A stretch of 64,000 nt of DNA from Thermoleophilaceae bacterium (GTDB lineage Bacteria > Actinomycetota > Thermoleophilia > Solirubrobacterales > Thermoleophilaceae), in contig JBBDYQ010000002.1 in NCBI GenBank assembly GCA_040901445.1, forward strand, positions 124,001-188,000. Reading direction: 5' to 3'. The position numbers and the translations under genes are program-made. Shown piece after piece: positions 1 through 64,000 of the stretch (its first letter is position 1; the number at the start of each line of letters is the position of its first letter). The notes below the pieces were generated by a model. It was not told the DNA's origin. It searched no databases and saw nothing but the letters and a program-made list of their open reading frames with translations.

Positions 1-2
1 TG

Positions 3-623
3 CTGGAGCAAGCGGGCACCGGGCTGCGCGAGCAGGCCCGCCGGGTGCTCGGGGTCACCGAGATCGAGGAGCGGGTGGACAAGACCACCGGCGCCGTGGA
101 CGGGACAGGCTCGCTGCGCGACCGCGGCACCGAGCTGCTCGAGCGCTCGGCGGACGTCGCCGCCGAGGACGACGCCCACCCCTCCTATGACCGCATCCTC
201 ACCCAGCTCGCGCCCGACGAGGCGCGGGTGCTGCGCCTGCTCGCCACCGAGGGCGCTCAGCCCGCGGTGGACGTGCGCACGTGGCGGCCGCTCGACGTGG
301 GCTCGCAGATCGTGGCTCCCGGGCTCACGATGATCTCCGCGCACGCCGGCTGCCGCCACGCCGAGCGACTGCCCGCCTACCTCAACAACCTCTTCCGCCT
401 CGGCCTGGTCTGGTTCTCGCGCGAGCCGCTCGAGGACCCGGCCGCCTACCAGGTGCTGGAGGCCCAGCCCGACGTGCTCGGGGCCGTGCGGCGCGCCGGG
501 CGCGCGCGCACCGTGCGGCGCAGCATCCGGCTCACCCCGTTCGGCCTCGACTTCTGCGAGACCTGCCTGCCGCTCACGACCGCCGAGTTCGATGTGCTGC
601 AGGGGGAGGAGCCGGCCGGGTAG
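3..623 (+). CDS. DUF4393 (Abi-alpha-like) protein, 5' end cut off
   Basis: The open frame runs in from the left edge, so the N-terminus is missing and the first codon seen is CTG at 3. The visible 206 residues have the layout of DUF4393 proteins: an acidic helical part, then RVLRLLA, an AGCRHAERLPAYLNNLFRLGL block and a C-terminal LTPFGLDFCETC motif. DUF4393 was first described from a lactococcal abortive-infection protein, but most actinobacterial copies have no tested role, and nothing around this copy marks a defence island. The TAG stop at 621-623 is also the start of the -10 box of the next gene. Family assignment is from recalled motif order. Confidence 0.62.
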   Translation: MEQAGTGLREQARRVLGVTEIEERVDKTTGAVDGTGSLRDRGTELLERSADVAAEDDAHPSYDRILTQLAPDEARVLRLLATEGAQPAVDVRTWRPLDVGSQIVAPGLTMISAHAGCRHAERLPAYLNNLFRLGLVWFSREPLEDPAAYQVLEAQPDVLGAVRRAGRARTVRRSIRLTPFGLDFCETCLPLTTAEFDVLQGEEPAG

Positions 624-626
624 GAT
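621..626 (+). promoter_or_regulatory. -10 box TAGGAT, leaderless promoter of 634 gene
   Basis: TAGGAT ends seven bases before position 633, so the predicted transcript begins at or one base before the ATG at 634. There is no Shine-Dalgarno sequence. The same spacing recurs many times in this window. Confidence 0.5.
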
Positions 627-633
627 CGCCCCG

Positions 634-1836
634 ATGGCAGGGGGGCTGCGCCGGCTGGGACTGGGGGTGATCGTGACCCTTGCGCTGCCCGCCGCCGCCG
701 CCGGCCAGGCGCCGGGGCTGCAGGAGTTCGAGGGGCCGATCCACGAGCACACGGCCTACTCGGACGGCGAGCCGGGCACGCGGCCGGCCGACGCGTTCGC
801 CGCGGTGCGCGGCCACGGCAGCGACTTCATGGCGCTCACCGAGCACTCGGACACGCTCCAGCTCCCGATCGTCACCAACACGAAGTGCTTCGAGCCGCAG
901 GTCCTGGTCACGTGCCTGTTCTCGGACCAGGAAGACGAGCTGGACTCGCTGCGCAAGTGGGACGCCATGGCCGAGCAGACCGACGCGGCCACCGACGCCG
1001 GCTTCGTGGGCATCCGCGGCTTCGAGTGGACCAACGACCGCCACGGCCACATCAACGTCCTCTTCTCCCGCCACAACACCAATGCGAAGATCGACGGCGG
1101 CTACCTGTCGATGAGCTTCTTCTGGTCCTGGTTCACGCGGCCGGCGTCACAGGGCGGCGGCGCCGACGGCCTCGCGATCTTCAACCACCCCGGGCGGCGC
1201 GAGCTCGGCGAGCTCGTGCCCGGCGGCTTCATCAGCCCGTTCACCCCCGACATCCCGCTGCCGGGATCGGACTGGGACGACTTCGCTTTCGTTCCCGCCG
1301 CCGACGCGCGCATGGTGGGGATCGAGCTCTTCAACGGCGGCTCGGACTACGGCAGCCCGAACGACCTTCATCCGGCCGGCAGCTACGGCCAGGCCCTCGA
1401 CCGGGGCTGGCACGTCGGCGCCGTAGGCGCGGAGGACACCCACGACACGGGCTGGGGCCGGCCCGAAGAGCGCAAGACCGTCGTCCTCGCTCCGGCTCTC
1501 AGCCGCGCGGACCTGCGCGACTCGATGCTGGCCCGCCGCTTCTACGCGGTGCGGCACGCCGGCATCCGCATGAGCTTCACCGTCGACGGCCAGGAGATGG
1601 GCTCGCGGCTGTCCGTTGCGGCCGGTGACCCGCTTGCGGTCGAGGCCGGCACGCCCGAGCCGGGCGCCACGGTGGAACTGGTCACCAGCGGCGGCGAGGT
1701 CGTGGCCGGCGGCCCGGGCTCGCTGTCGGTCTCGCGACCGGCTTCGGCGGCGGAGCGCTGGTACTTCGTGCGGGTGCGCGACGCCGAGGGCGAGTCGCTG
1801 GCGTACTCGAGCCCGGTCTGGGTCGAGGCCGGCTAG
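634..1836 (+). CDS. Secreted PHP-domain CehA/McbA-like metallohydrolase
   Basis: A 400-residue protein. The ATG at 634 is chosen because it gives a clean signal peptide (Arg near the N-terminus, hydrophobic core, AAAAGQA cleavage region) and lies 7 nt behind a -10 box. After the signal come PHP metal-binding motifs: IHEHTAYSDG near residue 30 and MALTEHSD near residue 63, then an ENT-like RGFEWTND stretch and a late GAEDTHDTGWG. This is the pattern of CehA/McbA-family phosphoesterase-like hydrolases, which bind divalent metals through the HxH site. A short beta-rich domain ends the protein. The substrate cannot be read from sequence. The reverse neighbour stops 3 bp away, so the pair is convergent. 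Confidence 0.75.
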   Translation: MAGGLRRLGLGVIVTLALPAAAAGQAPGLQEFEGPIHEHTAYSDGEPGTRPADAFAAVRGHGSDFMALTEHSDTLQLPIVTNTKCFEPQVLVTCLFSDQEDELDSLRKWDAMAEQTDAATDAGFVGIRGFEWTNDRHGHINVLFSRHNTNAKIDGGYLSMSFFWSWFTRPASQGGGADGLAIFNHPGRRELGELVPGGFISPFTPDIPLPGSDWDDFAFVPAADARMVGIELFNGGSDYGSPNDLHPAGSYGQALDRGWHVGAVGAEDTHDTGWGRPEERKTVVLAPALSRADLRDSMLARRFYAVRHAGIRMSFTVDGQEMGSRLSVAAGDPLAVEAGTPEPGATVELVTSGGEVVAGGPGSLSVSRPASAAERWYFVRVRDAEGESLAYSSPVWVEAG

Positions 1837-1839
1837 GCG

Positions 1840-3012
1840 CTAGACCGCCTCGACCCGCTCGCGCGGCTGGTCGCCGTTGGAGGCCTTCACCTGCCCGTCG
1901 CCGCCCCGGTACGGGCCCGGCTTGGGCCGCGGCGTGCCTCCGGGGAACGCCAGACGGAGGATCGTGCGCTGCACGGTGCCGAGCTGCTTGCCGAACGGCC
2001 CGGTGTTGTAAGGCAGCTCGTAGCGCTCGCAGATCTCGCGCACGCGCGGGGCGATCTCGGCGTAGCGCGTGCTGGGCATGTCGGGGAACAGGTGGTGCTC
2101 GACCTGGTAGCCGAGGTTGCCGCTTGCGACGTGGAAGAACGGGCTGCCGTCGATGTTCGCCGCGCCCAGCAGCTGGCGTACGTACCACGCGCCTCTCGTC
2201 TCGTCGGCGACCTCCTCCTCGCTGAAGGTGTAGGTCTGGTCGGGGAAGTGGCCGCAGAAGATGATCGCGTAGGCCCAGACGTTGCGCACGACGTTGGCGG
2301 TGAAGTTCGCCTTGAGGGTGCTCTTGAAGCCGCGCCGCCCGCTGAGCGCGGGGAAGGCGATGTAGTCCTTGACGATCTGGCGCCGGGCCTTGCCGGCCAT
2401 CCCCTTGAGCTGGCGCGTGATCTCGGCCTTGGACTTCTCACCGGACCTGATCGCATCGAAGTCGAGGTCGTGGAACGCGACGCCCCACTCGAAGAAGGCC
2501 GCCAGAGCCAGGTTGTAGACCGGCTGCGCCAGGTAGACCGGGTGCCACTTCTGGTGCGGGTCGATCCGCATGATCTCGTAGCCGAGATCGTGGTCCTTGC
2601 CGCGGATGTTCGTGTACGTGTGGTGGACGTAGTTGTGCGAGTGCTTCCACGCCTCGGGCGTCGAGGCGGAGTCCCAGTCCCAGGTGGAGGAGTTGATGTA
2701 GGGGTCGTTCATCCAGTCCCACTGGCCGTGCATCACGTTGTGGCCGATCTCCATGTTCTCGAGGATCTTGGCCAGCGACAGAGCCGTGGTGCCGGCGACC
2801 CACGCAGGCCGGTAGCGCGACGCGAACAGGAGCACCCGGGCCAGGACCACCAGCCGCCGGTGCATCTCGATCATGCTCGTGATGTAGGCGCGGTCGCGCT
2901 CGCCCAGCTCCGCCTTGACCTCGTCGTGGATGGCGTCGAACTCGCGGCCGAGCTGCTCGAGCTGCTCGGGGGTCAGGCGGGAAAGGGGACTCTCGATCAG
3001 GCTGGCCATCAT
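1840..3012 (-). CDS. Membrane acyl (acyl-CoA) fatty acid desaturase
   Basis: A 390-residue integral-membrane diiron desaturase. All three histidine boxes are present: HNVMH at 91-95, HSHNYVHH at 124-131 and QVEHH at 303-307. The last is typical of front-end/DesA3-like desaturases. It should introduce a double bond into acyl chains at the inner face of the membrane using electrons from a reductase. The gene directly upstream on the same strand (gap 18 bp) is a flavin/2Fe-2S reductase that can supply them, so the two form an operon. The ATG at 3012 has a good ribosome site (GAAGGAAC). An alternative ATG lies one codon in. Regulation is probably by the divergent TetR protein. Confidence 0.88.
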   Translation of the reverse strand: MMASLIESPLSRLTPEQLEQLGREFDAIHDEVKAELGERDRAYITSMIEMHRRLVVLARVLLFASRYRPAWVAGTTALSLAKILENMEIGHNVMHGQWDWMNDPYINSSTWDWDSASTPEAWKHSHNYVHHTYTNIRGKDHDLGYEIMRIDPHQKWHPVYLAQPVYNLALAAFFEWGVAFHDLDFDAIRSGEKSKAEITRQLKGMAGKARRQIVKDYIAFPALSGRRGFKSTLKANFTANVVRNVWAYAIIFCGHFPDQTYTFSEEEVADETRGAWYVRQLLGAANIDGSPFFHVASGNLGYQVEHHLFPDMPSTRYAEIAPRVREICERYELPYNTGPFGKQLGTVQRTILRLAFPGGTPRPKPGPYRGGDGQVKASNGDQPRERVEAV

Positions 3013-3030
3013 GTTCCTTCGCGTCCGGGG

Positions 3031-4134
3031 TCAGAGCTCGATCTCGACCGCGCCCTCGGGCGCGTTGATGCAGGTGCGGATCATCTCGCCGTCCTGGCCG
3101 TGGACCTCGCCGGTGCGCAGGTCACGCAGCCTGCCCGAGCGCAGGCGCCCGACGCAGGTGTGGCAGATGCCCATGCGACAGCCGAAGGGAAGCGTGGCGC
3201 CCGCGTCCTCGCCGGCCACGAGGATCGGCTTGGAGCCGTCGGACTCGGCGTTGACGTCGCTGTCGCAGAAGCGGATCGTGCCGCCGTCTCCCTGCCGGCC
3301 TTCGTCCTCGCCCAGGTAGGGCTGGAAGTGCTCGACATGGAGGTGATCGCAATCTCCGAGCTCCTGCTTCCAGTGCTCGGTCATCGCGTCCAACATCTCG
3401 GGGGGGCCTGAGAGGAACGTCTCGCGCTCGCGCCAGTCCGGGCACAGCCGGTCGAGGTCGGCGGGGGCGATGCGGCCGCTCTCGCCGGTGAGCTGCTCGT
3501 GCAGCCGGAAGCCCGGATTGCGGCGGGCGAGGTCGCGCAGCTGCGCCCCGAAGATCGCGACGTCGGCCGTGCGCGCAGAGTGCATGTGCACGGCATCCGA
3601 GAAGCCCGAGCCGCGATCGATGCTGCGCAGCATGCTCATGATCGGCGTCACGCCGCTGCCGGCGCTGATGAACAGCAGCCTCGCGGGCAACGGGTCGGGG
3701 AGCGTGAACGCTCCCTCCACCCCGCCGAGGCGGACGATGACCCCCGTCCTGGCCGTGCGCACCAGATACGGCGAGACCTTGCCGGCCTCGACCAGCTTGG
3801 GCGTGATGCTGATGCAGCCGTCCGGGCGGCCCGGGTCGGAGGTGATCGAATAGGCGCGCCAGTGGTGGACGCCGTTCACGGGCATGCCGACGCGCAGGTA
3901 CTGACCCGGCTCGTGCCCGGGCCACTCCCAGCCGGGCTTGATGACCACCGTGACCGCGTCGGCCGTCTCGGGCTCGATGTGCTCGATCCGGCCGCGCAGC
4001 TCCTGGGTCGACCACAGCGGGTTGATCAATTCCAGGTAGTCGTCCGGGAGCAGCGGCGTGAAGAACGCCCGCAACCCCCGCATCAGCCTCATCCGCCCGG
4101 CGGGAACGTTGGGTATGGCCCCCCGCTCAGCCAT
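3031..4134 (-). CDS. Ferredoxin reductase with C-terminal 2Fe-2S domain
   Basis: A 367-residue flavodoxin-reductase-like electron donor. The order is: FAD-binding beta barrel with RAYSITS near residue 100, NAD(P)-binding part with SAGSGVTPIMSML, then a plant-type ferredoxin domain with FGCRMGICHTC and a final cysteine in RTCINAP. The four cysteines for a 2Fe-2S cluster are visible. This build matches the Rv3230c-type reductases that feed DesA3-like desaturases in mycobacteria, and the desaturase lies immediately downstream. I chose the ATG at 4134, because the frame remains open further upstream but that stretch overlaps the divergent TetR gene and has no reductase sequence. Confidence 0.85.
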   Translation of the reverse strand: MAERGAIPNVPAGRMRLMRGLRAFFTPLLPDDYLELINPLWSTQELRGRIEHIEPETADAVTVVIKPGWEWPGHEPGQYLRVGMPVNGVHHWRAYSITSDPGRPDGCISITPKLVEAGKVSPYLVRTARTGVIVRLGGVEGAFTLPDPLPARLLFISAGSGVTPIMSMLRSIDRGSGFSDAVHMHSARTADVAIFGAQLRDLARRNPGFRLHEQLTGESGRIAPADLDRLCPDWRERETFLSGPPEMLDAMTEHWKQELGDCDHLHVEHFQPYLGEDEGRQGDGGTIRFCDSDVNAESDGSKPILVAGEDAGATLPFGCRMGICHTCVGRLRSGRLRDLRTGEVHGQDGEMIRTCINAPEGAVEIEL

Positions 4135-4137
4135 CGT

Positions 4138-4164
4138 GAGAACACCTGTCAACCATTCGTTCTC
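4138..4164. promoter_or_regulatory. Inverted repeat, candidate TetR operator
   Basis: GAGAAC (4138-4143) and GTTCTC (4159-4164) form an exact 6-bp inverted repeat with a 15-bp centre in the 63-bp gap between the reductase and TetR genes. The position fits an operator covering both divergent promoters. A TTGACA lies inside it on the minus strand, but I see no matching -10 outside the reductase gene. Confidence 0.4.
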
Positions 4165-4197
4165 GTTCCCTACCCGCCGGACATACACTCCATGCGG

Positions 4198-4860
4198 ATG
4201 ACCGCCGAGCCTGGCTCCCTGCGGCAGCTGCGCGAGCGCGAGCTGGTGGTCGCCACGCGCGCGCTCTTCGACGAGCGCGGCATGCAGGACGCGCCCATCG
4301 AGGAGATCGCCAGGGCGGTGGGCATCGCGCGCGGGCTCGTCTACCGGCAGTTCTCCTCGAAGGAGGAGCTGTTCGTGCTCACGGTCACCGACTACCTGGC
4401 CGAGCTCGGCGACCTGCTCGACACCGCGGGCTCCTCCAAGTCCGACCCGGTGCGGCGGGTGGAGCTGCTGATGGAGGCCTACGCGGGCTTCTGCCGGCGC
4501 TACCCGGCGTTCCTCGACTGCTCGCTCTCGCTGATGCACCGGCCCGCCCGCGAGCTGCACGAGATCGTCTCCGAGTCCATCTGGCTGCGCCTCGGGCAGG
4601 GGATGTCGCGCTGCGTCGACCACGTCACGCGCGTCCTCCGCGACGGCAACGCGGACGGCACGTTCTCGGTCGAGGACCCGGACTTCCTGGCGCAGGTGCT
4701 GTGGACCCAGGTGCTCGGCGCCATGCACCTGGCGCGCATCGGCGTGGGCATCCGCGAGCTCGGCCCGGGCGTGCCGGAGCTGTTCCGGGTGGAGTCCGAC
4801 GACGTGGTGGCGGCCTGCGTGCGCAGCGCGCTGGCCACGCTCGGCGTGAGCCGGATGTGA
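4198..4860 (+). CDS. TetR-family transcriptional regulator
   Basis: A 220-residue repressor-type regulator. The N-terminal helix-turn-helix reads IEEIARAVGIARGLVYRQFSSKEELF (about residues 33-58), the standard TetR DNA-binding block, followed by an all-helical ligand-binding domain. It is divergent from the desaturase/reductase pair and probably controls it in response to an acyl ligand, as TetR-type DesT and FasR regulators do (inference). Two ATGs are possible, 4192 and 4198. A -10-like TACACT at 4184-4189 predicts a transcript starting near 4196, which favours 4198. An MBL hydrolase follows 13 bp downstream and may be cotranscribed. Confidence 0.85.
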   Translation: MTAEPGSLRQLRERELVVATRALFDERGMQDAPIEEIARAVGIARGLVYRQFSSKEELFVLTVTDYLAELGDLLDTAGSSKSDPVRRVELLMEAYAGFCRRYPAFLDCSLSLMHRPARELHEIVSESIWLRLGQGMSRCVDHVTRVLRDGNADGTFSVEDPDFLAQVLWTQVLGAMHLARIGVGIRELGPGVPELFRVESDDVVAACVRSALATLGVSRM

Positions 4861-4873
4861 GAGGGTCCTGCCG

Positions 4874-5701
4874 GTGCGGGTCCACCATCTCAGCTGCGCG
4901 TCGATGTGCCCCTACGGTCAGCGCTGGCTGTCGGGCGAGGGCAGCCTCCTCGGCAAGGCCGAGCTGGTTGCCCACTGCCTGCTGATCGAGTCCGGCGACG
5001 GGCTGGTGCTGGTGGACACGGGCTTCGGCACCGGGGACGTGGCCGACCCCAAGCGCCTCGGCCAGCCGTTCCGCGCCCTGATCCGCCCGCGGGTGGAGCA
5101 GCACGCCACCGCTCTTGCCCAGATCACCGAGAAGGGCTTCGACCCCGCCGACGTGCGCCACCTGGTGCTCACCCACCTCGACGTGGACCACGCCGGCGGG
5201 CTGCCGGACTTCCCCGGTGCCCAGGTGCACGTGCTCGCCGCCGAGAAGGAGGTCATGGAGAACCCGCCGCTGCGCGAGCGCGGGCGCTACATCCGCGGCC
5301 ACTTCGCGCACGGGCCCAGGTGGGCCACCCACGGCGCCGGTGGCGACAGCTGGTTCGGGTTCGAGAGCGTCCGCGCCATCCCGGAGCTCGACGGCGACCT
5401 CGCGCTGGTGCCGCTGACCGGCCACACGGCGGGGCACACGGCCGTCGCGGTGCGCGAGGGCGAGGGCTGGCTGCTGCACTGCGGCGACGCGTACTTCCAC
5501 CACGGCGAGGTGGTCACTCCGCCCACCTGCCCGCCGGGACTGAGGCTGTTCCAGAACATCGTGGGCCACGACAACAAGGCGCGGCGCTCCAACCAGGAGC
5601 GCCTGCGCGAGCTGGTCCGCGACCACGGGGACGAGGTGCGCCCGTTCTGCGCCCACGACCCGCTGGAGCTGGAGCAGATGCAGCAGCCGCCGCCCGGCTG
5701 A
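4874..5701 (+). CDS. MBL-fold metallo-hydrolase
   Basis: A 275-residue metallo-beta-lactamase-fold protein beginning at GTG 4874, with an AGAGGG ribosome site. The zinc motif LTHLDVDHAGG (H-x-H-x-D-H) lies near residue 98, a second histidine lies in the GHTAGH stretch, and the last ligands are in HCGDAYFHHG. This arrangement is close to AHL-lactonase / glyoxalase-II-like hydrolases, but the substrate cannot be assigned. It follows the TetR gene on the same strand. Confidence 0.78.
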   Translation: MRVHHLSCASMCPYGQRWLSGEGSLLGKAELVAHCLLIESGDGLVLVDTGFGTGDVADPKRLGQPFRALIRPRVEQHATALAQITEKGFDPADVRHLVLTHLDVDHAGGLPDFPGAQVHVLAAEKEVMENPPLRERGRYIRGHFAHGPRWATHGAGGDSWFGFESVRAIPELDGDLALVPLTGHTAGHTAVAVREGEGWLLHCGDAYFHHGEVVTPPTCPPGLRLFQNIVGHDNKARRSNQERLRELVRDHGDEVRPFCAHDPLELEQMQQPPPG

Positions 5702-5707
5702 GCGCGT

Positions 5708-6514
5708 CTAGGGCGCCCGGCCGTGGCGTCCGCGCAGTCCGGCCGCGATCTCGGCGCCGTCGAGCTCGCCCGCCGCGATGCGCTTCGAGAGCGTGCGCGC
5801 CACCACGCGATCCACGACACGCGGAAGATGGCGCGCCACGGCCAGCTGCAGCGCGCCGCCGCGCGTGACGGCGGTCTCGCGCGCCGGCCCGCGGCCCTCG
5901 CAGGCCGCCACGATCCTCGCCACCACCCGCTCCAGGGGCTCCTCGTGCGAGAAGCCCTCGAGCTGGAGACCGGCCGCCTTGGTGCGCTCGTGGATCGGGG
6001 TGCTCACGAACGCGGGATGCACGCAGGTGACCGACACGTGCGTCCCGTACTCGGCCCGCAGCGCGTCGGCGTAGGCGGTGAGCGCGCGCTTGGACACCCC
6101 GTAGGCGGCCCCGAGCGGGAGCCCCAGGAAGGCCATGCGCGAGCCCACGAGCACCACGCGGCCGCGGCTCTCCACCAGGGCGTCGATGCTCGCGGCGGTG
6201 ACCCGCCACGCGCCCAGCACGTTCACGTCGATCATGCGGCGCACGTGCTCGTCGGGCTGCGCGCCGGCGCTGGCGGGACCGCCGATGCCCGCGTTGTTCA
6301 CGAGCGCCTCCAGCCCTCCGCCGAGGCGCTCGATGGCCGCCGGCACCGCCGCGGTGACCCCCTCCTCGCTCGTGATGTCGCAGGCAAGCACGTCCTCGTC
6401 GCCCGGATCGGGCCGCAGGTCGAGGCCCGCCACCCGCCAGCCGCGCTCGCGCAGCGCCGAGCGCACGGCGGTGCCGAACGCGCCGCTGGCGCCGGTCACC
6501 AGCGCGCGTCTCAT
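5708..6514 (-). CDS. Short-chain dehydrogenase/reductase (SDR)
   Basis: A 268-residue classical SDR. Visible are the nucleotide motif TGASGAFG near residue 7, the LVNNAGIG block, a catalytic serine in VGSRMAF and the YGVSK active-site Tyr/Lys. It should oxidise or reduce an alcohol/ketone with NAD(P). The ATG at 6512-6514 overlaps the TGA of the upstream flavin monooxygenase as ATGA, so the two are translationally coupled and may act in one catabolic pathway. Confidence 0.85.
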   Translation of the reverse strand: MRRALVTGASGAFGTAVRSALRERGWRVAGLDLRPDPGDEDVLACDITSEEGVTAAVPAAIERLGGGLEALVNNAGIGGPASAGAQPDEHVRRMIDVNVLGAWRVTAASIDALVESRGRVVLVGSRMAFLGLPLGAAYGVSKRALTAYADALRAEYGTHVSVTCVHPAFVSTPIHERTKAAGLQLEGFSHEEPLERVVARIVAACEGRGPARETAVTRGGALQLAVARHLPRVVDRVVARTLSKRIAAGELDGAEIAAGLRGRHGRAP

Positions 6515-7857
6515 GCCGGCGCCCCGGCGCTGCGGGCCGCCCGGCGGCGGCCGCTGTGCAGCTCGCGCTCGAGCTCGTGCATGTAGCGGTCGAAGTCCAC
6601 GCGCATGGCGGGCCGGCCGTTGGGTCCCCAGCGCTTCAGCGCCCGGCGCACCCGCCGCCGGCAGTCCGAGCGCATGGCGGCGACCGAGGGCAGCGCCCAC
6701 TCGCCCGACAGGTGCTCGGCCAGCATGCGGGCCTGGCGCTCCACGATCGGGAACGCCGAGCCGGTGGACTGCATGAAGCCCACGAAGAAGAGGTCGCGGG
6801 CGTCGAGATGGAAGACGCGCTTGTAGAGCGGCAGCTCGCCGGGCACCGGGCCGAGCAGCTCGGGCGGGAGGAACGGGAACGCCACGCGGTAGCCGGTGCA
6901 CCACACGATGGCGTCCACCCGCTCCTCGCTCCCGTCCGCGAAGCGCACGCTCTCGCCCGCCAGCTCGGCCACGCCGGGCTTGGGCTCCACCCGCCCGTGG
7001 CTGATGCGGCTGAGGATGGTGTCGGAGATCGTGGGGTGGTCCTGGAACAGCCCGCGCCGGGGCCGCGGCAGCCCGTAGCGCTCGGGCGGGCCCACTGCCA
7101 GGCGCAGCAGCAGCTGGGAGAGCGGCTGGCGCGCGCGCCAGGGCACGTGCACCGCCACCCAGGGCCGGATGATCTGGTCCGCCGGGTGGCCCAGCAGACG
7201 CTTGGGGATCACCCAGCTGCCGTGACGCACCGACAGCAGCGTGCGCTCGGCCACGTGCGACAGGTCGGTGGCGATGTCCATGGCGCTGTTGCCCATCCCC
7301 ACCACCAGCACGTTGCGTCCGCGGAAGGGCTCGGCGTCGTCGTAGTCGATGGCGTGCAGCTGCTCGCCGGCCAGCTCGCCGGGGTAGGACGGGTCGGGCA
7401 GCTTGGGCTCGTCGTTGTGGCCGTTGGCCACCACCAGCACGTCGGCGCGCTCGACCTGCCCATCGGCGGTCTCGATCTCCCAGCCGCCGCCGTCCAGCCG
7501 CCGCGCCGCCCGCACCTCCGCGGACAGGCGGATGCGCTCGGTCAGGCCGAAATGGGCGGCGTAGTCCTCGAGGTAGCTCGACACCGCGCCGCGACTCGGG
7601 TAGTCCGGCGTGCCCTCGGGCATGGGGAACTCGGCGAACTCGGTGCGCGCCCGGCTGGTGATGAGGTGGAGCGAGCGGTAGGCGGCGGTGGGCCGCTCCT
7701 CGGCCGTCCAGACACCGCCGAGGCTGGCGCCGCGCTCGAAGGCCACGGCTTCGAAGCCCGCCGCGGTCAGCGCCCGCAGCGCCGCGAGCCCCGATGGCCC
7801 CGCGCCGACCACCGCGACGCGCCGCGCGCCGTCTGCCTGGCTCCCCGCCCCGCCCAC
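6511..7857 (-). CDS. Flavin-containing monooxygenase
   Basis: A 448-residue FAD/NADPH monooxygenase. It has GAGPSG at the N-terminus for FAD, a second dinucleotide motif GMGNSAMDIA near the middle, and the WCTGY segment typical of FMO/Baeyer-Villiger-type enzymes. The frame is open far upstream on the minus strand, but that part is antisense to the amine oxidase gene. I place the start at GTG 7857 because a TACCCT -10 box (7870 to 7865) would start the mRNA at 7858. It precedes an SDR with an ATGA overlap, a combination used in ketone or aromatic side-chain degradation. Confidence 0.82.
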   Translation of the reverse strand: MGGAGSQADGARRVAVVGAGPSGLAALRALTAAGFEAVAFERGASLGGVWTAEERPTAAYRSLHLITSRARTEFAEFPMPEGTPDYPSRGAVSSYLEDYAAHFGLTERIRLSAEVRAARRLDGGGWEIETADGQVERADVLVVANGHNDEPKLPDPSYPGELAGEQLHAIDYDDAEPFRGRNVLVVGMGNSAMDIATDLSHVAERTLLSVRHGSWVIPKRLLGHPADQIIRPWVAVHVPWRARQPLSQLLLRLAVGPPERYGLPRPRRGLFQDHPTISDTILSRISHGRVEPKPGVAELAGESVRFADGSEERVDAIVWCTGYRVAFPFLPPELLGPVPGELPLYKRVFHLDARDLFFVGFMQSTGSAFPIVERQARMLAEHLSGEWALPSVAAMRSDCRRRVRRALKRWGPNGRPAMRVDFDRYMHELERELHSGRRRAARSAGAPA

Positions 7858-7864
7858 GGGCGCG

Positions 7865-7889
7865 AGGGTACTGCACCCGCGGGTAGTCT
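7865..7889. promoter_or_regulatory. Divergent leaderless promoters (monooxygenase / amine oxidase)
   Basis: Minus strand: TACCCT at 7870-7865, predicted start 7858, GTG at 7857. Plus strand: TAGTCT at 7884-7889, predicted start 7896, GTG at 7897. Both genes lack a Shine-Dalgarno site. Confidence 0.5.
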
Positions 7890-7896
7890 CGCGGCC

Positions 7897-9255
7897 GTGG
7901 GCCGGGTGCTCGAGGCGGATGTGGCGGTGGTCGGCGCGGGGCTTGCGGGGCTGGTGGCCGCGCGGGCGGTCGAGCGCGCGGGCAGGCGGGCGCTCGTGCT
8001 GGAAGCGCGCGACCGGGTGGGCGGCCGTACGCTGAACGCCGACCTCGGCGGCGGCAAGGTGGCGGAGCTGGGCGGGCAGTGGATCGGCCCGACACAGGAC
8101 CGCGTGGCGGCGCTCGCGTCCGAGCTCGGCGTCGCGACCTTCCCCACACACACCGCGGGGGCGAACCTGGTGGAGATCGGCGGCCGCACGCGCCGCTACA
8201 GGGGCACGATCCCGCGGCTCCCGCCACACGTCCTGGCGGACGTGGCCGTCACCCGCCGGCGGCTCAATCGCCTTGCCCGCCGGGTGCCGCCCGGGGCACC
8301 GTGGCAGGCCCCGGACGCCGAGCGCCTCGATACGCAGACGCTCGGCGCCTGGCTCGGTCGCCACACCCGCACGCGCATGGCCCGCCGGCTGGTGGCGCTC
8401 GCGGGGAAGACGGTGTGGGGCGCCGAGCCGGATGAGCTCTCCCTCCTGCACGTGCTCTTCTACCTCCGGTCCGCCGGCGGCCTCGACATGCTGCTCGACA
8501 GCGAGGGCGGGGCCCAGCAGGACCGCCTGGCCGGCGGGTCGCAGCTGCTCTCGGTCAAGCTCGCCGATGGACTTGGCGAGGGCGTCGTGCTCGGCGCGGC
8601 CGTCCACCGCGTCGAGCACGGCGGCGGGCGCGTGCGCGTGCATGCGGACGGCGTGGTGGCCGAGGCGCGGCGCGTGATCGTGGCCGTCCCGCCGGGCCTG
8701 GCCGGGCGGATCGAGTACCACCCGTCGCTGCCGGCCGCCCGCGGCGCGCTGCACGACCACATCCCCCAGGGCACGCTCATCAAGTGCATGGCCGTGTACG
8801 ACGAGCCGTTCTGGCGCGGCGACGGGCTCAGCGGGGAAGCCGTGAGCGACGCCGGGCCCGCCACGCTGACGTTCGACAACTCGCCGCCGGACGGGCGGCC
8901 CGGCGTGCTGCTCGGCTTCGTGGGCGGCGGCGACGCCCGGGCGTTCGCGCGGCTCGACGCCGCGGAGCGCCGGAGCACGGTGATCGAAGGCTTCGCGCGG
9001 CTGTTCGGCCCTCTCGCACGCTCGCCACGAGCATGGCTCGAGCAGTCCTGGGCGCAGGAGGAGTGGAGCGGCGGCGGCCCCAACGCATACCTGCCGCCCG
9101 GCGGCTGGACGTCGTGGGGGAAGGCGCTGCGCGAGCCGGTCGGCAGGCTGCACTGGGCGGGAGCCGAGATCGCCGAGCGCTGGTGCGGCTATCTCGACGG
9201 CGCGGTGCGGTCCGGCGAGCGGGCGGCCGCGGAGGCGCTCGAGGCCGGCGGCTGA
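7897..9255 (+). CDS. Flavin amine oxidase (MAO-like)
   Basis: A 452-residue FAD protein of the monoamine oxidase / phytoene-desaturase superfamily. It has an N-terminal VVGAGLAGLVAARA Rossmann motif, EARDRVGGRT immediately after, GGQWIGPTQDR, and a C-terminal FAD block LHWAGAEIAERWCGYLDGAVRSGERAA. These fit flavin monoamine oxidases such as putrescine or tyramine oxidase. It would oxidatively deaminate an amine, producing aldehyde, ammonia and hydrogen peroxide. The start GTG is set by the -10 box 7 nt upstream. Its 3' end overlaps the convergent VOC gene by 67 bp. Confidence 0.83.
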   Translation: MGRVLEADVAVVGAGLAGLVAARAVERAGRRALVLEARDRVGGRTLNADLGGGKVAELGGQWIGPTQDRVAALASELGVATFPTHTAGANLVEIGGRTRRYRGTIPRLPPHVLADVAVTRRRLNRLARRVPPGAPWQAPDAERLDTQTLGAWLGRHTRTRMARRLVALAGKTVWGAEPDELSLLHVLFYLRSAGGLDMLLDSEGGAQQDRLAGGSQLLSVKLADGLGEGVVLGAAVHRVEHGGGRVRVHADGVVAEARRVIVAVPPGLAGRIEYHPSLPAARGALHDHIPQGTLIKCMAVYDEPFWRGDGLSGEAVSDAGPATLTFDNSPPDGRPGVLLGFVGGGDARAFARLDAAERRSTVIEGFARLFGPLARSPRAWLEQSWAQEEWSGGGPNAYLPPGGWTSWGKALREPVGRLHWAGAEIAERWCGYLDGAVRSGERAAAEALEAGG

Positions 9256-9590
9256 GCCGCGGCCAGCCCGAACGGGCTGCCCTCCGAGTCCTTGCAGATG
9301 GCCCAGCGGTCGCCGGGGTGCACAACGCTCCCGCCGAGCGCCGCCACCTGCTCGAGCGCAGCCGCGATGTCGGCGACCTCGAAGTACGGCAGCGAGAACG
9401 AGTCGCCCGGGCCGCGACCGCGCGCGTGCACCCCGACCGCCGGGTCGCCGGCGGCGCGCGTCTGCCAGCCGTCGCCCTCATCCGGGCCGCGGGCCTCCAG
9501 CTCGGCGCCGAGCAGGCCGCTCCAGAAGCGCCGGGCGCGCTCGGCGTCGTCCGCCGGGAACTCGATCAGCGCGGGTCGCGATCCGGTCAT
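9189..9590 (-). CDS. VOC-family (glyoxalase-fold) protein
   Basis: A 133-residue protein beginning MTGSRPALIEFPADD, with the paired beta-alpha-beta modules of the vicinal oxygen chelate superfamily (ERARRFWSGLLGAEL, then EVADIAAALEQVAALGG and a final DSEGSPFGL). Such proteins bind a metal and act on, or sequester, small molecules. This subgroup (YaeR/PA-type) is mostly uncharacterised. The ATG at 9590 is favoured over a GTG two codons upstream because the -10 box TACGGT (9602-9597) would start the mRNA exactly at 9590. It overlaps the amine oxidase 3' end convergently. Confidence 0.75.
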   Translation of the reverse strand: MTGSRPALIEFPADDAERARRFWSGLLGAELEARGPDEGDGWQTRAAGDPAVGVHARGRGPGDSFSLPYFEVADIAAALEQVAALGGSVVHPGDRWAICKDSEGSPFGLAAAQPPASSASAAARSPDRTAPSR

Positions 9591-9596
9591 GCCCAC

Positions 9597-9606
9597 ACCG
9601 TACCCT
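9597..9606. promoter_or_regulatory. Overlapping head-to-head -10 boxes
   Basis: The ten bases ACCGTACCCT hold TACGGT on the minus strand (start at 9590, VOC gene) and TACCCT on the plus strand (start at 9613, GIY-YIG gene). The two boxes share the TA pair at 9601-9602, so only one can be melted at a time. Confidence 0.5.
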
Positions 9607-9613
9607 GGCGCCC

Positions 9614-9883
9614 ATGGCCGAGCGCCCCGCCTTCGTCTACCTCCTGCGCTGCGGCGACTCCAGCCTCTACTGCGGCTGGACCTTCGACCTGGATCGCCGC
9701 CTGGACGCCCACCGCTCGGGTCGCGGCGCCCGCTACACGCGAAGCCGGCTGCCGGTGGAGGTGGCCGCGGTCTTCGAGCTTCCGGACGCCGCCAGCGCGC
9801 GCCGCGAAGAAGCCCGCATCAAGGCGCTCCCGCGCAGCGGGAAGCTGGCGCTGATCGTCGGCTCGGCGCCCGAGGCGTACTAG
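9614..9883 (+). CDS. GIY-YIG domain protein (UPF0213 type)
   Basis: An 89-residue single-domain GIY-YIG protein. The core FVYLLRCGDSSLYCGWTFDLDRRLDAH carries the two-strand motif (YLL...YCG) and Arg, followed by GRGARYTR and the catalytic-type glutamate in SARREEARIKAL. Members of the UPF0213/YhbQ group are stand-alone nuclease-like proteins thought to act in DNA handling, with no firm role. Start ATG 9614 is one base behind the predicted transcription start. Confidence 0.83.
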   Translation: MAERPAFVYLLRCGDSSLYCGWTFDLDRRLDAHRSGRGARYTRSRLPVEVAAVFELPDAASARREEARIKALPRSGKLALIVGSAPEAY

Positions 9884-10056
9884 GACCTGCGTCGCACCAC
9901 GAGCACCACGGCCCCGACGATCAGGGCCAGCGCGGCCACCTGCACGCCGAGCGTCACGGCGATCCCCTCGTCCTCGGTCAGGTTCCGCAGGCCCGCGAAG
10001 ACCACGGACGCGCCGAAGAAGAGCACGAGCAGCCAGAGCACGGTGTTGCGGTCCAT
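9880..10056 (-). CDS. Small two-helix membrane protein
   Basis: A 58-residue protein starting MDRNTVLWLL. Two hydrophobic segments (about 6-22 and 36-53) are separated by an acidic loop NLTEDEG, and the protein ends RRRS. No family is recognised. Its TAG stop overlaps the GIY-YIG stop on the other strand (CTAG). Low certainty that it is expressed. Confidence 0.45.
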   Translation of the reverse strand: MDRNTVLWLLVLFFGASVVFAGLRNLTEDEGIAVTLGVQVAALALIVGAVVLVVRRRS

Positions 10057-10105
10057 CGGCACAGCTTGACGCGAGGGCGCCCGCGAAGCGCCATGATCTC
10101 CCTCC

Positions 10106-10315
10106 GTGACCGACGAGCCGATGCTCCGGGACCCCACCCGCGTGGTGGTGGCCGCGTACGCGCTGGCCGCAGTCTGCCTGCTCGTGCCCCTGGCGCTGAT
10201 CGGGGCGCTGTTCGCCGGTGTCGCGCTCGCCAGGCGCAACCGGCCCGCGGAGGGGGCCGGCGTCATCGTCCTCGCCCTGGTCTGCACGGCGCTGGCCGTG
10301 GCGCTGCTGCGTTAG
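10106..10315 (+). CDS. Small membrane protein, DUF4190-like
   Basis: A 69-residue protein with two strong transmembrane segments (about 12-38 and 50-68) around a short RRNRPAEGAG turn. The ALIGALFAGVALARRNRP pattern resembles DUF4190/DUF4870-type small membrane proteins. The GTG start at 10106 has only a weak CATGAT -10-like box at 10092-10097. It runs into the remnant PPOX gene on the opposite strand. Confidence 0.5.
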   Translation: MTDEPMLRDPTRVVVAAYALAAVCLLVPLALIGALFAGVALARRNRPAEGAGVIVLALVCTALAVALLR

Positions 10316-10417
10316 ACCTCGAGACCGACTCGTGCCGTCCTTGCCCACCGTTGCGATGCGTCCCAGCCGCCGCCCGTTCAGCAGGTAGCCCAGCTCGGCC
10401 TCGCTGAAGGCGCTCAT
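10316..10417 (-). pseudogene. 5' remnant of a PPOX/F420-dependent flavin-split-barrel gene
   Basis: Beginning at ATG 10417 the frame reads MSAFSEAELGYLLNGRRLG then RIATVGKDGT, which is the standard opening of pyridoxamine-5'-phosphate-oxidase-like proteins. After about 30 codons the similarity stops and the frame runs antisense into the DUF4190-like gene, so only the N-terminal strand-helix remains. The ATG overlaps the stop of the MBL gene (TGATG), showing that it was once the third gene of that SoxR-controlled operon. I infer a 3' deletion. Confidence 0.55.
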
Positions 10418-11076
10418 CAGCGGTCCTCCCCGCGCCGCACGCGCTCGAGGATCGCGTCGATGCGCCGGCGGGAGTCCGCGTTGCTCGTGATGGCGTGGTA
10501 GGGCTGCCCGCCCGTGGCCGCCCATGGGACGAGCACGTCGAAGTCGAGCTCGCGGATGCGCTCGAGGCTCTCGACGTAGGCGGCGCGGTCGCTCGATCCG
10601 AGCACGCCGGCCGTCCATTCGCCGTCGTCGAGGTAGATCGTGTCGCCGGTGAACAGGAAGCGGTGCTCGCCACTGTCCCAGAGGTAGGCGGTCGCCCCGC
10701 TCGTGTGCCCGGGGGTCGGGATCACCTCGAAGTCGTCGTCGAGCACATGACGCCTGGAGAAGGTGCCGCGCACGGGGTGGCTCTCGGCCACCGACTCGCG
10801 CTCGTCCTCGTGGACGAAGAGCGGTGCCGAGACGGAGCCCGAGGCGAACATGGCCTCGTGGCGGTGGTTGAGGTACTGACGCGAGATGCCGCCGAGATCG
10901 GCGATCGGTGGCGCCTGGGAGTCGAGCGCGGAGACGCTGTACACGAGCAGGTTGCCCGGCTCGCGGTGCAGGAGGAAGGCGCGGATCTCCAGCGAGGGGG
11001 CGAACGGCAGCATCTCCGGCGCCGAGGCGTAGAGCCCCGGGATCGCGGTCTCCATCTGGACGAGCTCCCGCTTCAT
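10417..11076 (-). CDS. MBL-fold hydrolase in SoxR-linked operon
   Basis: A 219-residue metallo-beta-lactamase-fold protein. The usual H-x-H-x-D-H site is degenerate (YLNHRHEA near residue 65), but the later PTPGHTSGATAYLW and FTGDTIYLDDGEW metal motifs are intact. The ATG at 11076 has a GAGGAGG ribosome site and overlaps the TGA of the upstream gene (ATGA). The altered first motif suggests a changed metal site or a non-hydrolytic role. Confidence 0.7.
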   Translation of the reverse strand: MKRELVQMETAIPGLYASAPEMLPFAPSLEIRAFLLHREPGNLLVYSVSALDSQAPPIADLGGISRQYLNHRHEAMFASGSVSAPLFVHEDERESVAESHPVRGTFSRRHVLDDDFEVIPTPGHTSGATAYLWDSGEHRFLFTGDTIYLDDGEWTAGVLGSSDRAAYVESLERIRELDFDVLVPWAATGGQPYHAITSNADSRRRIDAILERVRRGEDR

Positions 11077-11405
11077 GACGACGACCTCCTCATCGCGCGG
11101 TGGTAGTTGAGCCGCAGCATCGCGACGACATCGCGCACGTCGGCCTCGTTCTCGATCTTGCGCGAGGCGTAGCCCGGCTTGCCGGGGAAGACGGGGTGAT
11201 AGTCGATCCGGCCCTGCTCGTGCAGCTCCGCCCAGACCGCCTTCGGGAAGCCGATGTGGAGGGCGTGGTCGCCATGCAGGTGACCGATCTCGCGCCGGCC
11301 GAGCCTGATCGACAGCTCGCCGCGGTCGCCCGGCCGCGCTTCCACGCCCGGCCAGGACGTGGCCTCGTCGATGATCTGCTCGCCGGCTGTGCGCGTGGCC
11401 GTCAT
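11073..11405 (-). CDS. Luciferase-domain (DUF5519) protein
   Basis: A 110-residue protein with the small DUF5519 'luciferase' domain: an early VEARPGDRGELSIRLG, then IGHLHGDHALHIGFPKAVWAEL and a closing RKIENEADVRDVVAMLRLNYHRA. The domain name comes from fungal luciferase relatives; the biochemical role in bacteria is unknown. It has a GAGGAGG ribosome site in front of ATG 11405 and is the first gene of an operon with the MBL gene, read from a promoter with a SoxR-type box. Confidence 0.7.
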   Translation of the reverse strand: MTATRTAGEQIIDEATSWPGVEARPGDRGELSIRLGRREIGHLHGDHALHIGFPKAVWAELHEQGRIDYHPVFPGKPGYASRKIENEADVRDVVAMLRLNYHRAMRRSSS

Positions 11406-11444
11406 GGATGCCTCCTCGGGCTCGGGAAATCGCTGTCGTCCTCA

Positions 11445-11475
11445 AAGGTACAAGTTCAAGTGAGCTTGAAGTCAA
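11445..11475 (-). promoter_or_regulatory. SoxR-type operator within a 19-bp-spacer promoter
   Basis: On the minus strand TTGACT (11475-11470) and TACCTT (11450-11445) are separated by exactly 19 bp, the over-long spacing characteristic of MerR/SoxR-activated promoters. The inverted repeat TTCAAG-TGAG-CTTGAA (11455-11470) fills the spacer and matches the arms of the enterobacterial SoxR box. It reads toward the luciferase-domain/MBL operon. Confidence 0.72.
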
Positions 11476-11501
11476 GGCCGGGTCGTGATTTCCTGTGTGG
11501 C

Positions 11502-11951
11502 ATGTCCGAGCTGCTCACGATCGGCGAGGTCGCCAAGCGCAGCGGCGTGGCCGCCTCGGCGCTGCGCTTCTACGAGGAGCGCGGCCTGATCGCGTCCGAG
11601 CGCGCCGGCTCGGGCCATCGCCGCTACCCGCGGCCGGTGCTGCGGCGGATCGCCTTCATCGTCTTCGCCCAGCGCATCGGGCTCACGCTCGACGAGATCG
11701 GCGCCGAGCTCGCCAAGCTCCCTCCCCACCGCGCCCCCACCCGCCGCGACTGGTCCCGGCTGTCCAGCGGCTGGAGCTCGCGCATCGACGAGCGGATCGC
11801 CGAGCTCGAGCGCCTCAAGGCCGGCCTCACCGAGTGCATCGGCTGCGGCTGCCTCTCGCTCAATCGCTGCAAGCTCGCCAATCCAGGCGACCGCGCCGCC
11901 GCGCGCGGGCCGGGCCCGCGCTACTGGGTGGGCGACCTGCCGGCGGCCTGA
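11502..11951 (+). CDS. soxR: SoxR redox-sensing transcriptional activator
   Basis: A 149-residue MerR-family regulator. The winged-helix N-terminus reads LTIGEVAKRSGVAASALRFYEERGLI. A dimerisation helix follows, and then CIGCGCLSLNRC with cysteines at 112, 115, 117 and 123. This C-x2-C-x-C-x5-C spacing equals the 2Fe-2S site of E. coli SoxR. Oxidation of the cluster by redox-cycling compounds activates transcription. The start at ATG 11502 is set by this homology; the frame is open further upstream without related sequence. The operator lies 30 bp upstream, between it and the divergent operon, so it probably controls that operon and perhaps itself. Confidence 0.92.
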   Translation: MSELLTIGEVAKRSGVAASALRFYEERGLIASERAGSGHRRYPRPVLRRIAFIVFAQRIGLTLDEIGAELAKLPPHRAPTRRDWSRLSSGWSSRIDERIAELERLKAGLTECIGCGCLSLNRCKLANPGDRAAARGPGPRYWVGDLPAA

Positions 11952-11975
11952 CGCATCCGCGAAATCTCGGCAACT

Positions 11976-12011
11976 GTCCTGCCCTGGGCACCGCCGTGCC
12001 CAATCCAGGAC
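11976..12011 (+). terminator. Hairpin after soxR
   Basis: GTCCTG (11976-11981) pairs with CAGGAC (12006-12011), and TGGGCAC (11985-11991) with GTGCCCA (11996-12002), around a CGCC loop. It lies 25 bp past the soxR stop. There is no T-run, so it is terminator-like rather than a textbook terminator. Confidence 0.45.
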
Positions 12012-12103
12012 GGTGGAGCGAGTCTTGGCGCCAGTAGTAGCGTTCCGTCTCGACGCCAACATGCCGGCCGCGTGGCGCGTCCGGCCGAGACCTGGAGCCC
12101 GGT

Positions 12104-12559
12104 ATGCCGATCATCGACGTGACCTACCCGCAGGACGCACTGGACGACGCCGCGCGCGACACCCTGGTCGAGCGCCTCACGACCGTGTTGCTCCGAGCCG
12201 AGCGCGCACCCGACACCGAGTTCTTCCGCAACGTCACGTGGATCTATCTGCACGAGCTGCCGCCCGGCACGGTGCGCGCCGGTGGTCGGCCCGTGCCGGC
12301 GCCCACGTTCCGCCTCGACGTGACCACCCCGGAGGGCGCCCTCTCGGACCGGCGGCGCAAGGAGCTGGTCGAGGCCGCGACCGCCGTCGTACGCGAGGTC
12401 GCCTCGATCCCGGAGGAGGAGGCGCTGCGCGTGTGGGTGCTGTGCCACGAGGTGGCCGAAGGCAGCTGGGGCGCGGGCGGACAGGTCGTGGAGTTCGCGG
12501 CGCTGCGCGCCGCCGCCGCGGCCGAGCGCGAGCAGGAGGGCTCTGGCGCGATCGCGTGA
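12104..12559 (+). CDS. Tautomerase-superfamily protein, two-module
   Basis: A 151-residue protein starting MPIIDVTYPQ. After methionine removal Pro-1 would be the catalytic base of the 4-oxalocrotonate tautomerase superfamily. The length corresponds to two fused beta-alpha-beta modules (about 1-65 and 66-140) as in MSAD/cis-CaaD-like members. No partner degradative genes are adjacent, so the substrate is open. Confidence 0.7.
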   Translation: MPIIDVTYPQDALDDAARDTLVERLTTVLLRAERAPDTEFFRNVTWIYLHELPPGTVRAGGRPVPAPTFRLDVTTPEGALSDRRRKELVEAATAVVREVASIPEEEALRVWVLCHEVAEGSWGAGGQVVEFAALRAAAAAEREQEGSGAIA

Positions 12560-12575
12560 GGCGGCGGCCCGCTCC

Positions 12576-13745
12576 TCATTGAAGCTCTGCCAGCCGCCGC
12601 TCGAGGAAGCGCCGCTCGGCGTCCGAGTGAACGAGCTCCAGCGCGCGGTCGTAGGCCGCGCGGGCGTCATCGACGCGATCGAGCCGGCGCAGCAGGTCCG
12701 CGCGCGCGGCGTGCAGGTAGTGGTAGCTGTCGAGCTCGAGGTGCTCGATCAGCGCGAGCGCGGCGTCCACCTCACCCGCTTCGGCGATGGCGACGGCCCG
12801 GTTGAGCTCCACGACCGGCGAGCCCGTCAGGCGGGCGAGCTCGCCGTAGGTGGCCGCGATCTGGGGCCAGTCCGGGGACTCGTCCGCGTGCAGCGCCGCG
12901 AGCACCGCCTGGAGCACGTAGGCGCCGCGGCCGCCGTGTCCCAGGGCGCGATCGAGCGCGACCCGTCCCTGCGCGATCTGGCCGAGATCCCATAGCGATC
13001 GATCCTGCTCGCGCAGGAGGATCACCTCGCCGTCGGCGAATCGAGCGTCGCGCCGGGCGTCGTTCAGCAGCATCAGGGCCAGCAGGCCGTGCACCTCGGG
13101 CTCGCCGGGCATCAGCTCGGCGAACGCGCGGCCGAGCCGAATGGCCTCGGCCGTGAGGTCGCCACGGCCGCCGTAGCCCTCGTTGAAGATCAGGTAGACG
13201 ACAGCGAGCACCGCGGCGAGGCGGTCGGGGAGCAGATGAGCCGGCGGGACGCGGAACGGAATCCCGGCGTCCCTGATCTTGTGCTTCGCGCGCACAAGCC
13301 TCTTGGCCATGGTCGCCTCGGGGACGAGAAAGGCACGCGCGATCTCCTCCGTCCTCAGCCCCCCCAGCGTCCGCAGCGTGAGCGCGACCTGGGCATCCAG
13401 CGCGAGCGCCGGATGGCAGCAGGTGAACACGAGCTCGAGCCGCTCGTCCGGGATCGCCGTCTCGTCCATCTCGTGCTCCATGGCTTCCGGCACGTCGAGC
13501 AGGCGGACCTTCGCCGCCAGCGTGCGATCGCGCCGGAAGCGGTCGATCGCGCGGTTGCGCGCGGTGGCCACCAGCCAGGCGCGCGGGGCGGCGGGGGTCC
13601 CGTCGTGGGGCCAGCGCTCGGCGGCGACCGCAAACGCCTCCTGGGCGGCTTCCTCGGCGAGCTCGAAGTCGCCGAGGAAGCCGATCAGGGCGGCGAGAAC
13701 TCGCCCCCACTCGTCGCGGAAGACCTGGTCGAGGATCGCTACCAC
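12576..13745 (-). CDS. ECF42-type RNA polymerase sigma factor with TPR tail
   Basis: A 389-residue sigma factor. Sigma region 2 ([35 protein letters not shown]) and region 4 ([28 protein letters not shown]) occupy the first 185 residues. The rest is the long DUF6596/TPR-like C-terminal domain typical of group ECF42. This group is defined by its genetic link to DGPF (YCII-related) proteins, and one lies directly upstream. GTG 13745 overlaps that gene by 7 bp, so the two are translationally coupled. No anti-sigma gene is adjacent; the C-terminal domain is thought to do the regulation. Confidence 0.85.
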
Positions 13746-14098
13746 TCCACGATCGGGCGCACCTCCACCGCGCCGCCCATCCGGGCAGCCGGGACGCGCG
13801 CCGCAAGCTCGATCGCGGCGTCGAGATCGTCGGCCTCGAAGAAGCAGTAGCCGCCGAGCGCCTCCTTGATGGCCACGAACGGGCCGTCTGTGGTGAGCGT
13901 CCTGCCGTCCTCCACCCGCACGGTGGTAGCCGTCTCGGGCGGCTGCATCTGGACGCCGGGGCTGACGCCGGGCGTCTCGTTGATCGCCATGTACGCGCTG
14001 GACACCGCGTTTTGCTCGTCCTCCGACAGGCGCGCCCACTCATCCGCGCCATACGGGGTGGGCGCGGAGCCCTGGTGGATCAGGAGCATGTACTTCAT
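13739..14098 (-). CDS. DGPF-domain (YCII-related) protein partner of ECF sigma
   Basis: A 119-residue ferredoxin-like-fold protein of the YCII/DGPF family. It starts [10 protein letters not shown] and contains [23 protein letters not shown], including the family-defining DGPF tetrapeptide. ATG 14098 has a near-perfect AAGGAGG ribosome site. Its stop overlaps the start of the sigma factor gene. These proteins always accompany ECF42 sigma factors, but their molecular role is unknown. Confidence 0.83.
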
Positions 14099-14134
14099 CG
14101 CTTCCTCCTTCTCGTGGAGCTTGGTCGCCTCCAA

Positions 14135-14161
14135 GACGAACGGCGGACGAGGAAACGGACA
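14135..14161 (-). promoter_or_regulatory. Candidate ECF promoter of DGPF/sigma operon
   Basis: Minus strand TGTCCG (14161-14156), then 17 bp, then CGTC (14138-14135). From memory, ECF42 promoters have a TGTCGA-like -35 and a CGTC/CGA-like -10, so self-regulation is plausible. One base differs in the -35. Confidence 0.35.
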
Positions 14162-14225
14162 CTCTCCCGCGGAATGCCGCCCGGCGTCTCGCCCTCGCCG
14201 GTGCGCGGCTGGCAGTGAACGAATC

Positions 14226-14231
14226 TAGGAT
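14226..14231 (+). promoter_or_regulatory. -10 box TAGGAT, leaderless LuxR-TPR gene
   Basis: TAGGAT at 14226-14231 predicts a transcription start at 14238, which is the first base of the GTG start codon. Confidence 0.5.
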
Positions 14232-14237
14232 GACCTC

Positions 14238-15926
14238 GTGCACGGCGACGCCGAGGCCGGTACAGAAGCCCTTCTGGTAGGCGCCCAGCAGGCCATCGAG
14301 GCCGGTCAATGGTCCACTGCCAAGCATGCCTTTGAGGCGGTGCTCGGACACGAGGAGCCGGGTGAGGCGCTGTTCGGGCTCGGCATCGCCATGTGGTGGC
14401 TCGGTGAGACGGAGACCGCGCTTCGCCACTGGGAGCGCGCATATGCCGCGTTTCGCCGGCGCCCGGATCCGGAGCAGGCGGTACTTGCCGCGTTCTATCT
14501 CTCCCTGGCGTATCGGATGAGCCTCGGCAACCACGCCGCCGCGCGCGGATGGCTGGGACGCGCGGCGAGCCTGGTCGAGGAGTTCGAGCTCGGCCCGATG
14601 AACGGCTGGGTCCTCGTGGGTCGTGCCTACGTGGCCACGGACACGGGACATCCGCAGGCGGGCGAGGGATACGCGCGCGAGGCGAGGGAGATCGCCCGCG
14701 AAGCCGGGGACGCCGACCTGGAGCTGTGCGCGATGAGCGAGCTCGGCGCCGCCCTGGTCGAGCTGGGACGGGTCGAGGAGGGGACCGCCCTGCTCGACGA
14801 AGCGATGGCCGGCGCGCTCGGCGGGGAGGGCGGGGACCTCGACACGTTCGTGCTGATCAGTTGCCGGACGATCACATCCTGCAGCCGAGGTGGCGACCTG
14901 GCGCGAGCGACCCAGTGGGTCCGGGCCGCCGACGACTTCTACCAGCGCTACGGCTCTCCCCACCTCTACACGACCTGTCGCACGCATTACGGCAGCATCC
15001 TGTTCGCGACCGGCAAGTGGGAGCAGGCCGAGAAGGAGCTGGCGGCCGCGCTCGAGATCGGCAGGACGGCGGAGCCTGCACTCCATGCCGAGGCGCTCGC
15101 GACGCTCGCCGAGCTGCGCCTCGCACAGGGCCGGACCGAGGAGGCGGCGCGCCTCGTCGCCGGATACGACGATCACCCGGCTACGGCATACGCGGTGGCT
15201 GCGCTGCATCTGGCCCAGGGAAACACGGCCGTGGCTTCGTCAACCCTGCGTCGCCGCCTGCGGGAGCTCGACGAGCAATCCCTCGGGGGCGCGGGGCTGC
15301 TCGAGCTGCTCACTGAAGCCGCGCTCGCACAGGGGGAGGTGGAGGAAGCCGTGACGCACGGTGAGCGACTCGCCCAACTCGGCTCGGGCGTGGGCTCCGA
15401 ACTGATCGTCGCGCGCGGCGAGCGCGCGCTCGGCCGCGCCCAGATCGCAGCGGGTGATGCCCCGGCCGCCGTCTCTCACCTCGAGCGGGGGCTTGCGGGC
15501 TTCGGCCGTCTCGAGATGCCGCTCGATTCCGGCCGGACCCGGATGCTGCTCGCCCGGGCGCTCGCCGAGAGCGAGCGGGAGACCGCGATCGCCGAGGCGC
15601 GGGGGGCGCTGGACTGCTTCGAGGAGCTCGGCGCCGCGCGCGATGCCGATGCGGCCGCCGCATTCCTGCGTTCACTCGGCGTGAAGGCGGCACGGGCCGG
15701 GCCGAAGGGGATCGGCGTGCTCACGAAGCGCGAGCTCGAGGTGCTGGGCCTCCTCGGAGAGGGCCTGTCCAACCCCGATATCGCCGAGCGCCTGTTCATC
15801 AGCCGCAGGACGGTCGAGCATCACGTCGCCAGCGTGCTCTCCAAGCTCGGGCTCAGAGGCCGTGGCGAGGCCACCGCCTACGCGCTGCGCAATCTCGATC
15901 GGGAGGGAACTTCCGCCACGAGATAG
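14238..15926 (+). CDS. LuxR-family regulator with TPR-rich N-terminus
   Basis: A 562-residue protein. About 470 residues of helical tetratricopeptide-like repeats (AHFE-, AEEGYAREAREIAREAG-type segments) precede a C-terminal LuxR/GerE helix-turn-helix: LTKRELEVLGLLGEGLSNPDIAERLFISRRTVEHHVASVLSKLGL (about residues 494-540). There is no ATPase domain, unlike the larger LAL regulators. The TPR part probably senses a protein or small ligand. It lies directly before an FAD monooxygenase on the same strand (76 bp), its likely target. A second protein of the same build lies at 56866. Confidence 0.85.
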   Translation: MHGDAEAGTEALLVGAQQAIEAGQWSTAKHAFEAVLGHEEPGEALFGLGIAMWWLGETETALRHWERAYAAFRRRPDPEQAVLAAFYLSLAYRMSLGNHAAARGWLGRAASLVEEFELGPMNGWVLVGRAYVATDTGHPQAGEGYAREAREIAREAGDADLELCAMSELGAALVELGRVEEGTALLDEAMAGALGGEGGDLDTFVLISCRTITSCSRGGDLARATQWVRAADDFYQRYGSPHLYTTCRTHYGSILFATGKWEQAEKELAAALEIGRTAEPALHAEALATLAELRLAQGRTEEAARLVAGYDDHPATAYAVAALHLAQGNTAVASSTLRRRLRELDEQSLGGAGLLELLTEAALAQGEVEEAVTHGERLAQLGSGVGSELIVARGERALGRAQIAAGDAPAAVSHLERGLAGFGRLEMPLDSGRTRMLLARALAESERETAIAEARGALDCFEELGAARDADAAAAFLRSLGVKAARAGPKGIGVLTKRELEVLGLLGEGLSNPDIAERLFISRRTVEHHVASVLSKLGLRGRGEATAYALRNLDREGTSATR

Positions 15927-16002
15927 GCGATCTCACCGATGCTCGCTGCCCCCGCGGCTGGCACGCTCGACGCAGCTCGAAGCGACGACCGACAGGAGGC
16001 GC

Positions 16003-17427
16003 ATGATGAGCGCTGCAGAGAACGGGGCAACCGGAATGCCACGAGCCGGCGAGCACGCGGTGGTGATCGGAGCCAGCGTGGCGGGTCTGCTCGCCGCCCG
16101 AGCGCTCTCCGATGCCTACGAGCGGGTGACGGTCGTTGAGCGCGATGGGCTGCCGCCCGTCGGCGAGGGGCGCAAGGCGGTGCCGCAGGGGAGCCATGCG
16201 CACGTCATGCTGGCGAGCGGGCAGCGCGCGATGGAGGAGCTGCTGCCGGGGATCACCACCGAGTTGGCCGCGGCGGGTGCGCAGTCGTGCGAGTCCCTGC
16301 GCGAGATCCGCTTTGTCATCGCCGGTCACGAGCTGTCGCGCGAAGCGGTGGGAGCCGACGTGCTGCTCGCCAGCCGCCCGCTGATCGAGGGTCACATCCG
16401 CCGGCGCGTTTTCGCACTCGCCAACGTGAGGGTGCGCGAGCGCTGCGACGCCGTGGACCTGCTCACGTCCCCGGATGGTGAGCGGGTGACCGGTGTGCGG
16501 GTGCGGGACCGCAGCGGGGAAGGCCGCGACGAGCCGCTCGACGCCGACCTCGTCGTCGCCGCCGGCGGGCGGGCCGCTCGGGTCCCGGCATTGCTCGAGG
16601 CGCTCGGCTTCCCGCGCCCCAAGGAGGATCGGCTCGCGGTCGACCTGATGTACGTGAGCCGCCGCGTGCGCCTGCGCTCGGGGGCGCTCGGCCACGACAG
16701 GTTGATCGCGATCGGCGCGCGTCCCGGGCTTCCACGAGGAGTGATGCTGATCGCACAGGAGGACCACTGGATCCTGACCGTCTCCGGCTACGGCGCCGAT
16801 CACCATCCCCCCACCGACGAGGAGGGCTATCTCGAGTTCGTCTCCACGGTCGCGCCGCCCGATGTGCTCGCGGCGATCCGCGAGGCGGAGCCGCTCGGGG
16901 ACCTCGTCACCCACGGCTTTCCCGCCAACCAGCGTCGACGCTACGAGCGCCTCAAGCGCTTCCCGGCGGGCCTGCTCGTGGCCGGCGACGCCATCTGCAG
17001 CTTCAACCCCCTCTACGGTCAGGGGATGTCGGTCGCAGCGCTCGAGGCGATCGAGCTGCGGCGCTGTCTGGAACGCGGACCGCACGGGCTCGCGCAGCGC
17101 TTCTTCCGCGCGGCCGGGAAGGTCGCCGACCAGGCCTGGGAGATAGCGGTGGGGGGCGATCTCGGGCTTCCCGAGGTCGAAGGCCGCCGGCCCTTGGGGC
17201 TGCGCGTGACCAACGCCTATGTGGAGCGGCTCCTGCGCGTGGCCGAGCGCGACCCGATCGTCGCCGCAGCCTTCAACGACGTCGGCGACCTGCTGGCGCC
17301 GCCTCAGCGCGTCATGGCGCCGCGGGTGCTCTGGCGGGTGCTGCGGGGCAACCTCCGCCCGGCGGCGGTTGCGGGGGGAACGAACGTCGGGCCGGTGGCG
17401 GTGCACCCGACGACCCGGCGCAACTGA
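16003..17427 (+). CDS. FAD-dependent monooxygenase/oxidoreductase
   Basis: A 474-residue flavoprotein. VVIGASVAGLLAARALSDAYERVTVVERD is the N-terminal FAD Rossmann motif; RVRERCDAVDLL and LVVAAGGRAARVPALLEALG are mid-protein segments; AGDAICSFNPLYGQGMSVAALEA is the second FAD motif (GD-x-x-x-x-x-P-x-x-G-x-G). This fits the squalene-epoxidase-like / geranylgeranyl-reductase-like branch of the PHBH fold. AGGAGG at 15994-15999 serves ATG 16003 or 16006. It is probably controlled by the LuxR-TPR gene upstream. Confidence 0.8.
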   Translation: MMSAAENGATGMPRAGEHAVVIGASVAGLLAARALSDAYERVTVVERDGLPPVGEGRKAVPQGSHAHVMLASGQRAMEELLPGITTELAAAGAQSCESLREIRFVIAGHELSREAVGADVLLASRPLIEGHIRRRVFALANVRVRERCDAVDLLTSPDGERVTGVRVRDRSGEGRDEPLDADLVVAAGGRAARVPALLEALGFPRPKEDRLAVDLMYVSRRVRLRSGALGHDRLIAIGARPGLPRGVMLIAQEDHWILTVSGYGADHHPPTDEEGYLEFVSTVAPPDVLAAIREAEPLGDLVTHGFPANQRRRYERLKRFPAGLLVAGDAICSFNPLYGQGMSVAALEAIELRRCLERGPHGLAQRFFRAAGKVADQAWEIAVGGDLGLPEVEGRRPLGLRVTNAYVERLLRVAERDPIVAAAFNDVGDLLAPPQRVMAPRVLWRVLRGNLRPAAVAGGTNVGPVAVHPTTRRN

Positions 17428-17469
17428 GACCCGTCAGTTCGTCGGACGCCGCCGGCCGCGAGCGCGGAC

Positions 17470-18375
17470 CTAGCTCGCCGCCCGGACCGGGCCGCGACGC
17501 AACATGGTCTCGATCAGGTCCTCGTCGAGGCCGGCCGGCTCGGTGCCGGCGATGAAGTCCTCCAGCACGGCGACGAAGCGCTTGGGTTCGTGGTTGAAGG
17601 GAAAGTGCCCGGCTCCTTCGAAGACCTCGAGCCGGCTGTGGGGCATCAGGGCCTGGGCTTGTTGGCCGTGCGCGACGGGGATGATCCGGTCCTGCTCGCC
17701 CCACACGAGCAGCGTGGGGACGTTCTCGGACAGATAGAGCCGGTCGCGCGCGTCGACGCGCTGTCCGGACGGGTCGATCACGGACCGGGCGGTGTGCAGG
17801 AACGCGCGGCGGGCACTCACGTCGGCCAGCGAATCGAGGCCCTCGGCAATGCCCTGCACGTCGGCTCCACCGCGAATGCCGATCTTCCCCAGCGCGCGGT
17901 TGATGGCCCGGCCGGCCGAGCGGGCGGTGGAGTTGAAGAGCAGCGGCAGCACGAACTCCGCGCCGGGCAGGGTCGCGGCGCGCAGGACGATGTGGACGTC
18001 GTTTCCGAGCCCGCCGCTGTCCACCAGCACCAGCCGCTCCAGCCGCTCCGGGAACTGGTACGCGAACTGCATCGCGATCCCCCCGCCGAGGGAGTGGCCC
18101 ACCACGGTCGCGCTCGGGATCCCGAGCACCACCAGCAGGTCCCTCACGCCGCTTGCGTAGGCGCCCAGCGAGTAGTCGCCGCGCGGCTTGGCGGAGCGCC
18201 CGTGTCCGAGCAGATCCGGGGCGATCACCGTATGGCGCTCCGCCAGCTTCGGCATCACCGAGTGCCAGGTCCGCGAGCTCGAGGTGATCCCGTGGATCAG
18301 GACCACGGCAGGCCCCTGGCCCATCTGGTGGTAGGTGACGGGGTGGCCGTGCAGGTCGACGGTCTCGGTCTCCAT
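17470..18375 (-). CDS. Alpha/beta hydrolase
   Basis: A 301-residue alpha/beta-hydrolase. It has the oxyanion loop VLIHGITSSSRTW, the nucleophile elbow VVGHSLGGG (Ser nucleophile), the acid in LLVWGEQDRIIP and histidine in GAGHFPFNHEP. The frame is open to 18531, but METETVDLHGH at 18375 is the natural N-terminus, and a TATCGT -10 box (18388-18383) would begin the mRNA at 18376. Its substrate is unknown. It is convergent with the FAD monooxygenase. Confidence 0.85.
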   Translation of the reverse strand: METETVDLHGHPVTYHQMGQGPAVVLIHGITSSSRTWHSVMPKLAERHTVIAPDLLGHGRSAKPRGDYSLGAYASGVRDLLVVLGIPSATVVGHSLGGGIAMQFAYQFPERLERLVLVDSGGLGNDVHIVLRAATLPGAEFVLPLLFNSTARSAGRAINRALGKIGIRGGADVQGIAEGLDSLADVSARRAFLHTARSVIDPSGQRVDARDRLYLSENVPTLLVWGEQDRIIPVAHGQQAQALMPHSRLEVFEGAGHFPFNHEPKRFVAVLEDFIAGTEPAGLDEDLIETMLRRGPVRAAS

Positions 18376-18382
18376 GCAGGGG

Positions 18383-18388
18383 ACGATA
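18383..18388 (-). promoter_or_regulatory. -10 box TATCGT of alpha/beta hydrolase
   Basis: Minus-strand TATCGT ends seven bases before 18376. The ATG is at 18375 without a ribosome site, so the transcript is predicted to be leaderless. Confidence 0.5.
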
Positions 18389-18544
18389 GGGCGCAGTCGG
18401 TTCGAGCGAGCGACCGGTGCGCGGTCACGTACGCCATCCGGGCCTGTGGTTCCCCGTGACGGGGAGCGCAGGCGGGCGCCGGCCAGGGGGGGGGTCGCGG
18501 GCAGCCCGGCGCGTGCCGTCGCGGCAGCCACGGGAGCGCGAGAG

Positions 18545-18672
18545 TCCGAACCCGGGTTCGAGGTTGCGGTGCTCGAGCTCGAGACGCGTGCGGTCCGGTG
18601 CCCCGGAGATGAAGCGGACCTCGACCTCGCTCGTCTTGTCGAGGTCGGTCTCGAGCCGCCACTTGGCGGATC
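18545..18672 (-). pseudogene. Remnant of an SRPBCC (AHSA1-like) gene
   Basis: This sits in a 315-bp stretch (18376-18690) without an intact gene. On the minus strand a 40-codon piece reads KWRLETDLDKTSEVEVRF, then ISGAPDRTRLELEHRNLEPG. This is the middle of an activator-of-Hsp90-like SRPBCC protein, where EVEVRF and T-R-x-E-L-x-H-R are the family hallmarks. A TGA lies three codons before it, no start is available and the C-terminal helix is missing. I read it as a decayed gene; the rest of the gap holds nothing I can name. Confidence 0.55.
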
Positions 18673-18690
18673 AGTCGACGCGTGTCCCGG

Positions 18691-19290
18691 TCAGCCGGGC
18701 CGCAGCCGGTGGACCCGGACCACGTCGCGGACGCGCGTCTCCACCGGCCACCGGCGGCCGGCCTCCTCGATGAACGCGTCGCCCGCCGGCCTGCCCGGAT
18801 CGGCGAGCCAGGCCTCCGGCGCCAGGCGCGGCAGGAGCGACAGCAGCAGGGCGACGTTGGCGCGCTCGTACAGGACGTCCGCGGCGAGCAGGAGGTCGAA
18901 CGGCGCCCGCCGGAGGAGCTCGCCGGGCTCCGTCCAGTCGACCCTGGCCGTCTCGAGCCGCACCCCGTTCGCCTGCGCGTTTCGCGCGACGAGCGCGAGC
19001 GCTTCGTCGCTTTCGTCCGTGGCGAGCACCGCGGCGCCCACGCGGGCAGCGGCGATGCTCGGCACGCCGAGCCCACAGCCCAGCTCGACCACGCGCAGGC
19101 CGCGCAGCGCGGCACCTTCGAGCTCGCACGCGAGCGCCACGCCGCTGCGCCAGAGGACGGACCAGTACGGCGCGACCGGCGCCCATTCCACCGGGCCCGC
19201 GTCCGGGAGGCCGGCGGACTCCTCGGGCTGCAGTATGCGCACCTCGCCGCCCGGCAGCTCGATCGACTGGCTGACGAGCTCTTCGGGCAC
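18691..19290 (-). CDS. Class I SAM-dependent methyltransferase (lysine MTase-like)
   Basis: A 199-residue protein of the methyltransferase-16 / ETFB-lysine-methyltransferase type. It has W-x-x-x-APYWSVLWRSG before the SAM site, VVELGCGLGVPSIAAARVGA as motif I, the acidic residue in LATDESDEAL, and DLLLAADVLYERANV in place of the usual D-x-x-Y motif. It likely methylates a protein side chain. GTG 19290 coincides with the start predicted from TAGAGT at 19302-19297. Confidence 0.75.
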   Translation of the reverse strand: MPEELVSQSIELPGGEVRILQPEESAGLPDAGPVEWAPVAPYWSVLWRSGVALACELEGAALRGLRVVELGCGLGVPSIAAARVGAAVLATDESDEALALVARNAQANGVRLETARVDWTEPGELLRRAPFDLLLAADVLYERANVALLLSLLPRLAPEAWLADPGRPAGDAFIEEAGRRWPVETRVRDVVRVHRLRPG

Positions 19291-19296
19291 GCGCCG

Positions 19297-19302
19297 ACTC
19301 TA
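19297..19302 (-). promoter_or_regulatory. -10 box TAGAGT of methyltransferase
   Basis: The minus-strand hexamer ends seven bases before the GTG at 19290, so the predicted start equals the first base of the gene. Confidence 0.5.
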
Positions 19303-19375
19303 CGCGCGGCCCCGATGAAGCCGGCCGCCGGCCGCTTCCAGGTGGGTGACGCCATTCGACCACCCGGGAGGACCC

Positions 19376-19532
19376 ATGCAGCCGCGCGACATCGCCAACC
19401 TCTACTACGACGCCTGGAAGACGAAGCAGGGCGACATGACCGGTGGACACCGGCTCGCTCGACGACCGCCGCCTGCGGCACTGGATCCAGCGCGCCCTGG
19501 CCTTCGTGTCGGAGCTGCCGCCGAAGCAGTGA
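19376..19532 (+). pseudogene. Truncated, frameshifted NTF2/SnoaL-like remnant
   Basis: ATG 19376 has a GGGAGGA ribosome site and opens MQPRDIANLYYDAWKTKQGD, the usual first helix of a nuclear-transport-factor-2-like (SnoaL) protein. After about 22 codons the frame loses similarity. A +1 shifted frame from 19443 gives VDTGSLDDRRLRHWIQRALA and ends at TGA 19530. The real family is about 110-140 residues with a conical beta sheet, none of which remains. Probably an internal deletion product. Confidence 0.45.
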
Positions 19533-19569
19533 TCCGTGGGAGGTGTCAGCCGGCCGCGAGCGAGGCAGG

Positions 19570-20523
19570 CTAGAGCGTGGCTCGTCTGAGCCTGTCTGCC
19601 AGTACCTCCAGGCGCTTGGCCAGCTCGGGTGGCTCGTGCACCTCGAAGTCGACGTCGAGCATCGCGATCCGGATCGCCAGCCAACCCAGGTCGTCGTCGC
19701 CGGTCCGGTACCGGCACGTGCGCTCGTCGATCGGCTCGATCGTGCCCCAGTGATGAGGCACGCGATTCGCGATCTCCTCGGCGGCCGCGTGGACCGTGAC
19801 GCTGGCCTCGAAGCGGTTCGGGGTCCGGAAGATGCTCTGCTCGACATACGTCGCCGCATCCTTGGCCGGAAGCTCGCGCGGCACGAAGCGGGCGCCGCTG
19901 GAGGCCGGTCTGGTCAGCCGGTCGACGCGAAACGTGCGCCAGTCGTCGCGGCGGCGGTCCCACGCAACCAGGTACCAGCGGCGGCCGAGGTTGACCAGCG
20001 AATGCGGCTCCACCTCGCGGCGGCTCTCGGTGCCGTCGCGGCTTCGGTAGGCGAAGCGAAGGCACTCGCGGTCTCGGTGGGCCGCGGCGATGACGGTCAG
20101 GTGCTGCGGGTCGACGGTCGGGCCCGCGGCGGGGGGCGCGATGGTCGCCGATCCGAGGGCTCGCACGCGCCTGCGCAGGTGCGCCGGCAGGACCTGTTCG
20201 AGCTTGACCAGCGCCCTGACCGCGGTCTCCTCGATCCCGGTCACCGACGCGCGGGCGGCGGTGCCGAGGCCGACGGCGATCGCGATCGCCTCGTCGTCGT
20301 CGAGGAGCAGCGGGGGCATCGCGGTGCCGGCGCGAAGCCGGTAGCCCCCGGCGGGGCCGGTGTGCGACTCCACGGGGTAGCCGAGACCTCGGAGCCGCTC
20401 CACGTCGCGCCGGATCGTCCGCCGCGATACCTCCAGGCGGTCGGCGAGCTCGGCACCCTCCCAGTAGGGGCGGGCCTGGAGCAGCGAGAGCAGCTCCAGC
20501 AGTCGGCTCGAGGTCGCAGTCAC
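19570..20523 (-). CDS. HTH-WYL (DeoR/YafY-type) transcriptional regulator
   Basis: A 317-residue regulator. The N-terminal winged helix reads ELADRLEVSRRTIRRDVERLRGLGYPVE. The WYL domain contains FAYRSRDGTESRREVEPHSLVNLGRRWYLVAWD, where the WYL motif appears as RWYLVAW. The C-terminal WCX domain follows. WYL domains sense ligands or nucleic acids. It is divergent from a tandem VOC gene, a very common pairing in Actinobacteria, and probably controls it. Start GTG 20523. Confidence 0.87.
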   Translation of the reverse strand: MTATSSRLLELLSLLQARPYWEGAELADRLEVSRRTIRRDVERLRGLGYPVESHTGPAGGYRLRAGTAMPPLLLDDDEAIAIAVGLGTAARASVTGIEETAVRALVKLEQVLPAHLRRRVRALGSATIAPPAAGPTVDPQHLTVIAAAHRDRECLRFAYRSRDGTESRREVEPHSLVNLGRRWYLVAWDRRRDDWRTFRVDRLTRPASSGARFVPRELPAKDAATYVEQSIFRTPNRFEASVTVHAAAEEIANRVPHHWGTIEPIDERTCRYRTGDDDLGWLAIRIAMLDVDFEVHEPPELAKRLEVLADRLRRATL

Positions 20524-20546
20524 GCCGACTTCATGATCCCCAACTT

Positions 20547-20562
20547 TGAGGACAGCTCCTGA
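20547..20562. promoter_or_regulatory. Palindrome between WYL regulator and VOC gene
   Basis: TGAGGACAGCTCCTGA: AGGA and TCCT arms around CAGC, with one flanking mismatch. It lies upstream of the -10 candidate TAGGCT (20576-20581) of the VOC gene and just behind GATCAT (20537-20532) of the regulator, where a WYL operator is expected. Confidence 0.4.
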
Positions 20563-20614
20563 CCTAAATCGCCAATAGGCTGCGCCCGGCTATCAGCAAC
20601 CGGAAGGAGCAGCG

Positions 20615-21505
20615 ATGCCCGAGCGCGACGGATACATCCCCGGGGTGCCCTGCTGGGTGGACACGAGCCAGCACGATCCCGAGGGCGCCGTGGACTTCTA
20701 CAGCGGCCTCTTCGGCTGGGAGTTCCGGGACGTGATGCCACCCGGCTCGGAGGGCAAGTACTTCATCGCCCGGCTGCATGGCGGCGACGTGGCCGCCGTC
20801 GGGTCGATCCCCGAGGGCGCCCCGCCGATGGCGATGTGGCGCACCTATGTCTGGGTCGAGAGCGCCGACGACACGGCGGCGGCGGTCCGCGATGCCGGTG
20901 GGGGCGTGGTGATGGAGCCGTTCGACGTCCTGGACTCCGGCCGCCTGGCGGTCCTCACCGACCCCGAGGGCGCCGCATTCCTCGCCTGGCAGGCGAAGGA
21001 GCACAAGGGGGCGCAGGTCGTCAACGAGCACGGCTCCTTGGTCTTCAACGGCCTGGCCACCCGCGACGCAGACGGCGCGAAGTCCTTCTACGGCTCGGTG
21101 TTCGGCTGGACCACGCTGGCCCTGGGCGGCGGCGCCGAGATGTGGACGCTTCCGGGTTACGGCGACCACCTCGAGCGGGACAACCCGGACCTCCGCAAGC
21201 AGATGGCGGAGGGGGACGCGCCGAAGGGCTTCGAGGACGTCGTCGCCGCCCTCAATCCGATCCCGGACGACCAGCCCGACACGCCGGCGCATTGGAACGT
21301 GACCTTCGGGGTCGATGACGCCGACGCCACGGCTGCGAGGGCCACCGAGCTCGGCGGCAAGGTGATCGTCTCGCCCTTCGACGCTCCCTGGGTCCGGATG
21401 ACGATCATCAGCGACCCGCAGGGCGCAACGTTCATCGCGAGCAAGTTCGTGCCCGAGAACAGGGACCTCGGCAACCGGCCTGACGCTGGGGCGGCCGCCG
21501 GCTAG
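20615..21505 (+). CDS. Tandem VOC (glyoxalase-fold) protein
   Basis: A 296-residue protein with two complete VOC halves. Half one covers about 5-125 (GVPCWVDTSQHDPEGAVDFY, then LTDPEGAAFLAWQ). Half two covers about 140-275 (SLVFNGLATRDADGAKSFYG, then ISDPQGATFIASKF). The CxxC-free CFP30/YkcA-like subgroup is often annotated as a hydroxylase of unknown substrate. GGAAGGAGC lies in front of ATG 20615. It is probably regulated by the divergent WYL protein. Confidence 0.82.
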   Translation: MPERDGYIPGVPCWVDTSQHDPEGAVDFYSGLFGWEFRDVMPPGSEGKYFIARLHGGDVAAVGSIPEGAPPMAMWRTYVWVESADDTAAAVRDAGGGVVMEPFDVLDSGRLAVLTDPEGAAFLAWQAKEHKGAQVVNEHGSLVFNGLATRDADGAKSFYGSVFGWTTLALGGGAEMWTLPGYGDHLERDNPDLRKQMAEGDAPKGFEDVVAALNPIPDDQPDTPAHWNVTFGVDDADATAARATELGGKVIVSPFDAPWVRMTIISDPQGATFIASKFVPENRDLGNRPDAGAAAG

Positions 21506-21644
21506 CCCGACCGGCGAGAGCCCGCAGAGGCCCCCGCCCGGCAGACCGTGATGTGAGCGTCAGCTCAGGCGCGCGTCCCAGGAGGCTTCGCCCACCTCAG
21601 ACGTCGACACCGACCTCGAAGCCGCCATAGAGTGGCCGGGGATC

Positions 21645-22097
21645 TCAGCCGGCCGCGGCCATGCGCTTCTCCATCTCCTCGGGCGCCACGTCCTCGACGT
21701 GGGTGGCGACGCTCCAGCGGTGCCCGAACGGATCCTCGAACTCACCCAGGCGGTCGCCGTAGAACTTGTCCTCCACCGGCTGCAGCGGCTTGGCGCCGGC
21801 CTGAACCGCACGCTCGAAGACGGCGTCCGAGTCGTCAACGTAGACGTGCAGCATGACCGGAGTCCCGCCGACGGTCTTGGGGCCGAGCGCGTTCATGTCC
21901 GGGTGCTCGTCCGCGAGCATGACGAGCGAGTCGCCGATCTCGAGCTCGGCGTGGCCCACCCTGTCGCCGGGGGCGGGCATGCGCATGCGCTCGGTGGCCC
22001 CGAGCACCTCGCGATAGAAGTCGATGGCGGCGCTCCCGCCGTCGACGATGAGATAGGGCATTACCCGCGGATAACCGTCGGGAATCGGCTTCACCAT
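21645..22097 (-). CDS. PhnB-like VOC protein
   Basis: A 150-residue single VOC unit of the PhnB / bleomycin-resistance-like type: YPRVMPYLIVDGGSAAIDFYREVLGATE, GHAELEIGDSLVMLADEHP, then VYVDDSDAVFERAVQAGAK and EDPFGHRWSVATHVED. AGGAGGT precedes ATG 22097. Members bind small molecules; the function here is unknown. Nothing recognisable lies in the 139 bp after the convergent VOC gene. Confidence 0.8.
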   Translation of the reverse strand: MVKPIPDGYPRVMPYLIVDGGSAAIDFYREVLGATERMRMPAPGDRVGHAELEIGDSLVMLADEHPDMNALGPKTVGGTPVMLHVYVDDSDAVFERAVQAGAKPLQPVEDKFYGDRLGEFEDPFGHRWSVATHVEDVAPEEMEKRMAAAG

Positions 22098-22237
22098 CGC
22101 TGGTACCTCCTGGCGTTGGCTGGTGAACGTTCCGCGGCTCGAGAGCCCGTGCGGCGATCGGGCCGCGACCGGCAGCCTACCGCGACACGGAGCGCCCGGT
22201 CCGCGATACGGTCCCAGGCCGGGTGCGGAGGGAGCAC

Positions 22238-24760
22238 GTGACCCGGAGGGCCAGGCGGGCCGCCACGACGGTCGCGCTTGCGTGCGCCCTGCCCGCGCCC
22301 TCCGCGGCCGGAGCCGCGGAGGAACCCACGCGCTACTCGCTCGCGAATGGCTGCTTCACGGTGCAGGAGTCGGGGCGGACCCTGGCCGGAGCGGAGAGCG
22401 TACGCATGCAGGCGACGGCGCTCGGCCGCTACCTCCTCTACCGCCCGGACGGCACGTTCCTGGCCGCACAGGCCGGCGGCGGCGTGGCCCCGGCGCCCGA
22501 GCCCGGCCCGGCCGCCGACTGGCGCGTGGAGGAGGCCGCGGGCGACACGTTCACGCTGTCGCCGGCGTCCGGCGAAGGCCGTCCGCTGACGTCTGTGCGG
22601 TTCGTGGCCGCCGACGGCTGCGCCGCCTATCCCGAGGCCGAGCTCAATGCCACCGGCACGCCGTCGAAGGGCGACGTGCCCTACGGGCGCGTGGGCGGCC
22701 TGGTGGAGGGCCACATGCACTGGATGACCTTCGAGTACTTCGGTAAGCGCTTCCACTGCGGCCGCCCCTGGCACGCCTACGGCATCGAGCACGCGTTGCC
22801 CGACTGCTCCGGGATCGAGGGCCCGCAGGGCCTCGCCGCGCCGGTGCAGAACTTCCTCAACTACGGCAACCCGGCCCAGCCCCATGACACGAGCGGCTAC
22901 CCCAAGCTCACCGAGTGGTCGTCGAGCAACCTGACGTATGAGGGGACGTACTGGCGCTGGATCGAGCGCTCGTGGATGGCAGGGCTGCGGCTCATGGTCA
23001 TGGGCGTCAACGAGAACCGCGTGCTCTGCGAGCTGCAGGCCAACCGCGAGACCAACTGCAACGAGATGGACACGATGCGCCGCGGCTTCAGGGCGATCCG
23101 GGAGCTCCAGGACTACGTGGACGCCCAGGCCGGCGGGCCGGGCAAGGGCTTCTTCCAGATCGTCACCGATCCGTTCGAGGCGCGCCGGGTCGTGAACGAC
23201 GGAAGGATGGCCGTGGTCCTGGAGATCGAGACGTCCGAGCCCTTCGACTGCCGCGGCTGGGACAACCCGTCGTGCGACCGCGAGCAGATCGACCGCCAGC
23301 TCGACGAGATGTACCGGCTCGGCGTCCGCTCCTCCCTGCTGCTGAACAAGTTCGACAACCCGCTGACCGGCGTGCGCTTCGACGGCGGGCCGGTCGGGAC
23401 GGTCATCAACGCCGGCAACCGGCAGAGCGCCGGGTCGTTCTTCAGCGCGCGCACCTGCGACGGTCCGCTGCGCGACAACACGATCGAGACCTTCGTCCCG
23501 CCGGCCAGCTCCGCCCTGCACGACATCTTCTCGGGGCTCGGCGTCCAGAGCGGGACGTTCCCGGCGTATCCCCCCGCGCCGCACTGCAACACGCGCGGGC
23601 TGACGGCGCTCGGCAAGCACGTGGTACGCCGGATGATGGATCTCAAGATGATCGTCAACCCCGACCACATGAGCCAGGCGGCGGTGGACGACACGCTGTC
23701 GCTGCTCGAGGCGCGCGACTACTCGGGCGTGATCTCGCCCCACGGCTGGATGGACCCGGGCAACTGGCCGCGCGTGTGGAACCTCGGCGGGATGGCGTTC
23801 CCGGGCCACTCGGCGGCGAGCGACTACGTGGACGAGTGGCGGAAGTACCGGCCGCAGTCGACGCCGTTCGAGTTCGGGTGGGGCTACGGCGCCGACCTGG
23901 GCGGGCTCTCACAGCAGCCCCGCGCCGAGGGTGACTCCGGCGACATCAGCTACCCGTTCACGAGCTACGACGGCCAGGTGACCTTCGATCGCCAGACCAC
24001 CGGCGAGCGGACCTTCGACTACACGAAGGAGGGCGTCGCGCACTACGGGCTCTACCCCGAGTGGTTCGAGGATCTGCGGCGGCTCGGCGGGGACGAGATG
24101 GTGCGCGACATGTGGAACGGCGCCGAGGCATACATCCAGATGTGGGAGCGCGCCCACGGCATCGCACGGCCCGGCTGTTCCTCGCCGCGCGCGGCACTGC
24201 GCTCTCGCGGCCTCTCGCGCGTGCGACTCGGCGACGACTGGGAGACCGTCCTGCGCCGCGCCGGCCAGCCGCAGCAGCGCACGCGCGCGTGGAGCTGGTG
24301 CGTGAGGGGCCGGGGCAACGGGCGCGCGGGGGACATCGCGGTGCTGAGCGAGGCCGGAGAGGTGGAGCTCGTGGGCAGCACCGCCCGTGGCCGGCGGCCC
24401 GCGGGGATCGCGGTCGGAACGCCTTCCTCCCGGCTGCGCTCGAGGACGCGGCCGGTGGGCCGCGGGATCCGGGTCCGGCGCGCGGGCAGGTCCGTGTGGG
24501 TCTTCGTCATGCGCCGTGGACGCGTCAGCGGCGTGGCCGTGGCCTCCCGCTCGCTCGCCCGGCGCCCGGCCGACCTGCGCGCCGCCATCCGTCGCTTCCG
24601 TTCGGCGAAGGCCACCCAGGCCGCGCCCGCCTACGTCGGGAGCCCGGCGGAGGAGGAGACGGACGGCGGCCTCAGCGGGCGGACGCTGGCCGGCACCGGC
24701 AACGAGGAGCTCAACCGCAAGCTCGAGCTGCTCTGCCGGCTGCAGGTGCAGGGTGCGTAG
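22238..24760 (+). CDS. Large secreted M19-dipeptidase-like amidohydrolase
   Basis: An 840-residue exported protein. GTG 22238 is chosen because GGAGGGA lies 4 bp upstream and it gives a proper signal peptide (VTRRARRAATT, then a hydrophobic core and PSAAGAAEE). The amidohydrolase part begins with GGLVEGHMHWM (H-x-H metal site) near residue 160. It contains VLEIETSE, LDEMYRLGVRSSLLLN and GLTALGKHVVRRMMDLKMIVNPDHMS, which mirror the order of membrane-dipeptidase (M19) motifs, and ISPHGWM as a late metal histidine. A basic C-terminal region of about 190 residues is unassigned. It lies upstream of the peptide cassette but is separated by a hairpin. Confidence 0.68.
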   Translation: MTRRARRAATTVALACALPAPSAAGAAEEPTRYSLANGCFTVQESGRTLAGAESVRMQATALGRYLLYRPDGTFLAAQAGGGVAPAPEPGPAADWRVEEAAGDTFTLSPASGEGRPLTSVRFVAADGCAAYPEAELNATGTPSKGDVPYGRVGGLVEGHMHWMTFEYFGKRFHCGRPWHAYGIEHALPDCSGIEGPQGLAAPVQNFLNYGNPAQPHDTSGYPKLTEWSSSNLTYEGTYWRWIERSWMAGLRLMVMGVNENRVLCELQANRETNCNEMDTMRRGFRAIRELQDYVDAQAGGPGKGFFQIVTDPFEARRVVNDGRMAVVLEIETSEPFDCRGWDNPSCDREQIDRQLDEMYRLGVRSSLLLNKFDNPLTGVRFDGGPVGTVINAGNRQSAGSFFSARTCDGPLRDNTIETFVPPASSALHDIFSGLGVQSGTFPAYPPAPHCNTRGLTALGKHVVRRMMDLKMIVNPDHMSQAAVDDTLSLLEARDYSGVISPHGWMDPGNWPRVWNLGGMAFPGHSAASDYVDEWRKYRPQSTPFEFGWGYGADLGGLSQQPRAEGDSGDISYPFTSYDGQVTFDRQTTGERTFDYTKEGVAHYGLYPEWFEDLRRLGGDEMVRDMWNGAEAYIQMWERAHGIARPGCSSPRAALRSRGLSRVRLGDDWETVLRRAGQPQQRTRAWSWCVRGRGNGRAGDIAVLSEAGEVELVGSTARGRRPAGIAVGTPSSRLRSRTRPVGRGIRVRRAGRSVWVFVMRRGRVSGVAVASRSLARRPADLRAAIRRFRSAKATQAAPAYVGSPAEEETDGGLSGRTLAGTGNEELNRKLELLCRLQVQGA

Positions 24761-24768
24761 ACCACACC

Positions 24769-24790
24769 GCGCGGCGCGACAACGCCGCGC
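24769..24790 (+). terminator. GC hairpin after amidohydrolase gene
   Basis: GCGCGGCG (24769-24776) and CGCCGCGC (24783-24790) form an 8-bp stem with loop CGACAA, starting 8 bp after the stop. There is no T-run. Confidence 0.5.
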
Positions 24791-24819
24791 GCGAGCGTCG
24801 GCGGCGGCGTGCCCCTCCG

Positions 24820-24833
24820 GGATGCCGGCATCC
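24820..24833. promoter_or_regulatory. Perfect 14-bp palindrome upstream of peptide gene 1
   Basis: GGATGCCGGCATCC reads the same on both strands. It lies 53 bp before the -35 box of the first precursor peptide and could be an operator for the cassette. No similar sequence precedes the second peptide gene. Confidence 0.25.
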
Positions 24834-24886
24834 GGCGACGGCGGGGGCGAGCGGGCCCGCTGGCCACTTACCGTTTGCATTTGCGG

Positions 24887-24915
24887 TTGACAGCCCACAC
24901 GACCGGCCGGATGAT
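24887..24915 (+). promoter_or_regulatory. Promoter of precursor peptide 1
   Basis: TTGACA (24887-24892), 17 bp, GATGAT (24910-24915). The predicted start is near 24922, giving a leader of about 52 nt before ATG 24974. The same promoter, with the same spacing and the extended GATGATCGA, precedes the second peptide gene. Confidence 0.65.
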
Positions 24916-24973
24916 CGACAGACAGGCCTTCGCTCGAGATCGACCGGGGGCGGGACGACGCGAGGAGCAGGCA

Positions 24974-25126
24974 ATGGCAGAGCGTGACCAGCCCGAGCAG
25001 GAGGCCGGCGAGCAGGCACCGCCGGAGTTGAAGCAGCCGGAGGGCGCCGTCGACGACCTCGAACCCGACGAAGAGGACTCCGCCGCGGTCAAGGGCGGCC
25101 GGGCCGCCACCACTTGGTACAAGTAG
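24974..25126 (+). CDS. Double-glycine leader peptide, putative exported peptide precursor 1
   Basis: A 50-residue acidic peptide with GAGGAG before ATG 24974. The leader (residues 1-42) is rich in Glu, Gln and Pro and closes with DDLEPDEEDSAAVKGG, a double-glycine cleavage motif. Only eight residues follow: RAATTWYK. The same leader end (DLEPDEE-x-SA-x-VKGG) occurs in the peptide encoded after the exporter at 30904. C39 peptidases cut after Gly-Gly, and a C39 ABC exporter is encoded in this operon, so this is very likely its substrate. The core has no Cys, so it is not a lanthipeptide. Signal and antimicrobial functions are both possible. Confidence 0.75.
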   Translation: MAERDQPEQEAGEQAPPELKQPEGAVDDLEPDEEDSAAVKGGRAATTWYK

Positions 25127-26643
25127 CGGGCGATAGCTCCTGCTCGCTACGCTGGAGCGCCGCTCCCCAGCCGACCCTCGACCGGCTGCGGGAGGCGCTC
25201 CTCGGCGCGGACTTCGATGAAGACCGCCTGACGGATGCCGGATTCGCCGACGGGCCGCAGCCGGAAGACCAGACGTGGGTGCTGCGGACGCTGGCGCCGG
25301 ACGGAGGACTGGCGGCGCTTGTAAGGCTTTGGATGGTCGGGGCGTCCGTCGATGTCCGTGACGCCGCCGCCGCACTCGCGCCGGCGACGGTCGACGAGCT
25401 GGCCGCGGCGGGCCTGGTCGAGCGCGACGGCTCCCGCCGGGTACGGGCGGCCATCGCCATCCGACCGTACGGGAACCTCCTGATCGCCAGCGATCGCAAC
25501 CCGGGCACGCTCGCGGAGCGGGCGGATTTCGTGCCGGGTCCGAATCCCGTCTCCCGGCTGCTCGCGCGGCACACGATCCGCATGACCGTCGGCCGAGCCC
25601 TTGATCTCGGCACCGGCAACGGGATCCAGGCGCTCGCGGCCGCCTCCCACGCCGGCGAGGTGCTGGGCACCGACATCAACCCGCGCGCGCTCGCCTACGC
25701 CGGTCTGAACGTTCGCCTCAATGCCACCGGCAACGTCCGCGTCGCGGCGGGCGCCTGGTTCGAGCCCTTGGACGAGCGCCCATTCGACCTGATCGTCGCC
25801 AACCCGCCGTTCGTAATCTCCCCTGACGCCGATCTGGTCTACCGCGACAGCGGGTTGGGGCCCGGGGAGCTGAGCGCGACGCTGCTGCGCGCCATCGGTG
25901 ACCGGCTCCAGGCGGGCGGGTTCGGGCACATGACGTGCGAGTGGGGCGTGCGCGACGGGGAGGACTGGTCTGCGACGCCGCGCCGATGGGTCGCGGGGAC
26001 CGGCTGCGACGCGGTCGTGCTGCGCCACGCCGTCTTCGACCCGATCGAGCACGCGGTGGGGTGGAACCGCCGCCTCCTGGGCGTGGCTCCCGACCGCTTC
26101 GAGGACGCTGTCGAGCGCTGGGCCGGCCACCATCGCGAGCACGGCTTCGTGGCCATCGCCGCGGGAACGGTGGTGCTGCGTCGCCGCTCCGGCGCGGGCA
26201 CGCCCTGGTTCTCCGCACTCGAGCTCGCCGCCGGCCCCAGCTCGGAGGCCGGCCACCACGTCCGCCGCATCTTCACCGGCGAGGACCTCGTGCGCGCGGC
26301 CGGGGCTCACCCGGAGCGGCTCCTCGCGGAGCGGCTCCTGCCGGCCGAGGGCCTGCGAGTGGAGCAGACGCTCACCACCCGCGGCGGCCGCTGGCATCAG
26401 CGTCAGGCAAGGCTGCGTATACAGCCGGGGCTCGGGTTGGATGCGCGTGTGGACACCGGCGCGCTCGACGTCGTCTTCGAGCTCGACGGACAGCGCGACG
26501 TGGAGGAGGTGGTGCGCCGGGTGGCCGCACGGCGCGGCGAGGACGAGCAGGCGCTGCGCGCGTTCGCGCTCGCCGAGTTGCCCGGCCTCGTGCGTCGCGG
26601 GCTCGTGGTCCGGTTCTCCGACATCCCGGGGGAGGACCGATGA
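25114..26643 (+). CDS. SAM methyltransferase (NPPF type) with winged-helix C-terminus
   Basis: A 509-residue protein. There is an N-terminal helical domain (about 20-110) like DUF7059. The Rossmann methyltransferase follows, with DLGTGNGIQAL at 164-174, TDINPRALAYAG and VANPPFVISP (N230). The NPPF tetrad is used by enzymes that methylate nitrogen of Gln, adenine or guanine. The last 75 residues (ALDVVFELDGQRDVEEVVRR, then ELPGLVRRGLV) look like a small PqqD-like winged helix. The only early start is TTG 25114, overlapping the peptide gene by 13 bp; homology begins near residue 20, so the true start is uncertain. The next gene overlaps by ATGA. It may modify the peptide or a ribosomal target. 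Confidence 0.7.
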   Translation: MVQVAGDSSCSLRWSAAPQPTLDRLREALLGADFDEDRLTDAGFADGPQPEDQTWVLRTLAPDGGLAALVRLWMVGASVDVRDAAAALAPATVDELAAAGLVERDGSRRVRAAIAIRPYGNLLIASDRNPGTLAERADFVPGPNPVSRLLARHTIRMTVGRALDLGTGNGIQALAAASHAGEVLGTDINPRALAYAGLNVRLNATGNVRVAAGAWFEPLDERPFDLIVANPPFVISPDADLVYRDSGLGPGELSATLLRAIGDRLQAGGFGHMTCEWGVRDGEDWSATPRRWVAGTGCDAVVLRHAVFDPIEHAVGWNRRLLGVAPDRFEDAVERWAGHHREHGFVAIAAGTVVLRRRSGAGTPWFSALELAAGPSSEAGHHVRRIFTGEDLVRAAGAHPERLLAERLLPAEGLRVEQTLTTRGGRWHQRQARLRIQPGLGLDARVDTGALDVVFELDGQRDVEEVVRRVAARRGEDEQALRAFALAELPGLVRRGLVVRFSDIPGEDR

Positions 26644-27668
26644 GCGCGCTTGACGACGCCCTCGCGCGCCCGGCGCTCACCGTCGATGGCCGGGACTACG
26701 CCGTCGCCGATGTGGCGGCGGCGGCGCTGTACCTCTCGGAGTGGAGCGGCGTCGAGCGGCGCGCGTGTGCCGGCACCGCCAGCCTCGACCGCGGCGACGC
26801 GCCGCAGCCGACCGAGGAGGACGTGAGCGCGGCGGCGGCCGCGTTTCGCCGCGCGCGTCGCCTGCTGTCCGCGGAGGAGATGGAGGAGTGGCTCGCTCGC
26901 CGCGGACTGACCGCGGGCGCCTGGATGCGCTGGGTGCGCGCCGACCTGGGGCGCCGGCGTGCCGAAGAAGCGGGTGGGCCCCAGCAGCCCGAGTCCGGCC
27001 CGGTGACCGCGTCCGCGCTCTGGGCTGAAGCGCTGTGTTCCGGAGCGCTGGCGCGTTCAGCGCAGCGGCTCGCCGAGCTGCTCGTCGCGCCGGAGCTCAC
27101 CGACGAGGCCGTGGGTCGAGAACAAGGGAAAGCCTCGCCCGATCCCGCGCCGTTGAGCGCTCTCGGGGTCGATCCGGAGCGGGCGCGCGCCATGCTCGAC
27201 GTCCTGCCGGCTCGGCGCGTCGCGCTGGACCGCCTTGCCGAGCGGGTGGCAACGCCCCAGGCCGTCGATGAGCGGCTGCGCGCGCGCCAGACCGACTGGC
27301 TCGCGGTCGACTTCCGCGTACTCGCCCTGACGGAGGAGACTGCCGCGCGCGAGGCCCTGTTGTGCGTGCGCGACGACGGGCTTGCGCTCGAGGAAGTCGC
27401 GCAGCTCGCCCGGGCCGAGCTCACCCGCGAGCGCACCGTGTTGGCCGATGCGCCGCCGGCGCTGCAGGCGCACCTTCTGAGCGCCGGTCCCGGCGAGCTC
27501 GTCGGCCCCCTCGAACGCGACGGCCACCTCGCGGTCCTGATCGTCGACGCCAAGCTCAGCCCGTCGCCGGGCGACCCCGAGGTCAGCCGCCGGGCCCGCA
27601 CGGAGCTGCTCGACCGTGCACTCGACAGGGAGATGACCACCCGCGTCCGCCGGCATGACCGCCTCTAG
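26640..27668 (+). CDS. SurA/parvulin-like peptide chaperone
   Basis: A 342-residue protein without a signal peptide. The N-terminal half is helical like SurA N-domains (LLSAEEMEEWLARRGLTAGAWMRWVRADL). The C-terminal part resembles a PpiC rotamase: FRVLALTEETAAREALLCVR, then ALQAHLLSAGPGELVGPLER and DGHLAVLIVDAKL. The catalytic histidines of active parvulins are not clear, so it may only bind peptides. ATG 26640 follows GGGGGAGGACCG and overlaps the methyltransferase stop (ATGA); the exporter gene begins inside its last 14 bp. Cytoplasmic SurA-like proteins accompany some C39 exporter clusters and may present the precursor. Confidence 0.65.
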   Translation: MSALDDALARPALTVDGRDYAVADVAAAALYLSEWSGVERRACAGTASLDRGDAPQPTEEDVSAAAAAFRRARRLLSAEEMEEWLARRGLTAGAWMRWVRADLGRRRAEEAGGPQQPESGPVTASALWAEALCSGALARSAQRLAELLVAPELTDEAVGREQGKASPDPAPLSALGVDPERARAMLDVLPARRVALDRLAERVATPQAVDERLRARQTDWLAVDFRVLALTEETAAREALLCVRDDGLALEEVAQLARAELTRERTVLADAPPALQAHLLSAGPGELVGPLERDGHLAVLIVDAKLSPSPGDPEVSRRARTELLDRALDREMTTRVRRHDRL

Positions 27669-30600
27669 CGATCCAACCTCCGGCGCGACCGCCGGCCGGC
27701 CGAAGTCAGACCCGCGGGTCGTGGTAGACCACCCGCTGCTCCAGCTCATGGCTCCTGCCGCGCGGGCGTCCGTCCTCCAGCGCTTGGAGCCGGTGAGCTA
27801 CGCCTTCGGTCAGGAGATCGTGCGCGACGGCGACGAGGCCGACGCGTTCTTCCTGCTCGTCTCGGGCCGCGCGCGGGTGCTCAAGCGACCCGCCGACGGA
27901 GGCGAGGAGATCACGCTCAACAGGCTCTATCCCGGGGACACCTTCGGCGAGCGGGGCCTGCTCGAGCGCAGTCCCCGCACCGCCACGGTCCGCGCGAGCG
28001 CGCCGGTCGAGGCGCTGCGCCTGGCCCGGGCGGACTTCGACGCGCTGATCGCGCTTCATCCCGATCTGCGCCACCACCTCGGCCTGCACGTCGAGCGCCA
28101 GCAGCTCCGGGACCTGCTCCGCCTCAGCTCGCCGCTCGGGAGCCTCCCGGCCGATGTGCTCGAGCGACTCATCGCCGCGCTCGAGCCGTTGGCCGTGACG
28201 CGGAACGAGCTCGTCATGCGTGAGGGAGACCCGCCGAGCGGCCTCCGCGTCGTGCGCGAGGGACGGCTGCGCGCCTTCACCGAGCGCGCCGGCCGGCGGA
28301 TGGACCTCGCCTTTCTCCGTCGCGGCGACGTCTTCGGTGAACGGGCATCGGTAGGCGGCGTACCCGAGCCGAGCACCGTCGAGGCCGTCTCGGACGGGGC
28401 GCTGCTGTGCCTTCCCGCGCACGCGTTCACGCGTCTGCGTGAGGAGTCGCCGGACTTTCGCGCGCTGATCGAGGCGCTCGCCGAGCGGTCGGAGTTCAAG
28501 CAGCTGGCGCGCGTCCCACTCGACTTCGCCGAGGAGATCGTGGCCGCCGAGGCGGAGCCTGCTCCCGTCGACGGCCACCCGGCGGCCCCCGCGGCCGAGC
28601 CCGCGGCGGACGCCGGCCCGGGCGCGACTCCGGAGGAAGGGCCCAGGCCGGGCCGGCGGCAGCTCCGCCGCATGCCGATCGTCTGGCAGGCCGACGAGAT
28701 GGACTGCGGGGCCGCCTGCCTGGCGATGGTCGCTCGCGCCTATGGGCGGCGCGTCAGCCTGGCGCACATTCGCAGCCGCGTGCACACCAGCGTGGATGGC
28801 ACGAGCCTCGCGGGGATCGTCGACGGCGCGCGCGCGATCGGGCTGCGGGCGGAGCCGCTCAAGGCCTCGAAGAGTCGCCTGGACGAGCTGCCGTTGCCAG
28901 CCGTCGTGCACGTGGGCGGGAACCACTGGGTGGTGCTGCACCGCGTGGGAGAGAAACGGGTGCGAATCGCCGACCCGGCGCGTGGCAACGTGGGTCTCCC
29001 GCGCGCAGAGTTCGAGGAGGACTGGAGCGGCTACGCGGCATTGCTGGGCGAAGGGCCCGGTCTGCAACAGGCGCCTGAGGGCCGTGCCGGGGCGGGCTGG
29101 CTGGTCAACGTGCTTCGACCGCACCGGCGCGCGCTTGTGCTCGCGGTGGCGCTGGCACTGATCGCCGCCGCGCTCCAGATGGTGCTGCCACTGGCGCTCG
29201 CGGTGATCGTGGACCGCGTGCTCGGCGAGGGCGACCGCGACCTGCTGTGGCCGCTGCTCGCCGGACTCGGCGTGGTCCTGCTGGCCATGACCGGCGCGAC
29301 GCTGATCCAGCGCTACCTGCTGAGCCGGGCCGCGGTCGAGATCGACCGCGGCTCGCTCGACCACATCACCGCACGCCTGCTCGACCTCCCGATGACCTAT
29401 TTCGGGGCGCGCCGCACCGGTGACATCCAGCGGCGCCTGGCCGGCGTGCGACAGCTGCGCGAGCTCGCCATCCACAGCGGAGTGGGCGCGCTGACCGCCG
29501 CGGCCACGCTCCTCGCGACGGTGGGTGTGATGTTCGTCTTCGACTGGCTCCTCGCGCTCGTGTATCTGGCCACCGCGCCCGGCTACGTGGCGTTGATGGG
29601 GTTCTCGCGCCGCCGGCTGCGGCCGCTCTTCGACGGACTCGAAGAGGCCTTCGGCCGCTATCACTCGTTCCAGATCGACGCGATCAAGGGCATCGAGACG
29701 GTCAAGGTCACGGGCGCGGAGCGAGCCTTCCGCGGCCACATGCTCGCGCAGTTCGACACCCTCGCGCGGCGGCTCTTTCGTGCTGACTTCACGATCATGT
29801 CCTACGAGGCGGCGATCCAGCTCGCCAGCTTCACGTCGCTGGCGCTGTTCGTGCTGGCCGGGTCCCTGCGCGTGCTCGATGGGGCCATGACCGTCGGCGA
29901 GTTCGTGTCCTTCTCGACGCTCGTGCTGCTCGCCAACGCGCCGATCGTGCTCCTGCTGTCGGCGTGGGATGAGCTCCAGGTGGGGTCCGTGCTGGTGAGC
30001 CGTCTGGGCGATGTCGTCGAGCAGGAGCCCGAGCAGGGGCCCGACCGCGCCCGCCTGCGGCCGGTGCCGAGCCTGTCGGGCGCGGTGAGGCTGCAGGACA
30101 TCGGCTTCCACTACCCCGGGCCGGCGTCGAAGCCCGTGCTCGAGGGGATCACGCTTGAAGTGGAGCCCGGCACGCGGGTGGCTCTCGTGGGCCGGAGCGG
30201 ATCGGGCAAGACGACGCTGGCGCGGCTGCTCGGCGGGCTGCTCGAGCCGACGCGCGGCGCGATCCTCTACGACGGCGTCGACATGCGTGCGCTTGCCTAC
30301 CGCGACCTCCGCCGGCAGCTTGGCTTCGTGCTGCAGGACAGCTACCTGTTCGACGACACGATCGCGCGGAACGTCGCATTCGGCGCCGATGAGATGGATC
30401 CGGAGCGCGTCGAGTGGGCAGCGCGCGTCGCGAGTGCGCACGACTTCGTCGTCCGGCTGCCGCTCGGCTATGAGACGAAGGTCGGCGAGTCCGGCCTCGC
30501 GCTCTCCGGGGGTCAGCGCCAGCGGATCGCGATCGCGCGGGCTCTCTACCACCAGCCGCCGGTGCTGATCTTCGACGAGGCTACGAGCGCGCTCGACAGC

Positions 30601-30810
30601 GAATCAGAGCGAGCCGTACAGGCGAACATGGCCGAGCTGTTCGAGGGACGCACGTCATTCGTGATCGCCCATCGCCTCTCCACCATCCGCGACGCCGACC
30701 TGATCGTCGTGCTCGAGCGCGGCCGCCTCGCGGAGCAGGGGACGCACGAGGACCTGATGAAGCGGCAGGGGATCTACTTCTACCTGGTCAGCCAGCAGCT
30801 CGCGACGTAG
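27655..30810 (+). CDS. C39-peptidase ABC exporter with two cNMP-binding domains
   Basis: A 1051-residue protein. Two cyclic-nucleotide-binding domains (about 25-140 and 155-280; GDTFGERGLLERSPRTATV and GDVFGERASVGG are their phosphate cassettes) precede a linker. Then comes a C39 peptidase with Q345, catalytic C351 in DEMDCGAAC, H424 in GGNHWVV and D440 in IADPARG. A six-helix exporter membrane domain follows, and then an ATPase: Walker A GRSGSGKTTL at 846-855, LSGGQ from 950, Walker B with D975/E976, and the H-loop AHRLST. C39 exporters cut at Gly-Gly and export the core. The regulatory N-terminus suggests nucleotide control. ATG 27655 overlaps the previous gene. Confidence 0.92.
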   Translation: MTASSDPTSGATAGRPKSDPRVVVDHPLLQLMAPAARASVLQRLEPVSYAFGQEIVRDGDEADAFFLLVSGRARVLKRPADGGEEITLNRLYPGDTFGERGLLERSPRTATVRASAPVEALRLARADFDALIALHPDLRHHLGLHVERQQLRDLLRLSSPLGSLPADVLERLIAALEPLAVTRNELVMREGDPPSGLRVVREGRLRAFTERAGRRMDLAFLRRGDVFGERASVGGVPEPSTVEAVSDGALLCLPAHAFTRLREESPDFRALIEALAERSEFKQLARVPLDFAEEIVAAEAEPAPVDGHPAAPAAEPAADAGPGATPEEGPRPGRRQLRRMPIVWQADEMDCGAACLAMVARAYGRRVSLAHIRSRVHTSVDGTSLAGIVDGARAIGLRAEPLKASKSRLDELPLPAVVHVGGNHWVVLHRVGEKRVRIADPARGNVGLPRAEFEEDWSGYAALLGEGPGLQQAPEGRAGAGWLVNVLRPHRRALVLAVALALIAAALQMVLPLALAVIVDRVLGEGDRDLLWPLLAGLGVVLLAMTGATLIQRYLLSRAAVEIDRGSLDHITARLLDLPMTYFGARRTGDIQRRLAGVRQLRELAIHSGVGALTAAATLLATVGVMFVFDWLLALVYLATAPGYVALMGFSRRRLRPLFDGLEEAFGRYHSFQIDAIKGIETVKVTGAERAFRGHMLAQFDTLARRLFRADFTIMSYEAAIQLASFTSLALFVLAGSLRVLDGAMTVGEFVSFSTLVLLANAPIVLLLSAWDELQVGSVLVSRLGDVVEQEPEQGPDRARLRPVPSLSGAVRLQDIGFHYPGPASKPVLEGITLEVEPGTRVALVGRSGSGKTTLARLLGGLLEPTRGAILYDGVDMRALAYRDLRRQLGFVLQDSYLFDDTIARNVAFGADEMDPERVEWAARVASAHDFVVRLPLGYETKVGESGLALSGGQRQRIAIARALYHQPPVLIFDEATSALDSESERAVQANMAELFEGRTSFVIAHRLSTIRDADLIVVLERGRLAEQGTHEDLMKRQGIYFYLVSQQLAT

Positions 30811-30843
30811 ATGACGGGGATGTGACGTCCGCGGTCGCGGGCG

Positions 30844-30872
30844 TTGACAGACGGGTGGACCGGGCAGATGAT
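30844..30872 (+). promoter_or_regulatory. Promoter of precursor peptide 2
   Basis: TTGACA (30844-30849), 17 bp, GATGAT (30867-30872), followed by CGA as in the first peptide promoter. The predicted start is near 30879, 25 nt before ATG 30904. The peptide is thus transcribed separately from the exporter and more strongly. Confidence 0.65.
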
Positions 30873-30903
30873 CGAGACACACGACCCGACGAAAGGGCGG
30901 CCG

Positions 30904-31056
30904 ATGGACGAGCGCAAGCAGGACGCCGGCGAGCGCCGGCAGGACGACGAGCTGAAGCTGCCGGCCCAGCGGGTGGAGGACCTCGAGCCAGACGAGGAGG
31001 AGTCCGCCGACGTAAAGGGCGGCGCCTGGCCCAAGAAGTACGAGGGCGGCAGCTAG
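30904..31056 (+). CDS. Double-glycine leader peptide, putative exported peptide precursor 2
   Basis: A 50-residue peptide, the same length as precursor 1. The charged leader ends EDLEPDEEESADVKGG (residues 25-40), nearly identical to the first peptide. The remaining ten residues are AWPKKYEGGS. The core is aromatic and basic at first, with a second Gly-Gly near its end. A weak AAAGGG ribosome site precedes ATG 30904. The repeated leader and divergent cores are what is expected of two substrates of one exporter. Confidence 0.75.
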   Translation: MDERKQDAGERRQDDELKLPAQRVEDLEPDEEESADVKGGAWPKKYEGGS

Positions 31057-31125
31057 CCGCCGGGCCGGCGCGGGCGCCAGCCGGACGGGCTTGGCGGCGC
31101 CGGCGCCGCGTCTGTCCGCGAACAC

Positions 31126-31180
31126 GAGAAGGGTCCCCTCGATTCCGCGCGGTTTGCAACGGTTTCGCGAGGCCCTTCTC
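31126..31180 (+). terminator. Long hairpin after peptide gene 2
   Basis: GAGAAGGG (31126-31133) pairs with CCCTTCTC (31173-31180), with further CCCTCG/CGAGG pairing inside. It lies 70 bp past the peptide 2 stop and before the convergent sigma gene. No T-run follows. Confidence 0.5.
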
Positions 31181-31252
31181 TAGCGCTGTACGGGTACCCG
31201 AGAGCCTCGCTGCGGGACAGCGCCTCACGCTTCGGCCACGCGGTCGCGGTAG

Positions 31253-32434
31253 CTAGGCCGCCCGCGCGCGGGCAGCCTGGCGGACCAGGTGGTCGCGCTC
31301 GGCGACGTCCGTGGCCCGGCAGGCGGCATCCGCGTAGGCCGCGCCGGCGGCCGGCAGATCGCCGTCGAGCTCGTGCAGGTGGCCGCGGACCGCATGCCAG
31401 CGGTGGCGGTCGCCGAGCACCTCGCGCAGCCGGTCGGTCTCGCGCAGCCCCGCGGCCCCACCGAGCACGTGGCCGACCGCGACCGCGCGGCCCAGCACGG
31501 CGGCGGGGTCCTGGTGCACCGGGTCGTCGCTGAGGGCGACCAGGTCGTCATACCAGGCGAGGATCTGCGGCCAGTCGGTCTCCTCGGCGCTTGGCGCGTC
31601 GTCGTGCAGGGCGGCGATGGCGGCCTCGACCTGGTAGCGGCCGGGGCGCTCCAGTGCCAGCGCCGACTGCAGGACGCGCACCCCCTCGGCGATCTCGCGG
31701 GTGTCCCACAGTCGGCGGTCCTGCCGGTCCAGGGTGACGACGCGACCCTCTGGGTCGAGTCGCGCCGGGAGGCGGGCGTGGTTGAGGAGCATCAGCGCGA
31801 GCAGCCCGCGCGCCTCCGGTTCCTCGGTGGCGAGGGTGAGTTGGCGGGCGAGCCGGATCGCCTCGCCGGCCAGGTCGACCCGGCCCGCGTGGCCGGCGGT
31901 GTAGATGAGGTAGAGCACGCGCAGCACGACGGCGAGGTCGCCGGGCTGGTCCAGGCGGCGCCCCTGCAGCGCGCGCTTGGCCCGGCTGATCCGCTGCGCC
32001 ATCGTCGCCTCGGGCACGTAGAAGGCGTCGGCGATCTCCCGGGTGGCGAGGCCGCCGACGGCGCGCAGGGTCAGCGCCACCTGCGAGGCCGGCGCGAGGT
32101 CGGGGTGGCAACAGCAGAAGAGCAGGAAGAGGGTGTCGTCGCCCTCCTCGGCGGCGGCGGGCCGCGGCTCGGCGTCCGTCGCCTCCTCGCGGCGGTGCCG
32201 CGCGGCCTCGCTGCGGCGGGCGTCGACGAGCCGCCGCGTCGCGACCGTCGCCAGCCACGCGCGCGGGTCGCGCGGCTGGTGCTCGGGCCACACCCGCAGC
32301 GCCTCCAGCAGCGCCTCCTGCAGCGCGTCCTCGGCGGCATCGAAGTCCTCGCCCCGCCGGACCAGGCCCGCGAGCACCCGCGGGACGAGGACGCGCAGCG
32401 CGCCCTCGTCCAGCTGTGTCGGCTCGTCGATCAC
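31253..32434 (-). CDS. ECF42-type RNA polymerase sigma factor, second copy
   Basis: A 393-residue paralogue of the sigma factor at 12576. Region 2 is DAAEDALQEALLEALRVWPEHQ and WLATVATRRLVDARRSE; region 4 is LATREIADAFYVPEATMAQRISRAKRAL. A TPR-like C-terminal domain of about 200 residues follows. GTG 32434 is 5 bp after the stop of the DGPF gene. The N-terminus is shorter than in the first copy. The pair is convergent with the peptide cassette, with no evidence that it controls it. Confidence 0.85.
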   Translation of the reverse strand: MIDEPTQLDEGALRVLVPRVLAGLVRRGEDFDAAEDALQEALLEALRVWPEHQPRDPRAWLATVATRRLVDARRSEAARHRREEATDAEPRPAAAEEGDDTLFLLFCCCHPDLAPASQVALTLRAVGGLATREIADAFYVPEATMAQRISRAKRALQGRRLDQPGDLAVVLRVLYLIYTAGHAGRVDLAGEAIRLARQLTLATEEPEARGLLALMLLNHARLPARLDPEGRVVTLDRQDRRLWDTREIAEGVRVLQSALALERPGRYQVEAAIAALHDDAPSAEETDWPQILAWYDDLVALSDDPVHQDPAAVLGRAVAVGHVLGGAAGLRETDRLREVLGDRHRWHAVRGHLHELDGDLPAAGAAYADAACRATDVAERDHLVRQAARARAA

Positions 32435-32439
32435 GCCGG

Positions 32440-32850
32440 TCAGTCCTCCGACGGCGCGCCGGACATGATCTCCCGGACGTCGATCCACTCGTACAGCGGC
32501 TCCCCGCCCGGGCCGGGCTCGGAGGAGACGTAGGCCGCGATCTCGAGCGCGCGCTCGTGCGACTCGACGTCGATCATGAACCAGCCGGCGATCAGGTCGC
32601 TGGTCTCGGGGTGCGGGCCGTCGGTGGTGACCGGCGCGGCGTCCGGGCCGCCGTAGCGCACCCAGGTGCGCGCCGGCGTGAGCGCCTGCCCGTCGACGTA
32701 CTCGCCGTTCTCCCGGAGCAGCCCGCTGACGTGCCTGAGGAAGGCCATGTGCGCCTCCACGTCCTCGGGCGCCCACTGGTCCATCGGGGGAAAGGGATGG
32801 TGCGGCTCCGGGCCGCCGCGGTAGTGCTTGAGCAGCAGGTACTTCGGCAT
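32440..32850 (-). CDS. DGPF/YCII-related protein, second copy
   Basis: A 136-residue YCII-like protein starting MPKYLLLKHYRGGPEP with an AGGAG ribosome site. The family core appears as VTTDGPHPETSDLIAGWFMIDVESHERALEIAAYV, so the hallmark DGPF is changed to DGPH. It is the upstream partner of the ECF42 sigma gene and the first gene of the pair. Confidence 0.8.
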   Translation of the reverse strand: MPKYLLLKHYRGGPEPHHPFPPMDQWAPEDVEAHMAFLRHVSGLLRENGEYVDGQALTPARTWVRYGGPDAAPVTTDGPHPETSDLIAGWFMIDVESHERALEIAAYVSSEPGPGGEPLYEWIDVREIMSGAPSED

Positions 32851-33176
32851 GGTGATCTCCTGATGTCGTGGCCGCGCCCTTCGCGGCCCTCACCTGGTGA
32901 GCGGAGCCGGTCAGAGCTTCTCGACATCGAACCACTCATCCAGCTTCAAGACCGTCGCGCAGGGGGAATTCCCACCGGTCCAGCGTCCCGGCGCCAGACG
33001 AGGTCGCGGTTGCTGAGGCCGTGAGTCGTTCGCTGGTGATGGTGGCGCTCACCTGCGCTGACGTTCGCCCCACTGCCCGATCAGTCCCTCGACCGCGCGC
33101 GGAAGGGTCGTCTCGAAGTTCGACGTCGCCGTGGCCTGGGTGTCCACGCACCTGGATCCGCCACCGATTCGGGTAA
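32851..33176. other. 326-bp gap, no gene supported
   Basis: A hairpin GGCCGCG/CGCGGCC (32870-32888) lies in the leader of the DGPF gene, and minus-strand TGTCGA (32926-32921) matches the -35 expected for ECF42 promoters, without a clear -10. An 88-codon minus-strand frame at 32936-33202 has no ribosome site and odd composition, so it is not called. Confidence 0.4.
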
Positions 33177-33458
33177 TCATCGCGAGGCTGGTGAACCGTC
33201 ATCCCTCACTGACCCGAGCAACCTCATGACGACGGAGACGACAGTCTCGGTCGCAACACCTTCGCCGACTGTGATCGCCCCCTCCCGCACCCTGTCCAAC
33301 CATCGTCGGGTGCGGGGCCCGGGGTCTCCACTCTCGGTTCCGCCATCTCCTTCGATCGCCTCGGTGAGCGCCCGACGGTCGCTGTCGGATACACGTAAAC
33401 CTTCGAGCGCCGCGTCAATCGAGAGCGTGTTCACGTTGAATTGAGCGTGCTGACGCAT
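33177..33458 (-). CDS. Small hypothetical protein
   Basis: A 93-residue protein. ATG 33458 follows a strong GGAGGAAAC ribosome site, which is the main support for the gene. Residues 8-50 are polar and helical (VNTLSIDAALEGLRVSDSDR), a GTESGDPGPRTRRWLDRV linker follows, and the C-terminus is mildly hydrophobic. No family is recognised with confidence. It has lower GC in places than its neighbours. Confidence 0.5.
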   Translation of the reverse strand: MRQHAQFNVNTLSIDAALEGLRVSDSDRRALTEAIEGDGGTESGDPGPRTRRWLDRVREGAITVGEGVATETVVSVVMRLLGSVRDDGSPASR

Positions 33459-33546
33459 GTTTCCTCCGGCCGAGGCAACCGCGGTCGAACAGCGGATCGA
33501 AGTTTCAGCCACGATCAGCGAGGCTCTGGCTGATGCCTTGGACAAG

Positions 33547-33575
33547 CAAGAGCCCCCCGGTTTGGGGGGCTCTTG
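33547..33575 (-). terminator. 12-bp-stem hairpin downstream of tRNA-fMet
   Basis: CAAGAGCCCCCC (33547-33558), loop GGTTT, GGGGGGCTCTTG (33564-33575): a perfect 12-bp stem. It lies 39 bp downstream of the minus-strand tRNA and would end its transcript. The flanks are only weakly T-rich. Confidence 0.7.
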
Positions 33576-33613
33576 TCTCATCGACGGCGCCGGTTTGGTC
33601 ACCGTCTCCGATA

Positions 33614-33687
<74 letters not shown>

Positions 33688-33726
33688 ACGCTGACTCCTA
33701 AAGATAGCGCCGTCGCGGAAAAGCCG

Positions 33727-34314
33727 TCAACCGCCGGGCGCCGCCTTGCGAGCGGCTTCGAGCAGCTCCTCGTTGGAGGCGTTGTCGCCCGAGTGCTCGG
33801 CCAGGTGGGTGTAGGGCACGGAGCCGTCGGAGAGCACGATCATCACCCCTCCGAGCTGGGCCGGGTGGCCGACCGTGCGGCCCTGGCGCACGCGGGCGCG
33901 CAGGCCGCGGCGCAGGCCGTCCACGATCCGGCGCGGGCCCATCACCTCGTTGGCCGTGCCCACCTTGGTGCCGGCGGCGCGGTAGGCCTCGCGGCGATGG
34001 TCCACCAGAAGCTCCAGGTCCACGCCCTGGCTCTCTCGGAAGTGCTCCGCATTCGCGGGCGTGCCCATGCCGATGACGGCCACGCGAACGCCGACGGCCT
34101 CGAACTCGTCCCGGGCGCGATGCAACTGCACCGCGTGCGCGCGGCAGTACGTTCAGCCGTAGTGGCGCAGGAAGACCAGCAGAGCCGGCCGCTCGCGCCA
34201 GAGGTCGCCGAGGCGGACGTCGTTGCCGCGCCAGTCCTGCAGGACGATGTCCGCCAGCTCGTCCGCGCGCTGCAGGGCGTGGGTGCGCTGACGGTCCTTG
34301 GCGAAGCCCAGCAC
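33727..34314 (-). CDS. Selenoprotein: peroxiredoxin-like (SelL-related/PRXL2-type) redox protein
   Basis: A 195-residue AhpC/TSA-like thioredoxin-fold protein. It is read from GTG 34314 through an in-frame TGA at 34155-34153 (residue 54) to TGA-free sequence ending APGG. Around the TGA the frame reads LLVFLRHYG-U-TYCRAHAVQL. The TGA occupies the first redox position of the C-x-x-C motif (U54, C57), and similarity to the family is continuous on both sides (ELADIVLQDWRGNDVRLGDL before, VRVAVIGMGTPANAEHF after). A -10 box TAGGGT (34327-34322) predicts a leaderless start at 34315. A hairpin directly follows the TGA. An annotation starting after the TGA would lose the active site. Confidence 0.82.
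34125..34148 (-). promoter_or_regulatory. SECIS-like hairpin after the UGA codon
   Basis: Beginning 4 nt after the TGA on the minus strand, ACTGC pairs with GCAGT and CGCG with CGCG around a CGCA loop, with a GT bulge on the 3' arm. Its position (apex 14-17 nt after UGA) is near that of bacterial SECIS elements, but the usual GGU-type loop is not obvious. Confidence 0.45.
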
Positions 34315-34321
34315 GCCGCGA

Positions 34322-34327
34322 ACCCTA
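34322..34327 (-). promoter_or_regulatory. -10 box TAGGGT of selenoprotein gene
   Basis: The minus-strand hexamer predicts a transcription start at 34315, one base before the GTG at 34314. Confidence 0.5.
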
Positions 34328-34331
34328 CATC

Positions 34332-34405
34332 GAACGTCCCGAACTCCCCCGGTATAGGGGGGCGCGCGGGACGTTCATCATTTCGGGGCGCGCGGGACGT
34401 TCATC
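34332..34405. repeat. Direct and inverted repeats between selenoprotein and ppx genes
   Basis: GGGGCGCGCGGGACGTTCATC occurs at 34359-34379 and again at 34385-34405 (period 26). Its GGGACGTTC part is the inverse of GAACGTCCC at 34332-34340. Three copies of one nonamer within 75 bp suggest a protein binding site or simple duplication. Confidence 0.5.
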
Positions 34406-34410
34406 GCTTC

Positions 34411-34455
34411 GCGGCGGGCGGGGCGGGCGGGGCGGGCGCGGCGCGCGGGGCGGGC
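34411..34455 (+). repeat. G-rich tandem tract upstream of ppx
   Basis: GGCGGGCGGGGCGGGCGGGG and on: tandem GGGGCGGGC units with at least four close G-runs, able in principle to form a G-quadruplex. It ends directly at the -10 box of the ppx gene and covers the place of the -35. Confidence 0.55.
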
Positions 34456-34461
34456 TAGGAT
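34456..34461 (+). promoter_or_regulatory. -10 box TAGGAT of ppx gene
   Basis: The hexamer predicts a start at about 34468, four bases before ATG 34472. There is no ribosome site. Confidence 0.45.
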
Positions 34462-34471
34462 CGCCGACGCC

Positions 34472-35395
34472 ATGCGCGTCGCCGTCGTCGACCTCGGCAC
34501 GAACTCCACCCGGCTGCTCGTGGCCGAGGTGGACGACGGCCGCATCACGGCAGAGCTCGACCGTCGCACCAGCGTCACGCGCCTGGGTGAGCAGGTGGAT
34601 GCCAGCGGCCGGCTGGCGGACGCCGCCGTGGAGCGGGTGTTCGCGGCGCTCGAGGGCTACCGCGAAGCGATCGAGGGAGCCGGGGCCCGCGTGGCGGTGG
34701 CCACCAGCGCCGTGCGCGACGCCGCCAACGGCGAGGCGTTCCGCGCGCAGCTGCGCGAGCGCTTCGGGATCGATGCGCGCACGATCTCCGGTGACGAGGA
34801 GGCGCGCCTCACCTTCCTCGGGGCGACGAGCGGCCGGCCGGCCGACGGCGAGACCCTCGTGCTCGACATCGGCGGCGGCAGCACGGAGTACGTGACCGGC
34901 GTACCCGGCGCGGCGCCGGACTTCCACGTGTCCACGCGCGCGGGATCGGTGCGCCAGACCGAGCGCCACCTGAGCACGGACCCGCCGTCGCCGGACGAGG
35001 TCGCCGAGCTCGCGGAGGCGGTGCGGGGGATCGTGGCGAGCGAGGTACCGGACTTCGTGCGCGCGACAACCACCCGCGGCATCGCCGTGGCCGGCACCGC
35101 CACGTCGCTGGCCGCCATCGACCAGGAGCTCGACCCCTACGACCCCGAGCGCGTGCACGGGTACACGCTGAGCCTGGCCGCCGCCGAGCGGATCCTGGCC
35201 ATGCTCGCAGCGCTGGCGCTTGCCCAGCGGCGCGAGACAGCGGGCCTGCATCCCGACCGCGCCCCCACGATCGTGGCCGGCGCGGTGATCCTCGTTGAGT
35301 CCATGCGCGCTTTCGGCCTGGACGAGATGGAGGTAAGCGAGGCCGACATCCTGCACGGAGCGGCGCTTCAGGCCGGCGAGCGGACCGGCCCCTGA
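34472..35395 (+). CDS. ppx: Exopolyphosphatase / pppGpp phosphohydrolase family
   Basis: A 307-residue Ppx/GppA protein of the ASKHA fold, the short actinobacterial form without the C-terminal HD domain. Motifs are VVDLGTNSTRLLV at the N-terminus (phosphate 1), ATSAVRDAANGEAF, DEEARLTFLGA, LVLDIGGGSTEYV (phosphate 2) and GTATSLAAIDQEL. It removes terminal phosphate from polyphosphate or pppGpp. It is transcribed from a leaderless-type promoter next to a G-rich tract and divergent to the selenoprotein gene. Confidence 0.88.
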   Translation: MRVAVVDLGTNSTRLLVAEVDDGRITAELDRRTSVTRLGEQVDASGRLADAAVERVFAALEGYREAIEGAGARVAVATSAVRDAANGEAFRAQLRERFGIDARTISGDEEARLTFLGATSGRPADGETLVLDIGGGSTEYVTGVPGAAPDFHVSTRAGSVRQTERHLSTDPPSPDEVAELAEAVRGIVASEVPDFVRATTTRGIAVAGTATSLAAIDQELDPYDPERVHGYTLSLAAAERILAMLAALALAQRRETAGLHPDRAPTIVAGAVILVESMRAFGLDEMEVSEADILHGAALQAGERTGP

Positions 35396-35473
35396 CTGCC
35401 GGTCCGCCGCCCATGGACTCCCTGGACGGATGTTGGATGTTCGTCCGCCCCCGTCAGGGGGTACACTTGCTTG

Positions 35474-35671
35474 CGCCGGGTCAGGAACAGTCGTGCGGTC
35501 TGGCCGACGGTTCCGTAAAGTCCCGGTACATAGGTTCGAGCGATAGCCGTATCGTATCGGCGCCTCCCGCCGCTCGAACCGTTTAATGGCCCTTTCAAGG
35601 CACGTACCCCTGCCCGTCCTGAGGGGGCCGATTTGAGAGCCGCCCGGAGAGATCCGGGCGGTTCTTTTTTT
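35474..35671 (+). ncRNA. Unidentified structured RNA with strong terminator
   Basis: The 353-bp gap between ppx and the convergent ThDP gene has no ORF but much structure. GGTTCGAGCG (35533-35542) pairs with CGCTCGAACC (35571-35580) over 10 bp. GGCCCTTTC pairs with GAGGGGGCC (about 35588-35627). TCAGGA near 35481 can pair with TCCTGA near 35617. A textbook terminator closes it. A TACACT box at 35462-35467 suggests a start near 35474. It matches no tmRNA, SRP, RNase P or 6S signature I can recognise. It could also be a long 3' UTR of ppx. Confidence 0.4.
35640..35671 (+). terminator. Intrinsic terminator
   Basis: CCGCCCGGA (35640-35648), loop GAGA, TCCGGGCGG (35653-35661), then TTCTTTTTTT. 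It is the only classical Rho-independent terminator in the window and reads on the plus strand. Confidence 0.88.
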
Positions 35672-35748
35672 CCGCGGCGCCTCCCGCCGCTCGGGAGGCT
35701 GGAACGGAAGCTCCTGCGAAAACTTGCGGTCGGCGAAAAGCTGGCGCG

Positions 35749-37401
35749 TCAGGCCAAGTTGGCCTTGCGCGGATATACGACGGTGGGGTCGGTGAGCACG
35801 TTCACGAGCGCCGGCCTGCCCGACTCGAACGCGCGCTCGAGCGCCGGGCGCAGCTCGTCCGGCGAGCGCACGAGCTCGCCGTGCCCGCCCAGGGCCTCGA
35901 CCACCTTGTCGTAGCGGCACTCCGGCTGGAGCTCGGCCGCCACGGAGTAGCCGTAGAGGAACTCCATCGGATGCTTCTCGAGCGCCCAGATGCCGTTGTT
36001 GCCCATCACGGCGACCACGGGGATGCCGTGGCGCACCATGGTGTCGAACTCCATCCCCGCGAAGCCGAAGGCGCCGTCGCCCATCAGCAGGCAGACCTGC
36101 TTGTCCGGCCGGGCGAGCTTGGCGGCCATGGCGTAGCCGGGGCCCGCGCCCAGACAGCCGAACGGGCCCGGGTCCATCCAGCAGCCCGGCTCGTAGGTCT
36201 GCACGACGCGGCCCGCATAGGAGACGAAGTCGCCCCCGTCGCCCACCACCACGGCGTCGCGGTCGAGCACCTGCGCGAGCTCGGCGTAGAGGCGCATCGG
36301 GTGAAGCGGCGAGCGCGAGTCCGATAGCTGCTCGGCCTCGCCCGCACGCTTCTCGTCCTCGACAGCGCGCAGCGACGCGATCCAGCCGGAGCGGTCCGGT
36401 CCGCCCGCGGCGCCCTCGCGCAGCGCGTCGAGCGTGGCGCCCACGCCGCCGTAGAGCTCGGCCGCCACCTCGCGCGGATGCGCGCGCTCGGGCGGCGCGT
36501 CACCGACGACCACGATCTGCGTGTCCTCGCCGAACGAGCCGCCGAAACCGAGGCGGAAGTCCATCGGCACGCCGATGACCAGCGCCACGTCGGCGCCCTT
36601 CAGGGCGTCGGATCGCGCGCGCGAGAAGAAGTTCGCGTGGTCGGCGGGCATGCAGCCGCGCGCCAGGCCGTTGACGAGCACGGGGATGCCGAGCTCCTCG
36701 CTGAGGCGCACGAGCGCCTCCTCCCCGTGGGCCCAGTAGAGCCCGGTGCCGGCCATGATGGCCGGGCGCTCGGCGCCGCGCAGGAGCTCGGCCGCGCGGT
36801 CCACGCCGTCGGCGGCGGGAACCGAACGCGGATCGGGCAGCTCGGCGGCGCCACCGGCGGCGCCCTCGCCCTCCATGAAGACCTGGTCGAGCGGGAAGTC
36901 CACGAACGTGGGGCCGGTGGGAGGCTCGAGCGTGGCGCGCAGCGCCTGGTCCACCAGGCCGGGGATCTCGGCTGTCGTCCCGGCCGTGCGTGCCGACTTG
37001 ACCAGCGGGGAGACGAACGGCACGTGGTCGATCTCCTGCAGGGACCCCTGCCCCCAGCGGAACGCGGGAGCCCGGCCGCCGAGCACCAGCATGGGCGAGT
37101 TGTTCTGCAGAGCGGCGCCCATCGCGCTCATCCCGTTGGTCACACCCGGGCCGGCGGTCAGCGCGCACACGCCGGGCTCGCGCGTGACCTTGGCCCAGCC
37201 CTCGGCGGCGAAGGCCGCGGACTGCTCGTGGCGGGTGTCGACGATGTCGATCCCCTCCTCGCGGCAGCCGTCGTAGATCGAGAACAGGTGGCCGCCGGAC
37301 AGGGTGAAGAGCTTCGAGACGCCGTGGGCCCGCAGACGCTGGGCGACCAGCCGCCCGCCGTGGACCTGCGTCGCCTCCTGTGAAGGCGTTTCGGTGGACA
37401 T
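35749..37401 (-). CDS. ThDP-dependent enzyme, acetolactate-synthase-like
   Basis: A 550-residue thiamine-diphosphate enzyme of the IlvB / oxalyl-CoA decarboxylase / 2-hydroxyacyl-CoA lyase group. The catalytic glutamate lies in [15 protein letters not shown] near residue 60. The ThDP motif [32 protein letters not shown] starts near residue 430. [13 protein letters not shown] and [10 protein letters not shown] are typical inner segments. No regulatory small subunit (ilvN) is near, so a catabolic lyase or decarboxylase role is more likely than branched-chain synthesis. ATG 37401 equals the start predicted from TAGGCT at 37413-37408. Confidence 0.8.
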
Positions 37402-37407
37402 TCCGCG

Positions 37408-37437
37408 AGCCTATTGGATCGGTCGATGAGGTAGAAC
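37408..37437. promoter_or_regulatory. Divergent near-leaderless promoters
   Basis: Minus TAGGCT (37413-37408) predicts 37401, the first base of the ThDP gene. Plus TAGAAC (37432-37437) predicts 37444, one base before the hydrolase ATG; its last base deviates from T. Confidence 0.45.
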
Positions 37438-37444
37438 CTCCTCG

Positions 37445-38329
37445 ATGGGCGATCTCGACGGCGACTTCGGAGGCACCTTCCCCTTCGAGGCCCGCTTCGC
37501 GGCCGTGGGCGACGTCCGGCTGCACTACGTGGACGAGGGGCCGCGCGACGCCGCGCCCATCCTCATGCTCCACGGCAATCCCACGTGGAGCTACATGTAC
37601 CGCGGGCCGATCGCGTCGCTGGCCGCGCGCGGCCACCGCTGCGTGGCCTTCGACCACATGGGCTTCGGCCGCTCGGACAAGCCCGCCGACCCGCGCCGCT
37701 ACCGCCTGGCCGGCCACGTGGAGAACGCCGTCGGGCTGCTGGACCAGCTGGACCTGACGGACGTCACGCTGCTGCTGCACGACTGGGGCGGGCCGATCGG
37801 GCTGGGCGCGGCGGTCGAGCGCCCCGACCGGGTCCGCGCGATCGTGGCGATGAACACCTGGGCCTGGGAGCTGCCCAGCTTCCTGCCGCCTTTCCTGCGC
37901 CAGTTCCGCAGCGAGGGCCTCGGGGAGCTGCTGGCACTCGGCGCCAACCTGTTCGTCGAATCGATCCCCGGGGGGATGTTCCGGCGTGACGCCGACCCGC
38001 GGATGATGGACGCCTACCGCGCACCGTTCCCCGACTACTGGTCGCGCATCGGCACGCTGGCCTTTCCGCGCGACATCCCGCTCACCGAGCGCGACCCGAG
38101 CGCGTCCGCCATTGCCCGCATCCAGGACAGCCTGCCCGGGATGGACCGGCCCCTGTTGCTCGTCTGGGGCATGCGCGATCGCGTGTTCCAACCGGTCTTC
38201 ATCGAGCAGTGGCGCGAGCTCGTGCCGGGCGTCCGGGTGGTGGCGCTGGAGGACGCAAGCCACTATCTGGTGGAGGACCGGCCGGACGCCGTGGCCGACG
38301 CCGTGCACGAATTCGTCAAGAACCTGTGA
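37445..38329 (+). CDS. Haloalkane-dehalogenase-like alpha/beta hydrolase
   Basis: A 294-residue hydrolase. MLHGNPTWSYMYRG is the oxyanion region with the halide-type Asn. LLLHDWGGPIG carries an aspartate nucleophile as in haloalkane dehalogenases and epoxide hydrolases. A catalytic acid lies before FQPVF, and histidine lies in LEDASHYLVEDRPD. HGNPTWS and HDWGGP together favour the dehalogenase branch (DhmA/DhlA-type). The substrate is unproved. Confidence 0.83.
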   Translation: MGDLDGDFGGTFPFEARFAAVGDVRLHYVDEGPRDAAPILMLHGNPTWSYMYRGPIASLAARGHRCVAFDHMGFGRSDKPADPRRYRLAGHVENAVGLLDQLDLTDVTLLLHDWGGPIGLGAAVERPDRVRAIVAMNTWAWELPSFLPPFLRQFRSEGLGELLALGANLFVESIPGGMFRRDADPRMMDAYRAPFPDYWSRIGTLAFPRDIPLTERDPSASAIARIQDSLPGMDRPLLLVWGMRDRVFQPVFIEQWRELVPGVRVVALEDASHYLVEDRPDAVADAVHEFVKNL

Positions 38330-38335
38330 CGAGAG

Positions 38336-38366
38336 TTGACAGACCCCCGGGTGCCGGCGCTACCGT
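38336..38366 (+). promoter_or_regulatory. Promoter before 56-residue ORF
   Basis: TTGACA (38336-38341) with TACCGT (38361-38366) 19 bp away. The decamer GTTGACAGAC is identical to the one at the promoter of precursor peptide 2 (30843-30852). Confidence 0.4.
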
Positions 38367-38402
38367 GACGTGCATCACGCACCCGACAACGAAGGGGGAG
38401 GA

Positions 38403-38573
38403 ATGACAGAGATCCCAGGCATCGTCGTCCCCGCCGACGCCGAGCTCGACAGCGTGCTCGACGAGGTGGGAATGCACGAGCCGCTGATGGCCCTCCCGCA
38501 GTCGCCCGACGAGGGCGAGGGCTGGTCGGGCGCCATCGACGCAATGATCGCCGCAGGCCTGTTCGAGGTCTGA
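38403..38573 (+). CDS. 56-residue acidic peptide, unknown
   Basis: The ORF starts MTEIPGIVVPADAELDSVLD and ends AIDAMIAAGLFEV, with 13 acidic and almost no basic residues. AGGGGGAGG lies directly before ATG 38403, and a TTGACA promoter precedes it. It has no Gly-Gly motif and no signal peptide, and no family is recognised. Its own promoter and ribosome site make it a credible gene. It lies alone between a hydrolase and a convergent gene. Confidence 0.5.
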   Translation: MTEIPGIVVPADAELDSVLDEVGMHEPLMALPQSPDEGEGWSGAIDAMIAAGLFEV

Positions 38574-38637
38574 GGCGAGCTCACGTCCGGGCGTCGGCAC
38601 ACCGGCCGACGCCCAGCCGCCCGCCAGGGAGCGTGGG

Positions 38638-40182
38638 TCAGCGGACGCGGAAGCGCTTGGTGTTCTGGCGCGTGAGCGTGGACTCCGTCACGCCGCCGCT
38701 CTGGATGGCGCGGCTGAGCAGCCGGTAGCTGCCGCGGCCGCGGATGCGGACGCGCGCCTCCCAGCGGCCGGCGCCGCGAGCGTCAAGCCAGACCGGCCGG
38801 CTGCAGGAGCGGGGGCGGCCGAAGCGGCGGCCCGTGTACCAGGCGCAGCGCCGGCCGCGCACACGCGCCAGCGCGTACTGGACCGAGGCCACACCCAGCT
38901 CGTCGGCGCTGGCCCGGCCGACCAGCCGCGACGGTGGGCGGCGGGCGCGGAAGACCTTGCGGTCGCGGGGGGCGGATATGCGGCTGCGCGGGTCGCCGCA
39001 GCCGTCGCCGTTGGCGTCGCTGCCGCGCCGCGTGCGGGGGCAGGCGTCGGCGGCGTCGGGGATGCCGTCGCCGTCATCGTCGGCATCGCACTCGTCGCCG
39101 GCGCCGTCGCGGTCGGTGTCGCGCTGCACCGGGTCGGGCAGGCCGGGGCAGGTGTCGCGGCCGTCGAGGGCACCGTCGCGGTCGGCGTCGTCGTAGCGGA
39201 AGCGCAGCACGCGCCCGCTGCCCGGGTCGGCCACGTAGAGCATGGCTCCCGGCGCCACCGCGGCGTCGGCGGGACGCGACAGCCCGACGAGCGCGTCGAG
39301 GTAGCGGGCGCCCGGCGCGGCCTGCGACACCCGGCCCTGCTGGGCCTCCTCGTCATCCGCGCCGGCACCGTCCTCTCCCGTCTCGACCGCGGTCGGGAGC
39401 GCGTACACCTGGACGCGGCCGTTGCCCGAGTCGGCCACCAGCAGCCGGCCGAGCGGGTCGCGGGCGAGGCCGCGGGGAGCCGACACCTGGCCCGGGCCCG
39501 AGCCGGGGCCGGCGATTGTCTCGAGATGCAGCCCGCGACGGTCGAAGACGCGCACCTCGCCGTCGGCCGCGCTGTCGTCGGAGACGTAGACGCGGCCGGC
39601 CGCGTCGCGCACCAGCCCCTCCGGGGCGAGGAACGTGGGCGGCTGCGCCACGCCGAAGGCCGACACGGGCACCTGGCGCCCGCCGGACGGGCGCCAGGAC
39701 TGCACCCGCACGTTGCCGCGCTCGGCCACGTGCACGCGCGCGGAGCGGTCCACGGCGAGAAAACGCGGATCGTCCATCTGCCCGAATGCCTGGCCGGTGC
39801 CCCCGAACGTGCGGCGCACCGTGCCGTCGTCCACGTACGAGTCGAACATCACGACGCGGTCGAGGCACGCGTCCGCCACGTAGATGCGGCCGCGGTTGTC
39901 GATCCGGATGCCCACCGGGCAGTCGAGCACGTCGTCACCCAGGGTGCGCAGGAGGGCGTTGCCGCTGCGCGCGTTGCCGTGGATCTCCACCCGTCCGCGG
40001 GCCGTGTCGGCCACGTACACCCGCCCGGCGTCGTCCGTCGCGACGCCCGTGGGCTGGGCGAAGCCCGGGATGGCGCCGTCGGCTTCGAAGCTGATGGCCG
40101 CCGCGGGCGCGGGCGCGGCGAGAGCGCAGCCGGCGGCTGCGAGCGCGAGTGGTCGGATGATGCGTGCGAGGGTGAGGGTCAC
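38638..40182 (-). CDS. Secreted NHL-repeat beta-propeller with TSP3 calcium repeats
   Basis: A 514-residue exported protein. The signal peptide is VTLTLARIIRPLALAAAGCA with cleavage after PAPAAA; this sets GTG 40182 within a longer open frame. About six NHL-type blades follow, each with the pattern G-V-A-x-D-x-x-G-R-x-Y-V-A-D (examples near residues 45, 95 and 245). Then come two aspartate-rich thrombospondin-type-3 repeats (DADRDGALDGRDTCPGLPD and DADDDGDGIPDAADACP), which bind calcium, and a basic beta domain. It is the last gene of an operon with a phosphatase and a cyclase, and is probably an extracellular binding protein. Confidence 0.8.
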   Translation of the reverse strand: MTLTLARIIRPLALAAAGCALAAPAPAAAISFEADGAIPGFAQPTGVATDDAGRVYVADTARGRVEIHGNARSGNALLRTLGDDVLDCPVGIRIDNRGRIYVADACLDRVVMFDSYVDDGTVRRTFGGTGQAFGQMDDPRFLAVDRSARVHVAERGNVRVQSWRPSGGRQVPVSAFGVAQPPTFLAPEGLVRDAAGRVYVSDDSAADGEVRVFDRRGLHLETIAGPGSGPGQVSAPRGLARDPLGRLLVADSGNGRVQVYALPTAVETGEDGAGADDEEAQQGRVSQAAPGARYLDALVGLSRPADAAVAPGAMLYVADPGSGRVLRFRYDDADRDGALDGRDTCPGLPDPVQRDTDRDGAGDECDADDDGDGIPDAADACPRTRRGSDANGDGCGDPRSRISAPRDRKVFRARRPPSRLVGRASADELGVASVQYALARVRGRRCAWYTGRRFGRPRSCSRPVWLDARGAGRWEARVRIRGRGSYRLLSRAIQSGGVTESTLTRQNTKRFRVR

Positions 40183-40228
40183 GAGTCGGTCCGGCGTGCG
40201 CGGGGCCGTGCCGCGCGCCGTATCCAGA

Positions 40229-42145
40229 CTACGAGCTCTGGGCGACGCTCGCGCGGCGTCGAATCGCGCCGGCGATGGTCTCGACGTTGCCGGGCAGAAC
40301 GTCGACGCCCGGGCGCCAGTCGCCCAGGCGCACGCGCAGCACGGCGGTGCCGGCCTCGCGCGCCATGTCCGTGGCGTCGCGGAAGAGCTGCGGCATCTCG
40401 GACGTCGGGATGCCGCACTCGCGCAGGAAGCGCGGCACGGAGTCGCCCGCCAGGTCCGCGCGCGACACCTCGAGCTCCTCCACGCGGAGCGTGCCTCCGC
40501 CGTGGCCGTGCGCATGGAGGATGCAGGCCGCCATGTCGTCGGGCGTGCGCTCGGCGAGCGCCGCGACCCCGTCCAGCAGCTCGGGGGCGGTGACCTCCGG
40601 GCCGAGCTCGGCGAGCAGCTCCGCCAGGCGCTCGCGCCCGAGCAGGTCGCCGCCCACGCGGGCGTCGGTCATGCCGTCGGTGAAGAAGCAGGCAATGGAG
40701 CCGTGCGGCAGGCCGACGGTGGTCTGGCGCAGCCCGGTGGTGGCCCCCACGCCGACCGGCGGGGAGGAGTGGCTCGTGGCGGGCTCGTGCGCCGGCGGGC
40801 CGAGCAGGATGGGGGGCGGATGGCCGGCGCTGGCGTATGTGAGCGTGCCGGCGTCGGGGTCGTAGACCGCCACCACGACCGTGGCGAAATCCGTACCGAG
40901 GTCGTCGTCGAGCACGCTGCCGGCGACCTTGAGCGCGGCGCGCGGCTCGAGGCCGGCGTCCAGATACGCCCGCAGCGTGTAGCGCATGAGCGCGGTGCGG
41001 GCCAGAGCCTCACGGCCATGGCCCGAGATGTCGCCCACGATGACGCCCACGCGGCCGCCGTCGAAGGCGAACGCGTCGTAGAAGTCGCCCCCGGCGGCGG
41101 GCCCGTCGGCGGGGCGGTACGCCACGGTGGAGACCAGGTCGCCGAGCCGCGCGGGCACGGCGGGAAGCAGTGCGGCCTGGAGCAGGCCGACCTCGTCGAG
41201 CAGATGCTCGCGCTGGCGTGCCAGGCGCCGCGCGCGGCGCCCGGCGCTGAAGGAGTGGATGGCGAACATCAGCGCGACCAGGGCGAGCGCCAGCAGCGCG
41301 GCCTTGATCGGCGCGGGCACGACCTCCACGATCCGCTCGACGGTCTGGGTGACCGGCGGGAACTCACCGCGGTCGGCCGACCGGAAGTCGGTGGCTCGGC
41401 CGGCAGCGCTGCGCTCGGGCGGGACCACCGTGGCCTCGAGGCCGTCCGCCGCGGGGCCTACGGGGCCGAGCGGTGACAGGGCGGCGTCGCCGTCCGGCTC
41501 GGCCGTGATGACAGGGGCCGGGGCGAAGCCGGGGGCGGGCCCTGTGCCCGGGCCGGCGCTCCGGCGCTCCGGCGCGCTGCCGGAGCCCCCGCGGTCAGCG
41601 CCGCTCGAGCTGCGCCGGCGAGCAGGCTCGTCCGTGGTGACGCCGCCGCCGGACTGGCCGGTGGGGGCAGGCTGTGGCGCGGCTGGCTGCGGCGCGGCGG
41701 GCTGAGGGGCGGGGGTGGAGGCCGAAGAGCCCGCAGAGCCGCTGGTCGAGTCGCCGCCGGCCGGTGCGGCGTTCCCGCGCGAGCCGGCGTCGCCGCCGGA
41801 CGACCCGCGGTCGTCGTCGGAGTCGCGCTTCTTGGCCTTGGACCCACCGCCGTCGCCGTTGCCGTTGCCGCCGCGATCGCCGCGGTCGCTGCGGTCGCCG
41901 CCCGAGCGCGAGCGCCCCTGCCGGCGCGGCCCGGGCTGCGCCGGGGCGGGAGCCGCCGGCGGCGGGGCCGGCCGGGACCGCCGCTCGTCCGCCTCGGGCG
42001 CGGGCGCGGGACCCGGCTGGCTGGGCGGGGGCGGCGGCTTCTTGTCCTTGCCGCCGGCCACGGCCGGAAGGGTGGTGCCCAGCAGGCACGCAGCCGTGGC
42101 GAGCGCCACGGCGACGCGCCGGACCCTGACACGGGACGGGGTCAT
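40229..42145 (-). CDS. Membrane PP2C/SpoIIE-type serine phosphatase
   Basis: A 638-residue protein. It has a signal peptide (VAVALATAACLLGTTLPAVAGG), then about 210 residues of Pro/Ala/Gly/Arg/Asp-rich low-complexity sequence outside the cell, one transmembrane helix (IKAALLALALVALMFAIHSF), a short coiled linker and a SpoIIE phosphatase: GGDFYDAFAFDGGRVGVIVGDISGHG, ASAGHPPPILL, FFTDGMTDAR. The metal-binding aspartates (GGDFYD, GDISGHG, TDG) are intact. About 90 extra residues follow. ATG 42145 overlaps the stop of the cyclase (ATGA), so cyclase and phosphatase are coupled. Confidence 0.85.
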   Translation of the reverse strand: MTPSRVRVRRVAVALATAACLLGTTLPAVAGGKDKKPPPPPSQPGPAPAPEADERRSRPAPPPAAPAPAQPGPRRQGRSRSGGDRSDRGDRGGNGNGDGGGSKAKKRDSDDDRGSSGGDAGSRGNAAPAGGDSTSGSAGSSASTPAPQPAAPQPAAPQPAPTGQSGGGVTTDEPARRRSSSGADRGGSGSAPERRSAGPGTGPAPGFAPAPVITAEPDGDAALSPLGPVGPAADGLEATVVPPERSAAGRATDFRSADRGEFPPVTQTVERIVEVVPAPIKAALLALALVALMFAIHSFSAGRRARRLARQREHLLDEVGLLQAALLPAVPARLGDLVSTVAYRPADGPAAGGDFYDAFAFDGGRVGVIVGDISGHGREALARTALMRYTLRAYLDAGLEPRAALKVAGSVLDDDLGTDFATVVVAVYDPDAGTLTYASAGHPPPILLGPPAHEPATSHSSPPVGVGATTGLRQTTVGLPHGSIACFFTDGMTDARVGGDLLGRERLAELLAELGPEVTAPELLDGVAALAERTPDDMAACILHAHGHGGGTLRVEELEVSRADLAGDSVPRFLRECGIPTSEMPQLFRDATDMAREAGTAVLRVRLGDWRPGVDVLPGNVETIAGAIRRRASVAQSS

Positions 42146-43713
42146 GTCTCTACCTTCGTCCGTTCGTCCAGCGAACTTGAGTCCTTGCACCCATCGGTCG
42201 ACGCGCGCGCGATCGCGTACAGCGCGACCGGCTCGGCCTTGCCGCGCAGCTCGATGCCGCCGCGCGGCTCCAGCGCAGGCGCGTGGGGCCCCAGAAGGGT
42301 GCGCGTGGCCTCCGTGAGGAGGATGGTGTCACCGAGCTCACGGGTTGCCTGCTCGACGCGCGAGGCGACGTTGACCGGATCTCCGATGACAGTGAACTCG
42401 AGCCTCCCCCCGCCCCCAATCGAACCTGCGACCACCTGGCCCGAGTTTATGCCGACTCCGATGCTTACGCCATCGGAAAACACGCTCTGCACGGATTGCG
42501 CGATCTCGCATGCCGCAAGCAGTGCGCGGTCCGCATGATCGGGGTGGCGCTCGGGGGCTCCGAACACCGCCAGCAGGCCGTCGCCGATGAACTTGTTGGC
42601 GTGCCCGCCGTGGCGCATCACGATCGGCACCACCACGCCGAAGAAGTCGTTGAGCTGCGCAACCGATTCCCGCGCGGTGGCCCGCTCGGCGAAGGCCGTG
42701 AAGTCGCGCACGTCAACGAACATCAGCGTGGCCTCGAGCTCCTCACCCTCCAGCAGCTCCCCCTCCGCCAGCACCCGCTCGGCCACGTCCGGGTCCACGT
42801 AGCTGCCGAACGCCGCCTGGAGGCGCTCGCGCTCCGCCAGGCCCGCCATCATCGCGTTGAAGCTGCTGGCCAGCCGGCCGAGCTCGTCACCCGATATGAC
42901 GGGCACGCGCGCGCTGAGGTCTCCGCGCGCTGCGCGGTCGGTGGCCCCGAGCAGCTCGCGGACGGGCCCCAGCACGGACTTCGTCACGAGCGCCGTCAGC
43001 TCGAGCGACAGCGTGAACGCCACGACCACCGCCACGACCACGTCAATGCCGAGGTCGTCGAGCGACGCCGCCGAGCCGGTGGTGGACAGCCCGCTGACCA
43101 CCACGCCGGTGACGACGTTGATGAGCGGCAGCGAGCCGAGCAGCTTCCAGCGCAGCGGCACCCCGGCCGGGACGGCGGCGAAGTCGGGCGGCAGGTGCGA
43201 CGCGATGTCGCGCAGCACCGGCCGCAGCAGCGACTCGGCCACGAAGAAGCTGAGGATGCCCGCGTATGCGATCGCCACCATCCCGCCCGCGATGACGATC
43301 GCGACGCTGTAGTAGGGCAGGTCGTAGCGCAGCGTGAGGAAGACGGCGAGCGGGGCCACCGCGATGACGAAGGGCAGCCAGCCGGCCTGGGCAACGGCCT
43401 CGCGCGGGAACGCCACCGCGGCCCGCCACGCCTCGGCGGCGCCCTCCTCGGTGCGCCCGCGCGCGACCCAGCGCATCGTCGGCCAGATCACCTTCGTGGC
43501 GCGCAGGGCGACGAACGCGAAGGCGCCCATCACGAACGCCTCGGAGAAGCCGACGATGACCCAGAACTCGCCCACGGACATGGGCTGGTAGATGGAGATC
43601 AGGCCCACCGCGCCCAGGCACACCAGCGCGGCGGCGAACCCGTCCACCAGCAGGTGCAGGCCGAAGTACGCCACGCGCAGGCGGCGGTACAGCCAGTCGA
43701 GCAGGCGCGACAT
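42142..43713 (-). CDS. Class III adenylate/guanylate cyclase with HAMP domain
   Basis: A 523-residue membrane protein. About six transmembrane helices in the first 280 residues are followed by a HAMP domain (VLGPVRELLGATDRAARGDLSARVPVISGDELGRL) and a CHD cyclase domain: ATLMFVDVRDFTAFAE with metal Asp, NKFIGDGLLAVFGAP with the second metal Asp, GVGINSGQVVAGSIGGGGRLEFTVIGDPVNVASRVE. The IGDPVN stretch carries the base-selecting and transition-state residues. It makes cAMP or cGMP, which is of interest because the exporter at 27655 has two cNMP-binding domains. A weak GACAAT -10 lies 9 bp before ATG 43713; the last mce gene ends 50 bp upstream. Confidence 0.88.
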   Translation of the reverse strand: MSRLLDWLYRRLRVAYFGLHLLVDGFAAALVCLGAVGLISIYQPMSVGEFWVIVGFSEAFVMGAFAFVALRATKVIWPTMRWVARGRTEEGAAEAWRAAVAFPREAVAQAGWLPFVIAVAPLAVFLTLRYDLPYYSVAIVIAGGMVAIAYAGILSFFVAESLLRPVLRDIASHLPPDFAAVPAGVPLRWKLLGSLPLINVVTGVVVSGLSTTGSAASLDDLGIDVVVAVVVAFTLSLELTALVTKSVLGPVRELLGATDRAARGDLSARVPVISGDELGRLASSFNAMMAGLAERERLQAAFGSYVDPDVAERVLAEGELLEGEELEATLMFVDVRDFTAFAERATARESVAQLNDFFGVVVPIVMRHGGHANKFIGDGLLAVFGAPERHPDHADRALLAACEIAQSVQSVFSDGVSIGVGINSGQVVAGSIGGGGRLEFTVIGDPVNVASRVEQATRELGDTILLTEATRTLLGPHAPALEPRGGIELRGKAEPVALYAIARASTDGCKDSSSLDERTKVET

Positions 43714-43763
43714 CAGACTCCGATTGTCCCGGTGCGCCGGCGGTGCGGCAAGCTCGGTGGCGT

Positions 43764-45260
43764 TCAGCCGCTCGGATCGGCCGGCTGCGAGCCCTCGCCG
43801 CCGGCCGGCGGCGCCACCAGGTCGCCCTCGCCGCGCCCGAGGCGCGGGTACTGCGTGCCGCCGTAGAGCGACGGCGGCTTCACGAAGCACGGCACCAGCC
43901 CCGGCGCGGCGTCGGGCCGCTCGCCGTTGCCGGGCTCGCCGGTCTGCGCGCAGGTGAAGGCCTCGATGGCCCCGAGCGCCGGCGCGCGCTCATAGGCATT
44001 GGGCTCGGGATAGGTGTTCCCGATGAAGTCCGGGGGCACGTTGTCGTCGCTGGTCAGCGACAGGCCCTTGGCGTTGATGATGCCGAAGCCGCGGACGTAG
44101 CGCTCGGGCACCTCCTCGCCGGTCGGGTCGTCGGACAGGATGCCGCCGTTGAGCGTGGCCCCGCCGGTCTGGAAGAACAGCGCCAGCACGCGCTGGTCGA
44201 AGTTCGCGAAGGAGAGGATCGGGTTGAGCTCCTCGAGGAAGGGGAAGAGCCCCTCGAACAGCGGCCCGGCCTCGCGCAGGATCTTCTCCAGCCGCGGCAG
44301 GTTGCGGTCCGAGACCTCGATGAGCGGGTCGAGGTCACGGAACAGGTTCTCCAGGTCCGGCGCGAGGTCGCCCACGTCGCGGACGGTGGGGCCGAGATCG
44401 TCGGCCACGGGCTCGAGCTCCCTCACGAGCGGGCGCGTGCGCCGCGAGAAGCCCTCGAGCCGGTCGAGGGTGAAACGGGACTCGTCGAGGAAGGTGGGGA
44501 ACACGGCGAAGGTCTCGGCCAGCGCGTCGTCGCGCGAGGCGGTGGCCTCGAAGACGTCGTTGCCGTTGCGGATGAGCGACGCGAGCTGACCCTCGCGCCG
44601 TCCGAGCGCACGGAACACCTGGCCCGTGTTGTTGATCAGCTCTGTGACGGCCTGCTCCTGGGTGTCGAGCACCTCAAGCACGTCGGCGCCGCTCTCCGCG
44701 AAGCCGGGCAGGTTGCCGAGGGCGTCGTTGAAGTCCTGGCCGCGACCGTCGGCGACGACCTTCTCCAGCTCGGCCACCCAGGTCTGGAACGCCTGGCGGG
44801 TGGGCTCGTCGAATGCCGAGAGGATCTCGTCGACCTCCACGGTCTCGTCCACGTTGGCGTCCTCCAGGCGGCCGCCGTCGGCCAGGTCGCCGGCGTCCTC
44901 GTCGCCGGGCGTGAGCTCCACGTAGGTCTCTCCGAGCAGCGTCTTCTGGCGCAGGATGGCGCGCGTGTCCTCGGGGATCGGTGCGTAGGCGCTGTCGATC
45001 TCGATCTCCACCAGCGTGCGGTTGGGCTGCTCGAGCTGCTTGCCCTTGACCCTGCCGACGTTGATGCCGGCCAGGCGGACGTCGGCTTCCTCGGTGAGCG
45101 TGGCGGCCTCGGGGATGGCCACCTCGAAGCGGTAGCCCTGCGGATTGAGCGGCAGCGGGCCGCCGAACGACAGCCACAGGAAGGTGAGCAGGCCGAAGCA
45201 CGACAGCGTGAACGCCGCCATCGTGAGGATCTTGCCGACGCCTGGAGCCTGCTTCTGCAT
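43764..45260 (-). CDS. MCE-family protein 6 (last of operon)
   Basis: A 498-residue protein. One N-terminal transmembrane helix (about 12-33) is followed by an MCE domain (YRFEVAIPEAATLTEEADVRLAGINVGRVKG, to residue 120), a long helical region rich in L-x-x-L-x-P repeats, and a Pro/Gly-rich tail. MCE proteins form hexameric tunnels that carry lipids across the envelope. ATG 45260 overlaps the TAA of the preceding gene by one base. Confidence 0.87.
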   Translation of the reverse strand: MQKQAPGVGKILTMAAFTLSCFGLLTFLWLSFGGPLPLNPQGYRFEVAIPEAATLTEEADVRLAGINVGRVKGKQLEQPNRTLVEIEIDSAYAPIPEDTRAILRQKTLLGETYVELTPGDEDAGDLADGGRLEDANVDETVEVDEILSAFDEPTRQAFQTWVAELEKVVADGRGQDFNDALGNLPGFAESGADVLEVLDTQEQAVTELINNTGQVFRALGRREGQLASLIRNGNDVFEATASRDDALAETFAVFPTFLDESRFTLDRLEGFSRRTRPLVRELEPVADDLGPTVRDVGDLAPDLENLFRDLDPLIEVSDRNLPRLEKILREAGPLFEGLFPFLEELNPILSFANFDQRVLALFFQTGGATLNGGILSDDPTGEEVPERYVRGFGIINAKGLSLTSDDNVPPDFIGNTYPEPNAYERAPALGAIEAFTCAQTGEPGNGERPDAAPGLVPCFVKPPSLYGGTQYPRLGRGEGDLVAPPAGGEGSQPADPSG

Positions 45261-46606
45261 TACGGCACCGTCCCCCCGCAGAGGTCGGGGTCGTCGAAGA
45301 TGTCCGAGAGGTTGAACAGCGCCTCCAGCTCGGGCGCCTCGCCCACGACCGTCTGCTGAAGCGTGGAGCAGCTCGCCAGGAAGTTCGCGCGCCGGAAGCT
45401 GGAGAAGGCGTCCGAGACCGAGAACAGCGAGTTGGTGATCTGCCCGGTCCAGCCGAGCCAGAACAGGTAGCCCTCGTCGCGGTCGAGGTCGGCCGGGAGG
45501 TCGCCCGAGACGGGCTCGGCGCCGTTCGGGTTGTGCGCGCCGATGTTGAAGAAGCGGTTGAGGCCCCGGAACGACTCCGTGAGCTCGGGCGCGGCGTCCG
45601 CGAGGTTCTCGGCGGCGGGCCGCAGGTCGTCGAGGTAGGGGCGCGCGCGCCGCACGAACGGCCGGATCCGGTCCTCGAGGATCGGCGCCGCCTCGCGCAC
45701 GAACGGCAGCACCTCGGCGTTGGTCTCGTCGAGCTGGCGGAAGGCGGGCCGCAGCGAGTCCAGCGCCGGGCCGAGCTCCCTCCCCAGGTCCTCGACCTTC
45801 ACCAGCGTGCTCTCGGTCTGGCGCAGCGCGGAGGGCAGCTTGGCCACGGTGGCCGACACGTTCTGCTCCTCGGAGGCGAACGCGCTGAAGACGCGCTCGG
45901 AGGCGGCCACGAGCCGGGCCAGCTCGCCGTCCTTGTCCGCCAGCTCGTTGGTGAGCTCCGAGTAGTTGTGCACCAGCCGGGCGAGCTGCTCGCGGCGCTC
46001 GGCGATGGCCTCGGTGACCGCCGCGACGTCGCGGTGCAGCGGCTCGAAGCGCTTGAGCGTCTCGCGCAGGTCCTCCGCGCGGCCGTCGAGGCCCTTGCCC
46101 GCGCCGGAGATCAGCAGCTTCAGGTAGTCGCGGGTGTCGCGGTCCAGGGCCGCCAGGACCTCGTCCGGGTCGATGTCCGGGGCCGTGTTCTCGACCGGGA
46201 GCATCTGGTGCTCCTCGAGCACCGGCGCGCCCTTCGAGCCGGGATCGAGCTCGAGGAACATGTCCTTCAGGCCGGTGCGCGGGCGCAGCAGCAGCGTGGC
46301 GTCCGAGTGCACGAGCTCCTCGTTGCCCGGATCGAGGTCCATCGTGATGATCGCCCGGCCGTCCTCGAGCTCGACCTTGCCGATCGACCCGACCTTGACG
46401 CCGGCCACGCGCACGGTCTGGCCCTGGCCCGGGATCACGGCCTGGGCGTCCTTGAACGCCGCGCGCAGCTGGAACGGCTCCTCCTCGATGATCGGGAAGC
46501 GCAAACGCTGGTTGGAGAGGATGTAGCCGCCCACGCCGGCAGCGATGGCCACGAGCGCGATGATCGCGACGAAGTCGCCCAGGTGCTTGCGGATCGCCGT
46601 CTTCAT
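45260..46606 (-). CDS. MCE-family protein 5
   Basis: A 448-residue protein, the shortest of the set. It has a transmembrane helix at about 10-30, then an MCE domain with LRAAFKDAQAVIPGQGQTVRVAGVKVGSIGKVELEDG and MFLELDPGS, a helical needle region, and a C-terminal C-x-C pair (ASCSTLQQ, DPDLCGG). Its start overlaps the previous stop as ATGA, so it is made in fixed ratio with its neighbours. Confidence 0.87.
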   Translation of the reverse strand: MKTAIRKHLGDFVAIIALVAIAAGVGGYILSNQRLRFPIIEEEPFQLRAAFKDAQAVIPGQGQTVRVAGVKVGSIGKVELEDGRAIITMDLDPGNEELVHSDATLLLRPRTGLKDMFLELDPGSKGAPVLEEHQMLPVENTAPDIDPDEVLAALDRDTRDYLKLLISGAGKGLDGRAEDLRETLKRFEPLHRDVAAVTEAIAERREQLARLVHNYSELTNELADKDGELARLVAASERVFSAFASEEQNVSATVAKLPSALRQTESTLVKVEDLGRELGPALDSLRPAFRQLDETNAEVLPFVREAAPILEDRIRPFVRRARPYLDDLRPAAENLADAAPELTESFRGLNRFFNIGAHNPNGAEPVSGDLPADLDRDEGYLFWLGWTGQITNSLFSVSDAFSSFRRANFLASCSTLQQTVVGEAPELEALFNLSDIFDDPDLCGGTVP

Positions 46607-48258
46607 CCGCCCAGCTCCTCGAGGTCCTCGAGCACCCGGTAGCCGCCGTTGGCCAGCGGCTCCAGCCCGAGCTCCTCGGCCTGCAGCTCCAGCCCCAGGT
46701 CGCTGAAGCGCAGCGGGTCGATCGTGGGCAGGCCGCGCGCGGCGTCGCGCACGTGGCGGGTGAGCTTGTCGAGCGCGTCGGCCACCTCGGCGCGGCGCTC
46801 CCGGCTGGCGGCGGTCACCTGCGGCTGCGGCTCGACGTTCTGCTCCACCTGTCCGCTGACCGCGTTCATGTTGGGCGGCTCCTGCGTCTCACACGGGACG
46901 TCCGGACGGGCGTCCGGGCGGCGGTTGGGGCGCACCGGCCGCGCACCGAGCATCGGGAAGAGGGAGGTGCCGAACAGCCGCTGGCCCTCGTCGCTGGTCA
47001 CGGCGATCTCCTGCGCACCGACCGTGAACGCGGCGCGCTGGATCGGCGAGTTGCCGTCGTGCAGCCGGCTCTCACCCGCGAGCCCGACGAGCCCGCGCGG
47101 GCCCGTCTGGTAGAAGGGCATGCCGTCGATCGCCGGAAGATCCGGATGCGGGATGGGCGTGGTGGCGAAGGGCAGCAGCACCTCGTTCGTGCAGGAGCTC
47201 AGCAGGCGCTGCTGCTCGAACAGCGGGATCGAGTCGCGGTTGAGCCGCGCGAGCGCGGGAACCGTGGGCCGCAGGTCGTCCACCAGGCCCTTGAGCTCCT
47301 CCTCGGAGACGAGTCGGCGCGCCTGGCGCACGAACGGCATCGAGGCATCGATCGTGGGACCCGACGAGCGCGTGCCCGGCAGCGCGTCGCGGGCGAAGGC
47401 ACGCACGCCGGGGAGGGTGTCGTTGAGCGACGCCAGCGCCGGCATGCCGACCTCGAGCACGTCGCGCAGCTCGGGGATGGTGGCCTCCAGCGCCTCGTCC
47501 TCGCGTGCGAAGGCCGCGGCGGTGACGTTGAAGTCGGTGATGAGGTCCTTCAGCGCCTGCTCGTTGCGGGCCAGCGCACGGAAGGTCTCCTGCTGCCCGC
47601 GCACGAGCCGCGAGAGGTCGCCCTCCTCGGTGCCGAGCGTGGCCTCGTTGGCCAGCGAGGAGTTGCGGTAGGCGCTCTCCCAGTACTCGATCGAGGCGTT
47701 GAAGGCCTCGGCCCCCTCGCCCTCCAAGCCCTCCGAGTACTCCTGCAGGAACGTCTGGAGGTCGGCGCGCACGTCTGACTGGAGCACCGCGAGCAGCTCG
47801 TTGAACTGCACCGGCGAGGCGGTCTGGTTCGAGGGGATGACGTGCCCGTCCTCGGCCTCGGGCGCGGACGGCGAGCCCGGCTCCAGGTCCACGAAGAAGT
47901 TGCCCTCGAGGAAGATGCGCGGCCGCACCTTGAGCTCGGCGTCCTCGTGGATCGGCAGGCCCTTGTCCTCGATCTCCATCGTCACCCGGGCGGCGGGCGT
48001 CTCGCCGTCGCCCCCGACCGACTCGACCGCGGTGACCACGCCCACCTCCACGCCCGCGATCCGCACCGGCGACTTGGACTTGAGGTTGTTGGCCGTCTCG
48101 AACACCGCCTGGAGCTCGTACGGGTCGGAGAACGGGTTGGCGCGCGTGTAGGCGAAGTAGCTGCCCATGACCACCAGCACGACCGCGATCAGCCCGATCG
48201 CGAACGGGTTGACGCCGCGGTGAAGGCGGTGGCGGCTGCGGCGGCCGAAGATGCTCAT
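46603..48258 (-). CDS. MCE-family protein 4
   Basis: A 551-residue protein. A basic N-terminus (FGRRSRHRLHRG) is followed by a transmembrane helix at about 18-38. The MCE domain reads ELQAVFETANNLKSKSPVRIAGVEVGVVTAVES, with FFVDLEPGSPSAP at its end. A long helical part is followed by a cysteine-containing C-terminal domain (SSCTNEVLLPF, DVPCETQEPP). ATGA overlaps link it to genes on both sides. Confidence 0.87.
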   Translation of the reverse strand: MSIFGRRSRHRLHRGVNPFAIGLIAVVLVVMGSYFAYTRANPFSDPYELQAVFETANNLKSKSPVRIAGVEVGVVTAVESVGGDGETPAARVTMEIEDKGLPIHEDAELKVRPRIFLEGNFFVDLEPGSPSAPEAEDGHVIPSNQTASPVQFNELLAVLQSDVRADLQTFLQEYSEGLEGEGAEAFNASIEYWESAYRNSSLANEATLGTEEGDLSRLVRGQQETFRALARNEQALKDLITDFNVTAAAFAREDEALEATIPELRDVLEVGMPALASLNDTLPGVRAFARDALPGTRSSGPTIDASMPFVRQARRLVSEEELKGLVDDLRPTVPALARLNRDSIPLFEQQRLLSSCTNEVLLPFATTPIPHPDLPAIDGMPFYQTGPRGLVGLAGESRLHDGNSPIQRAAFTVGAQEIAVTSDEGQRLFGTSLFPMLGARPVRPNRRPDARPDVPCETQEPPNMNAVSGQVEQNVEPQPQVTAASRERRAEVADALDKLTRHVRDAARGLPTIDPLRFSDLGLELQAEELGLEPLANGGYRVLEDLEELGG

Positions 48259-49835
48259 TCGGGCACCTCGAATCCGAGCTGCCGGAGCTGCTCGTCCACG
48301 GCGCCGAGGCTGGGCACCCCGGTGAAGGTCGGGCCGGCGAGCCCCGGCGTGTTGGTCGCGACGACGGGGCTCGAGCCGCCCGAGTTGGTCGTGGTGTCGA
48401 ACTCAGGCTCCGCCACGGGCCCGTAGCGCCCCTCGCCGAGCCGCTCGAGGTAGCCCCACTGCCCGGTCTCGCAGTCGGCGCTGCCGGCGGCGTCGATGGC
48501 GGGCCCGTAGGGCTGGGCCAGCAGCTTCGTGAGCGGCTCGCCAGTGGGATCGGTGACCTCCTGGGAGTCCACCTCCACCGGCACGTCCGCCGGGCGGTCG
48601 GCCGGGAAATCGCTCGGGCGGTTGTCCTGCGTGCGGTTGGCGGAGTTGAGCAGCGAGTTGAACGCGGTGCCGCCGGGCACGCCCTTGGCGAAGACGTTGC
48701 CGATGCCGTAGAAGAAGTAGTTCGTGTAGTTGCAGACCGTCTGGTACGGCGCGACGTACTCGAGCAGCGGGCGCGTGACCGTGACGAGCTCGTCGAGGTC
48801 GTCGAGCGCGAGCTGCGTGGTGGGCATCGCGGCGAGGTCCTCGAGCTCGGCGAACACGTCCTCGGTGTCCTCGTTGAGCTCCACGCTGCGGCGCACGATC
48901 GGGCGGCCCACGCGGAAGGCGTCCACGATCGCCGGCAGCGAGCGCGGCAGCTCCTGGGCCGCTGGGCGCAGCTTCCGCGACAGGCGGGCGAAGTCGGCGA
49001 GGAAGGGCCGCTGCACGGGGAAGCTGCGGATGCCGGACTCCAGCGCCGCGGGGGCCTTCTCGATCGTGGCCTGCAGCGCGCGCGGGCTGCGGCTGAACGC
49101 CTCGAACGTGTCCGCCATGTTCGTGAAGAGCTGCGCCTGCACCGCGGCCACGGGCACGACCTGGCGCGACACGTTGCCGATCTGGCGGAAGAACTCGTCC
49201 AGCTCCGTGCCGGGGTCGGAGAGGTTGCGCATGACCGGCTCGAGATGGGTGAAGAACGGCCGCAGCTCGGCGATCGCGATGTTGATCGACTGGCCGCGCC
49301 CGGCGAAGGTGTTGCCGAAGCCCTCGGTGGACGCGCGCGCGGCGTCGCGCGTGTCGCCGTCGAACGTGCCCAGGAAGTCGTCGATCTCGATCGGGCGGCT
49401 GTCATCCTCGCGCAGGGGGATGGTGGCGCCGGCCGTGAGCGGCCGGCTGCCGCTGCCGCGCGTGAGCTCCACGTACTTCAGGCCGAGCACCGAGCGTGGG
49501 CGCACATCGATGGTGGTGTCCGCCGGCAGCGGCTCGACCACCTGGTCGAGCTTCATCGACACCACCGCCACCGAGCGCAGCTCGCCGTCGCGCATGACCC
49601 TGGCCGGCTCGATCTCGTCCACGAGCCCCACGCGGAAGCCGCCGACCCGCACCTCGTTGCCGACGATGAGGTTGGCGCCGCTGGGGATCTGGGCGCGCAC
49701 GTCGTAGGTGGGCACGAACGGCAGGCCGGCGTTGGCGTTGTAGGCGAGGAAGACCGCCACGATCGTGACGAGCACGGTGACCGCCCCGACCAGCACCGGG
49801 CTGGCAACGATGGAGGCTGTCGGGCGGCGGCTCAT
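48255..49835 (-). CDS. MCE-family protein 3
   Basis: A 526-residue protein. It has a transmembrane helix at about 12-32, and an MCE domain with VRAQIPSGANLIVGNEVRVGGFRVGLVDEIEPA and LKYVELTRGSGSRPL. A helical region follows, then a C-terminal part with TVCNYTNYFFYGIGNV, a motif seen in many actinobacterial MCE proteins. Start and stop overlap neighbours by 4 bp. Confidence 0.87.
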   Translation of the reverse strand: MSRRPTASIVASPVLVGAVTVLVTIVAVFLAYNANAGLPFVPTYDVRAQIPSGANLIVGNEVRVGGFRVGLVDEIEPARVMRDGELRSVAVVSMKLDQVVEPLPADTTIDVRPRSVLGLKYVELTRGSGSRPLTAGATIPLREDDSRPIEIDDFLGTFDGDTRDAARASTEGFGNTFAGRGQSINIAIAELRPFFTHLEPVMRNLSDPGTELDEFFRQIGNVSRQVVPVAAVQAQLFTNMADTFEAFSRSPRALQATIEKAPAALESGIRSFPVQRPFLADFARLSRKLRPAAQELPRSLPAIVDAFRVGRPIVRRSVELNEDTEDVFAELEDLAAMPTTQLALDDLDELVTVTRPLLEYVAPYQTVCNYTNYFFYGIGNVFAKGVPGGTAFNSLLNSANRTQDNRPSDFPADRPADVPVEVDSQEVTDPTGEPLTKLLAQPYGPAIDAAGSADCETGQWGYLERLGEGRYGPVAEPEFDTTTNSGGSSPVVATNTPGLAGPTFTGVPSLGAVDEQLRQLGFEVPE

Positions 49836-51502
49836 GGTGCGAGGAGGAAGTCGAGGAGCTGCTGGGCGCCGCCACCCGGCGCGGCCGGGGCGCGGCCGTC
49901 GCGGCGCTCGGCGTCGTTGCCCTGCGCGAGACCGGTGAGGCGGTCGACGAGCTCGTTCAGCGAAGGCGGCAGCACAATCTGCGGCTGCGACGGGTCCGGC
50001 TCGCCCGGCTTCGCCTTCGCCTCCGGCCCGCCGCGGGGCTGGGCACCGCGGCCGGCCGCCTCACGGTCGGAGTCACGCGAGCCGGCCCCCGGCGCCTCCG
50101 CGGGCTGGAACTGACCCGCGAACTCGTCCGGGATGCCGTCGTCGTTGAGGTCGGTGGGATCGGGGTCCACCACGCCGTCCGCCGCCTCGTGCAGGCCGGG
50201 CTGGTAGGGCCCGAGGTGGGAGGCGCACTCGTGCTGGTCCTCCGCGCTGGGATCGGTCGTGTACGGGGCGCAGTGGCTCTCGAAGCCGATCACGCGCAGG
50301 ATGTGGCCGAGCTGGTCGAACGCGTTGATGGCCAGCGGCTGCCAGTAGAAGTAGTTCCAGATGTTCTCGAAGCCGGTGAAGCCCGAGCGCTGGCCGTCCG
50401 GGATGTTGGTGGGGTCCGGAGCGGGCGGGTCGGTGTCGTTCGCGCGCGGGTCCTTGTTGATGGCGCGGGCGCGGGTGTCGAGAGTCTGGAGGAACTGCCG
50501 CAGCGACTTGCCGAGCGGGCCGGCATCCTCCGCGAGCTGGGACAGCGTCTCGACCTCCTCCTGGCTGCGATCCAGCGCCCGGTTGCCCACCCGGGCGGCG
50601 CGGCCGAGCGAGCGGAACGCCGGCCGCGACGCCTCGGAGAACGGCCCGAGCTCCTCGAGGAACGCCTCCAGCGACGGCGCCGCCCGGCGCAGGTCGCGCA
50701 GCAGCGGGATCTGCTCGTCCGTGAGGTCGGCGAGCCGCACCATGGTGGGCTCGAGCTCGTCCAGGAAGCGCGGGAAGCGCCGGAACTGGGTGGCGAGCTG
50801 CTCGCGGCGGGTGGCGGAGATCTCCGCGGTCTGGCCCGCTTCCTCCACCCAGCGCGCCACGTCCTGCTTGCGCTGCTCGAGCTCCGCGACCACGATGTCG
50901 GAGTCGGTGATGAAGTCCTGGATCGTCTCCGTCTGGCGCTCCAGGATCTGAAGCGTCCGGCTGGTCTCGCGCAGGCCGGGATGGGCGCGCTTGAGCACCT
51001 CCTGGATGTCCTCCGGCCGCCCGGCCAGGCCGGTGCCGAGCTCGGAGAGGATGAGCCGGAAGCGGTCGCGGTAGGGCCGCCGGAGGACGTTGTTGACCAC
51101 GTCGGTCGGGATCGTGGAGCTCGTCTGCTCCACCGGCACGGTGGCGCCGTCCGGCAGCTCCCTCCGGTCGCTGCCGGGCTGGCAGTCCACGAAGTACTCC
51201 CCGATCAGCGATTGCTGGCGCACCTCGCACGTGGCGTCCGCGCGCAGCGAGTCGAAGCCCGGCTCGGTGATCTCGAGCTCCACGCGCGCGAGCGGGCGCT
51301 CGCCGGAGTCGTCCACCTCGAGGTCCACCGTCTGCCCGGCGGTCACGCCGCTCACGCGCAGGTCGCCGCCCTCGACCACGCCGAAGGCGTTGTCGAACTG
51401 GGCGTAGTAGGTCTTCACGTCATCTTCGCCGCCCTGGCCGGAGAGGACGACGGCAGCGGCGCCGGCGACGACGAGCAGCCCGATGGCGAGGAAGCGGCGC
51501 AT
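49832..51502 (-). CDS. MCE-family protein 2
   Basis: A 556-residue protein. The short N-terminus has a transmembrane helix (about 4-22). The MCE domain reads YYAQFDNAFGVVEGGDLRVSGVTAGQTVDLEV. The helical part follows, then a C-terminus with ENIWNYFYWQPLAINAF and an aspartate-rich DPDPTDLNDDGIPDEF resembling a calcium loop, then a Pro/Gly tail. ATG 51502 lies in a TGATG junction with the upstream gene. Confidence 0.87.
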   Translation of the reverse strand: MRRFLAIGLLVVAGAAAVVLSGQGGEDDVKTYYAQFDNAFGVVEGGDLRVSGVTAGQTVDLEVDDSGERPLARVELEITEPGFDSLRADATCEVRQQSLIGEYFVDCQPGSDRRELPDGATVPVEQTSSTIPTDVVNNVLRRPYRDRFRLILSELGTGLAGRPEDIQEVLKRAHPGLRETSRTLQILERQTETIQDFITDSDIVVAELEQRKQDVARWVEEAGQTAEISATRREQLATQFRRFPRFLDELEPTMVRLADLTDEQIPLLRDLRRAAPSLEAFLEELGPFSEASRPAFRSLGRAARVGNRALDRSQEEVETLSQLAEDAGPLGKSLRQFLQTLDTRARAINKDPRANDTDPPAPDPTNIPDGQRSGFTGFENIWNYFYWQPLAINAFDQLGHILRVIGFESHCAPYTTDPSAEDQHECASHLGPYQPGLHEAADGVVDPDPTDLNDDGIPDEFAGQFQPAEAPGAGSRDSDREAAGRGAQPRGGPEAKAKPGEPDPSQPQIVLPPSLNELVDRLTGLAQGNDAERRDGRAPAAPGGGAQQLLDFLLAP

Positions 51503-52899
51503 CACTGGTCCACCGCCCTGTGCGACTCCTCGCACCCCAGCCGCTCCTGCTCCTCTTCGCTGAGCACGTTGGAACCGTCGGGAGCGGGCGCCTCGGCGCC
51601 GCCGGGGCAGCGCCGGACCTCTCCGGTGTCGGCGATCTGCGCGAAGAGCTCAGCGCGGTCGAGCAGCGGGATCGGGACCGGCAGGTCGCCCTGCTGGCTG
51701 AACGCGCTGATCACGACCTGGAAGCGCAGGAGCCCGCCCAGCGCGTCGTACACGCCGGGCGTCGAGAAGTCGTCGAACCAGCCGAACAGCTCCGGCGTGT
51801 AGGGCCGGCCGAAGCCGATGATCGGAGCGCTGTCCCGCGTGGCCCGCGCGGTCTCCTGGAAGGCCCCCTCGCGCTCCTCGCCGTTTCGCTCCGCGCTGTC
51901 CACGGCGATGTCGGCCAGCGGGGCGATCGAGCGCGTGAGGTCCACGAGGTCGTTGTCCGCCCCGCGCGTGCGCAGGATCTCCGAGAGGTCCCGGACCGTG
52001 GGCTTGGCGTCGCGCGCCAGCGGCCGCAGCTCGTCGAGGAACGGATCGAGCTTGCGGGCGACCGGGCGCGAGGCCGTGACGAGCGGGTCGAGGTCGTCGA
52101 GGGTGGCGCGCAGGTTCACGAAGGTCGTGTTGGCGCGGCGCATGAAGCCGGGGAAGCGCCCGATGGCCTCCGCCAGCGCCGCCTTCTCGCTGCCGATGGC
52201 CGCCGTCGTGGTGTCGAGGTTCGTGATGAGGTTCGTGAGGTCGTCGCTGCGCTCGGCCACCGCGGTCACGAGCCGCGAGCTGTCCACCAGGAAGCGCTCG
52301 AGCACGACGGTGTCGCGGTTGAGCTCCTCGAACAGGCGGCGCGAGGTGGCGAGCGCGGGCGGGAGGTAGCGCAGCCCCGCGTTGGCCTCCTCGCTGCTGG
52401 CGGCGTACTGCTGGGCCGAGCCCTTGAAGAAGTCCTGCAGCGCCCTGCGGGTGTCCTCGTCGAGCGTGTTGAAGAGCTGGTCGAGGTCGACCGCCGTCGA
52501 GGTCTCATCGGCTCCGATCTCGCCGCCGTCCTCGATCTCCGCCTGGTTCTCCCGCTCGCCCGGCGGCATCGACAGCTCGATGTAGCGGTTGGCGATGCCC
52601 GACAGGGAGGCCTGCTTGATGGTCGCGCGCGTGCCGCGGCGCAGCGGCGCGTAGCGGTCCTCCACCGTGAACGTGATCCTCGCCCGGCCGTCGTCGGTGA
52701 TCTGGATCTTCTCCACCGACCCGGCGGGGACGCCCGCGACCACCACGTTGTTGCCGTTCACGAGCTGCCCGGCGTTGATGAAGGTCGCGGTGACCGTGTA
52801 GCCGCCTCCGCCACCGAACAGGACGATCGCAACCAGCGCAACACCGATCACCACCGCCGCAAGGGCAGCTACGCGTCCGACGCCGGATACCGTTCGCAT
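51502..52899 (-). CDS. MCE-family protein 1 (first of operon)
   Basis: A 465-residue protein. It has a transmembrane helix at about 9-29, an MCE domain (VTATFINAGQLVNGNNVVVAGVPAGSVEKIQI; YIELSMPPGERE), a helical needle region, and a C-terminus ending CPGGAEAPAPDGS and a final Cys. ATG 52899 is chosen by homology; the frame is open to 53112 into the divergent YihY gene. AGAGGGA lies before the start. No yrbE permease or MlaF-type ATPase gene precedes the operon, unlike mycobacterial mce loci. Confidence 0.85.
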   Translation of the reverse strand: MRTVSGVGRVAALAAVVIGVALVAIVLFGGGGGYTVTATFINAGQLVNGNNVVVAGVPAGSVEKIQITDDGRARITFTVEDRYAPLRRGTRATIKQASLSGIANRYIELSMPPGERENQAEIEDGGEIGADETSTAVDLDQLFNTLDEDTRRALQDFFKGSAQQYAASSEEANAGLRYLPPALATSRRLFEELNRDTVVLERFLVDSSRLVTAVAERSDDLTNLITNLDTTTAAIGSEKAALAEAIGRFPGFMRRANTTFVNLRATLDDLDPLVTASRPVARKLDPFLDELRPLARDAKPTVRDLSEILRTRGADNDLVDLTRSIAPLADIAVDSAERNGEEREGAFQETARATRDSAPIIGFGRPYTPELFGWFDDFSTPGVYDALGGLLRFQVVISAFSQQGDLPVPIPLLDRAELFAQIADTGEVRRCPGGAEAPAPDGSNVLSEEEQERLGCEESHRAVDQ

Positions 52900-53032
52900 T
52901 CCCTCTGCACTTCCTCCCTCCGGCCACCCCCGTCCCCCAAGGGCTTCCCCGGCCGGCGCGCTAAATCTACAGCCCTCGGCGGCACATGCGCGCAGGTTCT
53001 CGTATGGCGCGACCCGGGTACTCGCCCCGCAG

Positions 53033-53923
53033 ATGGCCGCCCGCCAGGTGCTCAAGCGCACGGTTCGCGAGTTCCGCGACGACAACCTGACCGACTGGGC
53101 GGCCGCGCTCACCTACTACGCGGTGCTGTCGCTGTTCCCCGGGCTGATCGTCCTGGTGGCCGTGCTCGGCCTCGCCGGCCAGCATCCGCAGACCACCGAC
53201 GCCCTGCTCGGCATCGTCTCCGACGTGGGCCCGAGCTCGGCCGTGGACACGTTCGAGGAGCCGATACGCGAGGTGCTCGAGAACAAGGGCGGCGCCGGTG
53301 CGCTGCTCGGATTCGGGCTGCTCGCCGCGGTCTGGACGGCGTCGGGCTACGTGGGGGCGTTCATGCGCGCGACCAACGCCATCTACGAGGTGGAGGAGGG
53401 CCGGCCGTTCTGGAAGCTCCGCCCGCTCCAGATCCTCGTCACGATCGTGATGGTGCTGCTGCTCGCGATCGTGGCGATCGGGCTGGTGGTCACCGGGCCG
53501 CTGGCGCGGGCGGTGGGCGGCGCCGTCGGGGTCGGGGACGGCGCCGTGACGTTGTGGGAGGTCGTCAAGTGGCCGCTGCTGCTGGCGATCGTGATGGGCA
53601 TGTTCGCCGCGCTCTACCACGTGGCGCCGAACGTGCGCCAGCCGCGCTTCCGGCTCATCTCCGCGGGCGGCGTGCTTGCCGTGGCGCTCTGGGTGCTCGC
53701 CTCCGCCGGCTTCGCGCTGTACGTGGCCAACTTCGGCTCCTACAACGCCACCTACGGCACGCTCGGCGGCGTGATCACGTTCCTCGTCTGGCTCTGGATC
53801 TCCAACATCGCGCTGCTGCTCGGCGCCGAGCTCGACGCCGAGCTTGAGCGCCAGCGCGAGCTGGAGGCCGGCGTGGCGTCCGCTCAGGAGCGCATCCAGC
53901 TGCCGCCGCGCGATCGGGCCTGA
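53033..53923 (+). CDS. YihY/BrkB-family inner-membrane protein
   Basis: A 296-residue protein with about six transmembrane helices. It opens VLKRTVREFRDDNLTDWAAALTYYAVLSLFPGLIVLVAVLG, the signature of the YihY/virulence-factor-BrkB family, and later has the WTASGYVGAFMRATNAIYEVEEGRPFWKLRPLQ block and YNATYGTLGGVITFLVWLWISN. The family was once miscalled ribonuclease BN; the function is unproved. It is divergent from the mce operon with 133 bp between, where I see no clear operator. Confidence 0.9.
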   Translation: MAARQVLKRTVREFRDDNLTDWAAALTYYAVLSLFPGLIVLVAVLGLAGQHPQTTDALLGIVSDVGPSSAVDTFEEPIREVLENKGGAGALLGFGLLAAVWTASGYVGAFMRATNAIYEVEEGRPFWKLRPLQILVTIVMVLLLAIVAIGLVVTGPLARAVGGAVGVGDGAVTLWEVVKWPLLLAIVMGMFAALYHVAPNVRQPRFRLISAGGVLAVALWVLASAGFALYVANFGSYNATYGTLGGVITFLVWLWISNIALLLGAELDAELERQRELEAGVASAQERIQLPPRDRA

Positions 53924-53975
53924 GGCCCGGGCGCAGCCGGGCCGTCTACGTGAGGCCGGATGCCGCGAGTTCCCT

Positions 53976-53996
53976 CGCGGGTCACGATGACCCGCG
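53976..53996. terminator. Perfect 9-bp hairpin between convergent genes
   Basis: CGCGGGTCA (53976-53984), CGA loop, TGACCCGCG (53988-53996). It sits between the YihY and DM13 stops and can serve both. A second stem GGCCCGG/CCGGGCC lies at 53924-53943. Confidence 0.6.
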
Positions 53997-53999
53997 GAG

Positions 54000-54686
54000 C
54001 TACTCCGTCAGCGCGGCGCTGCCGAACTCGACCGAAAAGGCGCGGCACCAGATGACGACCGTGGAGAGGCGGTCGAGATCCGCGCCCTCCGGGAGCTCGT
54101 ACTGCTGGTCGCCCACGTTGCCCTTGAGCGCCCCGAGGTCCTCGGACTCGCTCGCGTCGCGGTCCGTGGCCAGGTACACGCGCAGGTCGGGGCCGGGGTC
54201 GGTCTCGAAGCCGGTGAGGGTGAGCACGCGCCCGCCCTCGGCGAGCTCGACCACGGCGGCCGTGCCGCTGGTCTCGTGCGCGCCGGACTCGAAGCCCCCG
54301 GTGGCCAGCTGCACGTTCTGCGCGGGCGCCGCCGCCCCGGGCTCCTGTGGCGCCTCGCCGGCCGGCGCGCCGACGGCCACCGTCTCGTTGACCTCCTGGT
54401 CGACCAGCGAGCTGTAGCCCAGATAGCCGCCGATGGCCACGGCCGCGGCGACGAAGGTCCCGAGCACCGGCAGCAGCAGGTCTCGCCGCGCGCGCACGGC
54501 GAGCAGGCAGGCGAGCCCCACGATTCCGAACCAGACGGCGGTCAGCGCCATCGCCACGTTCATGTCGTCGCTGATCAGGGCGCCCGTGACCCACACGCCG
54601 AGCAGGACGACGGCCACGACCAGGAGCACGGCCGCGGCCTTCAGGGCGGGAGGGGTCCGCTTCGACGTCTGGGCGGCGCCTGCCAT
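54000..54686 (-). CDS. DM13-domain membrane protein
   Basis: A 228-residue protein. Three transmembrane helices (about 16-38, 43-64, 70-90) are followed by an extracellular linker and a DM13 domain: TGTAAVVELAEGGRVLTLTGFETDPGPDLRVYLATD, then LKGNVGDQQYELPEGADL and STVVIWCRAFSVEFGSAAL. The lone cysteine in IWCRAFSV is the conserved DM13 cysteine proposed to take part in redox chemistry. A TAGGGT box (54701-54696) lies 9 bp before ATG 54686. Confidence 0.82.
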   Translation of the reverse strand: MAGAAQTSKRTPPALKAAAVLLVVAVVLLGVWVTGALISDDMNVAMALTAVWFGIVGLACLLAVRARRDLLLPVLGTFVAAAVAIGGYLGYSSLVDQEVNETVAVGAPAGEAPQEPGAAAPAQNVQLATGGFESGAHETSGTAAVVELAEGGRVLTLTGFETDPGPDLRVYLATDRDASESEDLGALKGNVGDQQYELPEGADLDRLSTVVIWCRAFSVEFGSAALTE

Positions 54687-54779
54687 GGAGATACCACCCT
54701 AAGGGGATGGGCCCGCCGGGGCTACCGTTGTTACGCGCCCGTTTCCGGGTCTTAACCCGCGGCTGTACCCTCTTCAAGG

Positions 54780-54863
54780 GCCCGGGTGGCGTAAGTGGCA
54801 GCCGCGATCGGCTTAAGCCCGATTGCCCGAGAGGGCGTGTGGGTTCGACTCCCACCCCGGGCA
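54780..54863 (+). tRNA. tRNA-Leu (TAA)
   Basis: Acceptor GCCCGGG pairs with CCCGGGC. The anticodon loop CTTAAGC holds TAA. A long variable arm (TGCCCGAGAGGGCG) marks a class II tRNA, and the T-arm is GTGGGTTCGACTCCCAC. The discriminator is A; CCA is not encoded. A TACCCT -10 box lies at 54766-54771. Confidence 0.95.
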
Positions 54864-54955
54864 TTTGCAGGTTTTGACCCGCCCGGGGTGGGCATCAGCG
54901 CCGTAGGGTTCTAGCCTGGTCTTAGTACGCGTGCGCCTGAACGGCGCAACTTCGC

Positions 54956-56479
54956 GTGCTCAACGCTGTCCCTACCCCTGAGAGCTTGGAAGCTTCCGCC
55001 CTCACACACTCCGCGCCTGCGTCCGCCCTGGTCGGGCGCTCGCCGCTCCTGCGCCTGCAGGGCGACGAGAAGCTGATCGCGCTCATCCGGCGCGGGCACC
55101 ATGGCGCGTTCGAGGCGCTCATGCAGCGCTACCAGCCTCGCCTGCTCGCGTTCTGCCGCCACATGCTCAACTCCACGGAGGACGCGGAGGACGTGCTCCA
55201 GGAGGTGTTCGCCGCCTCGTTCAACGCGATCTGCGCGGACGACCGGCCGATCAACGCGCGCCCCTGGCTCTACCGCATCGCGCGCAACCGCTGCCTCAAC
55301 CACCTTCGCCGCAACGTGCCCGCCGGGCAGGACTCGATGGACGTCTTCGAGCGCGACGGCGGCACCAGCACCGCGGACACCGTGCACAAGCGCGAGGAGT
55401 TCCGCCAGATCGTGGCCGACGTCGGTGACCTGCCCGAGACCCAGCGCACCGCGCTGCTGCTGCGCGAGATCGACGCACTGTCCTACGAGCAGATCGCCGA
55501 GGCCATGGACACCACGGTGCCCAGTGTCAAGTCGCTGCTCGTGCGCGCGCGCGTGTCGCTCGCCGAGGCCGCCGAGGCGCGGCTGCTCACCTGCGACGAA
55601 GTGCGGATGGAGCTGGGGCAGGTGGCCGAGGGCATCGCCAAGACGACGGCCCCGGTCCGCCGCCATCTCAAGGCCTGCGACCGCTGCCGCGTGTTCCGCA
55701 AGGAGCTGCGCGGCGCCAACCGCGCGCTGGCCGCGGTCTACCCGCTGGGACCGCTCGTGATCTTCAAGAAGCTGTTCATCGCCAAGCTCGGCGCCGCCGC
55801 GGGCGGCACCGCCGGGTCGGGCGCCACCGCCGCCGGCGGCATGGGCCTGGCCGGTGCGGGCGGGGCCGTGGCGGCCGGCGGCGCCGGCGGCATCATCAGC
55901 GCCGGCATCGGCACCGTTGCCTCCAAGACCGTCGCGGGCCTCGCGGCGGCGGCCATCGTCACCGCGGGCGCCGTGGAGGTCAAGCAGGTCTCACACAGCA
56001 CCGAGCGCGCCCCGGCCGCCAATGTCGCCTCCGCCGCGGTGGCGGACCCCGTTGCCCCGGCGCCGGCGCCCGCCCAGCCGGCCGCGGCCCCCGTCGCGGA
56101 CGAGGACGAGCTGGCGCGCGAGGAGGAGCGCGCCGAGGACGAGGAGGCCGAGGACGACAAGGCCAAGGAGAAGGACGAGGCTGCGGAGGAGAAGGCCGCC
56201 GAGGAGCCCACGGCCACGGTGCCGGCCGAGGAGCCGGTCACGACCACTCCGGCTCCGGTCGCCACCACGCCGCCCGGCGAGGACCCCAACGCCGTGGACG
56301 AGCAGGAGGGCACCAGCACGCTGCCGGAGGAGGACGAGGAGCCCACGGCTGCGCAGCCCGATCCCGTGGCTCCCGCCCCGCAGCCCACGGACGGCTCTCA
56401 GCAGCCGCCCGCCAACCAGCAGAAGGGCACGCCGGCCGAGCCTGTGGGCCCTGCCTCCAAGGGCAGCAGCTCGCCGTAG
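54956..56479 (+). CDS. ECF-type sigma factor fused to zinc finger and long acidic Ala/Pro tail
   Basis: A 507-residue protein. Sigma region 2 (GAFEALMQRYQPRLLAFCRH, DAEDVLQEVFAASFNAI, RPWLYRIARNRCLNHLRR) and region 4 (LPETQRTALLLREIDALSYEQIAEAMDTTVPSVKSLLVRAR) fill residues 35-205. A zf-HC2-like finger follows (LLTCDEV, then HLKACDRC). After it come a Gly/Ala-rich hydrophobic stretch (about 275-340) that may be membrane-inserted and a 165-residue tail of Ala, Pro, Glu and Thr. The chain therefore joins sigma and anti-sigma-like parts. The GTG start at 54956 is tentative. Confidence 0.82.
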   Translation: MLNAVPTPESLEASALTHSAPASALVGRSPLLRLQGDEKLIALIRRGHHGAFEALMQRYQPRLLAFCRHMLNSTEDAEDVLQEVFAASFNAICADDRPINARPWLYRIARNRCLNHLRRNVPAGQDSMDVFERDGGTSTADTVHKREEFRQIVADVGDLPETQRTALLLREIDALSYEQIAEAMDTTVPSVKSLLVRARVSLAEAAEARLLTCDEVRMELGQVAEGIAKTTAPVRRHLKACDRCRVFRKELRGANRALAAVYPLGPLVIFKKLFIAKLGAAAGGTAGSGATAAGGMGLAGAGGAVAAGGAGGIISAGIGTVASKTVAGLAAAAIVTAGAVEVKQVSHSTERAPAANVASAAVADPVAPAPAPAQPAAAPVADEDELAREEERAEDEEAEDDKAKEKDEAAEEKAAEEPTATVPAEEPVTTTPAPVATTPPGEDPNAVDEQEGTSTLPEEDEEPTAAQPDPVAPAPQPTDGSQQPPANQQKGTPAEPVGPASKGSSSP

Positions 56480-56493
56480 CGGCCACCGCCGCG

Positions 56494-56823
56494 ATGGCCA
56501 CCATCGAGGACTTCAAGCGCATCGACATGCGCGTCGGGCGCGTGCTCTCCGTGGAGGACTTCCCCGAAGCGCGCAGCCCGGCCTGGAAGCTCGAGATCGA
56601 CTTCGGCGCCGAGATCGGCGTCAAGCGCTCCTCCGCGCAGCTCACCCACTACCCGCGCGAGGAGCTCGAGGGGCGACTCGTCGTGGCGGTCGTGAACTTC
56701 CCGCCACGACGGATCGCCGGCTTCCCGTCCGAGGTGCTGGTGCTCGGCGCGCTCGACGGCTCGAAGGGCGTGGTGCTGCTGCGCCCCGACGAGGACGCGG
56801 AGCTGGGCGCCCGGATCGGCTAA
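56494..56823 (+). CDS. csaA: CsaA-type tRNA-binding/chaperone protein
   Basis: A 109-residue OB-fold protein: IEDFKRIDMRVGRVLSVEDF, then KLEIDFGAEIGVKRSSAQLTHYP, VVAVVNFPPRRIAGFPSEVLVLG and VVLLRPDED. This is the full-length CsaA form, a dimeric protein related to the EMAP-II/Trbp111 tRNA-binding domain. B. subtilis CsaA helps protein export. It lies 14 bp behind the sigma factor gene and may be cotranscribed. Confidence 0.9.
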   Translation: MATIEDFKRIDMRVGRVLSVEDFPEARSPAWKLEIDFGAEIGVKRSSAQLTHYPREELEGRLVVAVVNFPPRRIAGFPSEVLVLGALDGSKGVVLLRPDEDAELGARIG

Positions 56824-56865
56824 CTGCCCTGGACGGCGGCCCCGGCAGCGGCAACACTTGGCGCC

Positions 56866-58524
56866 GTGGAACAGCCGTCGGGCAGCGCGACGGACTCCGG
56901 CTGGGACCTCCTTCGCGAGGGCAGCTGGGACGCCGCGCGAGCCGCCTTCGACCGCTCCCTTGCACGCGAAGAGACACCCGAGGCGCTCGAGGGCTTGAGC
57001 TGGGCCGCCTGGTGGCTCGACGACGAGGATGCCGTGTTCACGGCCCGCGAGCGCGCCTATCGGCTTTACCGGGCGGCGGGCAACCCCACGGCCGCTGGGC
57101 GGATGGCCACCTGGCTGGCAGTGGACGAGCTCGATTTTCACGGCGCCACGGTGGTGGCGGCGGCCTGGGTGGGCCGCGCACGGCGCCTGCTCGAGGGGCT
57201 CGAGCCGGGGCCCGACCACGGCTGGCTCGCCTTCATGGAGGGATACATGGCGCTCGGCGCCGGGGAGAGCGAGAAGGCCGGCGCCTTGGGGATCCAGGCG
57301 GCGGCGGTCGGGCGGGCGTGGGGCGTGGCGGATCTGGAGATGCTCGGCCTCGCCCTCGAGGGGTCGGCGCTCGTGTCTCGCGCGCGGGTCGCGGAGGGCA
57401 TGCACCGCCTCGACGAGGCCACGGCCACCGCCTTGGAGCGCGACGCGGCAATCCCGATCTCGAGCGCCTGGACGTGCTGCTTCCTGGTGACGGCGTGCGC
57501 GGCGGTGCGCGACTACGAGCGGGCGTTCCAGTGGTGCGACCGCATCGCCGACTTCGCGGAGCGGTACGGCAGCCGCTACATGCGGGCCTTCTGCCGCGCG
57601 GAGTACGCGGCCGTCGATCTCTGGCGCGGGCGCTGGCGCGAGGCCGAGGAGCTGCTGGAGGCGGCCATGGCGGACTTCGCGCGCTCACGCCCGGCGATGG
57701 CCGCCGGGCCCGCCGCCGCACTGGCGGAGCTGAGGCGGCGCCAGTCGCGTCTCGCCGAGGCAACGGAGCTGCTCGAGAAGGCGGCCGGCTCGGGGGCGGC
57801 ACACCTCTGCACCGCCCGCATGGCGCTCGACCGCGGCGACAGCCTTCAGGCCGCCGAGCTGCTGGACCGCCTGCTGCGCACGCTGCCCGCCGACGTCGGA
57901 GTGGCGCGCGCCCCCGCGATCGAGCTCCTCGTGCACGCCCGCAGCGCCCGCGGCGAGCACGACGAGGCACGAGCGGCACTCGCCGAGCTGCGCGAGGTCC
58001 AGGGGCTGGTGGGTACGCCGGCGCTGGGCGCGGGCGCCGACTTCGCGGAGGGCGTGCTCACCGCCGCCGGCGGCGACCACGAGCACGCGCGCGCCCTGCT
58101 CGAGGACGCCGTTGACGGCTTCGACCGCTGCGGCTCGCCCTACGAGGGTGCCCTGGCGAGAATCGCGCTGGCTGCGACGCTGAACGCGCTCGAGCGCCCG
58201 GAGGCCGCGGGACGCGAGGCCCGCGCCGCCCACGAGCGCCTGCTCGAGCTCGGCGCCCCGGCCGACGCGGAGAAGGCCCGCCGGGTGGCGGCCACGGCCA
58301 CTGGCGAGCCCGAGGCGGACGGCGTCACGCCGCGCGAGCGCGAGGTGCTGGCGCTGCTCGCCGAGGGCCTCACGAACAGGGAGATCGCCGAGCGGCTGGT
58401 GCTGAGCGAGCACACGGTCCATCGCCACGTGACGAACATCCTGCGCAAGCTCGAGCTTCCCTCTCGGGCTGCAGCGGCCGCCCACGCGGTGCGCTCGGGC
58501 CTTGCCGGCCGGCCGGGCGCATAG
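56866..58524 (+). CDS. LuxR-family regulator with TPR-rich N-terminus, second copy
   Basis: A 552-residue paralogue of the regulator at 14238. TPR-like helical repeats ([36 protein letters not shown] and on) run to about residue 480. The C-terminal GerE helix-turn-helix is [45 protein letters not shown]. There is no ATPase domain. It precedes a methyltransferase gene by 83 bp on the same strand, which may be its target. GTG 56866 has a weak AACACT -10-like box at the leaderless distance. Confidence 0.85.
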
Positions 58525-58595
58525 CCATAACGGGCCATCCCGGGGCGCCCGCCGATATGGCCGATCGTGGCGAAGCTGCGCCGGGGTCGCGCGGA

Positions 58596-58601
58596 TAGGT
58601 T
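58596..58601 (+). promoter_or_regulatory. -10 box TAGGTT of methyltransferase
   Basis: The predicted transcription start is 58608, the first base of the ATG. Confidence 0.5.
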
Positions 58602-58607
58602 CGCTCC

Positions 58608-59513
58608 ATGGAGAGCCGGACGGCCGCGACACGGTTCATGGCGGAGGCCGCGGCGCTGGCGAGGATCGAGGAGGTGCGGAGCATGGCGACGCAGGACTTC
58701 AAGCGCAACGCAAAGGCCGGCGTGCGGGCAATGTGGGCTCTGGGCGACTACCACGCCTTCGCTACCGCGCTCGTGTGGACGGTCGGGCCCGAGCTGGTGT
58801 CGGCGTGCGGCATCGGTTCCGGACAGGGCGTGCTCGACGTGGCGGCCGGCACCGGCAACGTGGCGATCCGCGCGGCCGAGGCCGGCGCGGACGTGGTGGC
58901 CTCGGACCTGACTCCGGAGAACTTCGAGGCCGGGCGCCGCGAGGCCGCGGCGCGCGGGGTCCAGCTCGACTGGGTCGAGGCGGACGCTGAGGCACTCCCC
59001 TTCAGCGACGGCGCGTTCGACGTGGTCACGTCCTCGTTCGGCGCGATCTTCGCCCCTGAGCACAAGGCCGTGGCCGGGGAGCTTCTGCGTGTCTGTCGCC
59101 CCGGTGGGACGATAGGCATGGCCAACTTCACGCCCGAGGGGCTGGCCGGGACGTTCTTCGAGCTGCTCGGGCGCTACGCCCCTCCGCCGCCCCCGGGGCC
59201 GCCGCCGCTGCTATGGGGAACCGAAAGCCATGTGCGCGAGCTGCTGGGCGACGGCCTGGACTCGCTCGAGCTGGAGCGGCGGGAGTACGTGGAGCGGCCG
59301 CCGGACCCGGAGGCCTACTGCGAGCTCTTCAAGCGCACCTTCGGACCCATGATCGCGACCCGCGAGGGCCTGCGCGACGACCCCGAGCGGCTCGCCGCGC
59401 TGGACAGCGAGCTCCTGGAGTTCGCGCGCCGCTCCAACCGGGGCGCGCCGGAGGGCCCTGCCGAGTATCCGTACGAGTTCCTGCTGGTGGTGGCGCGCAA
59501 GCGCGCGGCGTAG
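58608..59513 (+). CDS. Class I SAM methyltransferase (UbiE/small-molecule type)
   Basis: A 301-residue enzyme. Motif I is VLDVAAGTGNVAIRAAEAGADVVASDLTPENF, motif II VEADAEALPFSDGAFDVVTSSFGAIFAPE and motif III ELLRVCRPGGTIGMANFTPEG, the standard UbiE/Methyltransf_11 order. A C-terminal part with a Pro-run and ELFKRTFGP probably forms the substrate lid. ATG 58608 fits a leaderless transcript. ATG 58684 with GGAGGTG upstream is an alternative that removes 25 residues. The target is unknown. Confidence 0.82.
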   Translation: MESRTAATRFMAEAAALARIEEVRSMATQDFKRNAKAGVRAMWALGDYHAFATALVWTVGPELVSACGIGSGQGVLDVAAGTGNVAIRAAEAGADVVASDLTPENFEAGRREAAARGVQLDWVEADAEALPFSDGAFDVVTSSFGAIFAPEHKAVAGELLRVCRPGGTIGMANFTPEGLAGTFFELLGRYAPPPPPGPPPLLWGTESHVRELLGDGLDSLELERREYVERPPDPEAYCELFKRTFGPMIATREGLRDDPERLAALDSELLEFARRSNRGAPEGPAEYPYEFLLVVARKRAA

Positions 59514-59526
59514 CCCGGCGCTACGC
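59508..59526. terminator. Hairpin spanning two convergent stop codons
   Basis: GCGTAGC (59508-59514) and GCTACGC (59520-59526) around CCGGC. Each arm contains the stop codon of one of the two convergent genes. Confidence 0.5.
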
Positions 59527-60435
59527 AGCAGCGGCAAGCCCTATGACCTTCAGCCGCCGGTCCAGCGCCTTCATCGCGAACGCACGCGTCTCGTCCAGCG
59601 AGACGCCGAACAGCTCGGTCTCGCCCTCGACGTACCAGGGCGGCTGGAGCACGCCGTCGGCCGCCGGGCCGCACTCCACTAGCGTCCGCTGGATGGCCTC
59701 GCCGTAGCGCGGGTCCTGCTGGGCCATCTCGCGCAGGAAGCGCGCGCCGAAGGCCACGTGACGGTGCTCGTCGCGGGCCACGTTGTTGAACCCCTCGACG
59801 AAGCCGGGCAGCGTGCCCACGTCCTCGTTGTAGCTGATGATGAAGTGCTGGCCGGTGAGCGCGAGCATGCCCTCGATGATCATGTGGTAGAGCGTGACGG
59901 CCTCCACCAGCGTCTCGGTGTCCTCCGGCTCGGCCGCCAGCCGGTCCACCCGCTTGGAGAGCATGTCGTCGAAGAGAACGTTGAAGTTGTCGTTGAGGTG
60001 CGCGCTGGTCTCGGCGAGGCGTTCCTGGAGGCTGTCGGACTCCAGCACGCCGACCTCCTCGTAGAAGCGGTTGAAGAAGGCCACGTGGCGCGCCTCGTCG
60101 GCGATCTGGGTGCAGAGGAAGATCCGCTGCTCCTCCGTGGGCGCCGCGCGCATCATCGGCCCCAGCTCCTCGGCCACGCGCTGCTCGCCGATGAAGAACG
60201 ACGAGAGGCCGTACATGCGCTGGTAGCGCTCCTCCTCGGGGATGCGCTCGTGCCAGTCGATCCGGTCCTGGCTGAAGTCGATGTCCTGCACGCGCCACTG
60301 CTGGCGCTCCCAGAGCGAGTACAGCTCGCCGTATGAGAGAAGCTGAGCCTCACCGCGATCGGCCGACTCCATCACGGCCGGGTCGCTGGTGGCCTGGAAG
60401 TCGTCGCGCTGGGTGCGCGCGGTGGCGTCGGACAT
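59521..60435 (-). CDS. Ribonucleotide-reductase R2-like diiron protein
   Basis: A 304-residue ferritin-like protein of the R2 family. Metal-ligand motifs in order are FFIGEQRVAEELG, IADEARHVAFFNRFYEE, YHMIIEGMLALTGQH and VARDEHRHVAFGARF, giving the Glu, E-x-x-H, Glu, Glu, E-x-x-H pattern. It is shorter than class Ia R2, no nrdA lies nearby, and it resembles the R2-like ligand-binding oxidases (R2lox) with an Mn/Fe site. The tyrosine equivalent cannot be placed by eye. AAGGAGGC precedes ATG 60435. A 24-bp palindrome overlaps its -35 region. Confidence 0.8.
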   Translation of the reverse strand: MSDATARTQRDDFQATSDPAVMESADRGEAQLLSYGELYSLWERQQWRVQDIDFSQDRIDWHERIPEEERYQRMYGLSSFFIGEQRVAEELGPMMRAAPTEEQRIFLCTQIADEARHVAFFNRFYEEVGVLESDSLQERLAETSAHLNDNFNVLFDDMLSKRVDRLAAEPEDTETLVEAVTLYHMIIEGMLALTGQHFIISYNEDVGTLPGFVEGFNNVARDEHRHVAFGARFLREMAQQDPRYGEAIQRTLVECGPAADGVLQPPWYVEGETELFGVSLDETRAFAMKALDRRLKVIGLAAAA

Positions 60436-60482
60436 GGGCTGCGTGCCTCCTTCTCGCGGCAGGGACTCTCCTCGGGACGGCT

Positions 60483-60518
60483 ACCCTAGCGCGATACTGG
60501 CTGGCCGGCCAATCAGTA
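60483..60518 (-). promoter_or_regulatory. Promoter and 24-bp palindromic operator of R2-like gene
   Basis: Minus-strand -10 TAGGGT at 60488-60483, predicted start 60476. TACTG-GC-TGGCC|GGCCA-AT-CAGTA at 60495-60518 is palindromic except for the two GC/AT positions and covers the -35 place, as a TetR-type repressor site would. Confidence 0.5.
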
Positions 60519-60520
60519 CC

Positions 60521-61009
60521 TCAGGGGCCCGCCTCGTCCGATGCCACGACCGTCGCGGTGCTGTCGGTGTTGCGCTCCTCGATCTCGATCTTCTGGCCGG
60601 GGCGCAGGCCGTCGATGTCGAAATCGGCCTCGGTCGTGCCGTTGGCGCCGCCGCCCTCGGCGGGCGCCGTGTAGCTGAGGTTGTACTCCGTGCCGTCGGT
60701 GGAGCGGATGACGAGCACCACAGCGATGAACGGTGCCACCTGCACCTCGGTGGGCGACAGGCCCTCCTCGCTGAAGTCGATCACGACCTCGGAGCGCGCG
60801 GGCTCCTCGTCGCCGGCGCCGCCCGGCTGGTCCTCGGGCGAGGTGGCCTCGTCCGAGTCCGTGCCGGGGATCTCGGCCGTCTGGACGCGATCCGTCGTGA
60901 CTACGGGGGCGGTGGCGACGTCCGGGTCACCGCTCTCCTCGTCGTCGCCGCAGCCGGCAATCAGGAGCATGAGCGCGCAAGCGCAAACGCCGCCAAACGT
61001 TCTAATCAA
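60521..61009 (-). CDS. Lipoprotein of unknown function
   Basis: A 162-residue protein beginning at TTG 61009, with GGAAGG 9 bp upstream. The signal peptide ends LLIAGC, a lipobox. An acidic Ser/Thr/Pro linker (residues 23-70) precedes a beta-rich domain (EVVIDFSEEGLSPTEVQVAP, then VVLVIRSTDGTEYNLSYTAP) with the look of a cupredoxin-like fold but no copper ligands. It is anchored on the outer face of the membrane. Confidence 0.7.
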   Translation of the reverse strand: MIRTFGGVCACALMLLIAGCGDDEESGDPDVATAPVVTTDRVQTAEIPGTDSDEATSPEDQPGGAGDEEPARSEVVIDFSEEGLSPTEVQVAPFIAVVLVIRSTDGTEYNLSYTAPAEGGGANGTTEADFDIDGLRPGQKIEIEERNTDSTATVVASDEAGP

Positions 61010-61050
61010 TGAGATCGCCTTCCGTGCCGATTACAGGGATGTGACTCGCC

Positions 61051-61248
61051 ATGAACACGAGACCATGGACGAAAGGTAATCGCTTCCTCGCCTACGACCC
61101 CGTGCGGCGCCGCGTTTGGATCGCGGGCCAGCGGGTGCACCACGGCCTGACGGGAGCGCTGCTCGCCGTCTGCGGCACCGTGCTCATGCTGCACGACCTC
61201 AAGGACCGCTCGATGTGGTTCGAACGGGGTCCCGGGCGCCAGCGGTGA
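61051..61248 (+). CDS. Small conserved-looking membrane protein
   Basis: A 65-residue protein with a basic N-terminal half (DPVRRRVWIAGQRVHHG), one hydrophobic helix (LTGALLAVCGTVLMLHDL) and a short charged tail. It resembles small actinobacterial proteins of unknown function. Its end overlaps the convergent O-antigen-ligase gene by 50 bp. Confidence 0.5.
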   Translation: MNTRPWTKGNRFLAYDPVRRRVWIAGQRVHHGLTGALLAVCGTVLMLHDLKDRSMWFERGPGRQR

Positions 61249-62344
61249 CCGCCGCCGCGAGGGCGGCCACGATCCAGAAGGCGATGGCCACGCGGTCCAC
61301 GTTGGCCGGATGGTCGAGCAGGCTGAAGCCGGTGAAGCCCACGAGCGCCACGAGCGCCGCCCGCGCCAGCGGGTCGCCGCGCAGCGAGGCGCGCAGGGAG
61401 CGCCACAGCAGCGCCCCGAGGATCCAGATCCAGGCGATCAGGGCGAGCGGGCCCGCCTCCGCCCACCAGTTCAGGAACAGGTTGTGCGCGTGGCGCGTGT
61501 TGGCGCGTGGGTCGTTGGCCCTCAGCGCGTCGCCAACACGGCCGAGCCCGATGCCGTAGACCGGGTTGTCGGTGGCGATCGTCACCGTGTCCTTCCACTC
61601 CTGCGTGCGGCCGTAGCCCGCGCCCGCCTCCGAGCCGCAGGCGGCGAAGAGGAAGGTGGAGCCGATGGCCAGAGCCGCCCCCACGCCGGCGATCGCCCAC
61701 TTGTGGCGCATGCCGGACACGACGGCCGCCACACCGAGCGCCGCGAGCCCGAAGAAGATCGCCGAGCGCGAATAGGTGAGCGCCAGCCCCGCGTAGCCGA
61801 GCCCGACCGCCAGGCCCATCACCAGCCGCAGCTGGAAGCCCGCCCCCAGGCCCGCCACCGCCACCGCGCCGAGCGGCGCCAGCAGCAGCAGGTGCCCGGC
61901 GAGCAGGTTGGGGTTGGAGAAGGTGCCGGTGGCACGGGTGATCGTGCCGCCGGGGATGACCGGCGGCGGCGCGGTCACGGGCTCGCAGCCGTCGCGGTAG
62001 AAGCCGGTGGCCTCGCCCTGGCTGATCTGGGCGATGCCTGCCAGCGCCGACAGCGCCATCGCCACGAGCGCCACGGCCACCAGCGCACGGCGGCCGTCGG
62101 GCCGCGCCCGGGCAACGGCGAACGCGAGATAGAAGAGCGCCACGCTCTCCACCAGGAAGCGGTAGCGCGGCTCGGTGCCCCACTTGACCGTGGTCACCAG
62201 GCCGGCCACCAGCAGCAGCACGAGCGGGATCTCGAGCCTCGTGCGGAAGAGCTCGCCGCGGGCGCCCTCGGTGAGGAGCAGCGCCGCGAGCCCCAGCAGG
62301 ATCAGCAGCCGGGAGAGGGTGAGCTCGACCGGCCCGATGCCCAC
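61199..62344 (-). CDS. O-antigen-ligase-like (Wzy_C) membrane protein
   Basis: A 381-residue polytopic protein with about ten transmembrane helices and the Wzy_C/WaaL-like block GTFSNPNLLAGHLLLLAPLGA and VYGIGLG...HAHNLFLNWWAEAGPLALIAW. Such proteins ligate or polymerise surface glycans. GTG 62344 is the first standard start, but the same frame continues upstream for 34 codons with another hydrophobic helix (ALPLLVVAVLLLGTGADI) to a CTG at 62446 that overlaps the preceding gene. The true start may therefore be CTG. No glycosyltransferases are near. Confidence 0.75.
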   Translation of the reverse strand: MGIGPVELTLSRLLILLGLAALLLTEGARGELFRTRLEIPLVLLLVAGLVTTVKWGTEPRYRFLVESVALFYLAFAVARARPDGRRALVAVALVAMALSALAGIAQISQGEATGFYRDGCEPVTAPPPVIPGGTITRATGTFSNPNLLAGHLLLLAPLGAVAVAGLGAGFQLRLVMGLAVGLGYAGLALTYSRSAIFFGLAALGVAAVVSGMRHKWAIAGVGAALAIGSTFLFAACGSEAGAGYGRTQEWKDTVTIATDNPVYGIGLGRVGDALRANDPRANTRHAHNLFLNWWAEAGPLALIAWIWILGALLWRSLRASLRGDPLARAALVALVGFTGFSLLDHPANVDRVAIAFWIVAALAAAVTAGARDPVRTTSSGP

Positions 62345-62438
62345 GATCGAGTCGTGGGGCAGGATGTCCGCCCCGGTGCCGAGCAGGAGAACGGCGACGA
62401 CGAGCAGCGGCAGCGCCGCCGCGCCCCTGCGGAAGGCG

Positions 62439-63116
62439 TCAGACAGTGTGGGTGCCGCCGGGATCGAGGACCACGACCTGCGACGACGTCTTCGACTCCA
62501 CTTCGGTCCTGAACGCCTGCGCGTCCGTCTCGATGGGCGGGAAGGTGTCGTAGTGGCAGGGGATCACGGTCTTGGCCCCCACCAGCTCGGCGGCGGCCAC
62601 GGCGTCGTGGCGGTCCATCGTGTAGTGACCGCCGATGCACATGAGCGCCACGTCGATGTCGTCGCGCCTGGCGGGCAGCGCGAGATCGGAGAAGAGGGCG
62701 GTGTCGCCCAGGTGGTAGACGACCTTGCCGCCCAGGCCGATGACCATGCCGGCCGGCGTGTTGACGGTGCCGCCCGGGGTCGTCGAGGTGTGCCAGGCCG
62801 GTGTGAGTCGCACCCAGACGCCGTCGAACTCGACCGTGCCGCCGATGTTGGGGTCGGAGACGTTCTCAACACCGGCGTCGGACAGCTCGTTGGCCACCTC
62901 CACGATGGCCACCACCTGCGCGCCGGTGCGCTTGGCGATGTCGGCCACGTCGCCGATGTGGTCGGCGTGGCCGTGGGTTAGGAAGATGTGGGTGGGGTCG
63001 AGGTCCGACGCCGCGGCGGCGGCCTTGGGGTTCCCGGTGAGGAACGGGTCGATCAGGACGCGCGTGTCGCCGTCGGTCAGCTCGAAGCAGGCGTGGCCGA
63101 GAAAGCGGATGTCCAT
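62439..63116 (-). CDS. UPF0173 MBL-fold metal-dependent hydrolase
   Basis: A 225-residue protein with MDIRFLGHACFELTDGDTRVLIDPFLTGNP, FLTHGHADHIGD (H-x-H-x-D-H zinc site), TPAWHTS, YHLGDTALFSDL and IPCHYDTFPP. This is the UPF0173/YtkL pattern in full. ATG 63116 has GGGAGGA upstream. It is the middle gene of a three-gene minus-strand operon. Its substrate is unknown. Confidence 0.88.
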   Translation of the reverse strand: MDIRFLGHACFELTDGDTRVLIDPFLTGNPKAAAAASDLDPTHIFLTHGHADHIGDVADIAKRTGAQVVAIVEVANELSDAGVENVSDPNIGGTVEFDGVWVRLTPAWHTSTTPGGTVNTPAGMVIGLGGKVVYHLGDTALFSDLALPARRDDIDVALMCIGGHYTMDRHDAVAAAELVGAKTVIPCHYDTFPPIETDAQAFRTEVESKTSSQVVVLDPGGTHTV

Positions 63117-63118
63117 GT

Positions 63119-63451
63119 CTAGTCCTCCCTTTCGTCCTTCGTGTCGAGTTCCCTGGCGAGCTCCCAGCCCACCGCCACGCCAACCAGCATTCCCATGCGC
63201 GTCTCCTCCGCGAGCAGCGTGCGCACCGCGGCGAGGCGCTCCTGCTCATCCGGCTCGGCGAGGGCCTGGCGCACGAGCGACTCGTGCGCGCCCTCGAAGT
63301 AGCCCCCCTCCTTCAGCGCCTGGATGAGCACGTGCTGGAGCTCCGGCGCCTTGGCGGCCACCCGCGCCTCCGCGTCGCGGAAGCGCTCGGGCTCCGTCAG
63401 CGCCCGGAGCGCGGCGTCGATCTCCTCGTCGCTGTACTCCCGGCCGGGCAC
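63119..63451 (-). CDS. Small hypothetical protein, divergent to selD
   Basis: A 110-residue soluble helical protein: VPGREYSDEEIDAALRALTE, AKAPELQHVLIQALKEGGYFEGAHES, then LVRQALAEPDEQERLAAVRTLLAEETR and a mildly hydrophobic MGMLVGVAVGWELARE. No family is recognised. A GTG at 63478 would extend it by nine codons into selD. I prefer GTG 63451, because the -10 box TATCAT (63465-63460) predicts a start at 63453. Confidence 0.6.
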   Translation of the reverse strand: MPGREYSDEEIDAALRALTEPERFRDAEARVAAKAPELQHVLIQALKEGGYFEGAHESLVRQALAEPDEQERLAAVRTLLAEETRMGMLVGVAVGWELARELDTKDERED

Positions 63452-63458
63452 CGTCGGG

Positions 63459-63465
63459 GATGATA
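63459..63465. promoter_or_regulatory. Overlapping divergent -10 boxes (selD / small gene)
   Basis: Plus GATGAT (63459-63464) predicts 63471, the first base of selD. Minus TATCAT (63465-63460) predicts 63453, two bases before GTG 63451. The boxes lie on the same base pairs. Confidence 0.45.
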
Positions 63466-63470
63466 GGTCG

Positions 63471-64000
63471 ATGGCCACGGTGAGGCTCACGGAGCTCTCC
63501 CACGGGGCGGGCTGCGCATGCAAGCTCGACCCCGGCGCGCTCTCCTCCCTGCTCGCGGGCCTCCCGCGATCCAGTGACCCCGACCTGCTGGTGGGCTTCG
63601 ACACCTCCGACGACGCGGCCGTCTACCGCGTCTCCGACGAGCTCGCGATCGTCACGACCACCGACTTCTTCACCCCGATCGTGGACGACCCCTACGACTT
63701 CGGGCGCATCGCGGCTGCCAACGCGCTATCCGACGTCTACGCGATGGGCGGCAGGCCGCTGACCGCGCTCAACCTCGTGGCGTGGTCGCTCGCGGAGCTC
63801 GGCGCCGAGCCGCTGGGCGAGGTGCTGCGTGGTGGCGCCGAGGTGGCGGCCACGGCCGGGGTGGCGATTGCCGGCGGTCACTCCATCGACGACCGCGAGC
63901 CCAAGTACGGGTTGGCCGTGACGGGGGTGGTGCACCCGGAGCGGGTGGTGCGCAACTCCGGTGGCTCGCCCGGGGATGAGCTGTGGTTGACCAAGCCGGT
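63471..64000 (+). CDS. selD: Selenide, water dikinase SelD, 3' end cut off
   Basis: 176 residues are visible before the window ends. The N-terminus RLTELSHGAGCACKLDP carries the SelD active-site loop: C15 and K18 correspond to Cys17 and Lys20 of E. coli SelD. DDAAVYRVSDELAIVTTTDFFTPIVDDPYDFGRIAAANALSDVYAMGG and GVAIAGGHSIDDREPKYGLAVTG are the ATP and metal-binding segments of the SelD/ThiL/PurM superfamily. It makes selenophosphate from selenide and ATP for selenocysteine synthesis, which fits the in-frame TGA gene at 33727. selA and selB may lie beyond the edge. Confidence 0.9.
   Translation, partial: MATVRLTELSHGAGCACKLDPGALSSLLAGLPRSSDPDLLVGFDTSDDAAVYRVSDELAIVTTTDFFTPIVDDPYDFGRIAAANALSDVYAMGGRPLTALNLVAWSLAELGAEPLGEVLRGGAEVAATAGVAIAGGHSIDDREPKYGLAVTGVVHPERVVRNSGGSPGDELWLTKP

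Follow-up and report, generated by a model that had tools for sequence, protein, structure and literature searches.

The selenoprotein SelL carries a UxxU redox motif with a diselenide. It has been termed a Prx-like protein (PMC2398784), and Prx-like proteins containing selenocysteine (Sec) in a UxxC motif have long been known (PMC1088965, PMC2398784, PMC13188914). The inventory of selenoproteins in Table 1 of PMC13188914, dating from 2026, includes Prx-like thiol:disulfide oxidoreductases with UxxC or UxxU motifs, assigned to PF00578, and a Prx-like group assigned to cd02970. According to PMC1088965, the small apical loop of the bacterial SECIS contains a guanosine. Open-access text searched for selenoproteins related to SelL and for Sec in Thermoleophilia yielded no paper on the gene family described below, which is weak evidence of novelty.

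Here we analyze a locus in a 64,000-nucleotide stretch of DNA from a Thermoleophilaceae bacterium (the window), for which the original prediction, made from the sequence alone, had proposed an overlooked selenoprotein with UGA in its redox motif. Considering the Sec machinery of the genome, the Cys found at the same column in homologues and a covarying hairpin tied to the UGA form, this reading stands: comparison of the sequences indicates that the gene product is almost certainly a selenoprotein, made by recoding of the UGA and belonging to the SelL-related/PRXL2-like branch of the peroxiredoxin superfamily. The predicted protein shares with the inventoried Prx-like selenoproteins a Prx-like fold and Sec as the first residue of the motif. 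It differs in that NF040769, the model it matches, is not among the domain identifiers in that table, and in that the motif of the cd02970 entry is UxxS.

An in-frame UGA in a SelL-related gene

The gene occupies positions 33727–34314 of the minus strand and would encode 195 amino acids, from a GTG start at 34314 to a TGA stop at 33729–33727. Translation of this span bore out the predicted HYG-U-TYC: the frame has only one internal TGA, at codon 54 (34155–34153), surrounded by the residues VFLRHYG-U-TYCRAHAVQLHR. The UGA (34153–34155, minus strand) is predicted to specify selenocysteine 54, residue 1 of the UxxC motif. The second motif position is encoded by TGC (34144–34146, minus strand); the residue, Cys57, is invariant in the alignment and is the predicted resolving cysteine. 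The GTG start, likewise part of the original prediction, is plausible, because in sequence alignment it falls on the Met of the Cys orthologue L026 (VLGFAKDRQ versus MLGIAKTRQ). Ordinary gene calling had been expected to begin past the TGA, and the mechanical ORF list indeed contains for this locus only a GTG-started ORF of 134 amino acids downstream of the TGA (33727–34131), from which the active-site motif is missing. It is at most plausible that the gene has been overlooked, since NCBI already curates a SelL-named model that the protein passes.

Similarity extends across both sides of the TGA, as had been claimed. The match to NF040769 ('SelL-related redox protein'; 135.1 bits versus a curated cut-off of 120) spans residues 20–187, and the match to PF00578 covers residues 18–117; PF13911 (AhpC-TSA_2) matches residues 63–174 with 59.8 bits, the cut-off being 27. 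The NF040769 cut-off is also passed by both paralogues in the genome and by the Cys orthologue. In an alignment of 16 sequences, in which U is displayed as C, residues R50, H51, G53 and C57 as well as the position of residue 54 are invariant. Cys replaces U at the exact column, and no homologue lacking both Cys and Sec at this site was seen, all of them having either Cys or TGA there.

The kinship with SelL and PRXL2 proposed at the outset holds in terms of profile and fold, but does not extend to the motif. SelL and the window protein have in common a Prx-like fold with Sec first in the redox motif, whereas the second residue is Sec in the UxxU of SelL and an invariant Cys in the UxxC found here. 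NF040769 is a subfamily model named for its relation to SelL, and the window protein, which exceeds its curated cut-off, is SelL-related and not SelL. Nor does RHYG-U-TYC correspond to the TxxU (PxxxTxxU) motif of the classical Sec peroxiredoxins. The predicted structure (pLDDT 89, pTM 0.86) is thioredoxin-like, with a helix that would begin right after residue 54 and thus place UxxC at its N-terminus; together with the profile match, this model points to a PRXL2/AhpC-TSA_2-type fold. The best PDB match by both sequence and fold is human prostamide/PGF synthase (PRXL2B; PDB 9us9, 9usa), with an E value of 9e-10, a Z score of 21.1 and 22% identity, and in the sequence alignment U54 and C57 fall on its catalytic CxxC. 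The human enzyme has Cys in place of Sec and its eukaryotic substrate is not relevant to the window protein; alignment and model suggest a relation of homology only. Peroxiredoxin Q/Bcp and AhpE are the next fold matches, and ResA-type thiol-disulfide oxidoreductases are also among the matches.

An intergenic palindromic repeat of 45 bp is present in one copy just upstream of the gene (34332–34376, minus strand). The repeat is an imperfect palindrome, GAACGTCCCG-N25-CGGGACGTTC, and has an inner stem of a C-run and a G-run; the genome contains 24 copies of nearly constant length, and 30 further genomes from the same taxonomic family contain no copy. Its form suggests either a REP-type repeat or a hairpin operator. 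The TATACC that had been taken for a -10 box sits at the apex of this palindrome and was ruled out as such, and the region upstream of the selenoprotein gene yielded no consensus promoter. A half copy of the repeat is present at 34393–34405.

Sec machinery and the distribution of Sec and Cys forms

The search for the Sec machinery proposed with the original prediction recovered selA, selB and tRNA-Sec in the genome, in addition to selD. The tRNA-Sec has a UCA anticodon and scores 68.7 bits, the next-best matches in the genome being tRNA-Ser genes; selA scores 473.9 bits and is directly adjoined by selB (306.6 bits). As for selD, which had been placed in the window, only its 5' part is found there (63471–64000, plus strand; TIGR00476, 256.7 bits), the remainder extending past the window end. 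Because it is located 29 kb from the selenoprotein gene and has Cys in its own loop (HGAGCACKL), selD shows capacity and not an operon.

The genome has three NF040769 members, each with exactly one internal stop, which is TGA and falls at the same codon. The motif is RHYG-U-TYC in the window gene and RHFG-U-PFC in the two SelL-related selenoprotein paralogues L022 (G000:C2:85294-85761) and L023 (G000:C5:30889-31383), both of which have the TGA at the UxxC position together with an AGUU hairpin. Across the order, the site codon was read in 37 family members and is TGA in 26 and Cys in 11, with nothing else observed. The TGA form is associated with selA, which was detected in 21 of 25 TGA-form genomes versus 55 of 207 others (p 3e-8); for well-assembled genomes (completeness of 90% or more, contamination of 5% or less) the values are 10 of 10 versus 31 of 102 (p 2e-5). 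The four TGA-bearing genomes in which selA was undetected are represented by incomplete assemblies (68–87%), and three genomes of one genus that are without selA (G028–G030) have the Cys form.

A maximum-likelihood tree with 60 rows indicates about seven changes between Sec and Cys, at least five of them forced by well-supported branches. The pattern search of contigs spelled Cys at the site and so yielded Cys forms only, which were used solely as Cys outgroups. Sec and Cys members of the family also occur side by side in one genome, as in the pairs L029/L051 (G023) and L050/L027 (G002).

A covarying hairpin downstream of the UGA

The RNA following the UGA can form a bacterial SECIS-like hairpin (34116–34135, minus strand), with an 8-bp stem (34135–34128 paired with 34123–34116) and an apical AGUU loop (34127–34124) that begins 25 nt past the UGA. 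It resembles the SECIS of the E. coli fdhF type in being a stem-loop soon after the UGA, at a spacing in keeping with bacterial SECIS elements, with a G among the first two bases of the apical loop (here the second). The differences are the perfect 8-bp stem with a tetraloop and the position of the loop, which in fdhF starts 17 nt past the UGA.

Of the 26 Sec genes, 21 can form the stem and the AGUU loop, which reads AGUC in one of them. When these 21 genes are aligned without gaps, 97.0% of the cells are paired, and 20 cells are doubly changed (compensatory), compared with a mean of 5.0 after shuffling; two-sided changes affect six of the eight stem pairs. Sliding the structure by 1–3 columns lowers the pairing to 19–51%, and RNAalifold recovers the identical stem unprompted. 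The loop overlies a Leu codon. Every one of the 20 Sec genes with Leu at this position has the rare codon TTG, which makes up only 14 of the 379 other Leu codons in these genes; of seven Cys genes with Leu there, one uses TTG. In the Cys orthologue L026 the peptide HAVQLHR is the same, but the Leu codon is CTC, which breaks the apex. On this comparative sequence evidence, the covarying AGUU hairpin is decisive for UGA recoding.

A covariance model trained on 17 genes from other genomes, leaving out the genome of the window, detected the element in the window with 71.2 bits (E 1.6e-22), the next-best score being 14.2. Genome-wide, the three selenoprotein genes rank 1–3 (71.2, 62.2 and 36.8 bits), followed by a match of 22.3 bits. 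Past these three genes the genome-wide search for further selenoproteins gave weak matches only, and none of the five inspected (L173–L176 and L179) contains a convincing gene whose redox motif is interrupted by an in-frame TGA. Some Cys forms still receive moderate scores from the model, as the RNA is constrained by the encoded peptide. Sec and Cys forms are indistinguishable in the total folding energy of the 45 nt that follow the codon (p 0.70); raw folding energy is uninformative because the GC-rich background hides the signal, and position-specific pairing and covariation were therefore used. For the window gene taken alone, pairing of 8/8 is reached in 10% of synonymous shuffles (p 0.10). 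Given this value and the equal folding energies, the case for the hairpin rests on comparison.

The AGUU hairpin is absent from the five Sec genes of the EHLVEV-type subclade. This third subclade (L025, L028, L052, L053 and L055) has TGA at the same codon and a different downstream region; a shorter hairpin with a G-first loop (CCUC-GUC-GAGG) may be its SECIS. In the Cys form L050, 8/8 pairs of the stem are kept and the AGUU loop is lost (GCCU), which possibly reflects a recent change from Sec to Cys.

Alternative readings, proposed mechanism and implications

Given that Cys orthologues are widespread and that a single base separates TGC or TGT from TGA, the TGA might be a nonsense mutation in a pseudogene or a miscalled codon of an ordinary Cys enzyme. 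Both were rejected, and we regard them as improbable in the extreme. The TGA recurs at this codon in 26 genes from numerous independent assemblies and in each of the three paralogues, and not a single TAA or TAG was counted inside family members across the 232 genomes of the order. Comparison with each of 11 orthologues over 33 codons before and 35 codons after the TGA gave dN<dS on each side, indicating that both sides are under selection as protein. Enrichment of selA and a covarying hairpin would be unexpected of errors. It is also very unlikely that the UGA is a real stop, with either two genes or a restart at GTG 34131 from which the 134-amino-acid ORF is made separately. The ORF list does contain that ORF; its product, however, would be without the active-site motif and, judging from the predicted structure, without the first strands of the fold. 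In addition, the break would be straddled by the invariant residues R50, H51, G53 and C57, the Cys orthologues are single intact proteins, and the hairpin and the selA association would be left unexplained. Reassignment of the stop codon was ruled out, as TGA also serves as the stop codon of this very gene and a dedicated tRNA-Sec is encoded in the genome.

For a recoded selenoprotein, the main role might still not be peroxide removal. Thiol-disulfide exchange, or reduction of a special substrate of the endoperoxide or quinone type, is a possibility that we entertain tentatively: the nearest solved structure is prostamide/PGF synthase, UxxC is like the motif of thioredoxin-type oxidoreductases and ResA-type proteins are among the fold matches, but the peroxiredoxin Q and AhpE folds are nearly as close. 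We predict that the product acts as a thioredoxin-linked selenoperoxidase or reductase. In the mechanism we propose, SelB bound to the hairpin would deliver Sec-tRNA-Sec to the UGA, yielding the 195-amino-acid enzyme, whose thioredoxin fold would present U54-x-x-C57 at the N-terminal end of a helix. Attack by Sec54 on the peroxide (or disulfide) substrate would give a selenenic acid, which Cys57 would resolve by forming a selenenylsulfide; the enzyme would then be recycled by thioredoxin or a comparable reductant. When selenium is absent, translation would halt at residue 53 and the active enzyme would not be formed, so that the supply of this enzyme and of the two Sec paralogues should track selenium.

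Selenoproteins of this kind are already known, and what this analysis chiefly adds is the AGUU hairpin with its covariation, the TTG signature of the loop and the presence of three Sec paralogues in one genome. Gene callers routinely truncate selenoprotein genes, and the window gene thereby loses its active site. The covarying hairpin provides a lineage-specific SECIS model that tells true Sec genes from pseudogenes. Together with its two paralogues and relatives, the locus shows that a soil-type actinobacterial lineage has a complete Sec system, and the pairing of Sec with Cys orthologues makes the benefit of selenium to the enzyme directly testable. It is conceivable, though somewhat doubtful, that these genes constitute an uncatalogued UxxC PRXL2-type selenoprotein subfamily centred on Thermoleophilia-like Actinobacteria, with its own SECIS (an 8-bp stem and a conserved CAGUUG apex), several paralogous lineages in one genome and at least five Sec/Cys exchanges. 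If so, the subfamily would serve as a natural experiment on the reasons for retaining selenium in a peroxidase.
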